From: Herpetosiphonaceae bacterium
Lineage (GTDB): Bacteria > Chloroflexota > Chloroflexia > Chloroflexales > Kallotenuaceae
Length of the DNA: 35,371 nt
Assembly (NCBI GenBank): GCA_036374795.1
Contig: DASUTC010000185.1
Location: forward strand, 1-35,371
Reading direction: 5' to 3'
The notes under the pieces were generated by a model. That model ran no database searches. It saw only the letters and a list, made by a program, of their open reading frames with translations, and was not told the origin of the DNA. Below, piece after piece: positions 1 through 35,371 of the stretch; the stretch's first letter is position 1; the number at the start of each line of letters is the position of its first letter. Position numbers and translations under genes: made by a program.

Positions 1-717
1 CACTTCCTTGAGAAAATCGCCTCCCACCAATGTGAACTGTGAACCCAGCGGCGTCTGAGCATAAATCGCTTTTGCCTCTTCTATTACTGATGGGCGCTCG
101 AAAAGGATGGCTTGGAAGGATGGGTTGCGCTCTGCCAATAATTGGAGGAAGTTGCCATATCCTCCGCCAACATCGACGAGCGATTGAAATCCGGAGAAGT
201 CATATGCTTCGATGATCGAGGGATTGATAATGGTGGAGAATTCGTTCATCCCCTTATTAAACAGGTTCAAATGCTCGGGATGCGCGTCGATGTATTCCCA
301 GACATTCATGCCATGGACGTGCCTCATTGCCGACTTTCCGGTTTTTATGGCGTAGGGGAGTTCGGACCAGAGTGACCATGACCAGTCTAAACCGAAGAAC
401 ACGATAAAATTCCGCAAACTGCCTGGATAATCTCGACAGAGATGCCAGGAAAGGTCTGTCATGCCGTACGTGCCCGGCTCTTGTTCTGTAAAAATCCCTA
501 GCGCAACCAATGCTCGCATAAGACGAGAGAGTGCAGGGCCATGGGTTTCTGTCGCCTCCGCAAGCTCTGCGAGTGTTTTGGGTCCATCCTTGAGTAAATC
601 AGCAATACCTAGTTCAGCCCCAACTTGGAGTACTCGTGTAGACCAGGCACTAGCCACTATGCCAAATAAGGCCTGACTTGCCTGTCCCTGCTCTGGGGCT
701 ATCTCTTGGTTTGTCAT
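1..717 (-). CDS. SAM-dependent O-methyltransferase (5' part, runs off the window)
   Basis: Only the first 239 codons are inside the window; the 3' end lies beyond base 1. I translated this frame by hand. Residues ~15-75 form a winged-helix dimerisation domain (ALFGIVASAWSTRVLQVGAE, then LAELAEATETHGPALSRLMR). The Rossmann fold then begins with the glycine-rich SAM loop LVDVGGGYGNFLQLLAE near residue 190. This order is that of the plant-type/CrtF/DmpM small-molecule O-methyltransferases, often found in pigment or natural-product pathways; the substrate cannot be told. Start ATG at 717 is preceded by AGGAGG at 7 bases. The gene uses more A/T-ending codons than its neighbours, which suggests a separate origin. 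The catalytic His region is outside the window. Confidence 0.85.
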   Translation of the reverse strand, partial: MTNQEIAPEQGQASQALFGIVASAWSTRVLQVGAELGIADLLKDGPKTLAELAEATETHGPALSRLMRALVALGIFTEQEPGTYGMTDLSWHLCRDYPGSLRNFIVFFGLDWSWSLWSELPYAIKTGKSAMRHVHGMNVWEYIDAHPEHLNLFNKGMNEFSTIINPSIIEAYDFSGFQSLVDVGGGYGNFLQLLAERNPSFQAILFERPSVIEEAKAIYAQTPLGSQFTLVGGDFLKEV

Positions 718-758
718 GATGCGCCCTCCTTTTAAAGGACATTACTTTCGATGCTATT

Positions 759-796
759 GGTTCAAAACCGCAGTTGAACTGCCGCAGAGTTCAACT
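759..796. promoter_or_regulatory. Candidate operator upstream of the methyltransferase
   Basis: Two odd-centred palindromes, AGTTGAACT (772-780) and AGTTCAACT (788-796), are separated by seven bases and are exact reverse complements of each other, so the whole block is also one large inverted repeat. Their centres are 16 bp apart. A looser GGTT-N3-AACC lies at 759-769. The block is between the methyltransferase start and a TATACT-like -10 on the minus strand near 805, where a repressor would be expected. No regulator gene is adjacent inside the window. Function is inferred. Confidence 0.4.
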
Positions 797-1058
797 ATGG
801 TAGAGTATAGTAACCCCTGGAAGAAAACACTTCCTCCAAATTGCTGTATTTTCGTGTTTTAGGAATTTTTCAGCGCGCCGAAACCAGCGCCAGGGGTTGA
901 GTTGCACCCCCGCGCGATCCGGCTGGAGAGCATAGCCCGATCTCAGTCCGCCAAAGCTTTAGCTGCGATATGCTTGATGGTATAGAGGAGCCAAAATGGC
1001 CCTGTACCCGTTCCTCAGTCGTCAGTTGCAAGCGCCAAAGCGGCTGGCAGGCCCCGTC

Positions 1059-1181
1059 ATTGACCACCAGCGTCGCCAGCGCATCGCCCGTTACGTCTTC
1101 GGCGACGATCACCAGCTCGCGCTTGCCGCTCGCGACCACCGCTTCGAGCAGCGGCACGATGTCCGCCACCGCGCGTACGAT
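1059..1181 (-). pseudogene. groL: groL (60-kDa chaperonin) remnant, ~41 residues
   Basis: An open frame (870-1226, minus) contains [20 protein letters not shown] followed by [18 protein letters not shown]. This matches the GroEL apical-domain segment typically read as 'LPVLEKV...[21 protein letters not shown]'. Similarity begins abruptly after a dozen unrelated residues and stops right after LVVN; the following residues ([10 protein letters not shown]...) are not GroEL. No equatorial domain or ATP-binding motif is present, so this cannot be a working chaperonin. It lies just past the stop of the ABC permease at 1239. I read it as a fragment of a lost groL copy. Whether the 118-aa frame is translated is unknown; I see no strong ribosome-binding site. 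Confidence 0.7.
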
Positions 1182-1238
1182 CGCATCCCCAGGAACAACC
1201 GAATCCAGTTGCTCGTGCCCGAACAACGCCGGGCAGCA

Positions 1239-2429
1239 TCAGGATTCGCGCAGGACACGCCACAGCGCGCGCGGCGTCAGCTTGGTGCCGGTGAGCAAGG
1301 TTGTACTGCGGAACAGCCGCGCCGCCAGCCAGAGCATTCCGGCAACCGCCAGCGCCAGCAGGCCGACGCTCAGCAGCAGTTGCCACAGCGAAATGCCGCC
1401 CAGGCCCAGCCGCAACATGATCGTGACGGGCGCAGTGATCGGGATCAGGCTCAGGGTGAGCGCCAGGGTGCCGCCCGGATTCTCGGTGATCGGCGTGCTG
1501 AACCACAGCGGCACGAGCACCGGCAGCAGCATAAATCCGCTGATCTGGCCGCTTTCCCGCGCAGTAGCGCCCACCGCGCCAAGCGCGGCCATCATCGCGC
1601 CAAACAGCAGGAAGCCCAGCACAAAGAAGAGGATCATCCAGATCCAGGCCCCCGGCACGACCGCGCCCAGGTCGAAGCGTTGGCTACGGCTCAGGCCGAA
1701 GCCCAGCCCGAGCCAGAAGCCAAGCTGAAGCAGGCTGAGCGCGCCGAGTCCCGCTACCTTGCCGGCCATGATCTGCCACGGCTGCACCGACGTTAGCACA
1801 ATCTCGATCGTGCGATTCTCCTTTTCTTCCGCTACCGCCTGGACCAGCCAGCCCGCGCCGTTGAGGATCGCAAAGGCCAGCACCCAGGCCAGCATAGAGG
1901 CCATGGCGGCGCTTGCCGCCCGCTGATCGTGATGCTGCGGCTGATCCACGAGCGTCACGCGCAGATCGGGCGGCTGTTGCAGGCGCAGCACCAGCAGCGG
2001 ATTGTCAGTCAGATTGACGCGCAGCAGCGCCTCGAACGCGGCTACCTGCGGCGCGTCAGGACCCATGATCGAGAGCTGGCGGCTGGTATGCAGAACCCGA
2101 CCAGACTGGCGGTAGTCCGGCGCGATCAGCATGTAGCTGTTGATCGTCCCGGCGCGCATCGCGGCTACCGCGTCGGCCTCGCGCTCGTAGGGAATCAGCA
2201 AAGGCTGGAGTTCGGGCGGAACCGTGTGGATCACACCAGCGAGATCGACCCAGCCCGCCGGGCTGATCGCCGTTGGTGCAGCGCTCGGCGTGTCCTGCCG
2301 CTCAAGCAGCGCCGTGCTCCAGAAGATCGCGCCAAGCACCAGCGGCATCAGCAGGGTCGCAAAGAAAAACGACGGGCGACGCAGCATCACACGCAGCTCA
2401 CGGAGCGCAATCAGCAGTACGGTACGCAT
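1239..2429 (-). CDS. ABC-2 type exporter permease B
   Basis: 396 aa membrane subunit of an ABC-2 (NatB/YhaP-like) exporter. A first membrane helix (FFFATLLMPLVLGAIFWSTA) is followed by a ~140-residue extracytoplasmic region. Five or six C-terminal helices begin around residue 180 (AMASMLAWVLAFAILNGAGW), with the cytoplasmic KENRTIEIVLTSVQPWQIMAGK turn that couples to the ATPase in this family. It is a paralogue of the preceding permease; the pair probably forms a heterodimer with the ATPase encoded at 3638-4582. ATG at 2429 follows GAGGTG by two to four bases and lies nine bases after the upstream stop, so translation is likely coupled. Substrate unknown (ions, peptides or drugs in relatives). 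Confidence 0.88.
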   Translation of the reverse strand: MRTVLLIALRELRVMLRRPSFFFATLLMPLVLGAIFWSTALLERQDTPSAAPTAISPAGWVDLAGVIHTVPPELQPLLIPYEREADAVAAMRAGTINSYMLIAPDYRQSGRVLHTSRQLSIMGPDAPQVAAFEALLRVNLTDNPLLVLRLQQPPDLRVTLVDQPQHHDQRAASAAMASMLAWVLAFAILNGAGWLVQAVAEEKENRTIEIVLTSVQPWQIMAGKVAGLGALSLLQLGFWLGLGFGLSRSQRFDLGAVVPGAWIWMILFFVLGFLLFGAMMAALGAVGATARESGQISGFMLLPVLVPLWFSTPITENPGGTLALTLSLIPITAPVTIMLRLGLGGISLWQLLLSVGLLALAVAGMLWLAARLFRSTTLLTGTKLTPRALWRVLRES

Positions 2430-2438
2430 ATCACCTCG

Positions 2439-3635
2439 CTATCCGCCGTGCGGCGCTGCCCATAGCTCGCGCAGCCGCAAGCGCTGCCCGTAGCGCAGCA
2501 TGCCGCGACGCAGCACGCGCGCCGAGAGCATCATCGCGCCCATCGTGGCGAGCGCCAGCAGCAGGACGCTGATGACAAGCTGCCAGGCCGGAACATCGGC
2601 CAGCGGCAGGCGCAGCAGCATCGCGATCGGCGCGCTAAAGGGGATCAGGCTGAAGATCGTCGCGAGCGGGCCGTTGGGATGCTCCAGAATTGTCACCAGC
2701 AGCACGAACGGAGCCGCCGCCAGCAAGCTGATCGGCGCTGCGAGCAGCTGCGCCTCCTGCGTGGTAGGCGCGGCGGCACCCACCATGATGTAGCAGGCCG
2801 CGATCAGCAGGTAGCCGAGCAGGTAGTAGAGCAGGGCCAGACCGACGATCAGCCAGGGGATGCGCGCGCCTGCGATCCATGCGGGCACGCCCAGCACGAC
2901 GAGCGCGGCAAGGCCCAGGCCGACCCAGATCCCAATCTGTGTCAGGCTCACCGCGCTCACGCCCAGGATTTTGCCGGTCATCATCTGCTCCGGCGTGGCC
3001 GATGTCGCCAGCAGCTCCATGACCCGATCTTCTTTTTCTTCGGTCAGCGCCTGCAACAGATGCCCGCTGGTAGTAAACGCGGTGATGGTAAACAGCAGCG
3101 CAAAGCTATAGGGCAGCAGGAACAGCAGAAACCTATCGTCCATACCATACGTGCGCTGCCCATCCAGCGTCCGCACCACCCAGTCCGCCGGTTGATCCAG
3201 GCGCGCGCGCTGCTCCGGCGGCGCCTGCCCGATCAATCCATGCCGCAGCACCGCCCGCAGCTCGTCCGCCGCGTCGTCGCTCAGCGACCGCCAACTGACG
3301 ACCTGCGCCTGGCCGGTCGCAAGGTAGGCTGGCGGCACGAGCATGTAGGCGTCGATCGCATGAGCATCCAGCGCCCGTCGGGCCGCGGCTTCGTCGGCAA
3401 ACTGCGCGAGCGGGATCGCATCACGCAGATTAAGATCGGCAAGGTTGACCGTACCGACCAGCCCGCTGCGATCGACCAGGCCCAGGCGCTGCTCGTTCTG
3501 GCTCCGTGTCACCAGCTCGATCGCCGTGATAAAGCCGACGATCAGCAGCGGCAGGCCGAGCGTGGTCAGCAGGAATGCCCGGCGCCGGACGTGGCGCGCG
3601 TACTCGTAGCGCAGGATCACGCCGATCGTCCGCAT
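2439..3635 (-). CDS. ABC-2 type exporter permease A
   Basis: 398 aa. The open frame extends further upstream, but the real start is the ATG at 3635 (MRTIGVILRYEYARHV), placed after AGGAGG and two bases beyond the ATPase stop; the upstream extension only shadows the ATPase. The layout equals that of permease B: one N-terminal helix (FLLTTLGLPLLIVGFITAIE), a large outer domain, then five or six helices. The coupling stretch is EEKEDRVMELLATSATPEQM, similar to the same position in permease B. The two proteins therefore arose by duplication. With the ATPase they form a complete efflux ABC transporter of the NatAB type. The substrate is not predictable. Confidence 0.9.
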   Translation of the reverse strand: MRTIGVILRYEYARHVRRRAFLLTTLGLPLLIVGFITAIELVTRSQNEQRLGLVDRSGLVGTVNLADLNLRDAIPLAQFADEAAARRALDAHAIDAYMLVPPAYLATGQAQVVSWRSLSDDAADELRAVLRHGLIGQAPPEQRARLDQPADWVVRTLDGQRTYGMDDRFLLFLLPYSFALLFTITAFTTSGHLLQALTEEKEDRVMELLATSATPEQMMTGKILGVSAVSLTQIGIWVGLGLAALVVLGVPAWIAGARIPWLIVGLALLYYLLGYLLIAACYIMVGAAAPTTQEAQLLAAPISLLAAAPFVLLVTILEHPNGPLATIFSLIPFSAPIAMLLRLPLADVPAWQLVISVLLLALATMGAMMLSARVLRRGMLRYGQRLRLRELWAAPHGG

Positions 3636-3637
3636 GG

Positions 3638-4582
3638 CTACACCTCCTGAAGCTCCGGCTTCGGCGCGGCATGTCGGACCACGCGCTGCTGGCCTTCGAC
3701 CACCGCGATAAAGATGTCGTCGAGCGAGGGCGTGGCGATCTCGAAGCGCTCGATCAGCAGGTCGCGCCGACTTGCCAGCGCGCGCAGCACCGCCTGCGTC
3801 GTCGTCTGCTCGTCCAGCCACAGCTCCACCGCGCCATCCACCTGCGCGACACGCTCCACGCCCGGCAGATCGGCGAAGTCGCCCGTGCCCTGCACCACAA
3901 CTGCGTGCGGTGCCCACGTGCGGCGGATCGTATCCAGGGCATCGTAGAGCACCACACGCCCGCGATCGATCATGCACAGGCGCTCGCACAGCTCTTCCAC
4001 CCGATCCATCTGGTGCGTCGACATGATAATCGCCGCGCCGCGATCACGTGCCGCGCGCAGGAGATCCTTGACCAGCCGCGTGTTGAGCGGGTCGAGGCCA
4101 TAGAACGGCTCGTCGACGATGATCAGATCGGGCTCGTGCAGCAGCGCGACGCCAAGCTGCACTTTCTGCTGCATGCCCTTGGACAGCTCCTTGACCTTTT
4201 TGGGAGCAACATCGGCCAGGCTCACCTGCTCCAGATAGCGCAAGGCCCGTCCGCGCGCCTCTTTACGGCTCAAGCCTTTGAGCATCGCCAGATAGACCAG
4301 ACAGTCGAGGACGCTGACGTTTTTGTAGAGGCCGCGCTCTTCGGGCAAGTAGCCGATCCGCCGCTTGCTCGCGTCGCTCAGCGGCGCGCCAAACACACCG
4401 ATCGTGCCCTGGTCCGGCTTGAAAATATCCAGAATCAGGCGGATCATGGTGGTCTTGCCCGCGCCGTTGGGGCCGAGCAGGCCAAAGATCTCGCCGCCGC
4501 GCACCTCGAACGTCACATCATCGACGGCGCGAGTCGTGGCGAAGTGTTTGGACACATGGTGAATCGTGACAACGGCTGCCAT
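3638..4582 (-). CDS. ABC-2 exporter ATP-binding protein (NatA-like)
   Basis: 314 aa nucleotide-binding subunit that powers the two following permeases. Walker A GPNGAGKT is at 37-44, the ABC signature LSKGMQQK at 133-140 (the LSKGM variant usual in NatA/ABC-2 proteins), Walker B LIIVDE at 153-158 with catalytic Glu158, and the switch histidine at 190 (STHQ). Residues ~225-314 match the C-terminal DUF4162-type extension of this subfamily. ATG at 4582 is preceded by AAAGGGGG. The stop at 3638 is two bases from the permease A start. The membrane protein ending at 4640 is 57 bases upstream and may belong to the same transcript. Confidence 0.93.
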   Translation of the reverse strand: MAAVVTIHHVSKHFATTRAVDDVTFEVRGGEIFGLLGPNGAGKTTMIRLILDIFKPDQGTIGVFGAPLSDASKRRIGYLPEERGLYKNVSVLDCLVYLAMLKGLSRKEARGRALRYLEQVSLADVAPKKVKELSKGMQQKVQLGVALLHEPDLIIVDEPFYGLDPLNTRLVKDLLRAARDRGAAIIMSTHQMDRVEELCERLCMIDRGRVVLYDALDTIRRTWAPHAVVVQGTGDFADLPGVERVAQVDGAVELWLDEQTTTQAVLRALASRRDLLIERFEIATPSLDDIFIAVVEGQQRVVRHAAPKPELQEV

Positions 4583-4639
4583 ACGGCCCCCTTTCGTGAA
4601 AAGGCCCAGCTTGCACGACGTGGTTTGCGCCTGCCCGGA

Positions 4640-5092
4640 TCAATGCTGCGGAACCAGAGGTGCGGGCCGCGCGACGGCACCGGCGGCGAGAAAGCCCGCT
4701 CCCGCTAGCAGGAATGGCACACCCATGATGATCGCTCCTTGGACCTTGAAGCCGATCTCGCCCTGCATCATGCCGAAAAACGTCGCGCCGAGCACCACGC
4801 CAGGCACCATCAGCGTAACGCCGCCAGCGACGGGACGATGCCATGCCTGCGATGCGAGGATCACGATCGGGATGATTGGGAGCAGATGGAACACGCCGCC
4901 GGGCACGTCAGCCGCCAGCTCGCCGATGCCGAACAGCAGCGAGAACGCAATCAGCGCCACGAGCGGCAGGAGCGCCGCGACCATGATCCAGCGCGCGTAC
5001 GGATGCGCCCGCACCAAGTCATCGCGGCCCTCTCGAAGCATGTAGAATCCCAGACCCACGATCGCCAGCAGCGGAAATAGCATGAGTAACAT
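4640..5092 (-). CDS. Small polytopic membrane protein of unknown function
   Basis: 150 aa with about five hydrophobic helices: MLFPLLAIVGLGFYML at the start, VAALLPLVALIAFSLLFGIG, HLLPIIPIVILAS, TLMVPGVVLGATFFGMM, and IMGVPFLLAGAGFLAAGAVA at the end. I do not recognise the family. The open frame continues upstream into the ferredoxin gene but that part is a shadow. Two ATGs are possible, at 5092 and 5083; GGAGGGAGG lies just before, giving good spacing to either. It is between the ferredoxin and the ABC exporter on the same strand, so co-transcription with either is possible. A role as an accessory subunit of the exporter is only a guess. Confidence 0.75.
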   Translation of the reverse strand: MLLMLFPLLAIVGLGFYMLREGRDDLVRAHPYARWIMVAALLPLVALIAFSLLFGIGELAADVPGGVFHLLPIIPIVILASQAWHRPVAGGVTLMVPGVVLGATFFGMMQGEIGFKVQGAIIMGVPFLLAGAGFLAAGAVARPAPLVPQH

Positions 5093-5171
5093 ACCTCCCT
5101 CCGTGGAAGAAGTTACGAGCAACAGTGGCGGCGCGTCTGCCGGACACATCCAACGCGCCAGCGCCGCAAGC

Positions 5172-5405
5172 TCAGCCGAAGAAAGCGGCGTTCTTGGCGA
5201 TATAGCTCTGCCACTGTTCGGGAACGGCATCCTCGGCAAAGATCGCCGAAACAGGACATTCGGGCTCGCACGCGCCGCAATCGATGCACTCGTCAGGGCT
5301 GATGTAGTACTGATCGTCACCCTCGTAGATGCAATCGACGGGGCAGACCTTGACGCACGACGTATCCTTGACGCCGATGCACGGCTCACAAATCACGTAG
5401 GGCAT
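5172..5405 (-). CDS. fdxA: 7Fe ferredoxin ([3Fe-4S][4Fe-4S])
   Basis: 77 aa low-potential electron carrier. Numbering from the ATG at 5405, Cys9, Cys17 and Cys50 fit the [3Fe-4S] ligands and Cys21, Cys40, Cys43 and Cys46 the [4Fe-4S] ligands. This is the pattern of Azotobacter FdI and Thermus ferredoxin shifted by one residue. The motifs ICEPCIGVKDTSCVKVCPVD and ECIDCGACEPECPVSAI are clear, and the tail VPEQWQSYIAKNAAFF is typical of the Thermus-like group. AAAGGAG lies nine bases before ATG 5405; a GTG one codon earlier is less likely. Usual partners are oxidoreductases or P450s; none is adjacent. It probably works as a general soluble carrier. Confidence 0.95.
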   Translation of the reverse strand: MPYVICEPCIGVKDTSCVKVCPVDCIYEGDDQYYISPDECIDCGACEPECPVSAIFAEDAVPEQWQSYIAKNAAFFG

Positions 5406-5438
5406 CACACACGCTCCTTTGCCTTTAGGGTAGCGCAG

Positions 5439-6176
5439 CTACTTCAACGTGTACGTTACCTGCACCTGCCGCACGATCGACTGTTCGCCCGGCTGGATCG
5501 GCGCGCCAGCTCCCGTCGCCGTGGCTTTGGCCTCGTACACCATCGGCGATACGCCACTGACGATCTCGCTGATCGTCAGCATTTGGTCAAGCTGCGCGCC
5601 GCTGGCCTGCGCCATCGCCTCGGCGCGGGCGCGCGCGTCCGCAATCGCCTTGTCACGGGCCGCCGCCTCTAGCGTCGCAGGCTCGGCGATCGTGAAGCTC
5701 ATGCCGGCCATATAGTTCGCGCCCGCGTCGATTACCTGCTCAAGCAGATCGCCCGCCTGCGCCACGTTGCGGATCGTCACCGCGACGCTATTGCTGGCCT
5801 GGTAGCCCGTCACGCCGCCCTCAGGACCACGCTCGCTGTAGCGCGGCCAGATGCTCAGGTTGCTGGTCTGGATGTCCTTGTCTTCAATACCCAGCTCCTT
5901 CAGCTTGGCGATCACAGCCTGCATCTTTGCATTGTTATCGGCGAGCGCCTGCTTGGCCGTGGTCGCGTCGGTTTGCACGCCGAACTGCACGATCGCGGTG
6001 TCGGGCGTGGCCTTGACCTCGCCTGTGCCCACCACGGTGAGCTGGCGGATCGCCGCGCTCGTCTGCGCTGCTTGAATCGCCTGGGGCCGGATCAAGACCG
6101 CGCCGATCGCGCCCGCTGCCAGCGCGAGGGCAGCAATGGCGACGACGGCAACAAGCATCGGAAATCGATTCAGCAT
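5439..6176 (-). CDS. SIMPL (DUF541) domain protein, secreted or membrane-anchored
   Basis: 245 aa. An uncleaved signal-anchor or signal peptide occupies residues 1-38 (FPMLVAVVAIAALALAAGAI). The SIMPL/DUF541 domain follows from ~44 (LTVVGTGEVKATPDTAIVQF) to the end, including the conserved YQASNSVAVTIRNV stretch and the DARARAEAMAQASG helix before the last strands. Proteins of this family (BP26/OMP28, YggE) are envelope proteins linked to stress tolerance and channel-like oligomers. The biochemical role is not established. ATG at 6176 has AAGGAGG seven bases upstream. The stop is 33 bases before the ferredoxin start on the same strand, though the two have no known functional link. Confidence 0.92.
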   Translation of the reverse strand: MLNRFPMLVAVVAIAALALAAGAIGAVLIRPQAIQAAQTSAAIRQLTVVGTGEVKATPDTAIVQFGVQTDATTAKQALADNNAKMQAVIAKLKELGIEDKDIQTSNLSIWPRYSERGPEGGVTGYQASNSVAVTIRNVAQAGDLLEQVIDAGANYMAGMSFTIAEPATLEAAARDKAIADARARAEAMAQASGAQLDQMLTISEIVSGVSPMVYEAKATATGAGAPIQPGEQSIVRQVQVTYTLK

Positions 6177-6342
6177 GACATACCTCCTTGCTCCACGCAG
6201 CCTCAGATAGACCAGTGCGCAACTGCATGGATCTACTCCTAGACTACGCCCTGCCCGGCTCGGCGCCAGAACAGTCCGTCCACGCGCCGTGAAGATCGCT
6301 GCACGATGTGGACAGACGGCGAGAGGCGCGAGGCTGTGATGC
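6177..6342. other. Intergenic stretch upstream of the SIMPL gene
   Basis: No coding frame. It should hold the promoter of the SIMPL gene, but I cannot point to a convincing -35/-10 pair. The ten bases TCCTAGACTA at 6237-6246 recur at 7006-7015, on the other side of the pncB remnant. Confidence 0.4.
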
Positions 6343-6870
6343 CTACCGCATCTGGTGCAGCGCCGAATCGATCAGCTTCAGCCGCAGATCCCACAAGCGC
6401 TGCGTGAGCGAAACATGATAGATGTGCGGATTGATCAAGCGCTGCACGCCCGCATCCAGCCGCCAGAGATGCTTGTGAGCGGGCGTGGGCGTCTTCTGCG
6501 GCAACTCCGAGACTTTGAGCACGGGACGGCCCCGGCCAACCGCTGCGATGCGTGCCGCCTTGGTGGCGATGAGCGTCTGGTAGTTGAGATGATTGAGCAG
6601 CGGCGTTTCAAGGATCTGCGCCATCGCCAGCGGCCCCTGCACAACAGTCAGCGGCTCGTTCGGATGCACCGCCCGGCCTTCGGGATGGCGCGCAGGCTCA
6701 GGGCCTCGAAACGTCCATGCAAGCGCAGCCAATCGCGAAAATCGTCGGCAAAAACGGGCGTGCCGGATCGTCCGCGCTGGCCGCGCAGGTAGGCGATGTC
6801 AGCGTCTCGAAAGCGGGCGCGCCGCATCCAGATGCCCTCGGCAATTTGTTGCTCGCCTAGCCGCATACGC
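6343..6870 (-). pseudogene. pncB: Nicotinate phosphoribosyltransferase remnant (frameshift plus large internal deletion)
   Basis: Three pieces of one family are stacked in order on the minus strand. First, in one frame (~6860-6684), [10 protein letters not shown]...[10 protein letters not shown]...LSLRAIP. Then, in another frame (~6684-6540), [20 protein letters not shown] followed by [25 protein letters not shown], the hallmark NAPRTase segment. Finally, directly joined, the family's C-terminal [13 protein letters not shown]...HLWRLDAG to a stop at 6343. One base missing near 6679-6684 (ATCCCGAAGG where ATCCCGGAAGG would restore RAIPEGR) explains the first break. The jump from KAARI to PVLKVS removes most of the catalytic barrel. 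The N-terminal ~60 residues are also absent. It cannot make the enzyme, which converts nicotinate and PRPP to NaMN. The extent given is approximate. Confidence 0.8.
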
Positions 6871-7113
6871 ACCCCCACGTCATGGACTCCCCTCACTATA
6901 GGACACCGGACCATCACGCGGCATGGAGAACAGGTCGCGTACCGTTGCGCTTTATTCACGCGGCACACGCGGAATCACAACGCAGCTTCCGGGGTCAAGG
7001 GTCTATCCTAGACTAGAGCATCGTCGCATGATTGCGACGGGCTCCGCGTGAATCTGCCCGCCCAGGAGTCCATCGAGCGTGGGGCGGCGATCGGTTGCGA
7101 GCAGAGGCGTGCC

Positions 7114-7338
7114 ATGCACATCGAACTGAAGATCGATCGCGGCATCTACCTGGCCGATGATCAAACCCGAACGTATCGCTACATTGGCCCGAATGCCGCC
7201 TGGAAGCAGCTCAGTGCCTCAGAGAACGAGGCCAACGAGCGCGCCATCGAAGGTTATCGGCGCGTCTTGCGCAGCGGAAAGACCAGGACATATCGGCGCG
7301 CGGAGCATCCGCGAGCGGGTACGCAGCGCAGGAGTTGA
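7114..7338 (+). CDS. Hypothetical protein, coupled to PRPP synthetase
   Basis: 74 aa if translation starts at the ATG at 7114, which has AGAGG a few bases ahead. A GTG at 7048 would add 22 residues but has no better signal. The N-terminal half (MHIELKIDRGIYLADDQTRT, YRYIGPNAAWKQLSASENE) looks like a folded small domain; the C-terminus is very basic (RVLRSGKTRTYRRAEHPRAG). I do not recognise the family. The TGA at 7336-7338 is two bases from the prs ATG, and its last codons contain the prs ribosome-binding site GGAG, so the two are probably translated together. It may instead be an unimportant open leader frame. Confidence 0.5.
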   Translation: MHIELKIDRGIYLADDQTRTYRYIGPNAAWKQLSASENEANERAIEGYRRVLRSGKTRTYRRAEHPRAGTQRRS

Positions 7339-7340
7339 GC

Positions 7341-8288
7341 ATGGAAGGACGAGCCATCAAACCGGCGATTCTTGCCGGAACCGCCCATCCGGCGCTGGCT
7401 GCGGCCATCGCGCAAGCGCTCGATCTGCCGCTGAGCGCCTGCCGAATCGAACGTTTTCCCGATGGCGAGGTGGCGATCGAGCTGCGCGAGCCGGTGCGTC
7501 GCAAGGACATGTTTATCGTCCAGCCGACCGCGCCGCCGGTGAACGAGCATCTGGTCGAGCTGCTGGCGCTGGTCGATGCCTGCCGCAGGGCGGCTGCGGG
7601 CAGGATCACCGCGATCGTGCCGTATTTCGGCTATGCCCGGTCCGATAAGCGTGCCGGTCATCGCGAGCCGATCACCGCCAGCATGGTCGCGGTGCTGCTC
7701 CAGGCGGTCGGCGTCGATCAGGTCGTGACGGTCGATCTTCACGCGGCGCAGATCGAGGGCTTTTTTCATATCCCGGTCGACAGCCTGACGGCGGTACCGG
7801 TTCTGGCGGCGGCGCTGCACGATTATCTGCCGCCCGGCACGGCGATCGTCTCGCCCGATGCGGGGCGCGTACGCATGGCGAGCGAGTACGCGCATCGCCT
7901 TGATGCGCCCGTGGTGGTGCTGCACAAGCAGCGCATCAGCGGCACCGAAACGCATATCACGCATGTCGTCGGCGATGTGCGCGATCGGCCCTGCCTGATC
8001 ATCGACGATATGATCTCGACGGGCGGCACGATCGTCGAGGCAGTCACGGCGCTCCGCAGCGCTGGCGCGCGCCCTCCGATCATCGTTGCCGCGACGCATG
8101 GCCTGCTGCTGCCGGGCGCGCAGGAGAAGCTCGTCGCCGCTGGCATCGACGCGCTGTACGTCACCGATAGCATCCCGATCGCCATTCAGTCGTGGCCGCA
8201 GCTTCATGTCGTATCGATCGCACCGCTGCTCGCGCAGGCAATCCAGCGCTTGATCGGCGACGGCTCGCTCAGCGAGCTGTGGAGGTAG
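7341..8288 (+). CDS. prs: Ribose-phosphate pyrophosphokinase (PRPP synthetase), divergent
   Basis: 315 aa, usual length for the family. The enzyme makes PRPP from ribose 5-phosphate and ATP for purine, pyrimidine, His, Trp and NAD synthesis. Visible motifs are RFPDGEVAIEL (ribose/ATP loop), YFGYARSDKRAGHREPITA (flexible loop; most bacterial enzymes read YARQDRK here), the metal-binding VDLHAAQIEGFF, and the PRPP loop LIIDDMISTGGT. The changes in the flexible loop suggest a lineage-specific or second PRPP synthetase rather than the standard one. ATG at 7341 follows GGAG at six bases; a TTG two codons earlier is less likely. Neighbours include the pncB remnant, whose product would use PRPP. Confidence 0.92.
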   Translation: MEGRAIKPAILAGTAHPALAAAIAQALDLPLSACRIERFPDGEVAIELREPVRRKDMFIVQPTAPPVNEHLVELLALVDACRRAAAGRITAIVPYFGYARSDKRAGHREPITASMVAVLLQAVGVDQVVTVDLHAAQIEGFFHIPVDSLTAVPVLAAALHDYLPPGTAIVSPDAGRVRMASEYAHRLDAPVVVLHKQRISGTETHITHVVGDVRDRPCLIIDDMISTGGTIVEAVTALRSAGARPPIIVAATHGLLLPGAQEKLVAAGIDALYVTDSIPIAIQSWPQLHVVSIAPLLAQAIQRLIGDGSLSELWR

Positions 8289-8490
8289 CGCGAAGGAATA
8301 AAGCACCAAACGAAAGAACAAGCGAACAAGGAAACAAGCGAACAACCAGCAAGAACGAAGCCCAACGGCTCCCCTGCTCCTCTGCCGCAGGCCGCGAAGG
8401 CGGGCTTCCGCCTGATCGTGGGGAAGGAGGCGGGGGGGAGGGCCTCACCTCCCAACTCGAAACCTGGAACTTGGAACTCGAAACGAGGAT
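8289..8490 (+). repeat. Composite intergenic repeat, copy A (octamers, G+C-rich core, heptamers)
   Basis: Begins right after the prs stop. Octamers AGAACAAG, CGAACAAG, GAAACAAG and CGAACAAC run in phase from 8315 to 8346. A G+C-rich core follows (~8370-8455, CTCCCCTGCTCC to GGGGAAGGAGG to GAGGGCCTCACC). Then come heptamer-like units, CTGGAAC and TTGGAAC, flanked on both sides by CTCGAAAC (8456-8484). The heptamer part ends a few bases before the capA ribosome-binding site. The same three modules, in the same order, occur on the minus strand at 29041-29323. No gene is supported here; apparent frames reading LETWNLELET are repeat translations. Confidence 0.85.
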
Positions 8491-8495
8491 GTGTC

Positions 8496-9497
8496 ATGGC
8501 GCAATGGGTACGTATCGCGCTGACCGGCGACGTGATGCTTGGACGACTCGTGGATCAGCACGTCATTCAGCAGCCGCGCCTGCCGCCCGCCTACGTGTGG
8601 GGCGATCTTCTGCCGCTGCTGGCCGAGGCCGATCTGTGCCTGATCAACCTGGAGTGCGTGATCAGCACGCGCGGTAGGCGCTGGCGGCCTGCCACAAAGC
8701 CGTTTCATTTTCGAGCGCATCCGCGCGCGATCGACGTGCTGCACGCCGCCGACATCGATGGAGTGACGGTGGCGAATAACCATGTGTTGGACTACGGCCC
8801 AGAGGCGCTGCTCGATTGTCTTGATCTGCTCGATCAGGCTCGCATTCGTCATGCCGGAGCCGGGCACAGCCTCGCTGAGGCGCTCGCTCCCGCGTATTTT
8901 GCTACCGCGCTTGGCAGAATCGCCGTGCTTGCGCTGACCGACGATATGCGCGCCTGGGGTGCAACGCCCGATCAGCCCGGCCTTAACTACGCCGCGTACG
9001 ATTCGTCGGGGTTGATCGAGCCGTACCGCTCACGTATCCAGCGCGTCCTCGACGACGCGCGCCGCCACGCCGACCGGGTGATCATCAGCGCGCATGTTGG
9101 GCCGAACTGGGGGCCGCCGTCGCCCGCGATGCAGGCCATGGCGCACGATCTGATCGAGCGCGGCGCTGATCTCTACTGGGGTCACTCCAACCACACCCCG
9201 TTGGGCATAGAAGCCTATCATGGCAAGCCGATCCTGTATGCTACAGGCGACTTCATCGACGACTACGCGATCGATCCGGCTGAGCGCAACGACCTATCGT
9301 TTCTGTTTGTGGTCGAACTCACGCCGCACGGTGTGCAGCGGATCGTGCTGCATCCCGTCAAGATCGATCGCCTGCGGGTGCAGCGCGTGGCTGGCGCTGA
9401 GGCACATTGGCTGATGGAGCGAATGCGTGAGCGGTCGGCGGCACTTGGGAGTCATATCGCGCTGCACGAAGACTACGCCGAGCTGCGGCTGGTGTAA
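8496..9497 (+). CDS. CapA-family (PGA_cap) metallophosphoesterase-like protein
   Basis: 333 aa. Relatives of PgsA/CapA include proteins for poly-gamma-glutamate export and other calcineurin-fold phosphoesterases. Motifs seen: LTGDVMLGR (9-17, first metal ligand), INLECVIS, TVANNHVLDYGPEALLDCLD, ISAHVGPNWG, and WGHSNHTPLGIEAY near residue 230, followed by KPILYATGDFIDDY. There is no signal peptide or membrane anchor, unlike secreted capsule proteins, so this is probably a cytoplasmic member of unknown substrate. The frame runs upstream into the repeat, but ATG 8496 with GAGG seven bases ahead is the sensible start. There is no capsule cluster nearby. Confidence 0.88.
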   Translation: MAQWVRIALTGDVMLGRLVDQHVIQQPRLPPAYVWGDLLPLLAEADLCLINLECVISTRGRRWRPATKPFHFRAHPRAIDVLHAADIDGVTVANNHVLDYGPEALLDCLDLLDQARIRHAGAGHSLAEALAPAYFATALGRIAVLALTDDMRAWGATPDQPGLNYAAYDSSGLIEPYRSRIQRVLDDARRHADRVIISAHVGPNWGPPSPAMQAMAHDLIERGADLYWGHSNHTPLGIEAYHGKPILYATGDFIDDYAIDPAERNDLSFLFVVELTPHGVQRIVLHPVKIDRLRVQRVAGAEAHWLMERMRERSAALGSHIALHEDYAELRLV

Positions 9498-9558
9498 GGC
9501 GGGATTCCTGAGCGTCATCAGGCCAGATCCGTCGCCGTAGCGCGTAGCCACGAGTTCC

Positions 9559-9567
9559 TGGTATGAT
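9559..9567 (+). promoter_or_regulatory. Extended -10 promoter of the P-type ATPase gene
   Basis: TGGTATGAT fits the extended -10 pattern TGnTAnnnT. No good -35 is seen at 17 bases (AGCGCG). Transcription would start near 9574, giving a ~26-base leader with AGGAAG before the ATG at 9600. No metal-responsive operator is obvious. Confidence 0.35.
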
Positions 9568-9599
9568 CAGCGCAGGAGCACACAGCAGCAGGAAGCGAT

Positions 9600-11744
9600 A
9601 TGACAGACTCAGGCAACCATCAGACGATCACTCTGCCGGTCGCAGGCATGGACTGTACGAGCTGCGCGGCGCAGATCGAGGCGGCGATTGGCAAGCTCCA
9701 CGGCGTCGCCGAGGCGCGCGTCCTGTTTGCGGCGGAGCGCGCGACCGTAACCTTCGATCCCGATCGCGTGACCGTCGGGCAGATCAGGGCGGCGATCGGT
9801 CAGGCCGGGTACAGCGTGCGCGACGAAACGGTAGCCGCGCCGCCCGATGCTGGCAGGCGCGATCTTGGACAGATCATCGGCTGGGGTCTGCTCGGCATGG
9901 TCGCCGTTGTGGTCGTCGTCGCGGCGCTTGGCGAGCAGCTTGGCCTTTTCGATCGGGCGCTGGATCGGCTGCCGTGGTGGATTCCGGCGCTGGCTATCGG
10001 CGCTGGCGGATGGCCGGTCTTGCGCGGCGTGGCTCAGGCGGCGCTCAACCGCCAGGTGACGAGCCACACGCTGATGACGGCGGGCGTGATCGCCGCCATC
10101 GCCGTGGGGCAGTGGACCACCGCAGCGCTGATCGTATTCTTCATGCGCTTCGCCGACTGGCTCGAAGATCTGACCACCGGACGCAGCCGCCAGGCGCTCC
10201 GGCGGCTGATCGGGCTACAGCCGCAGGTCGCGCGGGTGCTGCGCGATGGACACGAGGTGGAGCTGCCCGTCGCCGACGTGGCGATTGGCGAGGTGGTGCT
10301 GGTGCGGCCCGGCGGGCGCATTCCAGTGGATGGCGTGGTGCTCGACGGGTCCGCGCCTGTCGATCAAGCGCCGATCACAGGCGAGAGCATCCCGGTAGAT
10401 AAACAGCCGGGCGATACCGTCTTCGCCGCGACGGTCGCGCAGGCCGGTTTCTTGAAAGTGCGCACCACCAGGCGCGCCAGCGATACGGCCTTTGCGCAGA
10501 TCGTCCGGCTGGTCGAGGAGGCCGAGTCGCGCAAGGCTCCGGTGCAGCGCTTCGCCGATCGCTTTTCGGCGTACTACCTGCCGACCGTGCTGGTCGTCGC
10601 GCTCGCCACGTACGTCATCACCGGCCAGATCTTGAACGCCGTCGCGGTGCTGGTGGTAGCCTGCGCGTGCGCGATTGCGCTGGCAACGCCCGTAGTCGTG
10701 CTGGCGAGCGTCGGCAGCGCCGCGCAGCGCGGCCTGCTGATCAAGGGCGGGATCGTGCTTGAGCAACTGGCGCGCGTCGATACGATCGTCGTGGACAAGA
10801 CCGGCACGCTGACACGCGGACAGCCGCAGGTGACGGATGTGATCGCGCTGGATGGCGTCGCCGAGCAGGAGATGTTGCGGGCGGCAGCCGCGCTTGAGGC
10901 GCGCAGCGAGCATCCGCTGGCGCAGGCGATCGTGCGGGCGACGGCAGACCGAGGAATTGTCTGGCCCGAACCGGCAGCCTTCGCGCCGCTGCCGGGGCGC
11001 GGTGTTAGCGGCACGGTCGATGGGCGAGCCTGGACAATCGGCAATCGTCGCCTGCTGGTGGAGCAGCACATCGTGCTGAGCGACGATCACGAGGCGCGGG
11101 CGCGGGCGCTTGAGGCCGCCGGAAAGACGGTCTTTTTTGTCGCTCAGGAGCGGCGCGTAAGCGGGCTGATGGGCGTCGCCGACATCATTCGACCGGAGGC
11201 GCTGGCGGCGCTGGCAGCGCTCAAGCGCAGCGGCGTGCGACGCATGCTGCTGCTGACGGGCGATAACGAGCGCGTCGCGGCGGCAATCGCCGCTGAGCTG
11301 GGGCTGGAGTATCGCGCCAATCTGCTGCCGGAAGATAAGATCGCCGCCGTGCAGGCGCTTCAGGCTCAGGGCGCGATCGTAATGATGGTTGGCGACGGCG
11401 TGAACGATGCACCCGCGCTGGCGCAGGCCGATGTCGGCGTGGCGATGGGCGCGATCGGCACGGATGTCGCGATCGAGGCGGCGGATGTCGTGCTGATGCG
11501 CGACGACTGGCGACTGGTGCCGGAGGCGCTCCGTGTCGGGCGTCGCGCGCGGCGCACCATCCGGCAAAACCTGGGCTTTACCGCGCTCTACAACATCGTC
11601 GGCGTGACCCTCGCGGCGATCGGCGTGCTGCCGCCGGTCTTTGCCGCCGCCGCCCAGAGCCTTCCCGATGTCGCGATCATGCTCAACTCGGCCCGCCTGA
11701 TGCGCGCGGCTAAAGCGCCGGTCACGACCGAAGGGCGCGGGTAA
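9600..11744 (+). CDS. Heavy-metal P1B-type ATPase with CAC instead of CPC
   Basis: 714 aa metal exporter of the Cu/Zn/Cd ATPase class. One heavy-metal-associated domain leads (GMDCTSC, Cys19 and Cys22). Further motifs are TGES at 260-263, phosphorylated Asp399 in DKTGTLT, SEHP at 436-439 (the P1B signature), TGDN at 553-556 and GDGVNDAPAL at 598-607. The transmembrane metal motif at 355-357 reads CAC (VVACACAIALATP): the proline that is almost invariant in P-type ATPases is alanine. The last helix reads AAQSLPDVAIMLNSARL, not the MSxSS pattern of copper pumps. Metal choice is therefore uncertain. ATG 9600 has AGGAAG six bases ahead. It converges with the MFS gene, with only 21 bases between the stops. 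Confidence 0.92.
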   Translation: MTDSGNHQTITLPVAGMDCTSCAAQIEAAIGKLHGVAEARVLFAAERATVTFDPDRVTVGQIRAAIGQAGYSVRDETVAAPPDAGRRDLGQIIGWGLLGMVAVVVVVAALGEQLGLFDRALDRLPWWIPALAIGAGGWPVLRGVAQAALNRQVTSHTLMTAGVIAAIAVGQWTTAALIVFFMRFADWLEDLTTGRSRQALRRLIGLQPQVARVLRDGHEVELPVADVAIGEVVLVRPGGRIPVDGVVLDGSAPVDQAPITGESIPVDKQPGDTVFAATVAQAGFLKVRTTRRASDTAFAQIVRLVEEAESRKAPVQRFADRFSAYYLPTVLVVALATYVITGQILNAVAVLVVACACAIALATPVVVLASVGSAAQRGLLIKGGIVLEQLARVDTIVVDKTGTLTRGQPQVTDVIALDGVAEQEMLRAAAALEARSEHPLAQAIVRATADRGIVWPEPAAFAPLPGRGVSGTVDGRAWTIGNRRLLVEQHIVLSDDHEARARALEAAGKTVFFVAQERRVSGLMGVADIIRPEALAALAALKRSGVRRMLLLTGDNERVAAAIAAELGLEYRANLLPEDKIAAVQALQAQGAIVMMVGDGVNDAPALAQADVGVAMGAIGTDVAIEAADVVLMRDDWRLVPEALRVGRRARRTIRQNLGFTALYNIVGVTLAAIGVLPPVFAAAAQSLPDVAIMLNSARLMRAAKAPVTTEGRG

Positions 11745-11765
11745 CGTCCGGCTGTGTTCATACAT

Positions 11766-13070
11766 CTATGCGGTAGATCGAGGCCACGCCACGCGCCGAC
11801 GATACAGGTCGGCTCCGATCACACCCGCAAAACACAGTGCGGCACACAGCAGCAGCGTCCCCGACACGCCGATAATATCGGACAGCGAGCCGATCAGAAA
11901 GCCGCCGATCGGCGTGCTGCCCGCAAAGAGCAAGATATACAGGCTCATCACCCGACCGCGCAGCTCATCGGGCACGGCAAGCTGGAGCAGCGTGTTGGCC
12001 GTGGTCGCGAAGGTGATGCCCGCAAAGCCCAGCGCGACCAGCAGCGCCGCCGATAGCGCAAAATTGGTTGATAGGGCGACGAGCGCCAGCAGCAGGCTGA
12101 AGGCAGATGATCCCAGCAGGAGCCGCCGCGCCGTCACCTGCCTGGTGTACGCCGTTGTGAGCGCCGCGAGCAGCGAGCCGAGGCCCAAGAACGCCGAGAG
12201 ATTGCCGAAGCCGGGCGCGTCGGTGTGGAGGACGAATCCGGCCAGCAGCGGCAGCACGACGCTGAAGTTATAGCCAAAGGTGCCGATCGCGGCGACGATC
12301 AGCATGATCTGCAAGACCGCTGGCGTGCGCCAGACATAGTGCAGCCCTTCGACCACCTGCCGCTTCAGCGGTGTTGTCGACCGGCGCTGCGCTGACCTGA
12401 AGAAGCGCGTCGGGTCCATCACCAGCAGCCCGGCGATGACCGCGACGAAGCTGGCGGCGTTCAGGTAGAGCGCGGTCGCGATCCCAAACTTTGCGATCAC
12501 GACGCCCCCGATGGCGGGACCGATCATCCGGGCGCTGTTGAAGAGCATCGAGTTGAGCGCGATTGCGTTGACCAGATGCTCGCGTCCCGCCAGCTCCGGC
12601 ACAAACGCCTGCCGCGCCGGATTATCGAAGGCGTTGATCGTTCCCTGGATCGCGGCCAGGATATACACGTGCCAGAGCTGGATCAGGCCGGTTCCCACCA
12701 GCGTGCCGAAGATCACCGCCTGGATCAGCGCCAGCAGTTGTGTTGTGAGCACCATACGATGTTTCGGGACCTGATCGATCAGCACGCCGCCGACCAGCGA
12801 GAAGAGCATGATCGGCAAGAACTGGAGCGTCGTGACAAGACCCAGCGCGAACGGAGAGTGGGTCATCTGGAGCACCAGCCATGCCTGGGCCATCGTCTGC
12901 ATCCAGGTGCCTGTGAGCGAGATGCTCTGCCCAAACCAAAACAGCCGATAGTTGCGCGCGCGCAGCGCTCGAAAGCCGTGGGTCACGCCTCCCAGCCTCG
13001 AAGCGAAGCGCCCGGCGGGTGGCGGTGTCGGCTCGGCTAAAGGCCCGTCGGGTTCTGCTTTAGCCGCCAC
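11766..13070 (-). CDS. MFS exporter (EntS-like, MFS_3 group)
   Basis: 434 aa, twelve predicted helices in two halves. The first half starts at RALRARNYRLFWFGQSISLTGTW, the usual N-terminus of the EntS/multidrug MFS_3 group. The loop motif between helices 2 and 3 is GGVLIDQVPKHRM, and the second half carries the VPDELRGRVMSLYILLFAG signature. Relatives export siderophores, drugs or other small molecules. The start is GTG at 13070, overlapping the end of the MarR gene by 11 bases, with AGGAGGAAGG upstream, so expression depends on the MarR transcript. The MarR protein probably controls it by sensing the exported compound. Confidence 0.92.
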   Translation of the reverse strand: MAAKAEPDGPLAEPTPPPAGRFASRLGGVTHGFRALRARNYRLFWFGQSISLTGTWMQTMAQAWLVLQMTHSPFALGLVTTLQFLPIMLFSLVGGVLIDQVPKHRMVLTTQLLALIQAVIFGTLVGTGLIQLWHVYILAAIQGTINAFDNPARQAFVPELAGREHLVNAIALNSMLFNSARMIGPAIGGVVIAKFGIATALYLNAASFVAVIAGLLVMDPTRFFRSAQRRSTTPLKRQVVEGLHYVWRTPAVLQIMLIVAAIGTFGYNFSVVLPLLAGFVLHTDAPGFGNLSAFLGLGSLLAALTTAYTRQVTARRLLLGSSAFSLLLALVALSTNFALSAALLVALGFAGITFATTANTLLQLAVPDELRGRVMSLYILLFAGSTPIGGFLIGSLSDIIGVSGTLLLCAALCFAGVIGADLYRRRVAWPRSTA

Positions 13071-13518
13071 TGCACGCCTGACCTTCCTCCTGCGTCAGGA
13101 CTCGCCGCAGGGCTGGCAGCGCCACCCGCACTGCATCCATCTCCGTGGGGCTCAACGCCTGCATCAGCGGCGCGAGTCGGCGCAGCGTGTACTCCTGCGC
13201 GTGCTCATAGTGCCGCCGACCCTCATCCGTCAGACACAAGAGATGCTGACGACGATCGTGGGGATCGGGCAGCCGCGCGATCCAGCCGCGCTCGACCAGC
13301 ATCTGTACCAGCTCGCTCATCGATTGGAGCGTCACACGGCGCTTTTTGGCGAGCACACTCAGCGTCAAGGGCGCAGAGGCAAGGTAGCTGAGCACGCGGA
13401 ACTGCGGCATGGTTGTTTCTTCGCCCGCCTCCCGCCGAACTTCCGCCGCCACGATCCGGCTGAGCAGCGGCAGCACGCCTAGCAGCTCCTGGGTCGCTTC
13501 TTCAATGGTCCAGGACAT
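13060..13518 (-). CDS. MarR-family transcriptional regulator
   Basis: 152 aa, standard MarR length. The winged helix-turn-helix spans ~35-100: MPQFRVLSYLA, LTLSVLAKKRRVTLQSMSEL (recognition helix), then the wing LPDPHDRRQHLLCLTDEGRR. Dimerisation helices lie at both ends. MarR proteins usually repress their own operon, here with the overlapping MFS exporter gene, until a small molecule binds. An inverted repeat overlaps the -10 of its promoter, as expected for autorepression. ATG 13518 has only a weak purine stretch (GGGGA) upstream. Confidence 0.93.
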   Translation of the reverse strand: MSWTIEEATQELLGVLPLLSRIVAAEVRREAGEETTMPQFRVLSYLASAPLTLSVLAKKRRVTLQSMSELVQMLVERGWIARLPDPHDRRQHLLCLTDEGRRHYEHAQEYTLRRLAPLMQALSPTEMDAVRVALPALRRVLTQEEGQACSGG

Positions 13519-13532
13519 AGCTGTATCCCCAA

Positions 13533-13575
13533 GTACCCTGATAGTAAGGATACCTGACCATACATATTATGTCAA
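13533..13575 (-). promoter_or_regulatory. marR-MFS promoter with candidate MarR operator
   Basis: On the minus strand a perfect -35 TTGACA (13575-13570) stands 17 bases from a -10 TATCCT (13552-13547). Overlapping and following the -10 is an inverted repeat, GTATCCT-N7-AGGGTAC (13553-13533), matching at six of seven arm positions. The ATG is 15 bases beyond the operator. A bound dimer would block RNA polymerase, which fits autoregulation by the MarR protein. Confidence 0.65.
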
Positions 13576-14088
13576 TGGCTACGACCGATATGCCGAGATC
13601 ATCGACGACGTATGCTGCCAGAGCTGCTGCGATTCGCGCACTTGACAGGCACATTGAAACATCATAAACTACTCCACGATTGACACACAAAGCTCTAGGC
13701 GACATATCATCACCACAGAATGCTCCGTAGCGCTGGCCTCCACGCCGATCGTTGCGGGTATGCCTTCCATCTTCCACTCCGCTCGATGAGCCAGGACGCT
13801 ACCCAGATCGTCTTGTTCGTCTCAATCCTCACGTTGCGTATCGCTTGGTCCGTAGTCTGCGTTGGTATGGTTAACGAAATGACCGGCCCCCTGTCGGTTA
13901 TGCCGCAGTTTGTTGCAGATCCGTTTGCCAGTGCGCTGTCAGGCGAGTGTTGAGTAGCCCACACAATCCTTGTGTCTGAGCTGGATCAGCATATGGCAAG
14001 GCCACACAGACTCCTTGATGATGAACCAGGTTGAGCAATTAATCTTGGAACCTGCCGGGCACCTGCTTGCGCTCACGGAGGAGCTATC
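13576..14088. other. 513-base stretch without a supported gene
   Basis: Several open frames of 68-91 codons cross this region on both strands, but none has a ribosome-binding site or a recognisable product. The A+T content is higher than in the flanks. Two plus-strand promoter-like pairs are visible: TTGACA at 13642 with TAAACT at 13665 (17-base spacer), and TTGACA at 13680 with TATCAT at 13705 (19-base spacer). Either could transcribe toward the LRR gene about 400 bases downstream or an unannotated small RNA. Confidence 0.4.
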
Positions 14089-14661
14089 ATGGCGTTGGAT
14101 TTGTCGCACATGCATTTGAGACAGCCGCCGACTTCGATCTGGCAATTACCTCAGCTGCGGACGCTCGATCTGGCTGGCAATCGCCTCAAGGTCTTACCCG
14201 ACTCGATCGCACAGTCGCTCCAGCTTGAATATTTAGATCTGTCCGGCAACGAGCTAACGGCGCTCCCCGACTCGATCGGCCAATTGACGCGGCTGCGCGT
14301 GCTCAACCTGTCGGGAAACCGGCTGACGGCCCTGCCCCGCTCGATCGGCCAGCTCGCGTGTCTCGAACACCTCGACCTCGCCGGGAATCGCCTCACCGTC
14401 CTCCCCGACTCCATCGGCCAGCTCGCGCGGCTTCAGCAATTGATCCTGCATCACAACCGGCTCACGGCCCTGCCACAGTCGCTACGGAAGCTGAGCGCGC
14501 TGACTCAGCTCTACCTGCACGGCAACGACCAGCTTGGCCTGCCGCTGGAGTTGCTTGGTCCGCGCTGGTATCAGGTACTCAACCCCAGGATGACGACCTT
14601 GCCCGCCAAGCCGAGCGAGATCCTCCACTATTATTTCTACGTCGGTCTGCCGATCAATTGA
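14089..14661 (+). CDS. Leucine-rich-repeat protein, probable truncated Roco protein
   Basis: 190 aa. Six 23-residue leucine-rich repeats of the bacterial type run from ~22 to 160, each with the frame LxxLxLxGNxLTxLPxSIxQL (for example LRVLNLSGNRLTALPRSIGQ). The repeats cap with GNDQLGLPLELLG and then KPSEILHYYFYV. In Roco proteins of Chloroflexota and cyanobacteria this 'P.EILDYYF' segment is the linker entering the Roc GTPase; here the protein ends six residues later, before any GTPase P-loop. So it is either a stand-alone LRR protein or the stump of a Roco gene. No Roc or COR sequence follows in any frame. ATG 14089 has GGAGG seven bases ahead. Confidence 0.8.
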   Translation: MALDLSHMHLRQPPTSIWQLPQLRTLDLAGNRLKVLPDSIAQSLQLEYLDLSGNELTALPDSIGQLTRLRVLNLSGNRLTALPRSIGQLACLEHLDLAGNRLTVLPDSIGQLARLQQLILHHNRLTALPQSLRKLSALTQLYLHGNDQLGLPLELLGPRWYQVLNPRMTTLPAKPSEILHYYFYVGLPIN

Positions 14662-14746
14662 CCTCGTGGGGTACGACCTACCTGACAGGCCATCGCACAA
14701 TGATCCTGCCAGCCTCCAGGCCAGGCCACGTGCGCTTAAATCGATA

Positions 14747-14775
14747 AAGGCCCTCACACCGCGTGCGAGGGCCTT
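14747..14775 (-). terminator. Rho-independent terminator after phenylalanine hydroxylase
   Basis: AAGGCCCTC and GAGGGCCTT form a nine-pair stem around an 11-base loop that can pair further (CAC/GTG). Read on the minus strand the stem ends in TTTATCGATTT, so it best serves the hydroxylase gene that stops at 14794. It may also stop plus-strand transcripts of the LRR gene, although the tail on that side is not U-rich. Confidence 0.7.
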
Positions 14776-14793
14776 CGTCGGATTCGACGGAAG

Positions 14794-15519
14794 CTACGCT
14801 AAGCCTTCCTGGCGGGCATACGCATCGATCACGTCGCGCCAATGCTGGAGCGAGTCGAGGATGAAATATTCGTCGTGGTAGCTATAGGCTGCCGATGGCG
14901 TCTTTGCGATGCGGTTGATGTCGACGGGATGCTTCGGCACCTCTGGCCGCAGCGCGTGCAGCAGCTCGCCCGGCGACGAGAGCAGACCGGCGCCGATGAC
15001 CTTCAGCTCGCCGTTCTCGCGCACAAAGCCAAACTCGATCGTAAACCACCACAGCCGCGCGATTGCCAACTGCTGCTCTTCCGTGCGCGCCTTCAGATAC
15101 ACCTCGCCGTAGCGCCGCGCAATATCGGCGAACTCAGGCAGCGTGAAGAAGGCGAGATGGCCGAAGTATTCGTGGAAGAGATCGGGCAGCGGCGTGAAAT
15201 CAAGCTCATCGGGCTTCCGAATATAGTCGGTGACGGGAAAGCGGCACGCGGCGATATGCTCGAACCACTCCGTCGGGCCAAGATACGCATTCTGCGCGTC
15301 GGCGAGCGTCCAGCCGGTAAAGCTATGAATCCGCTGCGCCATCACATCGCGGTCGGGCAGGCGGTTAAAATCAAGCGCTAGCTTGGGAAATCCCTCGAAG
15401 AACTCTCGACAGGCGACATCTCGGACTAGCTCCATTTGCCGGACGCAGAGCTTATGCCAAGTTTCGTGATCCTCTTCGGTGTAGGTCGGCGTGCTGACCA
15501 CGTTGTCGATCACGTCCAT
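14794..15519 (-). CDS. phhA: Phenylalanine 4-monooxygenase
   Basis: 241 aa, the short monomeric bacterial form. It hydroxylates phenylalanine to tyrosine with O2 and a tetrahydropterin. The iron-binding facial triad is visible as His116 and His121 in DLFHEYFGHLAFF and Glu162 in WWFTIEFGFV. The pterin/substrate region is PTEWFEHIAACRFPVTDYIR, and the C-terminus has the typical HDEYFILDSLQH stretch. ATG 15519 is preceded by AAAGGA at nine to ten bases. No pterin-recycling enzyme (PhhB) or tyrosine-degradation gene is adjacent. It is followed by a terminator at 14747-14775 and has its own promoter region with a palindrome, so it is probably expressed alone. Confidence 0.95.
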   Translation of the reverse strand: MDVIDNVVSTPTYTEEDHETWHKLCVRQMELVRDVACREFFEGFPKLALDFNRLPDRDVMAQRIHSFTGWTLADAQNAYLGPTEWFEHIAACRFPVTDYIRKPDELDFTPLPDLFHEYFGHLAFFTLPEFADIARRYGEVYLKARTEEQQLAIARLWWFTIEFGFVRENGELKVIGAGLLSSPGELLHALRPEVPKHPVDINRIAKTPSAAYSYHDEYFILDSLQHWRDVIDAYARQEGLA

Positions 15520-15650
15520 TTTCTTTCATCCTTTCGCTAGAGGTATATCAAGGTTCACGGAACAGGAGCAGCCCGATCAGGTGATTGTTCGGCGGCAGAC
15601 CGTAACATCTCGCTTGAAAAACCATGTGGCGTGCTGTTCCAGCGCCTTAT

Positions 15651-15690
15651 ATTGTAGCGCAAAATGTGCCACGATGTAACTATTTTTACA
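15651..15690 (-). promoter_or_regulatory. Phenylalanine hydroxylase promoter with perfect TGTAA-N6-TTACA palindrome
   Basis: On the minus strand TTACAT (15679-15674) lies 17 bases from TACAAT (15656-15651), a plausible weak promoter. A perfect inverted repeat TGTAA-N6-TTACA covers 15675-15690 and overlaps the -35. It resembles CRP/FNR-type sites in spacing. The half-sites also recall TyrR/PhhR boxes (TGTAAA-N6-TTTACA), but here the arms are two bases closer. The leader would be ~125 bases. Confidence 0.45.
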
Positions 15691-15750
15691 AAAATGGACA
15701 ATAGCTCGTCATGTGGGAATGCTAGCCGCAGCCTCGGATACCTGGCACGC

Positions 15751-16857
15751 TCAACGGCGCAGCGTCATGCCGCTGCCCGTCACTTGCGCGATCGAGGTGA
15801 GGCCATGCTCTTGCAGCAAACGCGCTAGATCGCGGTTGATGCGGCGCGCGAGCAGCGGCCCCTCGTAGACGAAGCCGGTGTACACCTGCACCAGCGATGC
15901 TCCGGCTGCCAGCTTCTCGAAGACATCGGCAGCGCCGAAGACGCCGCCCGCGCCGATGATCGGCAGCCTGCCCTGAGTATGGGTATAGAGATAGCGCACA
16001 ATATCCGTCGCACGCTCGCGCAGCGGCACGCCGCTCAGACCGCCCGCTTCTTCCCTGGCGGCCTCCCGCAGCGTCGTTTGTCGGTCGATGGTAGTGTTGG
16101 TCGCGATGATACCGTCCACACCGCTCGTCAGACAGACCGCGCTGATGTCGTCGAGATCGGCGGGAGCCAGATCCGGCGCGATTTTGATCAGCAGCGGCTT
16201 GCGCACAGCCATCTGATCGCGCTGCGCCACCACCTGCCGCACCAGCGATTCCAGGGCATCTCGGCCCTGCAACTCGCGCAGCCGGGCCGTATTGGGCGAG
16301 CTAATATTGATCGTCACATAGTCGGCATAGGCGGAGAGCTGCGCCAGCGCGTGCGTATAATCGTCAACGGCGCGCCCGGCCTCGACGCTGGCTTTATTGG
16401 CCCCGATGTTGACCCCGACCAGCGGACGATCGCGGCTCAGGCGTTGCAGCCGCGCACGAACCGCCAGCGCACCTTGCCCTGGAAAGCCCATCCGATTGAT
16501 CAGCGCGCGGTCGGCGGGCAGGCGAAACATGCGCGGACGAGGATTGCCCGGCTGCGGCAGCGGCGTTACCGTGCCTACCTCCACATGTCCAAAGCCCAGC
16601 GCGCCCCAGGTTTGCACCGCGACGGCATTCTTATCCAGCCCTGCGGCTAGACCCAGTGGATTTGCAAAGCGCAGCCCCCACAGCTCAACCTGCAAGCGCG
16701 GATCGTTATAGGCCACGAGCCGCCGCAGCAGCCGCCGTACCTGCGGCGAACGCTCCGTCACCGTCAAAAGCCGCAGCACGGCCTCGTGGGAGCGCTCCGC
16801 ATCAAAGCGCTGCAAGACAGGATAGATCGCGCGACGGTACACAGGCAACTCCTTCAT
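15751..16857 (-). CDS. pyrD: Dihydroorotate dehydrogenase (quinone), class 2
   Basis: 368 aa; oxidises dihydroorotate to orotate in pyrimidine synthesis, passing electrons to the quinone pool at the membrane. The N-terminal helical region YRRAIYPVLQRFDAERSHEA is that of class 2 enzymes. The FMN/substrate motifs follow: NPLGLAAGLDKNA, RMGFPGQG, VGVNIGANKA, ITINISSPNT-type VTINISSPNTARLREL (class 2 catalytic Ser region), KIAPDLAPADL, IATNTTIDR and IIGAGGVFGAADVFEKLAAGASLVQVYT. The frame extends 37 codons upstream through a hydrophobic A+T-rich stretch, but alignment with the family favours ATG 16857, despite a poor ribosome-binding site. The upstream start at 16968 cannot be excluded. Confidence 0.93.
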   Translation of the reverse strand: MKELPVYRRAIYPVLQRFDAERSHEAVLRLLTVTERSPQVRRLLRRLVAYNDPRLQVELWGLRFANPLGLAAGLDKNAVAVQTWGALGFGHVEVGTVTPLPQPGNPRPRMFRLPADRALINRMGFPGQGALAVRARLQRLSRDRPLVGVNIGANKASVEAGRAVDDYTHALAQLSAYADYVTINISSPNTARLRELQGRDALESLVRQVVAQRDQMAVRKPLLIKIAPDLAPADLDDISAVCLTSGVDGIIATNTTIDRQTTLREAAREEAGGLSGVPLRERATDIVRYLYTHTQGRLPIIGAGGVFGAADVFEKLAAGASLVQVYTGFVYEGPLLARRINRDLARLLQEHGLTSIAQVTGSGMTLRR

Positions 16858-17191
16858 GATTGATCGCCGTAGCTTAAACGCAAGTGCTCCCGTGTGCAAG
16901 ATCACAGAAAACAAGAGCATTATGTTCACAGCAATATTGACTAAAAAGCTGCTACATAACTTAATCAAGCAACTTTAGAAACATAATCCCGCCAGCATAT
17001 TGTTAAGTTAATAAAAGGTTAATACATATTGACTCGATGGCGCAATTGTTAACCGATCAACCTTCGTGCCAAAGATTGTATCGAGATTAGACACAAAGAC
17101 GCTGGTTCAGTTTCACAAATTGTGTGCTAGAATAGCATCTATCTGACGAATGATGGTGGATCATTTGTCTAACGTAGGAGGGAGACGTCTC
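16858..17191. other. A+T-rich divergent intergenic region (pyrD / secreted protein gene)
   Basis: About 330 bases between divergent starts, clearly A+T-rich compared with the flanks. It must hold both promoters. On the plus side a TAGAAT -10 (17128-17133) is preceded by the odd palindrome CACAAATTGTG (17114-17124), a possible operator. Further upstream, GGTTAA and TTAACC form a loose inverted repeat (17020-17055). No gene is supported; the first half is the open extension of the pyrD frame. Confidence 0.45.
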
Positions 17192-17941
17192 ATGCTCAAG
17201 CGTAGTCGATTTGTACTCCTGGCTTTCCTGCTGCTGGCGCTTGCGCTGCCAGCCGCAGCCGCCGAGCGAGTCGATAAGCTGCCCGATATCAGGGGCGCGA
17301 TGAGCGGACGGTTCGAGCTTGCGCTCGTGCTCAACGATCTGCCGTTCATCGTCGGCAAGGGCGAGGTGGTCGGCAACGCAGCGCACTTCGTCCTCCGCAC
17401 GGTCGTCGGCGAAGTAGCCACCCTGGAAGTCGTCGCCTTCCCAGACCGGATCTACACACGCGAGGACGCCAGCTCGCAGTGGTATGTCCAGTCGACCGTC
17501 GATCTTCCGGTCGGCGCGCCGGAAACTGCGCCGCAGGTCGATGTATCGGCAGCGCCGATCAGCAGCATCGGCAGCAAGGCCATCGCGGGCACGCCTACCA
17601 ACCAGTATCAGGTCTGGATCGCGGGCGACAGCAGCAATATGAACGATCACATCGCGCTGGACTTCTTCATCGGGCAGCAGATCAACTACCTGTATCAGTA
17701 TCAGGTTTCGGCGTTTACCACCGATGAAGAGTTTGGCGAGCTGAAGCTGGAGATGGTGACGCGGCTGTACGACTTCGACGACCGATCGATCGTCGTCGGT
17801 GCGCCGGCCAACGCGATTGCGCAGCCAGCCAGGGCTGGCCTGATCAAGCCGCTGCGCAACGGCGGCCTGCTGAGCACCCTGTCGGCACCGCTCGCCACGC
17901 ACCAGCTGCGCGCGCTAGCCGCGGAGCGGCTCGGTCGCTAA
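17192..17941 (+). CDS. Secreted protein of unknown function
   Basis: 249 aa with a clear Sec signal peptide: basic start MLKRSRF, hydrophobic LLAFLLLALALPAAAA, likely cleavage after AAA at ~22-24. There is no lipobox cysteine. The mature part alternates polar and hydrophobic residues in a beta-rich pattern (GRFELALVLNDLPFIVGKGE, HFVLRTVVGEVATLEVVAFP, DRIYTREDASSQWYVQ). This recalls the open-barrel, LolA/LppX-like lipid-carrier fold, but I cannot assign it with confidence. The start is ATG 17192, with AGGAGG ten bases ahead; an earlier in-frame ATG at 17150 would spoil the signal peptide. A strong hairpin at 17962 ends the unit, so it is a single-gene transcript. Confidence 0.8.
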   Translation: MLKRSRFVLLAFLLLALALPAAAAERVDKLPDIRGAMSGRFELALVLNDLPFIVGKGEVVGNAAHFVLRTVVGEVATLEVVAFPDRIYTREDASSQWYVQSTVDLPVGAPETAPQVDVSAAPISSIGSKAIAGTPTNQYQVWIAGDSSNMNDHIALDFFIGQQINYLYQYQVSAFTTDEEFGELKLEMVTRLYDFDDRSIVVGAPANAIAQPARAGLIKPLRNGGLLSTLSAPLATHQLRALAAERLGR

Positions 17942-17961
17942 TCCACCACATCGCACAACCG

Positions 17962-17986
17962 GGGCTCCCGCGTCTTGCGGGAGCCC
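17962..17986 (+). terminator. Terminator hairpin after the secreted protein gene
   Basis: GGGCTCCCGC and GCGGGAGCCC form a perfect ten-pair stem with a five-base loop, 21 bases beyond the stop at 17941. The tail (TTGGTATG) is only weakly U-rich. Confidence 0.7.
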
Positions 17987-18089
17987 TTGGTATGCCCCAG
18001 GAATCTGCCAGAATGTCGCACTGTGTAGGGCCGAGCGATCGACACAGCGCTTATCATGGCAGAACCAACCGCTCTGAAAGGAGCCGACG

Positions 18090-19274
18090 ATGAACGCCGA
18101 TCATGTGCGGATGGTCCGCGCCGCGCTGGCAGCCGTGGCCTCATCGGTCTATCTCAACACGGGCACGGCGGGGCCGCTGCCACGCGCCGCGCTCGATGCG
18201 CTTATCACCGAGTCGCAGCACGACTTCGAGCGCGGTCGTGCCGACATTATCGCGTACGAGCGCGTGCTCAAAACCTTCGAGGAGCTGCGCGCGGCCTTTG
18301 CGGGGCTGCTCGGCGCCGCCACGGACGAGATCGCGATCACCCATCATACCAGCGAGGGGATGAACATCGGGTGCTGGGGCCTCAACTGGCAGCCCGGCGA
18401 CGAGCTGCTGCTGACCAATCTGGAGCACGAGGGCGGCCTGCTGCCCGCCTACGCCGCGGCGCAGCGCTTTGGCGTCGATGTGCGCGTGGCAGACCTGGGT
18501 CTTGGCGACGATCCGGCGGCGGTGCTGGCGGCGCTGGATGCCGCGATCACACCGCGCACGCGGCTGCTGAGCATCTCGCATGTAAGCTGGAGCAGCGGCG
18601 CGTGCCTGCCGCTGTCCGAGATCGTGGCGCTGGCCCACCGCCGGGGAGTGCTGGTGCTGGTGGACGGCGCGCAATCGGTCGGCGCGATCCCCCTCGATCT
18701 TCATGCCCTGAAGGTAGACTTCTACGCGATCCCCGGACAAAAATGGCTGTGCGGGCCGGAGGGTGTCGGCGCGCTGTATGTGCGCCGCGACCGGATCAGC
18801 CTGCTGCGGCCTACCTTTGTCAGCTTCTTCTCGCTGCGCGATTCCGAAAGCTACACGCTCAGCGGCGATGCGCTGTACGCGCCCGGAGCGCGGCGCTACG
18901 AGGTCGGGACGATCTTTCGGCCCGGATTGTACGCCATGCTCGCCAGCCTGCGATGGCTGGAGTCGAGCGTCGGCTGGCACTGGGCATTTGAGCGCATCCA
19001 GCACCTCGCCGATCGGGGGCGCGCGCTGCTGGGAGCGCTGCCCGGCGCGACGATCCTCACGCCCGACTCACACGCCGGGCTGGTCGCGTTCACCGTCGAG
19101 AGCCTCGACCCGGCCACCACGGCGGAGAAGCTGCGCGCGCAGGGCATCATTATTCGCACGATCCCGCTTTCGGACAGCTACGTGCTGCGCATCAGCACGG
19201 GCTTTTACAACACTGAGGAGGAGCTGCTGCGGCTGCGCGACGCGCTGGCGGCGCTGATCGAGCGACGGGACTAA
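18090..19274 (+). CDS. Class V aminotransferase (cysteine-desulfurase-like fold)
   Basis: 394 aa PLP enzyme of fold type I. Asp192 in VLVDGAQSVGAI contacts the PLP ring nitrogen, and Lys218 in AIPGQKWLCGPEGVGALYVR is the Schiff-base lysine. ITHHTSEGMNIG binds the cofactor phosphate region, and RISTGFYNTEEELLRL is the usual C-terminal arginine motif. The sequence is closer to isopenicillin-N-epimerase/selenocysteine-lyase-like members than to IscS/SufS. No catalytic Cys loop of the SufS type and no Fe-S assembly genes are nearby, so the substrate is unknown. ATG 18090 follows AAAGGAG. It stands between the secreted protein gene and repeat copy B. Confidence 0.9.
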   Translation: MNADHVRMVRAALAAVASSVYLNTGTAGPLPRAALDALITESQHDFERGRADIIAYERVLKTFEELRAAFAGLLGAATDEIAITHHTSEGMNIGCWGLNWQPGDELLLTNLEHEGGLLPAYAAAQRFGVDVRVADLGLGDDPAAVLAALDAAITPRTRLLSISHVSWSSGACLPLSEIVALAHRRGVLVLVDGAQSVGAIPLDLHALKVDFYAIPGQKWLCGPEGVGALYVRRDRISLLRPTFVSFFSLRDSESYTLSGDALYAPGARRYEVGTIFRPGLYAMLASLRWLESSVGWHWAFERIQHLADRGRALLGALPGATILTPDSHAGLVAFTVESLDPATTAEKLRAQGIIIRTIPLSDSYVLRISTGFYNTEEELLRLRDALAALIERRD

Positions 19275-19355
19275 AAAGAACCAAGAACCAAGAACAAAGG
19301 GGAGAATCAGACAAAGAACCAAGAACCAGGGAAACCTGGAACCTGGAACGTGGAG
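19275..19355 (+). repeat. Composite intergenic repeat, copy B
   Basis: Begins at the aminotransferase stop. AAGAACC/AGAACAAAG units (19277-19299 and 19313-19328) are followed by CTGGAAC, CTGGAAC and GTGGAGC-type heptamers (19335-19355). The G+C-rich core seen in copies A and E is absent; a short GGGGAGAATCAG takes its place. It lies between convergent genes (aminotransferase and GNAT). Confidence 0.8.
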
Positions 19356-19382
19356 CTCTCAAACACGCGCCCTGACGCCGCG

Positions 19383-19982
19383 CTAGCGGGCCAGCTTCGC
19401 CTCAAGCGCCGCTTTGACATCCGGCCATTCGCTATCGATGATGCTGAAATACACCGTGTCGCGAATCCTGCCGCTGTAGGTGAGCATATGCTTGCGGAGC
19501 GTGCCCTCCTCCTGCGCGCCGATCCGCGCAATCGCCCGCCGGGAGCGCTCATTCAGCGCATCGGTTTTAAGCTCCACGCGCATACAGCCGAGCGTCTCGA
19601 AGGCATAGCGCAGCATCAAATACTTGGCCTCGGTATTGATCGGCGTACGCTGCCACGGACGCCCAACCCAGGTCCAGCCGATCTCGACACGCCGATCGCG
19701 CAACTCGATATTACCGTAGCGCGTACTGCCGATGGCGCGTCCGCTCGCTTTTTCAACCGTGGCGAAGGGCAGCATCGTGCTCTGATCCTGGCCGTGCAGC
19801 GCGGCCTCGATATAGGCGCGCAGATCATCGCGGGTCTGGACCACAGAGGTGGTCCAGCGCCAGAGATCCTCGTCTAGCGCAACCTCGCAGAGCTGATCCA
19901 GATGCGCCAGCACGAGCGGTTCGAGCCGAACATACTGGCCTTCGAGCGTGACGGGTTCGAGTGTATGGGGATGAGTAGTCAT
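19383..19982 (-). CDS. GNAT acetyltransferase (RimJ/RimL type)
   Basis: 199 aa. Acetyl-CoA-dependent N-acetyltransferase of the Acetyltransf_3 group. It starts LEGQYVRLEPLVLAHLDQLC, then a beta-sheet with RAIGSTRYGNIELRDRRVEI and GWTWVGRPWQRTPINTEAKY (the acetyl-CoA loop in this group) and LGCMRVELKTDALNERSRRAIARIGAQEEG, the conserved N-x-x-S-R-R region. Relatives modify ribosomal proteins, amino acids or antibiotics; the target is unknown. ATG 19982 has GAGG six bases ahead. The open frame continues upstream into repeat copy C but has no better start. The GH13 gene lies upstream on the same strand, separated by that repeat. Confidence 0.9.
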   Translation of the reverse strand: MTTHPHTLEPVTLEGQYVRLEPLVLAHLDQLCEVALDEDLWRWTTSVVQTRDDLRAYIEAALHGQDQSTMLPFATVEKASGRAIGSTRYGNIELRDRRVEIGWTWVGRPWQRTPINTEAKYLMLRYAFETLGCMRVELKTDALNERSRRAIARIGAQEEGTLRKHMLTYSGRIRDTVYFSIIDSEWPDVKAALEAKLAR

Positions 19983-19999
19983 CGATAGCCTCGTAAAAG

Positions 20000-20080
20000 C
20001 AAAGGAACAAACAGCGAACGACGGAACAATGAAACAAAGGAACAAATAGAATTTCGCCCTCTTTGTTCTTTGTTCTGTTT
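20000..20080. repeat. Composite intergenic repeat, copy C (octamers in both orientations)
   Basis: GGAACAAA, GGAACAAT, AAACAAAG and GGAACAAA units run along the plus strand (20003-20046). They are then met by CTTTGTTC and TTTGTTC units in the opposite orientation (20061-20076). The two orientations face each other across TAGAATTTCGCCCTC. It separates the GH13 stop from the GNAT start. Confidence 0.75.
20032..20075 (-). terminator. Repeat-derived hairpin, possible terminator of the GH13 gene
   Basis: Opposed octamers let AACAAAGAACAAA pair with TTTGTTCCTTTGTTT on the minus strand, about 13 pairs with one bulged C and a ~15-base loop. It starts roughly ten bases after the GH13 stop and is followed by U-rich sequence (TTTCATTGTTCC). 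A terminator role is inferred; the stem is A/U-rich and may be weak. Confidence 0.4.
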
Positions 20081-20085
20081 TTCAT

Positions 20086-21624
20086 CTACGGCAGCTCGAT
20101 CAGCCGATAGCCATAGCCATCCAGCGATAAACCCTTCGTGAGGTCGACGGTCGCGCCCGATCGCAGATCGCGGCCCTCGGTCACGTCCTCAAGCGGAATC
20201 TGGACCGACTCCGCCTGCATGTTGATCGCGACGAGCACGCGCTGATCGTCGGTGGAGCGCTCGTAGAGCAGGAAGGGCTGCTGCCGGGTTGACATCGTCG
20301 TGAGCGTCCCCAGGCGCAGAGCCGGATTCGTCTTGCGCAGGCCAATCAGATCGGCGTACACCTTGCGCAGCGCCTGGTCGCCCCCGGCAAAGTCCACTGT
20401 GTGCGGCTCGAAGAGCGAAGGCCGCTCCGTCGCGCCGACCTCCTGGCCGGCGTAGATCAGCGATAGCCCTGGGATCGTCAGCAGAAAAGCGGCTGCCAGC
20501 GCGCGCTGCTCCGGCGTGCGCGCCACGGACGCGATCCGCTCCTGATCGTGGTTTTCCAGGTAGCGCATGCGCCACCGCTGGTTGTTATAGCGCCGCTGCT
20601 CAGCCGCCACCTGGCTCAATGCGCGCTGCGCGAGACGCGGCGTGAGTAGCGCCTGCGTAAACTGGCCCTGCGTCGTCCAGTCGTAGGTCACTTCAAAGCC
20701 CGCGCTGTACATCACCACGCCGCCCGACTCCGAGAGCAGCAGCAGATCGGGCCGGGCCGCTTTGAGCGCCGCGCGCCAGGAGCGCCAGAACAGGATCGGC
20801 ACCTGATCGGCGGCGTCGCTGCGGTAGCCGTCGATGCCAAACTCGTTGACCCAGTACAGGCTGGTGTCGATCATGTACTGCTGAAGCTCGTCGTTGGTAT
20901 AGTTGAAGTCGGCAACATCGGACCAATCCGGGTTCGGCGGGATGATCTGGCCCGCCGCGTTGCGCGAGTACCACCGGGGATGCTCCGTGACTAATGGATT
21001 ATCCCAGGCGCTATGGTTGGCGACCAGATCCATCATCACGCGCAGGCCAAGCTGGTGCGCGGTATCGACAAAGCGCCGAAAATCGTCGGCGGTGCCCAGC
21101 GCCGGATCGATCGCCCGGTAGTCGCGGACGCTGTAGGGGCTTCCCAGGCTGCCCTTGCGCTTCTCGGCGCCGATCGGATGGATCGGCAGCAGATAGACGA
21201 TATCGACGCCCAGATCACGAATTTCGGGCAGCCGCTCGGTCGCCGCCGCCAGCGTTCCCTCAGGCGTGAACGTGCGAACAAAGACCTGATAGATCACCGC
21301 GCCGCGCGCCCACTCCGGCGGCTGGTAGGAGTCCGTCGCGCTGACCTCGTCGGTCGCGGTGATCGTCTGCGTCTCGGCGGTAGCGGCTGCGCCCGTCGTA
21401 GCGCTGGCAGCGCTTGTTGCGGCTGTGTCCGTCGCCGTAGCCCGCTCAGCCGTTGCAGCAGGCGACGGCGAGGCAGCGATCGTGGCAGTGCTTGTCGGCA
21501 GCACAGCGGCGGTCGTCGCGGTTTCGGCGGGCGGCGCGGCAGGTGGAGCGGCGCCGGGCTGTCCACAGCTTGTTACCACCACCGACAGCACCAGCATAAT
21601 CATCAGCCAACGAATCAGTCGCAT
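20086..21624 (-). CDS. GH13 alpha-amylase-family lipoprotein
   Basis: 512 aa. A lipoprotein signal peptide ends at Cys20 (LVLSVVVTSC). An Ala/Thr/Ser/Pro-rich linker (~22-100) tethers the catalytic barrel outside the membrane. The four GH13 regions are intact: DLVANH (198-203), GIDGYRSDAAD with nucleophile Asp269, LLLLSES with acid/base Glu298, and LENHDQ with Asp359. The C-terminal all-beta domain closes at residue 512. The enzyme should cleave or rearrange alpha-glucans such as starch or maltodextrins at the cell surface. The exact specificity is unclear. The 52-aa membrane protein at 21667-21825 lies 42 bases upstream and may share the transcript. No sugar transporter is adjacent. Confidence 0.94.
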   Translation of the reverse strand: MRLIRWLMIMLVLSVVVTSCGQPGAAPPAAPPAETATTAAVLPTSTATIAASPSPAATAERATATDTAATSAASATTGAAATAETQTITATDEVSATDSYQPPEWARGAVIYQVFVRTFTPEGTLAAATERLPEIRDLGVDIVYLLPIHPIGAEKRKGSLGSPYSVRDYRAIDPALGTADDFRRFVDTAHQLGLRVMMDLVANHSAWDNPLVTEHPRWYSRNAAGQIIPPNPDWSDVADFNYTNDELQQYMIDTSLYWVNEFGIDGYRSDAADQVPILFWRSWRAALKAARPDLLLLSESGGVVMYSAGFEVTYDWTTQGQFTQALLTPRLAQRALSQVAAEQRRYNNQRWRMRYLENHDQERIASVARTPEQRALAAAFLLTIPGLSLIYAGQEVGATERPSLFEPHTVDFAGGDQALRKVYADLIGLRKTNPALRLGTLTTMSTRQQPFLLYERSTDDQRVLVAINMQAESVQIPLEDVTEGRDLRSGATVDLTKGLSLDGYGYRLIELP

Positions 21625-21666
21625 ACGAGTCCTTTCTTCGCGCCCAGCCGCCAGGAGCGGCTCAAC

Positions 21667-21825
21667 CTAGCCGCTCCACATGCCAGTATAGATCAACAAC
21701 ATCATGAACAGCGCGCCAACTACGCCGCCAACCGCGCCCACAAGCACCGACCGTCGCCAGTCCCGCGTGATCAGTGCGGCCACACCGCCGACAACGATCG
21801 CCAATAGCGGAATAATAACCCACAT
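21667..21825 (-). CDS. Small two-helix membrane protein
   Basis: 52 aa, found by hand translation. Sequence: MWVIIPLLAIVVGGVAALIT (helix 1), RDWRR (cytoplasmic turn), then SVLVGAVGGVVGALFMMLLI (helix 2) and YTGMWSG. ATG 21825 is preceded by AGAGG at five bases. The hairpin with a basic loop fits a small membrane protein of unknown role. It lies directly upstream of the GH13 lipoprotein gene on the same strand. It diverges from the dienelactone-hydrolase-like gene. I do not recognise a family. Confidence 0.7.
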   Translation of the reverse strand: MWVIIPLLAIVVGGVAALITRDWRRSVLVGAVGGVVGALFMMLLIYTGMWSG

Positions 21826-22049
21826 TGCAGCCTCTTCGATCGGGATCGAGCCAGCCGATCGCTCAGCCGACCGTCAGTATAGCGTATTGCGTCGGATACA
21901 ACGCAACGGCTCCTGCATCAAGGGATATGCCACTGGACGAGGCGGGAGCATCGCTGCGGCAGGCGACAGGATCGCGGCGGACGCAGAGCAGATGCGATCT
22001 CATGGACTTCTTTCTACGTACCTTAACGGTGACAGCAAAGGAGGAGGCC
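21826..22049. other. Divergent intergenic region
   Basis: Contains the promoters for the small membrane protein/GH13 unit and for the hydrolase. I see no convincing -35/-10 pair and no gene. Confidence 0.3.
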
Positions 22050-23048
22050 ATGCGTGACACGTTGAACGACATGCAGTTGTACTTGATCGACGAGTTTGTC
22101 GAAGCGTACCAGGAAGGGCACATGTCCCGCCGAGATGCCCTGCGCCGCATCGCAGCGATCACCGGCAGCCTGACGCTCGCGACATCGATCCTGGCTGCCT
22201 GTGGCGCAGTGGAGCCAACATCGAGCGGCGCAAGCCCACCCGCAAGTCAGCAGCCTGCGGCATCTGCCAGTCCTGCGGCATCTGCCAGTCCTGCGGCAAG
22301 TCAGCAGCCCACGTCATCGCCCGATCCCGCCGTCAGCGTTCCAGAAAACGATCCTGGTATTGAAGCTCGCATGGTTGAGTTTCCAGGCGAAGGCGCGACG
22401 CTGATGGGCTATCTCGCCAGGCCGACCGGCGAGGGACCCTTCCCGGTCATCCTGGTCTGCCACGAGAATCGCGGCCTGACCGATCATATCAAGGACGTGA
22501 CGCGCCGGGTGGCGAAAGCCGGATACGTTGGACTGGCGGTTGACCTGCTCTCACGACAGGGGGGCACGGCGGCGGTCGCCGACCCGGCCCAAATTCCTGG
22601 CGCGCTCGGCCAGGCCCCAGAGGGACAGCCGGTTCAGGATTTCCAAAGCGGCCTGCGCTACGCGCAGAGTCAGCCATTTGTAGACAAAGCGAAGGTGGGG
22701 ATGGTTGGCTTCTGCTACGGCGGCGGCGTAACCTGGCGAGTCGCGACCAAAACATCGGAGCTGCGGGCGGCAGTTCCGTTCTACGGGCCAGCGCCAGCCA
22801 TCGCCGACGTGCCGGGTATTCAGGCGGCAGTGCTGGCGATCTATGGCGAGCTGGATCAGCGAATCAATGCGGGCATTCCAGAGATCGAGGCGGCCATGCA
22901 GCAGAATAACAAAACCTTCGAGAAGCAGATCTATCCGGGCGCTAACCATGCCTTCCACAACGATACCGGTCGTAACTACAAGCCCGATGCCGCAAAGGAT
23001 GCCTGGGCTAAAACCGTAGCGTGGTTCGATCGATACGTCAAAGCGTAA
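22050..23048 (+). CDS. Dienelactone-hydrolase-family lipoprotein with Tat-like signal
   Basis: 332 aa alpha/beta hydrolase. The N-terminus (MSRRDALRRIAAITGSLTLA, residues 25-44) is Tat-like, and TSILAAC ends in a lipobox at Cys51, so the protein should be exported folded and lipid-anchored. A low-complexity Ser/Pro/Ala/Gln linker with perfect internal repeats (PAASAS units) spans ~55-95. The catalytic triad is Cys222 (GFCYGGG), Asp269 (YGELDQR) and His300 (GANHAF), with Glu139 in CHENRG as in true dienelactone hydrolase. The natural substrate is unknown; relatives act on dienelactones and assorted esters. ATG 22050 has AAAGGAGGAGG ahead; the longer open frame upstream lacks support. Confidence 0.93.
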   Translation: MRDTLNDMQLYLIDEFVEAYQEGHMSRRDALRRIAAITGSLTLATSILAACGAVEPTSSGASPPASQQPAASASPAASASPAASQQPTSSPDPAVSVPENDPGIEARMVEFPGEGATLMGYLARPTGEGPFPVILVCHENRGLTDHIKDVTRRVAKAGYVGLAVDLLSRQGGTAAVADPAQIPGALGQAPEGQPVQDFQSGLRYAQSQPFVDKAKVGMVGFCYGGGVTWRVATKTSELRAAVPFYGPAPAIADVPGIQAAVLAIYGELDQRINAGIPEIEAAMQQNNKTFEKQIYPGANHAFHNDTGRNYKPDAAKDAWAKTVAWFDRYVKA

Positions 23049-23100
23049 GAACAGGAGAACAAAGGAACAAAGAGGCGGGCGGGAATCGGGCCGGGCAGCG
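23049..23100 (+). repeat. Composite intergenic repeat, copy D (short)
   Basis: Starts at the base after the hydrolase stop codon. Three in-phase octamers, GAACAGGA, GAACAAAG and GAACAAAG (23049-23072), run into a G+C-rich stretch (AGGCGGGCGGGAATCGGG). No heptamer module follows. It is between convergent genes. Confidence 0.75.
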
Positions 23101-23166
23101 CACGCGGAATACTGCGACAGCCGCTCGATTCCCCCCGCGTGGATGCTGAGGATGGACAGCGGGCGT

Positions 23167-24216
23167 CTAGTCCCGAACCGGAACCGGCACAATTTCGCGC
23201 CGTTTAGGCGGCTCGTCGTTATGGTAGTGGACGCGCCGGTAGATCATCGCCGAGACGAAGAGCGGCAGCCAGAAGGCCAGCAGCCGGTACAGCAGCGTTA
23301 CCGAGAGCGCCAGCGCGTGATCGAGGCCGAGCGTCGCCATCGTCGCGGTCATCGTCAGCTCGAACGAGCCGCCGCCGCCGGGCAGCGACGAGATCGTGCT
23401 CAGGAAGTAGGCCAGGCTATAGCCCAGCAGCACTACCGAGAAGTGCGGCCACACACCCACCGACCAGAACAGCAGCAGCAGCGTGATACAGTCGAGCAGC
23501 AGCGCCAATACATGCAGCGCGACCAGCTGGACAAAGCCGATCCGATCGCGGCTGATCAGCGCCGCGCCTTCGTACAGCTCGGCGATAAACGAAAGCACCT
23601 GGGTATCGCCCCAGTTACGCCGCAGGATGCGCGAGAGCCAGTTTTTCAGATCGAGCGCCCGCTTGGTCAGCAGCGTCCGGTCGCGGGAGAGGCCCCACAC
23701 GTACATGCCCAGCGCCATAATCAGCAGCGTCAGCAGCGCGACGATCAGCACCTGATTGACCTTGAGATCGCCGTGGGTGAAGAGATAGACGAAGCCGCTG
23801 GACAAGAGGATAAAAAAGCCGATCAGGTAGGAAAGACCGTCGAGCGTCACCGTGACCGCGCCCGTGCCGTCTGGAATGCCGCGCCGCCGCAGTTGGTAGA
23901 GCAGGAAGGCGAAGGTGCTGGTGCCTCCGGCGGGAAAGACGCGCCCCAGAAAGATCGCCACGAAGGCAACGCCATACAACGACAGCAGGCGCACATGGTA
24001 GCCCAGCAGCCGCAGGCTACGCCAGTACACCGACGCAAAGCACAGGTACACGAGGCTCTGGACGATCAGCGCGGCGGCCAGCCAGGCCGGATTCGCCATC
24101 CGCAGGATGCGCCCGACCTCGACCAGCTCTCCTCGCTGCGTGGCAACAATCGCGATGAGCAGCCCAATACAGACAATCCCAAGTATCAATCGCCAATGGC
24201 GCTTGAGCCACGCCAT
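23167..24216 (-). CDS. UPF0104 / lysylphosphatidylglycerol-synthase-type flippase-like membrane protein
   Basis: 349 aa, about eight to nine membrane helices. It resembles the transmembrane region of MprF (LPG_synthase_TM, UPF0104/AglD group): PAWLAAALIVQSLVYLCFAS, VAFVAIFLGRVFPAGGTSTF (the conserved R-x-x-P-x-G-G motif), GLSYLIGFFILL, and TISSLPGGGGSFELTMTATM near the end. The soluble aminoacyl-transfer domain of MprF is missing, so a lipid or polyprenol-linked transport role is more likely than lysyl transfer. ATG 24216 follows AGGAGG by ten bases; a start at 24285 is possible but has no better signal. It is 137 bases downstream of smc on the same strand. Confidence 0.85.
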   Translation of the reverse strand: MAWLKRHWRLILGIVCIGLLIAIVATQRGELVEVGRILRMANPAWLAAALIVQSLVYLCFASVYWRSLRLLGYHVRLLSLYGVAFVAIFLGRVFPAGGTSTFAFLLYQLRRRGIPDGTGAVTVTLDGLSYLIGFFILLSSGFVYLFTHGDLKVNQVLIVALLTLLIMALGMYVWGLSRDRTLLTKRALDLKNWLSRILRRNWGDTQVLSFIAELYEGAALISRDRIGFVQLVALHVLALLLDCITLLLLFWSVGVWPHFSVVLLGYSLAYFLSTISSLPGGGGSFELTMTATMATLGLDHALALSVTLLYRLLAFWLPLFVSAMIYRRVHYHNDEPPKRREIVPVPVRD

Positions 24217-24353
24217 AGAATGTACGCCTCCTGATACAGGCTGCGATGCAGCGCTGTCAGCCGCAAAATGCTTTACCTCTCTCATGCTGGCGGATCATAC
24301 CATAGCCATCTACGTCCGTATGTCCTTCTCACTCGTAGGCATTTTGCGGGCCA

Positions 24354-27300
24354 CTAACCAGCCAGCGAGAGCGAGCCGTCGTCCTCGACTTCCTCCAGCC
24401 GCAGCGACAGCACCCGTGATCCTCCGTCCTCCGACATGGTTATGCCGTAGAGCGTGTCGGCAGCTTCAACCGTGCCGCGATTATGCGTCACCAGGATGAA
24501 CTGCGTCTGCTGCGCAAGCTGAAGCAGCGCCTCGCGGAAGCGCACCACATTCGCCTCGTCCAGCGCAGCATCGACCTCGTCGAGGATGCAGAACGGGCTG
24601 GGATTGACCGTCAGGATCGCAAACAGCAGCGCCGCCGCCGTCAGCGCCCGCTCGCCGCCGGAGAGCAGTTGCAGGTTAAGCTGGCGCTTGCCGGGCGGCT
24701 GCGCCATAATCTCGATGCCATAGACACCGGCGTCGCTCTCGTCGTGGAGCAGCACCAGCCGGGCCGAGCCTCCGCCGAAAAGCCGGGTAAACATCCGGCT
24801 GAACTCCTGCCCGACGGCCTCGAACGTCGCCGCGAAGTGCTCCTGCATCACCTGATCGAGATGGCCGATCGCCTCACGCAGCGCGACCGTCGCCGCGCGC
24901 ACGTCGGCGAGCTGCTCGTTCAAGAAGCCGTAGCGCTCCTGCGTGGCGCGGTACTCCTCCGGCGCGAGCGCATTGACCGGTCCCATCCGTCTTAGCCGCG
25001 TCCGTAGCTGCTCGATCCGCTGCGCAAGCGTCGCGGCCTCGGATGACTCGTCGGCCTCCGCCGTCTCGGAGGCAGCCCGCTCGGCTACAAGCTGCTCGAC
25101 ATCGATGCTATCTTCCGCCGCGCGCTCCCAGAGCGCATCACGATCGGAGCGCCGCCGCTGTAGCTCGACTGCCGCCGCGCCGTGTGTCGCCTCAAGCGTG
25201 AGCGTCGCGCCGGTCAGCTCGCGCTCACGCGCCTCAAGCGCCTCGAGACGCTGCTCGGCCTCCCGCAGGGTAGCCTGGGCGGTCGTCACCTGCTCGCTCA
25301 CCGCCTGCGCCTGCGCCTGCTGCTCCGACTGACGCGCCTGCAATATCTCGATCGTCTGCGTGAGTGCCTCAAGCTCGTGCGCCAGATGTTGCGCCTGCTG
25401 CGCGACCATCGCCTGCTCGCCGGTCGCGCGCTCGGCGGCCTGCTCCTGCGCCCGCACCGCGGCGATCTGGCTGCGATGCTCGGCCTCCTGCTGGGCCACT
25501 CGCGCGCGTAGCTCACGCAGCGCCGCCTCGTCGTTGCCCATCGCCGCCAGCCGCTCGGTCAGCCCCGCCTCGGCAGCGCTGGTCTGGGCCTGCGCCCGAC
25601 GATGCGCCGCCTCTGCCGTCTCGACCACAGCCTGACCAGCCCGCGTCTGCTGCTCAAGCGTGGATTGCTCACGCCGCAGATCGTCACGGCGGCGCTGGAG
25701 CGCGGCAAGATCGGCCTCGGCGCGATGGTGTACCCGCCGCCGCTCCTCGACGCTGCGCTGCGCCTGATCGCGGGCCGTGCGCGCCTCACGCTGCACCATC
25801 TCGGCCTGCCGTAGCTCAAGCTGCACCACATCGATGCGCTGCGTGGTCGCGCCGCGCTCCGTTTGCAGCCGCTCGATCAACTGCTGCGCCGTCGATAGCT
25901 GCGCCGGAAGCTCGCGCAACTCGCGCTCCCGGCGGAGCGTGCCACTCTCACGAGTGGCAGCGCCGCCCGTCACCGCGCCGCCGGTCGCCACCTGCTCGCC
26001 GCTCAGCGTCACGATCGTCCAGCCGCCCTCAAGCTCCGGCAGCGCCCGGCGTGCGGCGGCCAGATCCTCGGCGATCAGCGTGCGGCCCAGCAGATACACC
26101 GCGATCGGCGCGTACTGCCCATCGACAGCGATCAGATCTGCGGCCACGCCACGGATACCCGGCAGCGGCGGCACCGCTAAACGACGCGCGGGCTTGAGCG
26201 TATCCAGCGGCAGGAAGGTCGCCCGCCCGGTATTCGTACGCTTGAGCTGAGCAATTGCGGCCTCGGCATCGCTCCAGCGCTCCACCACGATATGCTGGAG
26301 TCGCGCGCCCAGGGCCACCTCGATCGCCGTCTCAAGCTCAGCGGGCACGCGCAGCAGCGACGAGACGAGCGCAAAGCGGGAGCGATTCTCGCGCTCGGCC
26401 CACTGCATCGCCGCGCGCACGCCCGCGAAGGTGCCCTCGTAGGAGCGCGCCAGCCGGTTGAGCGCGTCGTAGCGCGCCTGTAGCTCGCCATGCGCCCGCC
26501 GCGCGCCGGTGATCCGCTCGTCAAGCTGATCGCGCTCGCGCCGGAGCGCCTCGCCGTCGGCCCGCAGCGTATCCAGATCTTTGCTCACAGCCGCGATGTG
26601 CTGCTCGGCCTCCGCGACCGCCTGCTGCGCCGACGTGACCTCAGCATCCCGCTGCTCGCACAGCGCCGCGCTCTGCTGGATCGTGGCCGCTAGCTCGGCC
26701 TGCTCAGCGATGATCGTCGTCAAGCGCCGCGCCAGGGATTGCTGCCGGACGCGCTCAGTCTCAAGCGCGGTCGTCGCCCGCACCAGCGCCTCGCGCTGCG
26801 CGGCCAGCTCCGCCTCTGCGGCTCGACGTGCATCTAGCTCGCGCCGCAACGCTGTCTCGGCCTCGTGCAGCCGCGCGCGCTCTGTGCTCAGCGCGGCCTC
26901 ACGCTGTGCGGCCTGTGCCGCCAACTGCTCGACCTGCTCCCGCGCCGCCTGCGCCGCCGTCTCAAGCTGGCTCCGGCGCTGCGCAAGCTCGGCCTGTCGC
27001 TGCCGCAGCCCCGTCGAGCGCTCCTGCGCCACAGCCAGCTCACGCGCCGACGCCTCGGCCTGCTGCGTCGCCCGCGCTAACGCCGATCGCAACTGATCCA
27101 GCGTGGCGCGGCGCTGCCGCATCTGCTCGCGATCGGCCTGGAGCGTCTGGACGACCGCTTCACGCGCCGCGCGCTTCTCGGCCAGCTCCGCCGCCAGTCG
27201 CGTCTCGTCGGTTTCGGCGGCTGCCAACTGCTCGGTCGTCTCGGTCCACTGCTGCGCGTAGTGCCGCCGCAGCAGCGCCCCCAGCTCGGCCTCAACCGCG

Positions 27301-27938
27301 CCGACCGCCTCGGCGTCGCGCGCCTGGCGCTTGAGCGTGCGTAGCTGCGGCTCAAGCTCGCTGACCAGATCGCTGAGCCGCACCAGATTGGCCTCCGTCT
27401 CGCGCAGCCGCCGCTCCGCCTCCTGCTTTTTGGCCTGATACGGCCCGATCTCCGCCGCGTCTTCAAACAAGCGCCGCCGCTCTTCGGGCTGTAGCGCCAG
27501 CGCCGCGTCGACCAGGCCCTGGTTGATCAGCGTGTAGCTTGAGCCAAGCGGCGCGACGGCATCCAGCACGTCGCGCAGCCGCACGCGCGCCCGGTTGATC
27601 GTGTACTCGCTCTCGCCGCTGCGATAGGCCCGCCGCCCGATCGTCACCTCGTCGTAGGGCAGCGCCAGCAGACGATCGGCGTTATCAATCGTCAGAAAGA
27701 CCTCGGCAAAGCCCATCGGCGCGCGCCCTTTCCCGCCGCCAAAGATCAGATCCTCGGTCCGCTTCGAGCGCAAGTTGGCAAAGCTCTGCTCGCCCAGAAC
27801 CCAGCGCACCGCGTCGGCCACGTTCGATTTGCCGGAGCCGTTCGGCCCGACGACCGCCGTCACGCCCGGCGGAAACTCAAACGTCGTGCGCTGCGCGAAG
27901 GTCTTGAAGCCGTAGATTTCGAGGCGCTTAAGATACAT
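24354..27938 (-). CDS. smc: Chromosome segregation ATPase SMC
   Basis: 1194 aa, standard full length. N-terminal head: [20 protein letters not shown], with Walker [10 protein letters not shown] at 31-39. A long coiled coil rich in Gln, Arg, Glu and Ala follows (~165-500). The hinge is around 505-640 ([37 protein letters not shown]), then the return coil to ~1010. The C-terminal head has [18 protein letters not shown] (signature) and [13 protein letters not shown] (Walker B and D loop). The protein organises and segregates the chromosome with ScpA/ScpB, which are not in the window. The start at 27938 has no ribosome-binding site, and a short frame overlaps it. Confidence 0.97.
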
Positions 27939-27963
27939 TGGGTGGATACATTTGTGTGGTCAT
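27928..27963 (-). CDS. Possible 11-codon upstream frame overlapping the smc start
   Basis: ATG at 27963 opens [11 protein letters not shown] and a TAA that ends ten bases beyond the smc ATG (27938), in a different frame. If transcription begins near 27966 as the -10 predicts, this frame is almost leaderless. smc itself has no visible ribosome-binding site, so coupling through this frame is conceivable. It may be chance. Confidence 0.25.
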   Translation of the reverse strand: MTTQMYPPNVS

Positions 27964-27972
27964 GGCAGCCGC

Positions 27973-27981
27973 ATTATAGCA
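27973..27981 (-). promoter_or_regulatory. smc promoter, perfect extended -10
   Basis: The minus strand reads TGCTATAAT, an ideal extended -10 (TGn plus TATAAT). The -35 position (CGGCAT) is poor, as allowed for extended -10 promoters. Transcription would begin near 27966, leaving a ~28-base leader before the smc ATG. Confidence 0.55.
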
Positions 27982-28019
27982 GAAGTCGCGCGACATGCCG
28001 CAGCCCATGCGGCCCGTGC

Positions 28020-29033
28020 TCACACGTTGCGCTGCGGATGCGCCAGCACCGGCTGCTCCTGATCTGTAGGCCGCGCCGCGCCGCGCCGGAACAGCAGCCG
28101 CCACCAGGCCGGACGCGGACGAGTCACGTCCATGCCGCGCCGGAGTCCCTCGCCCAGCAGCGTAAAGCCGATCAGCGCCAGCGCCGTCAGGCTCCCGGCA
28201 AAGAGCGATGCCCAGGGCGTGCGGTAGAGCTGAAGGAAGAATTGCGAAAGCATCTGCCCCAGCTCAGGATAGCCCGCCGTTTGCAGGTATTGCCGATCGA
28301 AGTTGCCGACCGAGTCCTCGTACACAAAGCCGCCGCCGATGAAATAGCCCAGGTAGCCCAGCTCGGCGATCACCAGCAGCGCCGCGCTCAGCTCGAAGGC
28401 CAGCAGCATCGGCAGGATCGACCAGAGCTGCGGCAGCACGTGATGCCAGAGCAGCCCGCCGGAGCGTCGCCCGATCGCGCGGGCGCTCTCGATGAACGGC
28501 GCTTGCAGCACCACCTGCGTCCGGCTTTTGACCAGCGCCGCCGTGTCGCACCAGGCCGTCAGCGTCAGCGCCACCACAAACACCAGCAGCGCGGGCGCGT
28601 CGTTGAAGGCGGTCATCACGGCAATCGCCACGATCAGCAGCGGCACCGCCACGCACACGCCGATCAGCCCGTCGATCAGATGCGCCAGCCGCCCGCCGAA
28701 CCACCCGGCGATCACGCCCAGCAGCACGCCGACCGCCAGCCGCACCAGCGCGATCGTCAGGCAGAGCACCAGCGTTGGACGCACTGCCCACAGCAGGCGG
28801 CTCAGAATGTCGCGGCTGACAATATCCAGGCCCAGCGGGTACTCCGAGCTGATGAACGGCCCCAGCGAGCGCATCGGAGTCGGCCCGTAGACCACGCCGT
28901 CCACGAAGATCACGCCGGTGCGCTCCATCGGATCGTGGGGCGCGAGCGCAGGCCCGAAGAGCGCCAGCCCGACAATCACGACGCTCAGCAGACCGCCGAT
29001 GTACAGCGAGTAGTTGTGTGAGGTAGCGCGCAT
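28020..29033 (-). CDS. ABC transporter permease, DppC/OppC type
   Basis: 337 aa. Inner-membrane subunit of a dipeptide/nickel-type importer. One N-terminal helix (YIGGLLSVVIVGLALFGPA) and the YPLGLDIVSRDILSRLLWAV motif are standard for DppC. Next come the core helices VLCLTIALVRLAVGVLLGVI and the coupling EAA loop ESARAIGRRSGGLLWHHVLP, which docks on the ATPase. The insert between the last helices (FIGGGFVYEDSVGNFDRQYL) is unlike textbook DppC. ATG 29033 has GGGAG five bases ahead; the upstream extension is repeat. It pairs with the DppB-type gene at 29338-30297. No ATPase or binding-protein gene is in the window. Confidence 0.88.
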   Translation of the reverse strand: MRATSHNYSLYIGGLLSVVIVGLALFGPALAPHDPMERTGVIFVDGVVYGPTPMRSLGPFISSEYPLGLDIVSRDILSRLLWAVRPTLVLCLTIALVRLAVGVLLGVIAGWFGGRLAHLIDGLIGVCVAVPLLIVAIAVMTAFNDAPALLVFVVALTLTAWCDTAALVKSRTQVVLQAPFIESARAIGRRSGGLLWHHVLPQLWSILPMLLAFELSAALLVIAELGYLGYFIGGGFVYEDSVGNFDRQYLQTAGYPELGQMLSQFFLQLYRTPWASLFAGSLTALALIGFTLLGEGLRRGMDVTRPRPAWWRLLFRRGAARPTDQEQPVLAHPQRNV

Positions 29034-29040
29034 GGAGGCT

Positions 29041-29323
29041 CCCGTTCGATCAAGTTCCAAGTTCCAAGTTTCAAGTTTCGAGTTCATCGAACTTTGAACA
29101 TTGAACTCGCCTTGTTCCCTTGTTCTTTTGTTCCCTTGTTCTTTGTTTGTCGTTGCAGGCCCTCACCCCGCTTCGCTCCGCTCAGCACCCCTTCCCCGCC
29201 CTCGCGGGTCCCGTTCCCGCTCGGTGTGCGCAGGCGAGGGGAGAAGCGGTGCCCGGTTCTTTTGTTCCCTTGTTCTTTTGTTCCTTTGTTCCCTTGTTCT
29301 TTTGTTCCTTTGTTCCTTTGTTC
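29041..29323 (-). repeat. Composite intergenic repeat, copy E (largest)
   Basis: Read on the minus strand it has three modules. Eight perfect tandem octamers (29323-29260; GAACAAAG, GAACAAAA and GAACAAGG types) come first. Next is a ~95-base G+C-rich core (29255-29160, with GGGGAAGGGG and GGTGAGGGCCTGC). A second block of four octamers follows (29141-29110), and then heptamers TCGAAAC, TTGAAAC, TTGGAAC and TTGGAAC (29081-29054). The heptamers end ~20 bases before the DppC-type start codon. Order and orientation match copy A. The block fills the 304 bases between two permease genes that would normally be adjacent. Frames here are repeat translations (GNKGTKEQ, LETWNLEL). Confidence 0.9.
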
Positions 29324-29337
29324 TCTCATCCCCAGTC

Positions 29338-30297
29338 TCAGGCAAGCGCTGGATGCTGCTCGGTTTCACGCAGACGCGGATCGACGGCGTGCGCTACGAT
29401 GCTTGCCACGAAATCGGCCAGCAGCAGCAGCGCGCCAAAGAGCACAAAGATAAACGCCAGCAGCTCAGGGTTCAAAAAGATGTGTGTTGCGGACAGACGA
29501 TTGCTAAGCGCGATCGTGTGCATGAACATCCGCCCAACGCCGCGCCAGTCGAAGAGCGCCTCGACCAGGATCAGCCCGCTCACCAGGAAGCGCAGCGATT
29601 GGCCCATCGCGACCATCACCGGCGCGACGATGTTGGGCAGCGCATGACGCCAGAGCAGCGCGGGCCAGCTCAGGCCCTTGCCCAGCGCCACGCGGGCGTA
29701 ATCCTGCTGGAGCTCGTGCTCTAGCAATCCCGCCGTGATATACGCGACGTAGAGCACAGGCCGCACGGCCAGCGTGATCGTCGGGATGATCAGATGCGCG
29801 TCCAGGCCAAAGCCCTGGATCGGAATGAACGTGCCACGGCCCCAGTAGAGGTAGCGCGAGCCGTACAGGATCGCCGCGATCAGCACGCTGCCCAGGAAGA
29901 AGCCCGGCAGCGCCGAGCCGATCGTCAGCACAAGCTGCGCCCGTGGCGCGATCCGCCTGGTGTCGCGGCGGATCGCCAGCATGCCCAGCAGCGGCCCCAG
30001 CACCACGATCAGCGCCAGCGCCAGCCCGACCAAGATCAGGCTATTCTTGAGCGGCGTGGCGATGTAGGCCGGAATAGGCGACTTATCGATCGCGCCGAAG
30101 TTGCCCGCGAGCGCCCGCCTGAGATACTCGCCGTACGACGAAAAGAAGGGCGGCGCAGCCTCCCGCTCGACCAGCCGCCCAAAGGAGTTGACGAATTGGC
30201 GCGGGCCGAAGCTGTGGGCGTAGAAGAAGCCAAAGGCGTTGAGCAGCGGCACGAGCACGACGATCAGCGCCAGCTTGCGGGCGATCAGGCGGACCAC
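29338..30297 (-). CDS. ABC transporter permease, DppB/OppB type
   Basis: 319 aa partner of the DppC-type permease. It begins with a helix (KLALIVVLVPLLNAFGFFYA), then the periplasmic region with FGRLVEREAAPPFFSSYGEY and ALAGNFGAIDKSPI (GNFG is the family mark). Core helices are LILVGLALALIVVLGPLLGM and LTIGSALPGFFLGSVLIAAI, followed by the EAA loop QDYARVALGKGLSWPALLWR and a C-terminal helix pair. The start is GTG 30297, six bases after AGGAG. It is upstream of DppC on the same strand but separated by repeat copy E. The missing ATPases and binding protein must be elsewhere, or the pair is an orphan. Confidence 0.88.
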   Translation of the reverse strand: MVRLIARKLALIVVLVPLLNAFGFFYAHSFGPRQFVNSFGRLVEREAAPPFFSSYGEYLRRALAGNFGAIDKSPIPAYIATPLKNSLILVGLALALIVVLGPLLGMLAIRRDTRRIAPRAQLVLTIGSALPGFFLGSVLIAAILYGSRYLYWGRGTFIPIQGFGLDAHLIIPTITLAVRPVLYVAYITAGLLEHELQQDYARVALGKGLSWPALLWRHALPNIVAPVMVAMGQSLRFLVSGLILVEALFDWRGVGRMFMHTIALSNRLSATHIFLNPELLAFIFVLFGALLLLADFVASIVAHAVDPRLRETEQHPALA

Positions 30298-30436
30298 GAC
30301 GATCTCCTAGTCTACAAACGCTGGTAGCACAGGTTTAACCACCAAACGCGGCGCGCGGTTCAACGTCCCATACAAAACACAGACGGCTCGCCCGAAAGCA
30401 AGCCGCCCACACTGCCATGATCCGAGATCGTGGCCG
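30298..30436. other. Intergenic region between MsbA-like and DppB-like genes
   Basis: No gene. GGCTCGC and GCAAGCC (30385-30404) could form a small imperfect hairpin after the exporter stop at 30437, but the tail is not U-rich. Confidence 0.3.
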
Positions 30437-32383
30437 CTACATGCCCGAACCGATCGCCGCCGACTCTTCGCGCTGACCGGCCTCGCGGCTGAACTGAAGC
30501 GAGTACAGCCGACTGTACAGCCCGCCCATTGCCATCAGCTCGTGGTGGCTGCCCAGCTCGACGATCCGCCCGCTCTCCATCACCGCGATCCGGTTGGCGA
30601 TCTGCACCGTCGAAAGCCGATGCGCGATCACGAACGTTGTTCGGCCTCGCATCAGCCGCTCCAGCGCCTCCTGCACCAGCGCCTCCGACTCCGAGTCGAG
30701 CGCCGATGTGGCCTCGTCAAGGATCAGGATGCGCGGATCTTTGAGCAGCGCCCGCGCAATCGCCACACGCTGCCGCTGCCCGCCCGACAGCTTCACGCCG
30801 CGCTCGCCGACGACCGTGTTGTAGCCCTGCGGCAGCTCCTTGATGAAGCGATGCGCGTTCGCGGCCTCAGCCGCCTCGATCATCTCGGCCTCGGTCGCGT
30901 CGAGCTTGCCGTAGAGGATGTTCTCGCGGATCGACCCTGAGAAGAGCAGCGTCTCCTGCGGCACGATCCCGATCTGCTCGCGCAGCGTGTGCAGCTTCAC
31001 ATCGCGCAGATCGTAGCCGTCGATCGTGATCGCGCCGCCGGTCGGATCGTAGAAGCGCGGGATCATATTGACCAGCGTGGTCTTGCCCGCGCCGCTCGGC
31101 CCGACCAGCGCCAGGATCTCGCCCGGCTGCATGCTGATCGTGATCCCGCGCAGCACCGGCTCGTAGCCCTCGTTGCTCTCGTAGGCAAACTGCACCCCGT
31201 CGAAGACGATCGCGCCCTTAACCGGCGGCAGCGGAATTGCGTCGGGCTTGTCTCGAATGTCGGGCTCGGTATCCAGGATCGCAAACACGCGCTGTGTCGC
31301 GCCCAGCGCCTCTTGAAGCTGGCTGTACAGCCCGGTGAACGTGCCCAGCGACGCGGCGATCGTGCCCGAATAGATCAGGAACGAAACCAGATCGCCAGGA
31401 CTCATCTGCCCGGAGACGACCTGCCGACCGCCGTACCACAGCACCAGCACCAGCGCGGTAAAGCCCAGGAACGACACGATCGGCAAGAACGTCGCGCGCA
31501 CTCTGGTGCGGCGCATCGACGTGCGAAACGCCTCTTCGATCGCGTGGCGGAAGCGCTTGATCTCGTACGGCTCGCGCGCAAACGATTGCACAACGCGAAT
31601 GCCGGAGACTGTTTCTTCCAGCACCGCCGTCGCGTTCGCCATCCGATCCTGAACCTCGGTCGAGATGCCGCGAATCCGCCGACCGAAGTAGATGCCCGCC
31701 AGCAGCATGCCCGGCACGACGACCATCGTCAGCAGCGTGAGACGCACGCTGAGGAAGAGCATCAGCGCCAGGCCGCCGGTAAACGTCACCAGATTTTGCA
31801 GAAACGTCGCGATGTTGACCGTGGTCACGCTCTGGATCGTCGTCACATCGTTGGTCACGCGCGACGTGATCTCGCCCACGTGCCGATCGCTGAAGAAGCG
31901 CAGCGACATGCGCTGGATATGCTCGTAGGTCTGCATGCGCAGATCGGCCATCACGCGCTCGCCCACAAAGGTCAGGAAGTAGCTCTGCACGAAGTTGAAG
32001 AACGCCTGGAGCACGAACACGCCGAGCATCACCAGCGCGACCCAGTTGAGGACGCCGCCACGAAACTGCGGCGGGTTGCGCTTGAGTACGTTGCCGTAGA
32101 AATCGCCGACAAAGCCGAAGATCGTCGAGCGACCGGAGGTAGTCTGGCCGGAGATCGCGTCGACGAGCAGGCCCGATACCAGCGGGACCATCAGGCCGAG
32201 CATGCTGGAGACGAACAGGCACAGGATCGCAATGCCCAGGCGTTTGCGGTAGGGCCTGACGTAGCTAAACAGGCGGCGCCAGTTGATCTCCGCGACCGCC
32301 TGCATTCCAGGCGGCGAAGGCTCGCGTTCAGCAGCGTCGCTGTGCGGCTGCGCGCCTGCATGATCGATCGTCGCGTCTGACAC
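30437..32383 (-). CDS. ABC exporter, fused membrane and ATPase domains (MsbA/LmrA-like)
   Basis: 648 aa half-transporter that would act as a homodimer. After a ~35-residue polar start come six membrane helices (~45-345; RLGIAILCLFVSSMLGLMVP opens the first). The cytoplasmic loop contains RMSLRFFSDRHVGEITSRVT. The ATPase domain (~385-640) has the A-loop FAYES, Walker A GPSGAGKTT, Q-loop GIVPQETLLFSGSIRENI, signature LSGGQRQRVAIARALL, Walker B ILILDEATSALD and the switch His in IAHRLST. Relatives export lipids, drugs or peptides; no context points to one. The start is GTG 32383 with GAGGAG five bases ahead. It is downstream of the phosphohexomutase gene but separated from it by a terminator. 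Confidence 0.95.
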   Translation of the reverse strand: MSDATIDHAGAQPHSDAAEREPSPPGMQAVAEINWRRLFSYVRPYRKRLGIAILCLFVSSMLGLMVPLVSGLLVDAISGQTTSGRSTIFGFVGDFYGNVLKRNPPQFRGGVLNWVALVMLGVFVLQAFFNFVQSYFLTFVGERVMADLRMQTYEHIQRMSLRFFSDRHVGEITSRVTNDVTTIQSVTTVNIATFLQNLVTFTGGLALMLFLSVRLTLLTMVVVPGMLLAGIYFGRRIRGISTEVQDRMANATAVLEETVSGIRVVQSFAREPYEIKRFRHAIEEAFRTSMRRTRVRATFLPIVSFLGFTALVLVLWYGGRQVVSGQMSPGDLVSFLIYSGTIAASLGTFTGLYSQLQEALGATQRVFAILDTEPDIRDKPDAIPLPPVKGAIVFDGVQFAYESNEGYEPVLRGITISMQPGEILALVGPSGAGKTTLVNMIPRFYDPTGGAITIDGYDLRDVKLHTLREQIGIVPQETLLFSGSIRENILYGKLDATEAEMIEAAEAANAHRFIKELPQGYNTVVGERGVKLSGGQRQRVAIARALLKDPRILILDEATSALDSESEALVQEALERLMRGRTTFVIAHRLSTVQIANRIAVMESGRIVELGSHHELMAMGGLYSRLYSLQFSREAGQREESAAIGSGM

Positions 32384-32469
32384 GGAAGCTCCTCATCTGC
32401 GGCCTATACCTACAAGATACAGGATCTATCGGGGCCGCGCAAGCCCTGCGCGCAGCGCCATGATGCAAA

Positions 32470-32498
32470 CAAACCAGGTCGGGATCGAACCTGGTTTG
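32470..32498 (-). terminator. Terminator after the phosphohexomutase gene
   Basis: CAAACCAGGT and ACCTGGTTTG form a perfect ten-pair stem with a nine-base loop. On the minus strand it is followed by TTTGC and lies 34 bases after the stop at 32533. Confidence 0.75.
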
Positions 32499-32532
32499 TC
32501 TTGAGCACGCTGTGATCCGCTGCCGGAGCGGG

Positions 32533-33987
32533 CTACTCGGTCTGTGGGATGAACTGCTCGGCTAATTGGACGCCCTGCCGGAGTAATTGTTGCACCGCCT
32601 CGCCTGAGCGCGCCTCGGCATAGATCCGCAGCACCGGCTCGGTGCCCGACGGACGAATCAGCAGCCACGAGTCGTCGGCCAGCAGATACTTCACGCCGTC
32701 GCGGTCGTTGATGCGCGCCACGGGCTGCCCCGCCAGCTCCGCCGGAGCGGCCTCTTTGAGCTGCCGCACCAGCTCTTTCTTACTGAATGGCCGCACCCGG
32801 CGGTCGATCCGATCGTAGAGGAACGGCCCGACATCTGTCTGCAACTGCTCGATCAGCGTATGCAGCGGTTGCGCTGCCCGCGCGACGACCTCAAGCAGCA
32901 GCAGGCCCATCAAAATCCCGTCGCCTTCGGGAATATGGCCCAGGATCGAGATGCCACCGCTCTCCTCCCCGCCGATCAGCACCGGCTGCTTGAGCATATA
33001 GTCGCAGATGTAGTTGAATCCGACAGGCGTTTCCTCGACCTCAAGGCCGTTGAGCTGCGCCAGACGATTCACGATCTGTGTCGTCGAGATCGTTTTGACG
33101 ACTAGGCCGCGCTTGCCCTGCTTGAGCAGATGTTGCAGCGCCAGCGCGATGATCATGTGCGGGCTGACGAACTCGCCCCGCGCATCCACCGCGCCGATCC
33201 GATCGGCGTCGCCGTCGGTCGCCAGGCCAATATCGTAGCCGCCCTCAACCACCAGCTCGCGCAGCTTTTGCAGGTTGCGTCCGATCGGCTCAGGATGCAG
33301 CCCGCCGAAGCCCGGATTCAGCTCGCCGTGAATCTCCGCGACCATCACGCCCAGCTCGCGCAGCCAGCGGGCGATATAGCCGCGCCCCGCGCCGTACATC
33401 GGATCGACCGCGACGCGCAGGCCGCTGTTGGCGATTGCGGCAAAGTCGACCAGCGTGCGCAGATGCTTGAGGTAGTCGGGCATCGGATCGAAGCGCACCA
33501 CAGCGCCGGGATCGGGCGTTGTGTCGGTCTGCCAGGGCGGCTCGGCATAGGCCGCCTGCCGTCCCTCGCGCCGGTTCCGATCCAGCAGCCGCTCGATCTC
33601 GGCGGTCACGTCGGGCATCGCCGAGCCGCCGAACGACGACTTGAACTTAATCCCGTTGTAGCGCGGCGGATTGTGCGAGGCCGTGATCATCACGCCGCCC
33701 GCCGCGTTGAAGTGCTTGACCGCAAATGAGAGCGCCGGAGTCGGGCAATCTGCTTTGCTGAGATAGACCGGCAGGCCATTGCCCGCCAGCACGTTGGCAA
33801 CCTCAATTGCATAGCGATCCGACAAAAAGCGCGTATCGAAGCCCACGACGACCGCGTCGCTTTCACCGCCCGCCGCGCCGCTCAGAATATAATCGGCGAT
33901 AGCTTGCGCCACATGCCGGACATTTTCAAACGTAAACTCGTCGCTGATGACGGCACGCCAGCCGTCGGTTCCAAAGCGGATCGCCAC
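32533..33987 (-). CDS. Phosphoglucomutase/phosphomannomutase family protein
   Basis: 484 aa, four-domain alpha-D-phosphohexomutase. The phosphoserine loop TASHNPP has Ser104; the metal site DGDADR is at 258-263 (Asp258, 260, 262); the sugar loop GGEESGG at 339-345 and the phosphate-binding loop RPSGTEP at 445-451 are intact. The enzyme interconverts glucose or mannose 1- and 6-phosphates for glycogen, cell-wall and nucleotide-sugar synthesis. GEESGG does not by itself fix glucose versus mannose preference. The start is GTG 33987 with GGAGG ten bases ahead. It seems to be a single-gene unit ending at the hairpin at 32470-32498. Confidence 0.94.
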   Translation of the reverse strand: MAIRFGTDGWRAVISDEFTFENVRHVAQAIADYILSGAAGGESDAVVVGFDTRFLSDRYAIEVANVLAGNGLPVYLSKADCPTPALSFAVKHFNAAGGVMITASHNPPRYNGIKFKSSFGGSAMPDVTAEIERLLDRNRREGRQAAYAEPPWQTDTTPDPGAVVRFDPMPDYLKHLRTLVDFAAIANSGLRVAVDPMYGAGRGYIARWLRELGVMVAEIHGELNPGFGGLHPEPIGRNLQKLRELVVEGGYDIGLATDGDADRIGAVDARGEFVSPHMIIALALQHLLKQGKRGLVVKTISTTQIVNRLAQLNGLEVEETPVGFNYICDYMLKQPVLIGGEESGGISILGHIPEGDGILMGLLLLEVVARAAQPLHTLIEQLQTDVGPFLYDRIDRRVRPFSKKELVRQLKEAAPAELAGQPVARINDRDGVKYLLADDSWLLIRPSGTEPVLRIYAEARSGEAVQQLLRQGVQLAEQFIPQTE

Positions 33988-34091
33988 GGTCTTCGTTCCT
34001 CCAGTAGATCAATCAAGAAGTTTCATTTTACCACCAACCCGCCCGCCCTCGATTCGCACCCCTCCGGCGCTTCGTCGCGCTGACCCGTTAG

Positions 34092-34280
34092 CGTCGCACC
34101 TTCGTTGACAGCGCTGAACGCCGATGCTACGCTACTATCGTGAGCTTTCTGGCGAGCCGGATCATCGCGCGGGCCAAGATCCTGGTCTATGTCGTTGCCA
34201 ATGAGAATCTGCCCTCACGCCGGATCGTCGAGAAGCTGGGCTTCCTGCTCGACTCGGCCTGGGGCTATATCGGGGACTGA
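34092..34280 (+). pseudogene. C-terminal remnant of a GNAT acetyltransferase
   Basis: An open frame bounded by a stop at 34089-34091 reads AERRCYATIVSFLASRIIAR, then AKILVYVVANENLPSRRIVE, KLGFLLDSAWGYIGD and TGA. The 'RRxYAT...N.PSRRIVEKLGF' pattern is the acetyl-CoA-binding loop and last strands of a GNAT fold. The N-terminal two thirds are missing, and no strong start codon or ribosome-binding site precedes it (a GTG at 34140 is possible). I read it as a decayed gene copy. It ends 33 bases before the next gene. Confidence 0.6.
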
Positions 34281-34312
34281 TCGTTGATCAACGTGGGAGT
34301 CAGGAGGCAGCC

Positions 34313-34681
34313 ATGCCAACCGCCGAGCAATTCCAGTCCGTCTTTACGCAGTTGAAGCAGATTTTGCAGCCGTTCGCGCCGCAGCTTGTGGTCCAGGCCG
34401 ACACGCCGGAGAACTACTACCTTGATACGCCGCACATCGCGCACCTGCAACGGTCGATCTTTTTTGGTGCCGTGCAGATCAAGAAGAATTATGTCAGCTA
34501 TCATCTGATGTCGGTGTATATCTTCCCGGCATTGCTCGACCAGATCTCGCCGCAGCTTAAAAAGCGCATGCAGGGCAAGTCGTGCTTTAACTTCACCAGG
34601 ATCGATCAAGCCATGCTCGACGAGCTAGCCCATCTAACGGCCCAGGGCTTCGAGGTCTATCGGCGCGAATACGGCATCTGA
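34313..34681 (+). CDS. Conserved protein of unknown function
   Basis: 122 aa. The central block LFFG-type SIFFGAVQIKKNYVSYHLMS, then YIFPALLDQISPQLKKRMQG and KSCFNFTRID, belongs to a small conserved family seen in many soil bacteria. It is similar in size and layout to DUF1801-like proteins, but I cannot confirm membership. There is no signal peptide or membrane helix. ATG 34313 has AGGAGG five bases ahead. It is flanked by a GNAT remnant and by the flavoprotein gene with its own promoter, so it is probably transcribed alone. Confidence 0.85.
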   Translation: MPTAEQFQSVFTQLKQILQPFAPQLVVQADTPENYYLDTPHIAHLQRSIFFGAVQIKKNYVSYHLMSVYIFPALLDQISPQLKKRMQGKSCFNFTRIDQAMLDELAHLTAQGFEVYRREYGI

Positions 34682-34715
34682 GCCTACTCATCACCCGCTC
34701 CCGCTCATGACGTGC

Positions 34716-34772
34716 TTGACGCTCGCCTCGATATTGTGATACATTTCACATCGTATTGTGATGCTTTTCACT
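34716..34772 (+). promoter_or_regulatory. Promoter with two tandem CRP/FNR-type operators
   Basis: TTGACG (34716-34721) and an extended -10 TGATACATT (TACATT at 34740-34745) form a promoter with an 18-base spacer. Site 1, TGTGA-N6-TCACA (34735-34750), is a perfect CRP-type palindrome covering the -10. Site 2, TGTGA-N6-TCACT (34757-34772), lies exactly 22 bp further on, two helical turns. Binding at these positions would repress, not activate, this promoter. The CDS starts at 34805. Confidence 0.6.
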
Positions 34773-34804
34773 TAGACCATCGTTGCAGGTGAAAGGATTG
34801 CCGC

Positions 34805-35263
34805 ATGAAGGTAGCTAGCTTTGCCGAGATCGAGGCGCCTTTTCTCGAACGTGTCCACATCATGGTTTGGTGCAGCATGGCGACGCTCGACACGCGCAAT
34901 CGGCCACGCTCTCGTATCCTCCACCCAATCTGGGAAGACTCGCTTGGCTGGATCGCAACTCGTCGCCACTCCCTTAAGGCCCGTCATCTCGCCCACAGCC
35001 CATACGTCTCGCTGGCCTATATCGCCGACATTGCCAAGCCGGTGTACGTCGATTGCTACGCTGAATGGGACGAATCACCAGACGCTAAGCAGCACGTCTG
35101 GGATCTCTTCCTGCATGCACCGCCGCCACTTGGCTATGACCCGGCTCCTATCTTTAAGAGCGTCGATCATCCCGACTATGGCGTGCTCAAGCTCAGGCCG
35201 TGGCGCATCGAGCTGTACAATTTTCCACAGGAAAACCTTATCTGGCAGCCTGTCGAGGCTTGA
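34805..35263 (+). CDS. Pyridoxamine 5'-phosphate oxidase-like flavoprotein
   Basis: 152 aa split-barrel protein of the PNPOx-like/FMN or F420-binding superfamily. Features: MATLDTRNRPRSRILHPIWE (first strands of the barrel with the R-S-R phosphate-binding pattern), LGWIATRRHSLKARHLAHSP (cofactor loop), YVSLAYIADIAKPVYVDCYA, and a C-terminal LKLRPWRIELYNF strand. It is more probably a general FMN-dependent oxidoreductase than the B6 enzyme itself. The two CRP-like sites upstream suggest cyclic-nucleotide or redox control. ATG 34805 has GAAAGGA eight to ten bases ahead. Confidence 0.85.
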   Translation: MKVASFAEIEAPFLERVHIMVWCSMATLDTRNRPRSRILHPIWEDSLGWIATRRHSLKARHLAHSPYVSLAYIADIAKPVYVDCYAEWDESPDAKQHVWDLFLHAPPPLGYDPAPIFKSVDHPDYGVLKLRPWRIELYNFPQENLIWQPVEA

Positions 35264-35371
35264 AGCCGGGCGTGATGTACAGCGGCAGGCAGCGCAGACT
35301 TCTAGCAGTGCGGCATACATCCTGGACAGAGCCGCACACCGGAATCGACCGCACAAAAAATCACGCCCCCG
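35264..35371. other. Terminal non-coding stretch with nested inverted repeats
   Basis: GGGCGTGAT (35268-35276) is matched by ATCACGCCC (35360-35368), and inside them GTGCGGC (35308-35314) by GCCGCAC (35331-35337). The block may form a long hairpin at the end of the flavoprotein transcript. The window ends here, so its full extent is unknown. Confidence 0.35.

What the first reader, a model, noticed from the sequence alone, without database searches (positions are those of the whole stretch)
14089..14661. LRR protein ends exactly where a Roc GTPase should begin
Six LRRs and the PSEILHYYF linker are those of bacterial Roco proteins (relatives of LRRK2), yet the gene stops before the GTPase P-loop. 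No Roc-COR piece follows. An LRR-only form could be a free scaffold or a decoy of full-length Roco proteins, or simply the remains of a deletion. The upstream out-of-frame NQVEQLIL stretch may be the original N-terminus.
Basis: partly seen in the sequence, partly recalled or inferred. Interest (0 to 1): 0.5.

Follow-up and report, generated by a model that had tools for sequence, protein, structure and literature searches.

The report
Conserved LRR-only remnant of Roco protein
A small bacterial gene keeps only the leucine-rich repeats and the connecting helix of a much larger LRRK2-like (Roco) protein; a sister species has the same short gene beside the same neighbour, so it looks like a working stand-alone binding protein and not a fresh wreck.

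Summary
ORF 14089-14661 encodes a half-repeat, six full LRRs and a linker that stops where a Roc GTPase would start; no Roco piece follows in the window. The linker is Roco-related: it matches the LRR-Roc linker of an LRR-Roc-COR-TIR protein in a congener (Z 13.8, 0 of 300 shuffles as good), though most other Roco linkers match weakly or not at all. It includes the segment at the place of the alpha0 hinge helix, modelled as a helix. It is no recent deletion: congener G001 has a 68%-identical short orthologue, one repeat longer, ending within a codon of the same place beside the same phhA-like gene, with conserved SD and start. Differences show purifying selection (pN/pS 0.34; linker 0.36). The own genome gave no COR domain and no second LRR_8 gene, so 'decoy of Rocos' is not supported there. 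NQVEQLIL upstream is not conserved. Best reading: an old Roco truncation kept as a free LRR binding module with its hinge helix; partner unknown. Modest interest.

The parts
14077..14083 (+). Shine-Dalgarno-like GGAGGAG, 5 nt before the ATG; GGAGG and its 7-nt distance to the ATG are kept in the congener
14089..14661 (+). LRR-only gene, 190 aa, ATG to TGA
   Evidence: orthologue G001:C664
14089..14145 (+). N-terminal half-repeat (MALDLSHM...); aligns from residue 41 of the full Roco, whose residues 1-40 have no counterpart
14146..14559 (+). six full 23-residue LRRs (residues 20-157)
14536..14637 (+). end of the last LRR and Roco-type LRR-Roc linker (residues 150-183, GLPLELLGPRWYQVLNPRMTTLPAKPSEILHYYF)
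   Evidence: Z 13.8 against the linker of the TIR-Roco G001:C726; alignments
14611..14643 (+). C-terminal helix (residues 175-185), at the place of the Roco alpha0 hinge helix
   Evidence: AlphaFold2 model; alpha0 as described in PMC11052575 (passages)
14638..14661 (+). unconserved last seven residues and stop, where the Roc domain would begin
14743..14779 (.). strong hairpin between the convergent LRR and phhA-like genes, a possible shared terminator
   Evidence: z -5.3 (+) and -5.4 (-); the T-tract consensus scan found no terminator in 13500-14850, and the piece of G001 that I folded gave z +0.8
14794..15519 (-). neighbour: aromatic amino acid hydroxylase (phhA-like), also next to the short gene in G001

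Best explanation
The gene is a stand-alone LRR protein that descends from a Roco protein by loss of the Roc-COR (and, judging from its nearest relative, TIR) part in an ancestor shared with the congener. The surviving piece is a complete unit: an LRR solenoid, its C-terminal end and the alpha0 segment that in Rocos hinges the LRR to the GTPase. Without the GTPase it most likely works as a soluble binding module (scaffold or adaptor) that grips a partner on the concave face, with the retained linker and helix closing the open end of the solenoid. Shown: relation of the linker to one Roco type, conserved short form, selection, no Roco found in the own genome. Inferred: descent by truncation and not the reverse, capping by the helix, protein binding, identity of any partner.
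For: Linker relation to a full Roco (Z 13.8, 0 of 300 shuffles; G001 short form 11.7, 0 of 300). Orthologue with the same architecture in G001, next to the same gene. pN/pS 0.34 (bootstrap 0.26-0.44) over 190 codons, 0.36 (0.21-0.57) over the 40 codons from residue 151 on; differences by codon position 50/37/100. Conserved GGAGG and ATG. Coding-type GC3. Mean pLDDT 89 with a C-terminal helix. No COR-A match and no second LRR_8 gene in the own genome.
Against: Only this gene and one orthologue were found in 158 class genomes, so selection rests on one pairwise comparison, with dS near saturation (1.4). Of 23 Roco linkers only C726 matches strongly; 11 of 23 lie at Z 0.6 or below. A profile of Roco linkers did not tell the window's tail from LRR tails. 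No expression data; the only promoter-like site on the + strand in 13500-14850 lies about 420 nt upstream. The linker at residues 160-169 has pLDDT under 50, so the helix packing is not secured. G001's assembly is 80% complete.
Confidence: 0.68

Rival explanations
1. Decoy or trans-regulator: the free LRR-alpha0 module competes with the LRR of full-length Roco proteins for ligand, or docks on their Roc-COR in trans.
For: The linker and alpha0, which in the CtRoco dimer are buried between LRR, Roc and COR-A (PMC11052575 passages), are retained and conserved. G001 carries both the short form and two full Rocos.
Against: The own genome has the short form but no Roco was found: no COR-A match at E <= 1, no LRR_8 match outside this gene, no match of a Roco linker-GTPase query at 1e-15.
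Confidence: 0.1
2. Decaying leftover: a Roco gene lost its 3' part and the LRR fragment is drifting.
For: It lacks the catalytic core and the Roco N-terminal stretch, and is found in 2 of 4 genus genomes.
Against: Open frame in both species, a difference of exactly one 23-residue repeat, conserved start region and purifying selection.
Confidence: 0.12
3. Split Roco: the LRR piece works with a separately encoded Ras-like GTPase (for instance the small GTPase on contig C279), as a two-gene version of a Roco or a SHOC2-like Ras scaffold.
For: The best Roc-model hit of the genome is a free small GTPase, 194 aa. SHOC2, an LRR-only Ras scaffold, heads the fold list (Z 27.5, rmsd 2.6, 172 residues).
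Against: The GTPase gene lies on another contig, and the Roc model rang in all 14 control genomes too (6 over its cut-off). The SHOC2 match is tied with a Leptospira LRR protein (Z 26.6). No link between the two proteins is shown.
Confidence: 0.08

Closest known systems
Roco proteins (LRR-Roc-COR; bacterial CtRoco, human LRRK2)
   Same: LRRs and a linker with the alpha0 segment before the Roc domain
   Different: no Roc, no COR, no effector domain
LRR-Roc-COR-TIR protein of the congener, G001:C726 (841 aa)
   Same: 49% identity over the shared part, QLYLHxNxQLGLPxExLGPxW...P..I..YYF
   Different: goes on into Roc, COR-A, COR-B and TIR; has about 40 residues before the first LRR part
Free bacterial LRR proteins (e.g. 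Leptospira LIC11098, 4u08)
   Same: same solenoid; 46% identity over 152 residues, rmsd 1.0 A
   Different: of 28 tails of other LRR ORFs compared, none matches the window's tail with Z above 2.9, against 13.8 for the C726 Roco linker
SHOC2 (LRR-only scaffold of a Ras/PP1 complex)
   Same: fold, Z 27.5 over 172 residues; an LRR protein that works with a Ras-type GTPase without carrying one
   Different: a longer, human protein; no evidence of a shared partner; such folds match many LRR proteins

Membership tests
Roco proteins | Roc GTPase domain with P-loop | tested here: not met
   Pfam finds LRR-type models and no Roc in the protein; no remnant downstream
Roco proteins | COR domain | tested here: not met
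Roco proteins | LRR-Roc linker / alpha0 segment (accessory, by homology) | tested here: met
   Z 13.8 with G001:C726; Z 2 to 3.5 with 8 more of the 23 Roco linkers, below 2 with 14; helix in model. The linker profile was inconclusive.
LRR-only proteins | tandem LRRs as the only recognised domain | tested here: met
   the one non-LRR Pfam row (PF17126, 18.2 bits) is below its cut-off of 27
LRR effectors and other named LRR families in NCBIfam (XopAC, XopAE, XopL, SlrP, SspH2 and others) | score above NCBIfam curated cut-off | tested here: not met
   7 of 7 listed families below their cut-offs; the best, XopAC, 124 bits against 450

The most novel reading that the evidence does not exclude
A Roco receptor has been reduced to its sensing half plus hinge, and that half is maintained as an independent protein that acts in trans on a Ras-like GTPase other than Roco (a naturally split, SHOC2-like bacterial system).
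Probability: 0.08. Interest if true: 0.6.

Novelty: new variant of a known kind. Interest (0 to 1): 0.33.

Why it matters
It gives a natural, selected example of the LRR-plus-alpha0 piece of a Roco living without its GTPase. That makes it possible to ask what the LRR and hinge of LRRK2-like proteins do by themselves, and suggests that Roco genes can turn into LRR-only genes. A review says very little is known about what Rocos do in bacteria and archaea (PMC6337361, passage). The scale is small: one genus, two genomes.

Tried and rejected
NQVEQLIL as an old N-terminus: no protein-level conservation in G001 (the upstream DNA aligns only with gaps that break the frame), and the first 45 residues of the C726 Roco gave no tblastn hit there at E <= 10.

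A profile test of the linker was inconclusive. Models of 23 Roco tails also score tails of other LRR ORFs, because LRR letters dominate; the window's tail without its LRR part scored 9.1 bits on the linker model, above the best of 200 shuffles (6.2) but below five of the other LRR tails (10.8 to 24.7). The 23 Roco controls, each left out in turn, scored 30.6 or more. I therefore relied on the pairwise test. There the window's three best of 51 targets are Roco linkers (13.8, 3.5, 3.3) and the fourth is an LRR-only tail (2.9); 11 of 23 Roco linkers lie at 0.6 or below. So the relation is firm to one Roco type and only suggestive to the family at large. The 28 comparison tails are of fetched ORFs with at least four LRR motifs and no recognised P-loop; not all are LRR-only proteins (the list takes in long multi-domain proteins, a GTPase gene that my P-loop pattern missed, L084, and the frameshifted L086).

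Searches that found no further short form: tail profile in 400 phylum genomes, 1 of 400, the own genome (G001 was evidently not in the sample); whole protein in 60 relatives (15 of 60 match at 1e-10) and 158 class genomes (8 of 158 at 1e-25). In one search I read the tails of the new loci L087-L089: two lack the linker, and L087 runs off its contig, so its end is unseen. Of the further hits I read only those that had become loci. Plasmids, whole protein: 138 records, each under 60% identity; I read 3 (a Vibrio LRR protein and a Streptomyces LRR-only protein without the linker, a Calothrix Roco). Plasmids, tail alone: none at E <= 0.1. Plasmids, Roco segment: 13 records, 7 read. Viral contigs: none (with two general LRR patterns). 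The genome-contig scan: four relatives; the nearest, in an Opitutia MAG, ends without the linker; other phyla were not searched beyond that.

An LRR ORF followed in another frame by a Roc-COR ORF on an Acaryochloris plasmid has LRRs of another type; not pursued. CtRoco was not among the 50 entries shown in the fold comparison; that says nothing either way. One weak LRR hit in G004 (same family) is a short LRR ORF without the linker.

Papers: passages only were seen of PMC4316618, PMC11052575 and PMC6337361; otherwise listings and starts of abstracts. None of the titles listed in those five searches is about LRR-only Roco derivatives in bacteria; that is no proof of absence.

Full report
What is there. 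The ORF at 14089-14661 is a real LRR gene: 190 aa, LRR_8 E 1.8e-38, GC3 0.80 like five neighbouring genes (0.74-0.83), a GGAGGAG motif 5 nt before the ATG. It holds a half-repeat and six full 23-residue LRRs, then 33 residues ending in KPSEILHYYFYVGLPIN. It sits between a MarR/MFS pair and, convergently, an aromatic amino acid hydroxylase followed by a dihydroorotate dehydrogenase. A strong hairpin lies between the two convergent stops (z about -5 on both strands). The piece of G001 that I folded there did no better than shuffles (z +0.8), though part of the stem is alignable.

Roco character of the linker. In the congener G001, contig C726 encodes an 841-aa protein with LRRs, Roc, COR-A, COR-B and TIR. 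Its linker reads QLYLHANAQLGLPDEILGPSW...ADPQTIIEYYFRSRGSRRPLNEAKLILVGRGSVGKTS. The window's tail aligns to it from the last LRR to YYF. Against 300 shuffles of the window's tail the score has Z 13.8 with 0 of 300 as good; the G001 short form gives 11.7, 0 of 300. Of 51 targets compared (23 Roco linkers, 28 tails of other LRR ORFs) the three best for the window are Roco, the fourth is an LRR-only tail; mean Z is 1.6 for Roco against 0.2 for the others, and the Roco mean leans on C726. A profile built from the same 23 linkers did not separate the window's tail from LRR tails. The published CtRoco work describes the alpha0 helix just before Roc as a conserved element and hinge, buried between LRR, Roc and COR-A in the dimer (PMC11052575, passages). 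The segment KPSEILHYYFY stands in the place of that helix by alignment, and AlphaFold models residues 175-185 as a helix (mean pLDDT 89 from a three-row alignment; block means 80 and 67 for residues 171-180 and 181-190; residues 160-169 below 50).

The short form is old. In 60 relatives and 158 class genomes one orthologue was found, G001:C664. It is 68% identical over aligned residues, one repeat longer, and ends ...PAKPGEILSHYFHRSYPAAM*. Divergence begins right after YYF/HYF. The last 27 residues and the stop of the hydroxylase lie just downstream in G001, 86% identical, where the contig ends (for that reason the search shows no match in G001). So the locus is the same on that side; upstream G001 has a histidine-kinase-like and a response-regulator-like gene instead of MarR (names inferred). 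In G002 and G003 the dehydrogenase and hydroxylase are adjacent as well, but no LRR gene is found there. G002 has two methyltransferase-like ORFs (name inferred) and then MarR. Selection: pS 0.64, pN 0.22, ratio 0.34, bootstrap 0.26-0.44; from residue 151 on 0.36, 0.21-0.57. The start region, TTGCGCTCAyGGAGG...ATGG, is alike.

No Roco at home. In the window's genome (7.75 Mb, 373 contigs, listed 100% complete, 4.9% contamination) COR-A has no match at E <= 1, LRR_8 matches only this gene at E <= 0.01, and a 143-aa Roco linker-GTPase query has no match at 1e-15 (16 of 400 phylum genomes match, the own genome not among them). The Roc model hits a free small GTPase of 194 aa and, below the cut-off, an IF-2-like protein (names inferred from the sequences). 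So a decoy role toward resident Rocos is not supported in this organism. It remains possible in G001, which holds two full Rocos.

Mechanism. What remains is a folded LRR unit with its Roco hinge. The likeliest use is binding a partner protein. The highest-ranked solved folds are SHOC2 (Z 27.5, 172 residues, rmsd 2.6) and a Leptospira LRR protein (4u08, Z 26.6, 152 residues, rmsd 1.0), which are tied; 957 of 987 chains reach Z 8, so with such a common fold this tells little about function. The SHOC2 parallel prompts the split-GTPase idea, which I rate low.

Verdict. Its Roco attribution stands for one Roco type. 'Decoy' and 'remains' do not fit the comparative data, and the upstream stretch is probably chance. 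The gene is a small, lineage-restricted, conserved Roco derivative.

Noticed in passing
29110-29144 and 29256-29324: Short tandem arrays of 8-base units (CCTTGTTC, 4 copies; GTTCCTTT, 8.5 copies); the open frames there are low-complexity.
   Followed up: no
22254-22298: Perfect 18-base tandem repeat, 2.5 copies, inside the 21825-23048 ORF, in a Ser/Pro/Ala-rich stretch.
   Followed up: no
L041:1132-3657 (G001:C726): LRR-Roc-COR protein with a C-terminal TIR domain in the congener, whereas a review places all prokaryotic Rocos known by 2019 in the simple LRR-Roc-COR group (PMC6337361, passage).
   Followed up: partly
L086:2355-4458: Acaryochloris plasmid with an LRR gene followed in another frame by a Roc-COR gene; a split or frameshifted Roco.
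   Followed up: partly
G000:C241:35358-36047: Second copy of the aromatic amino acid hydroxylase in the same genome, 53% identical.
   Followed up: no
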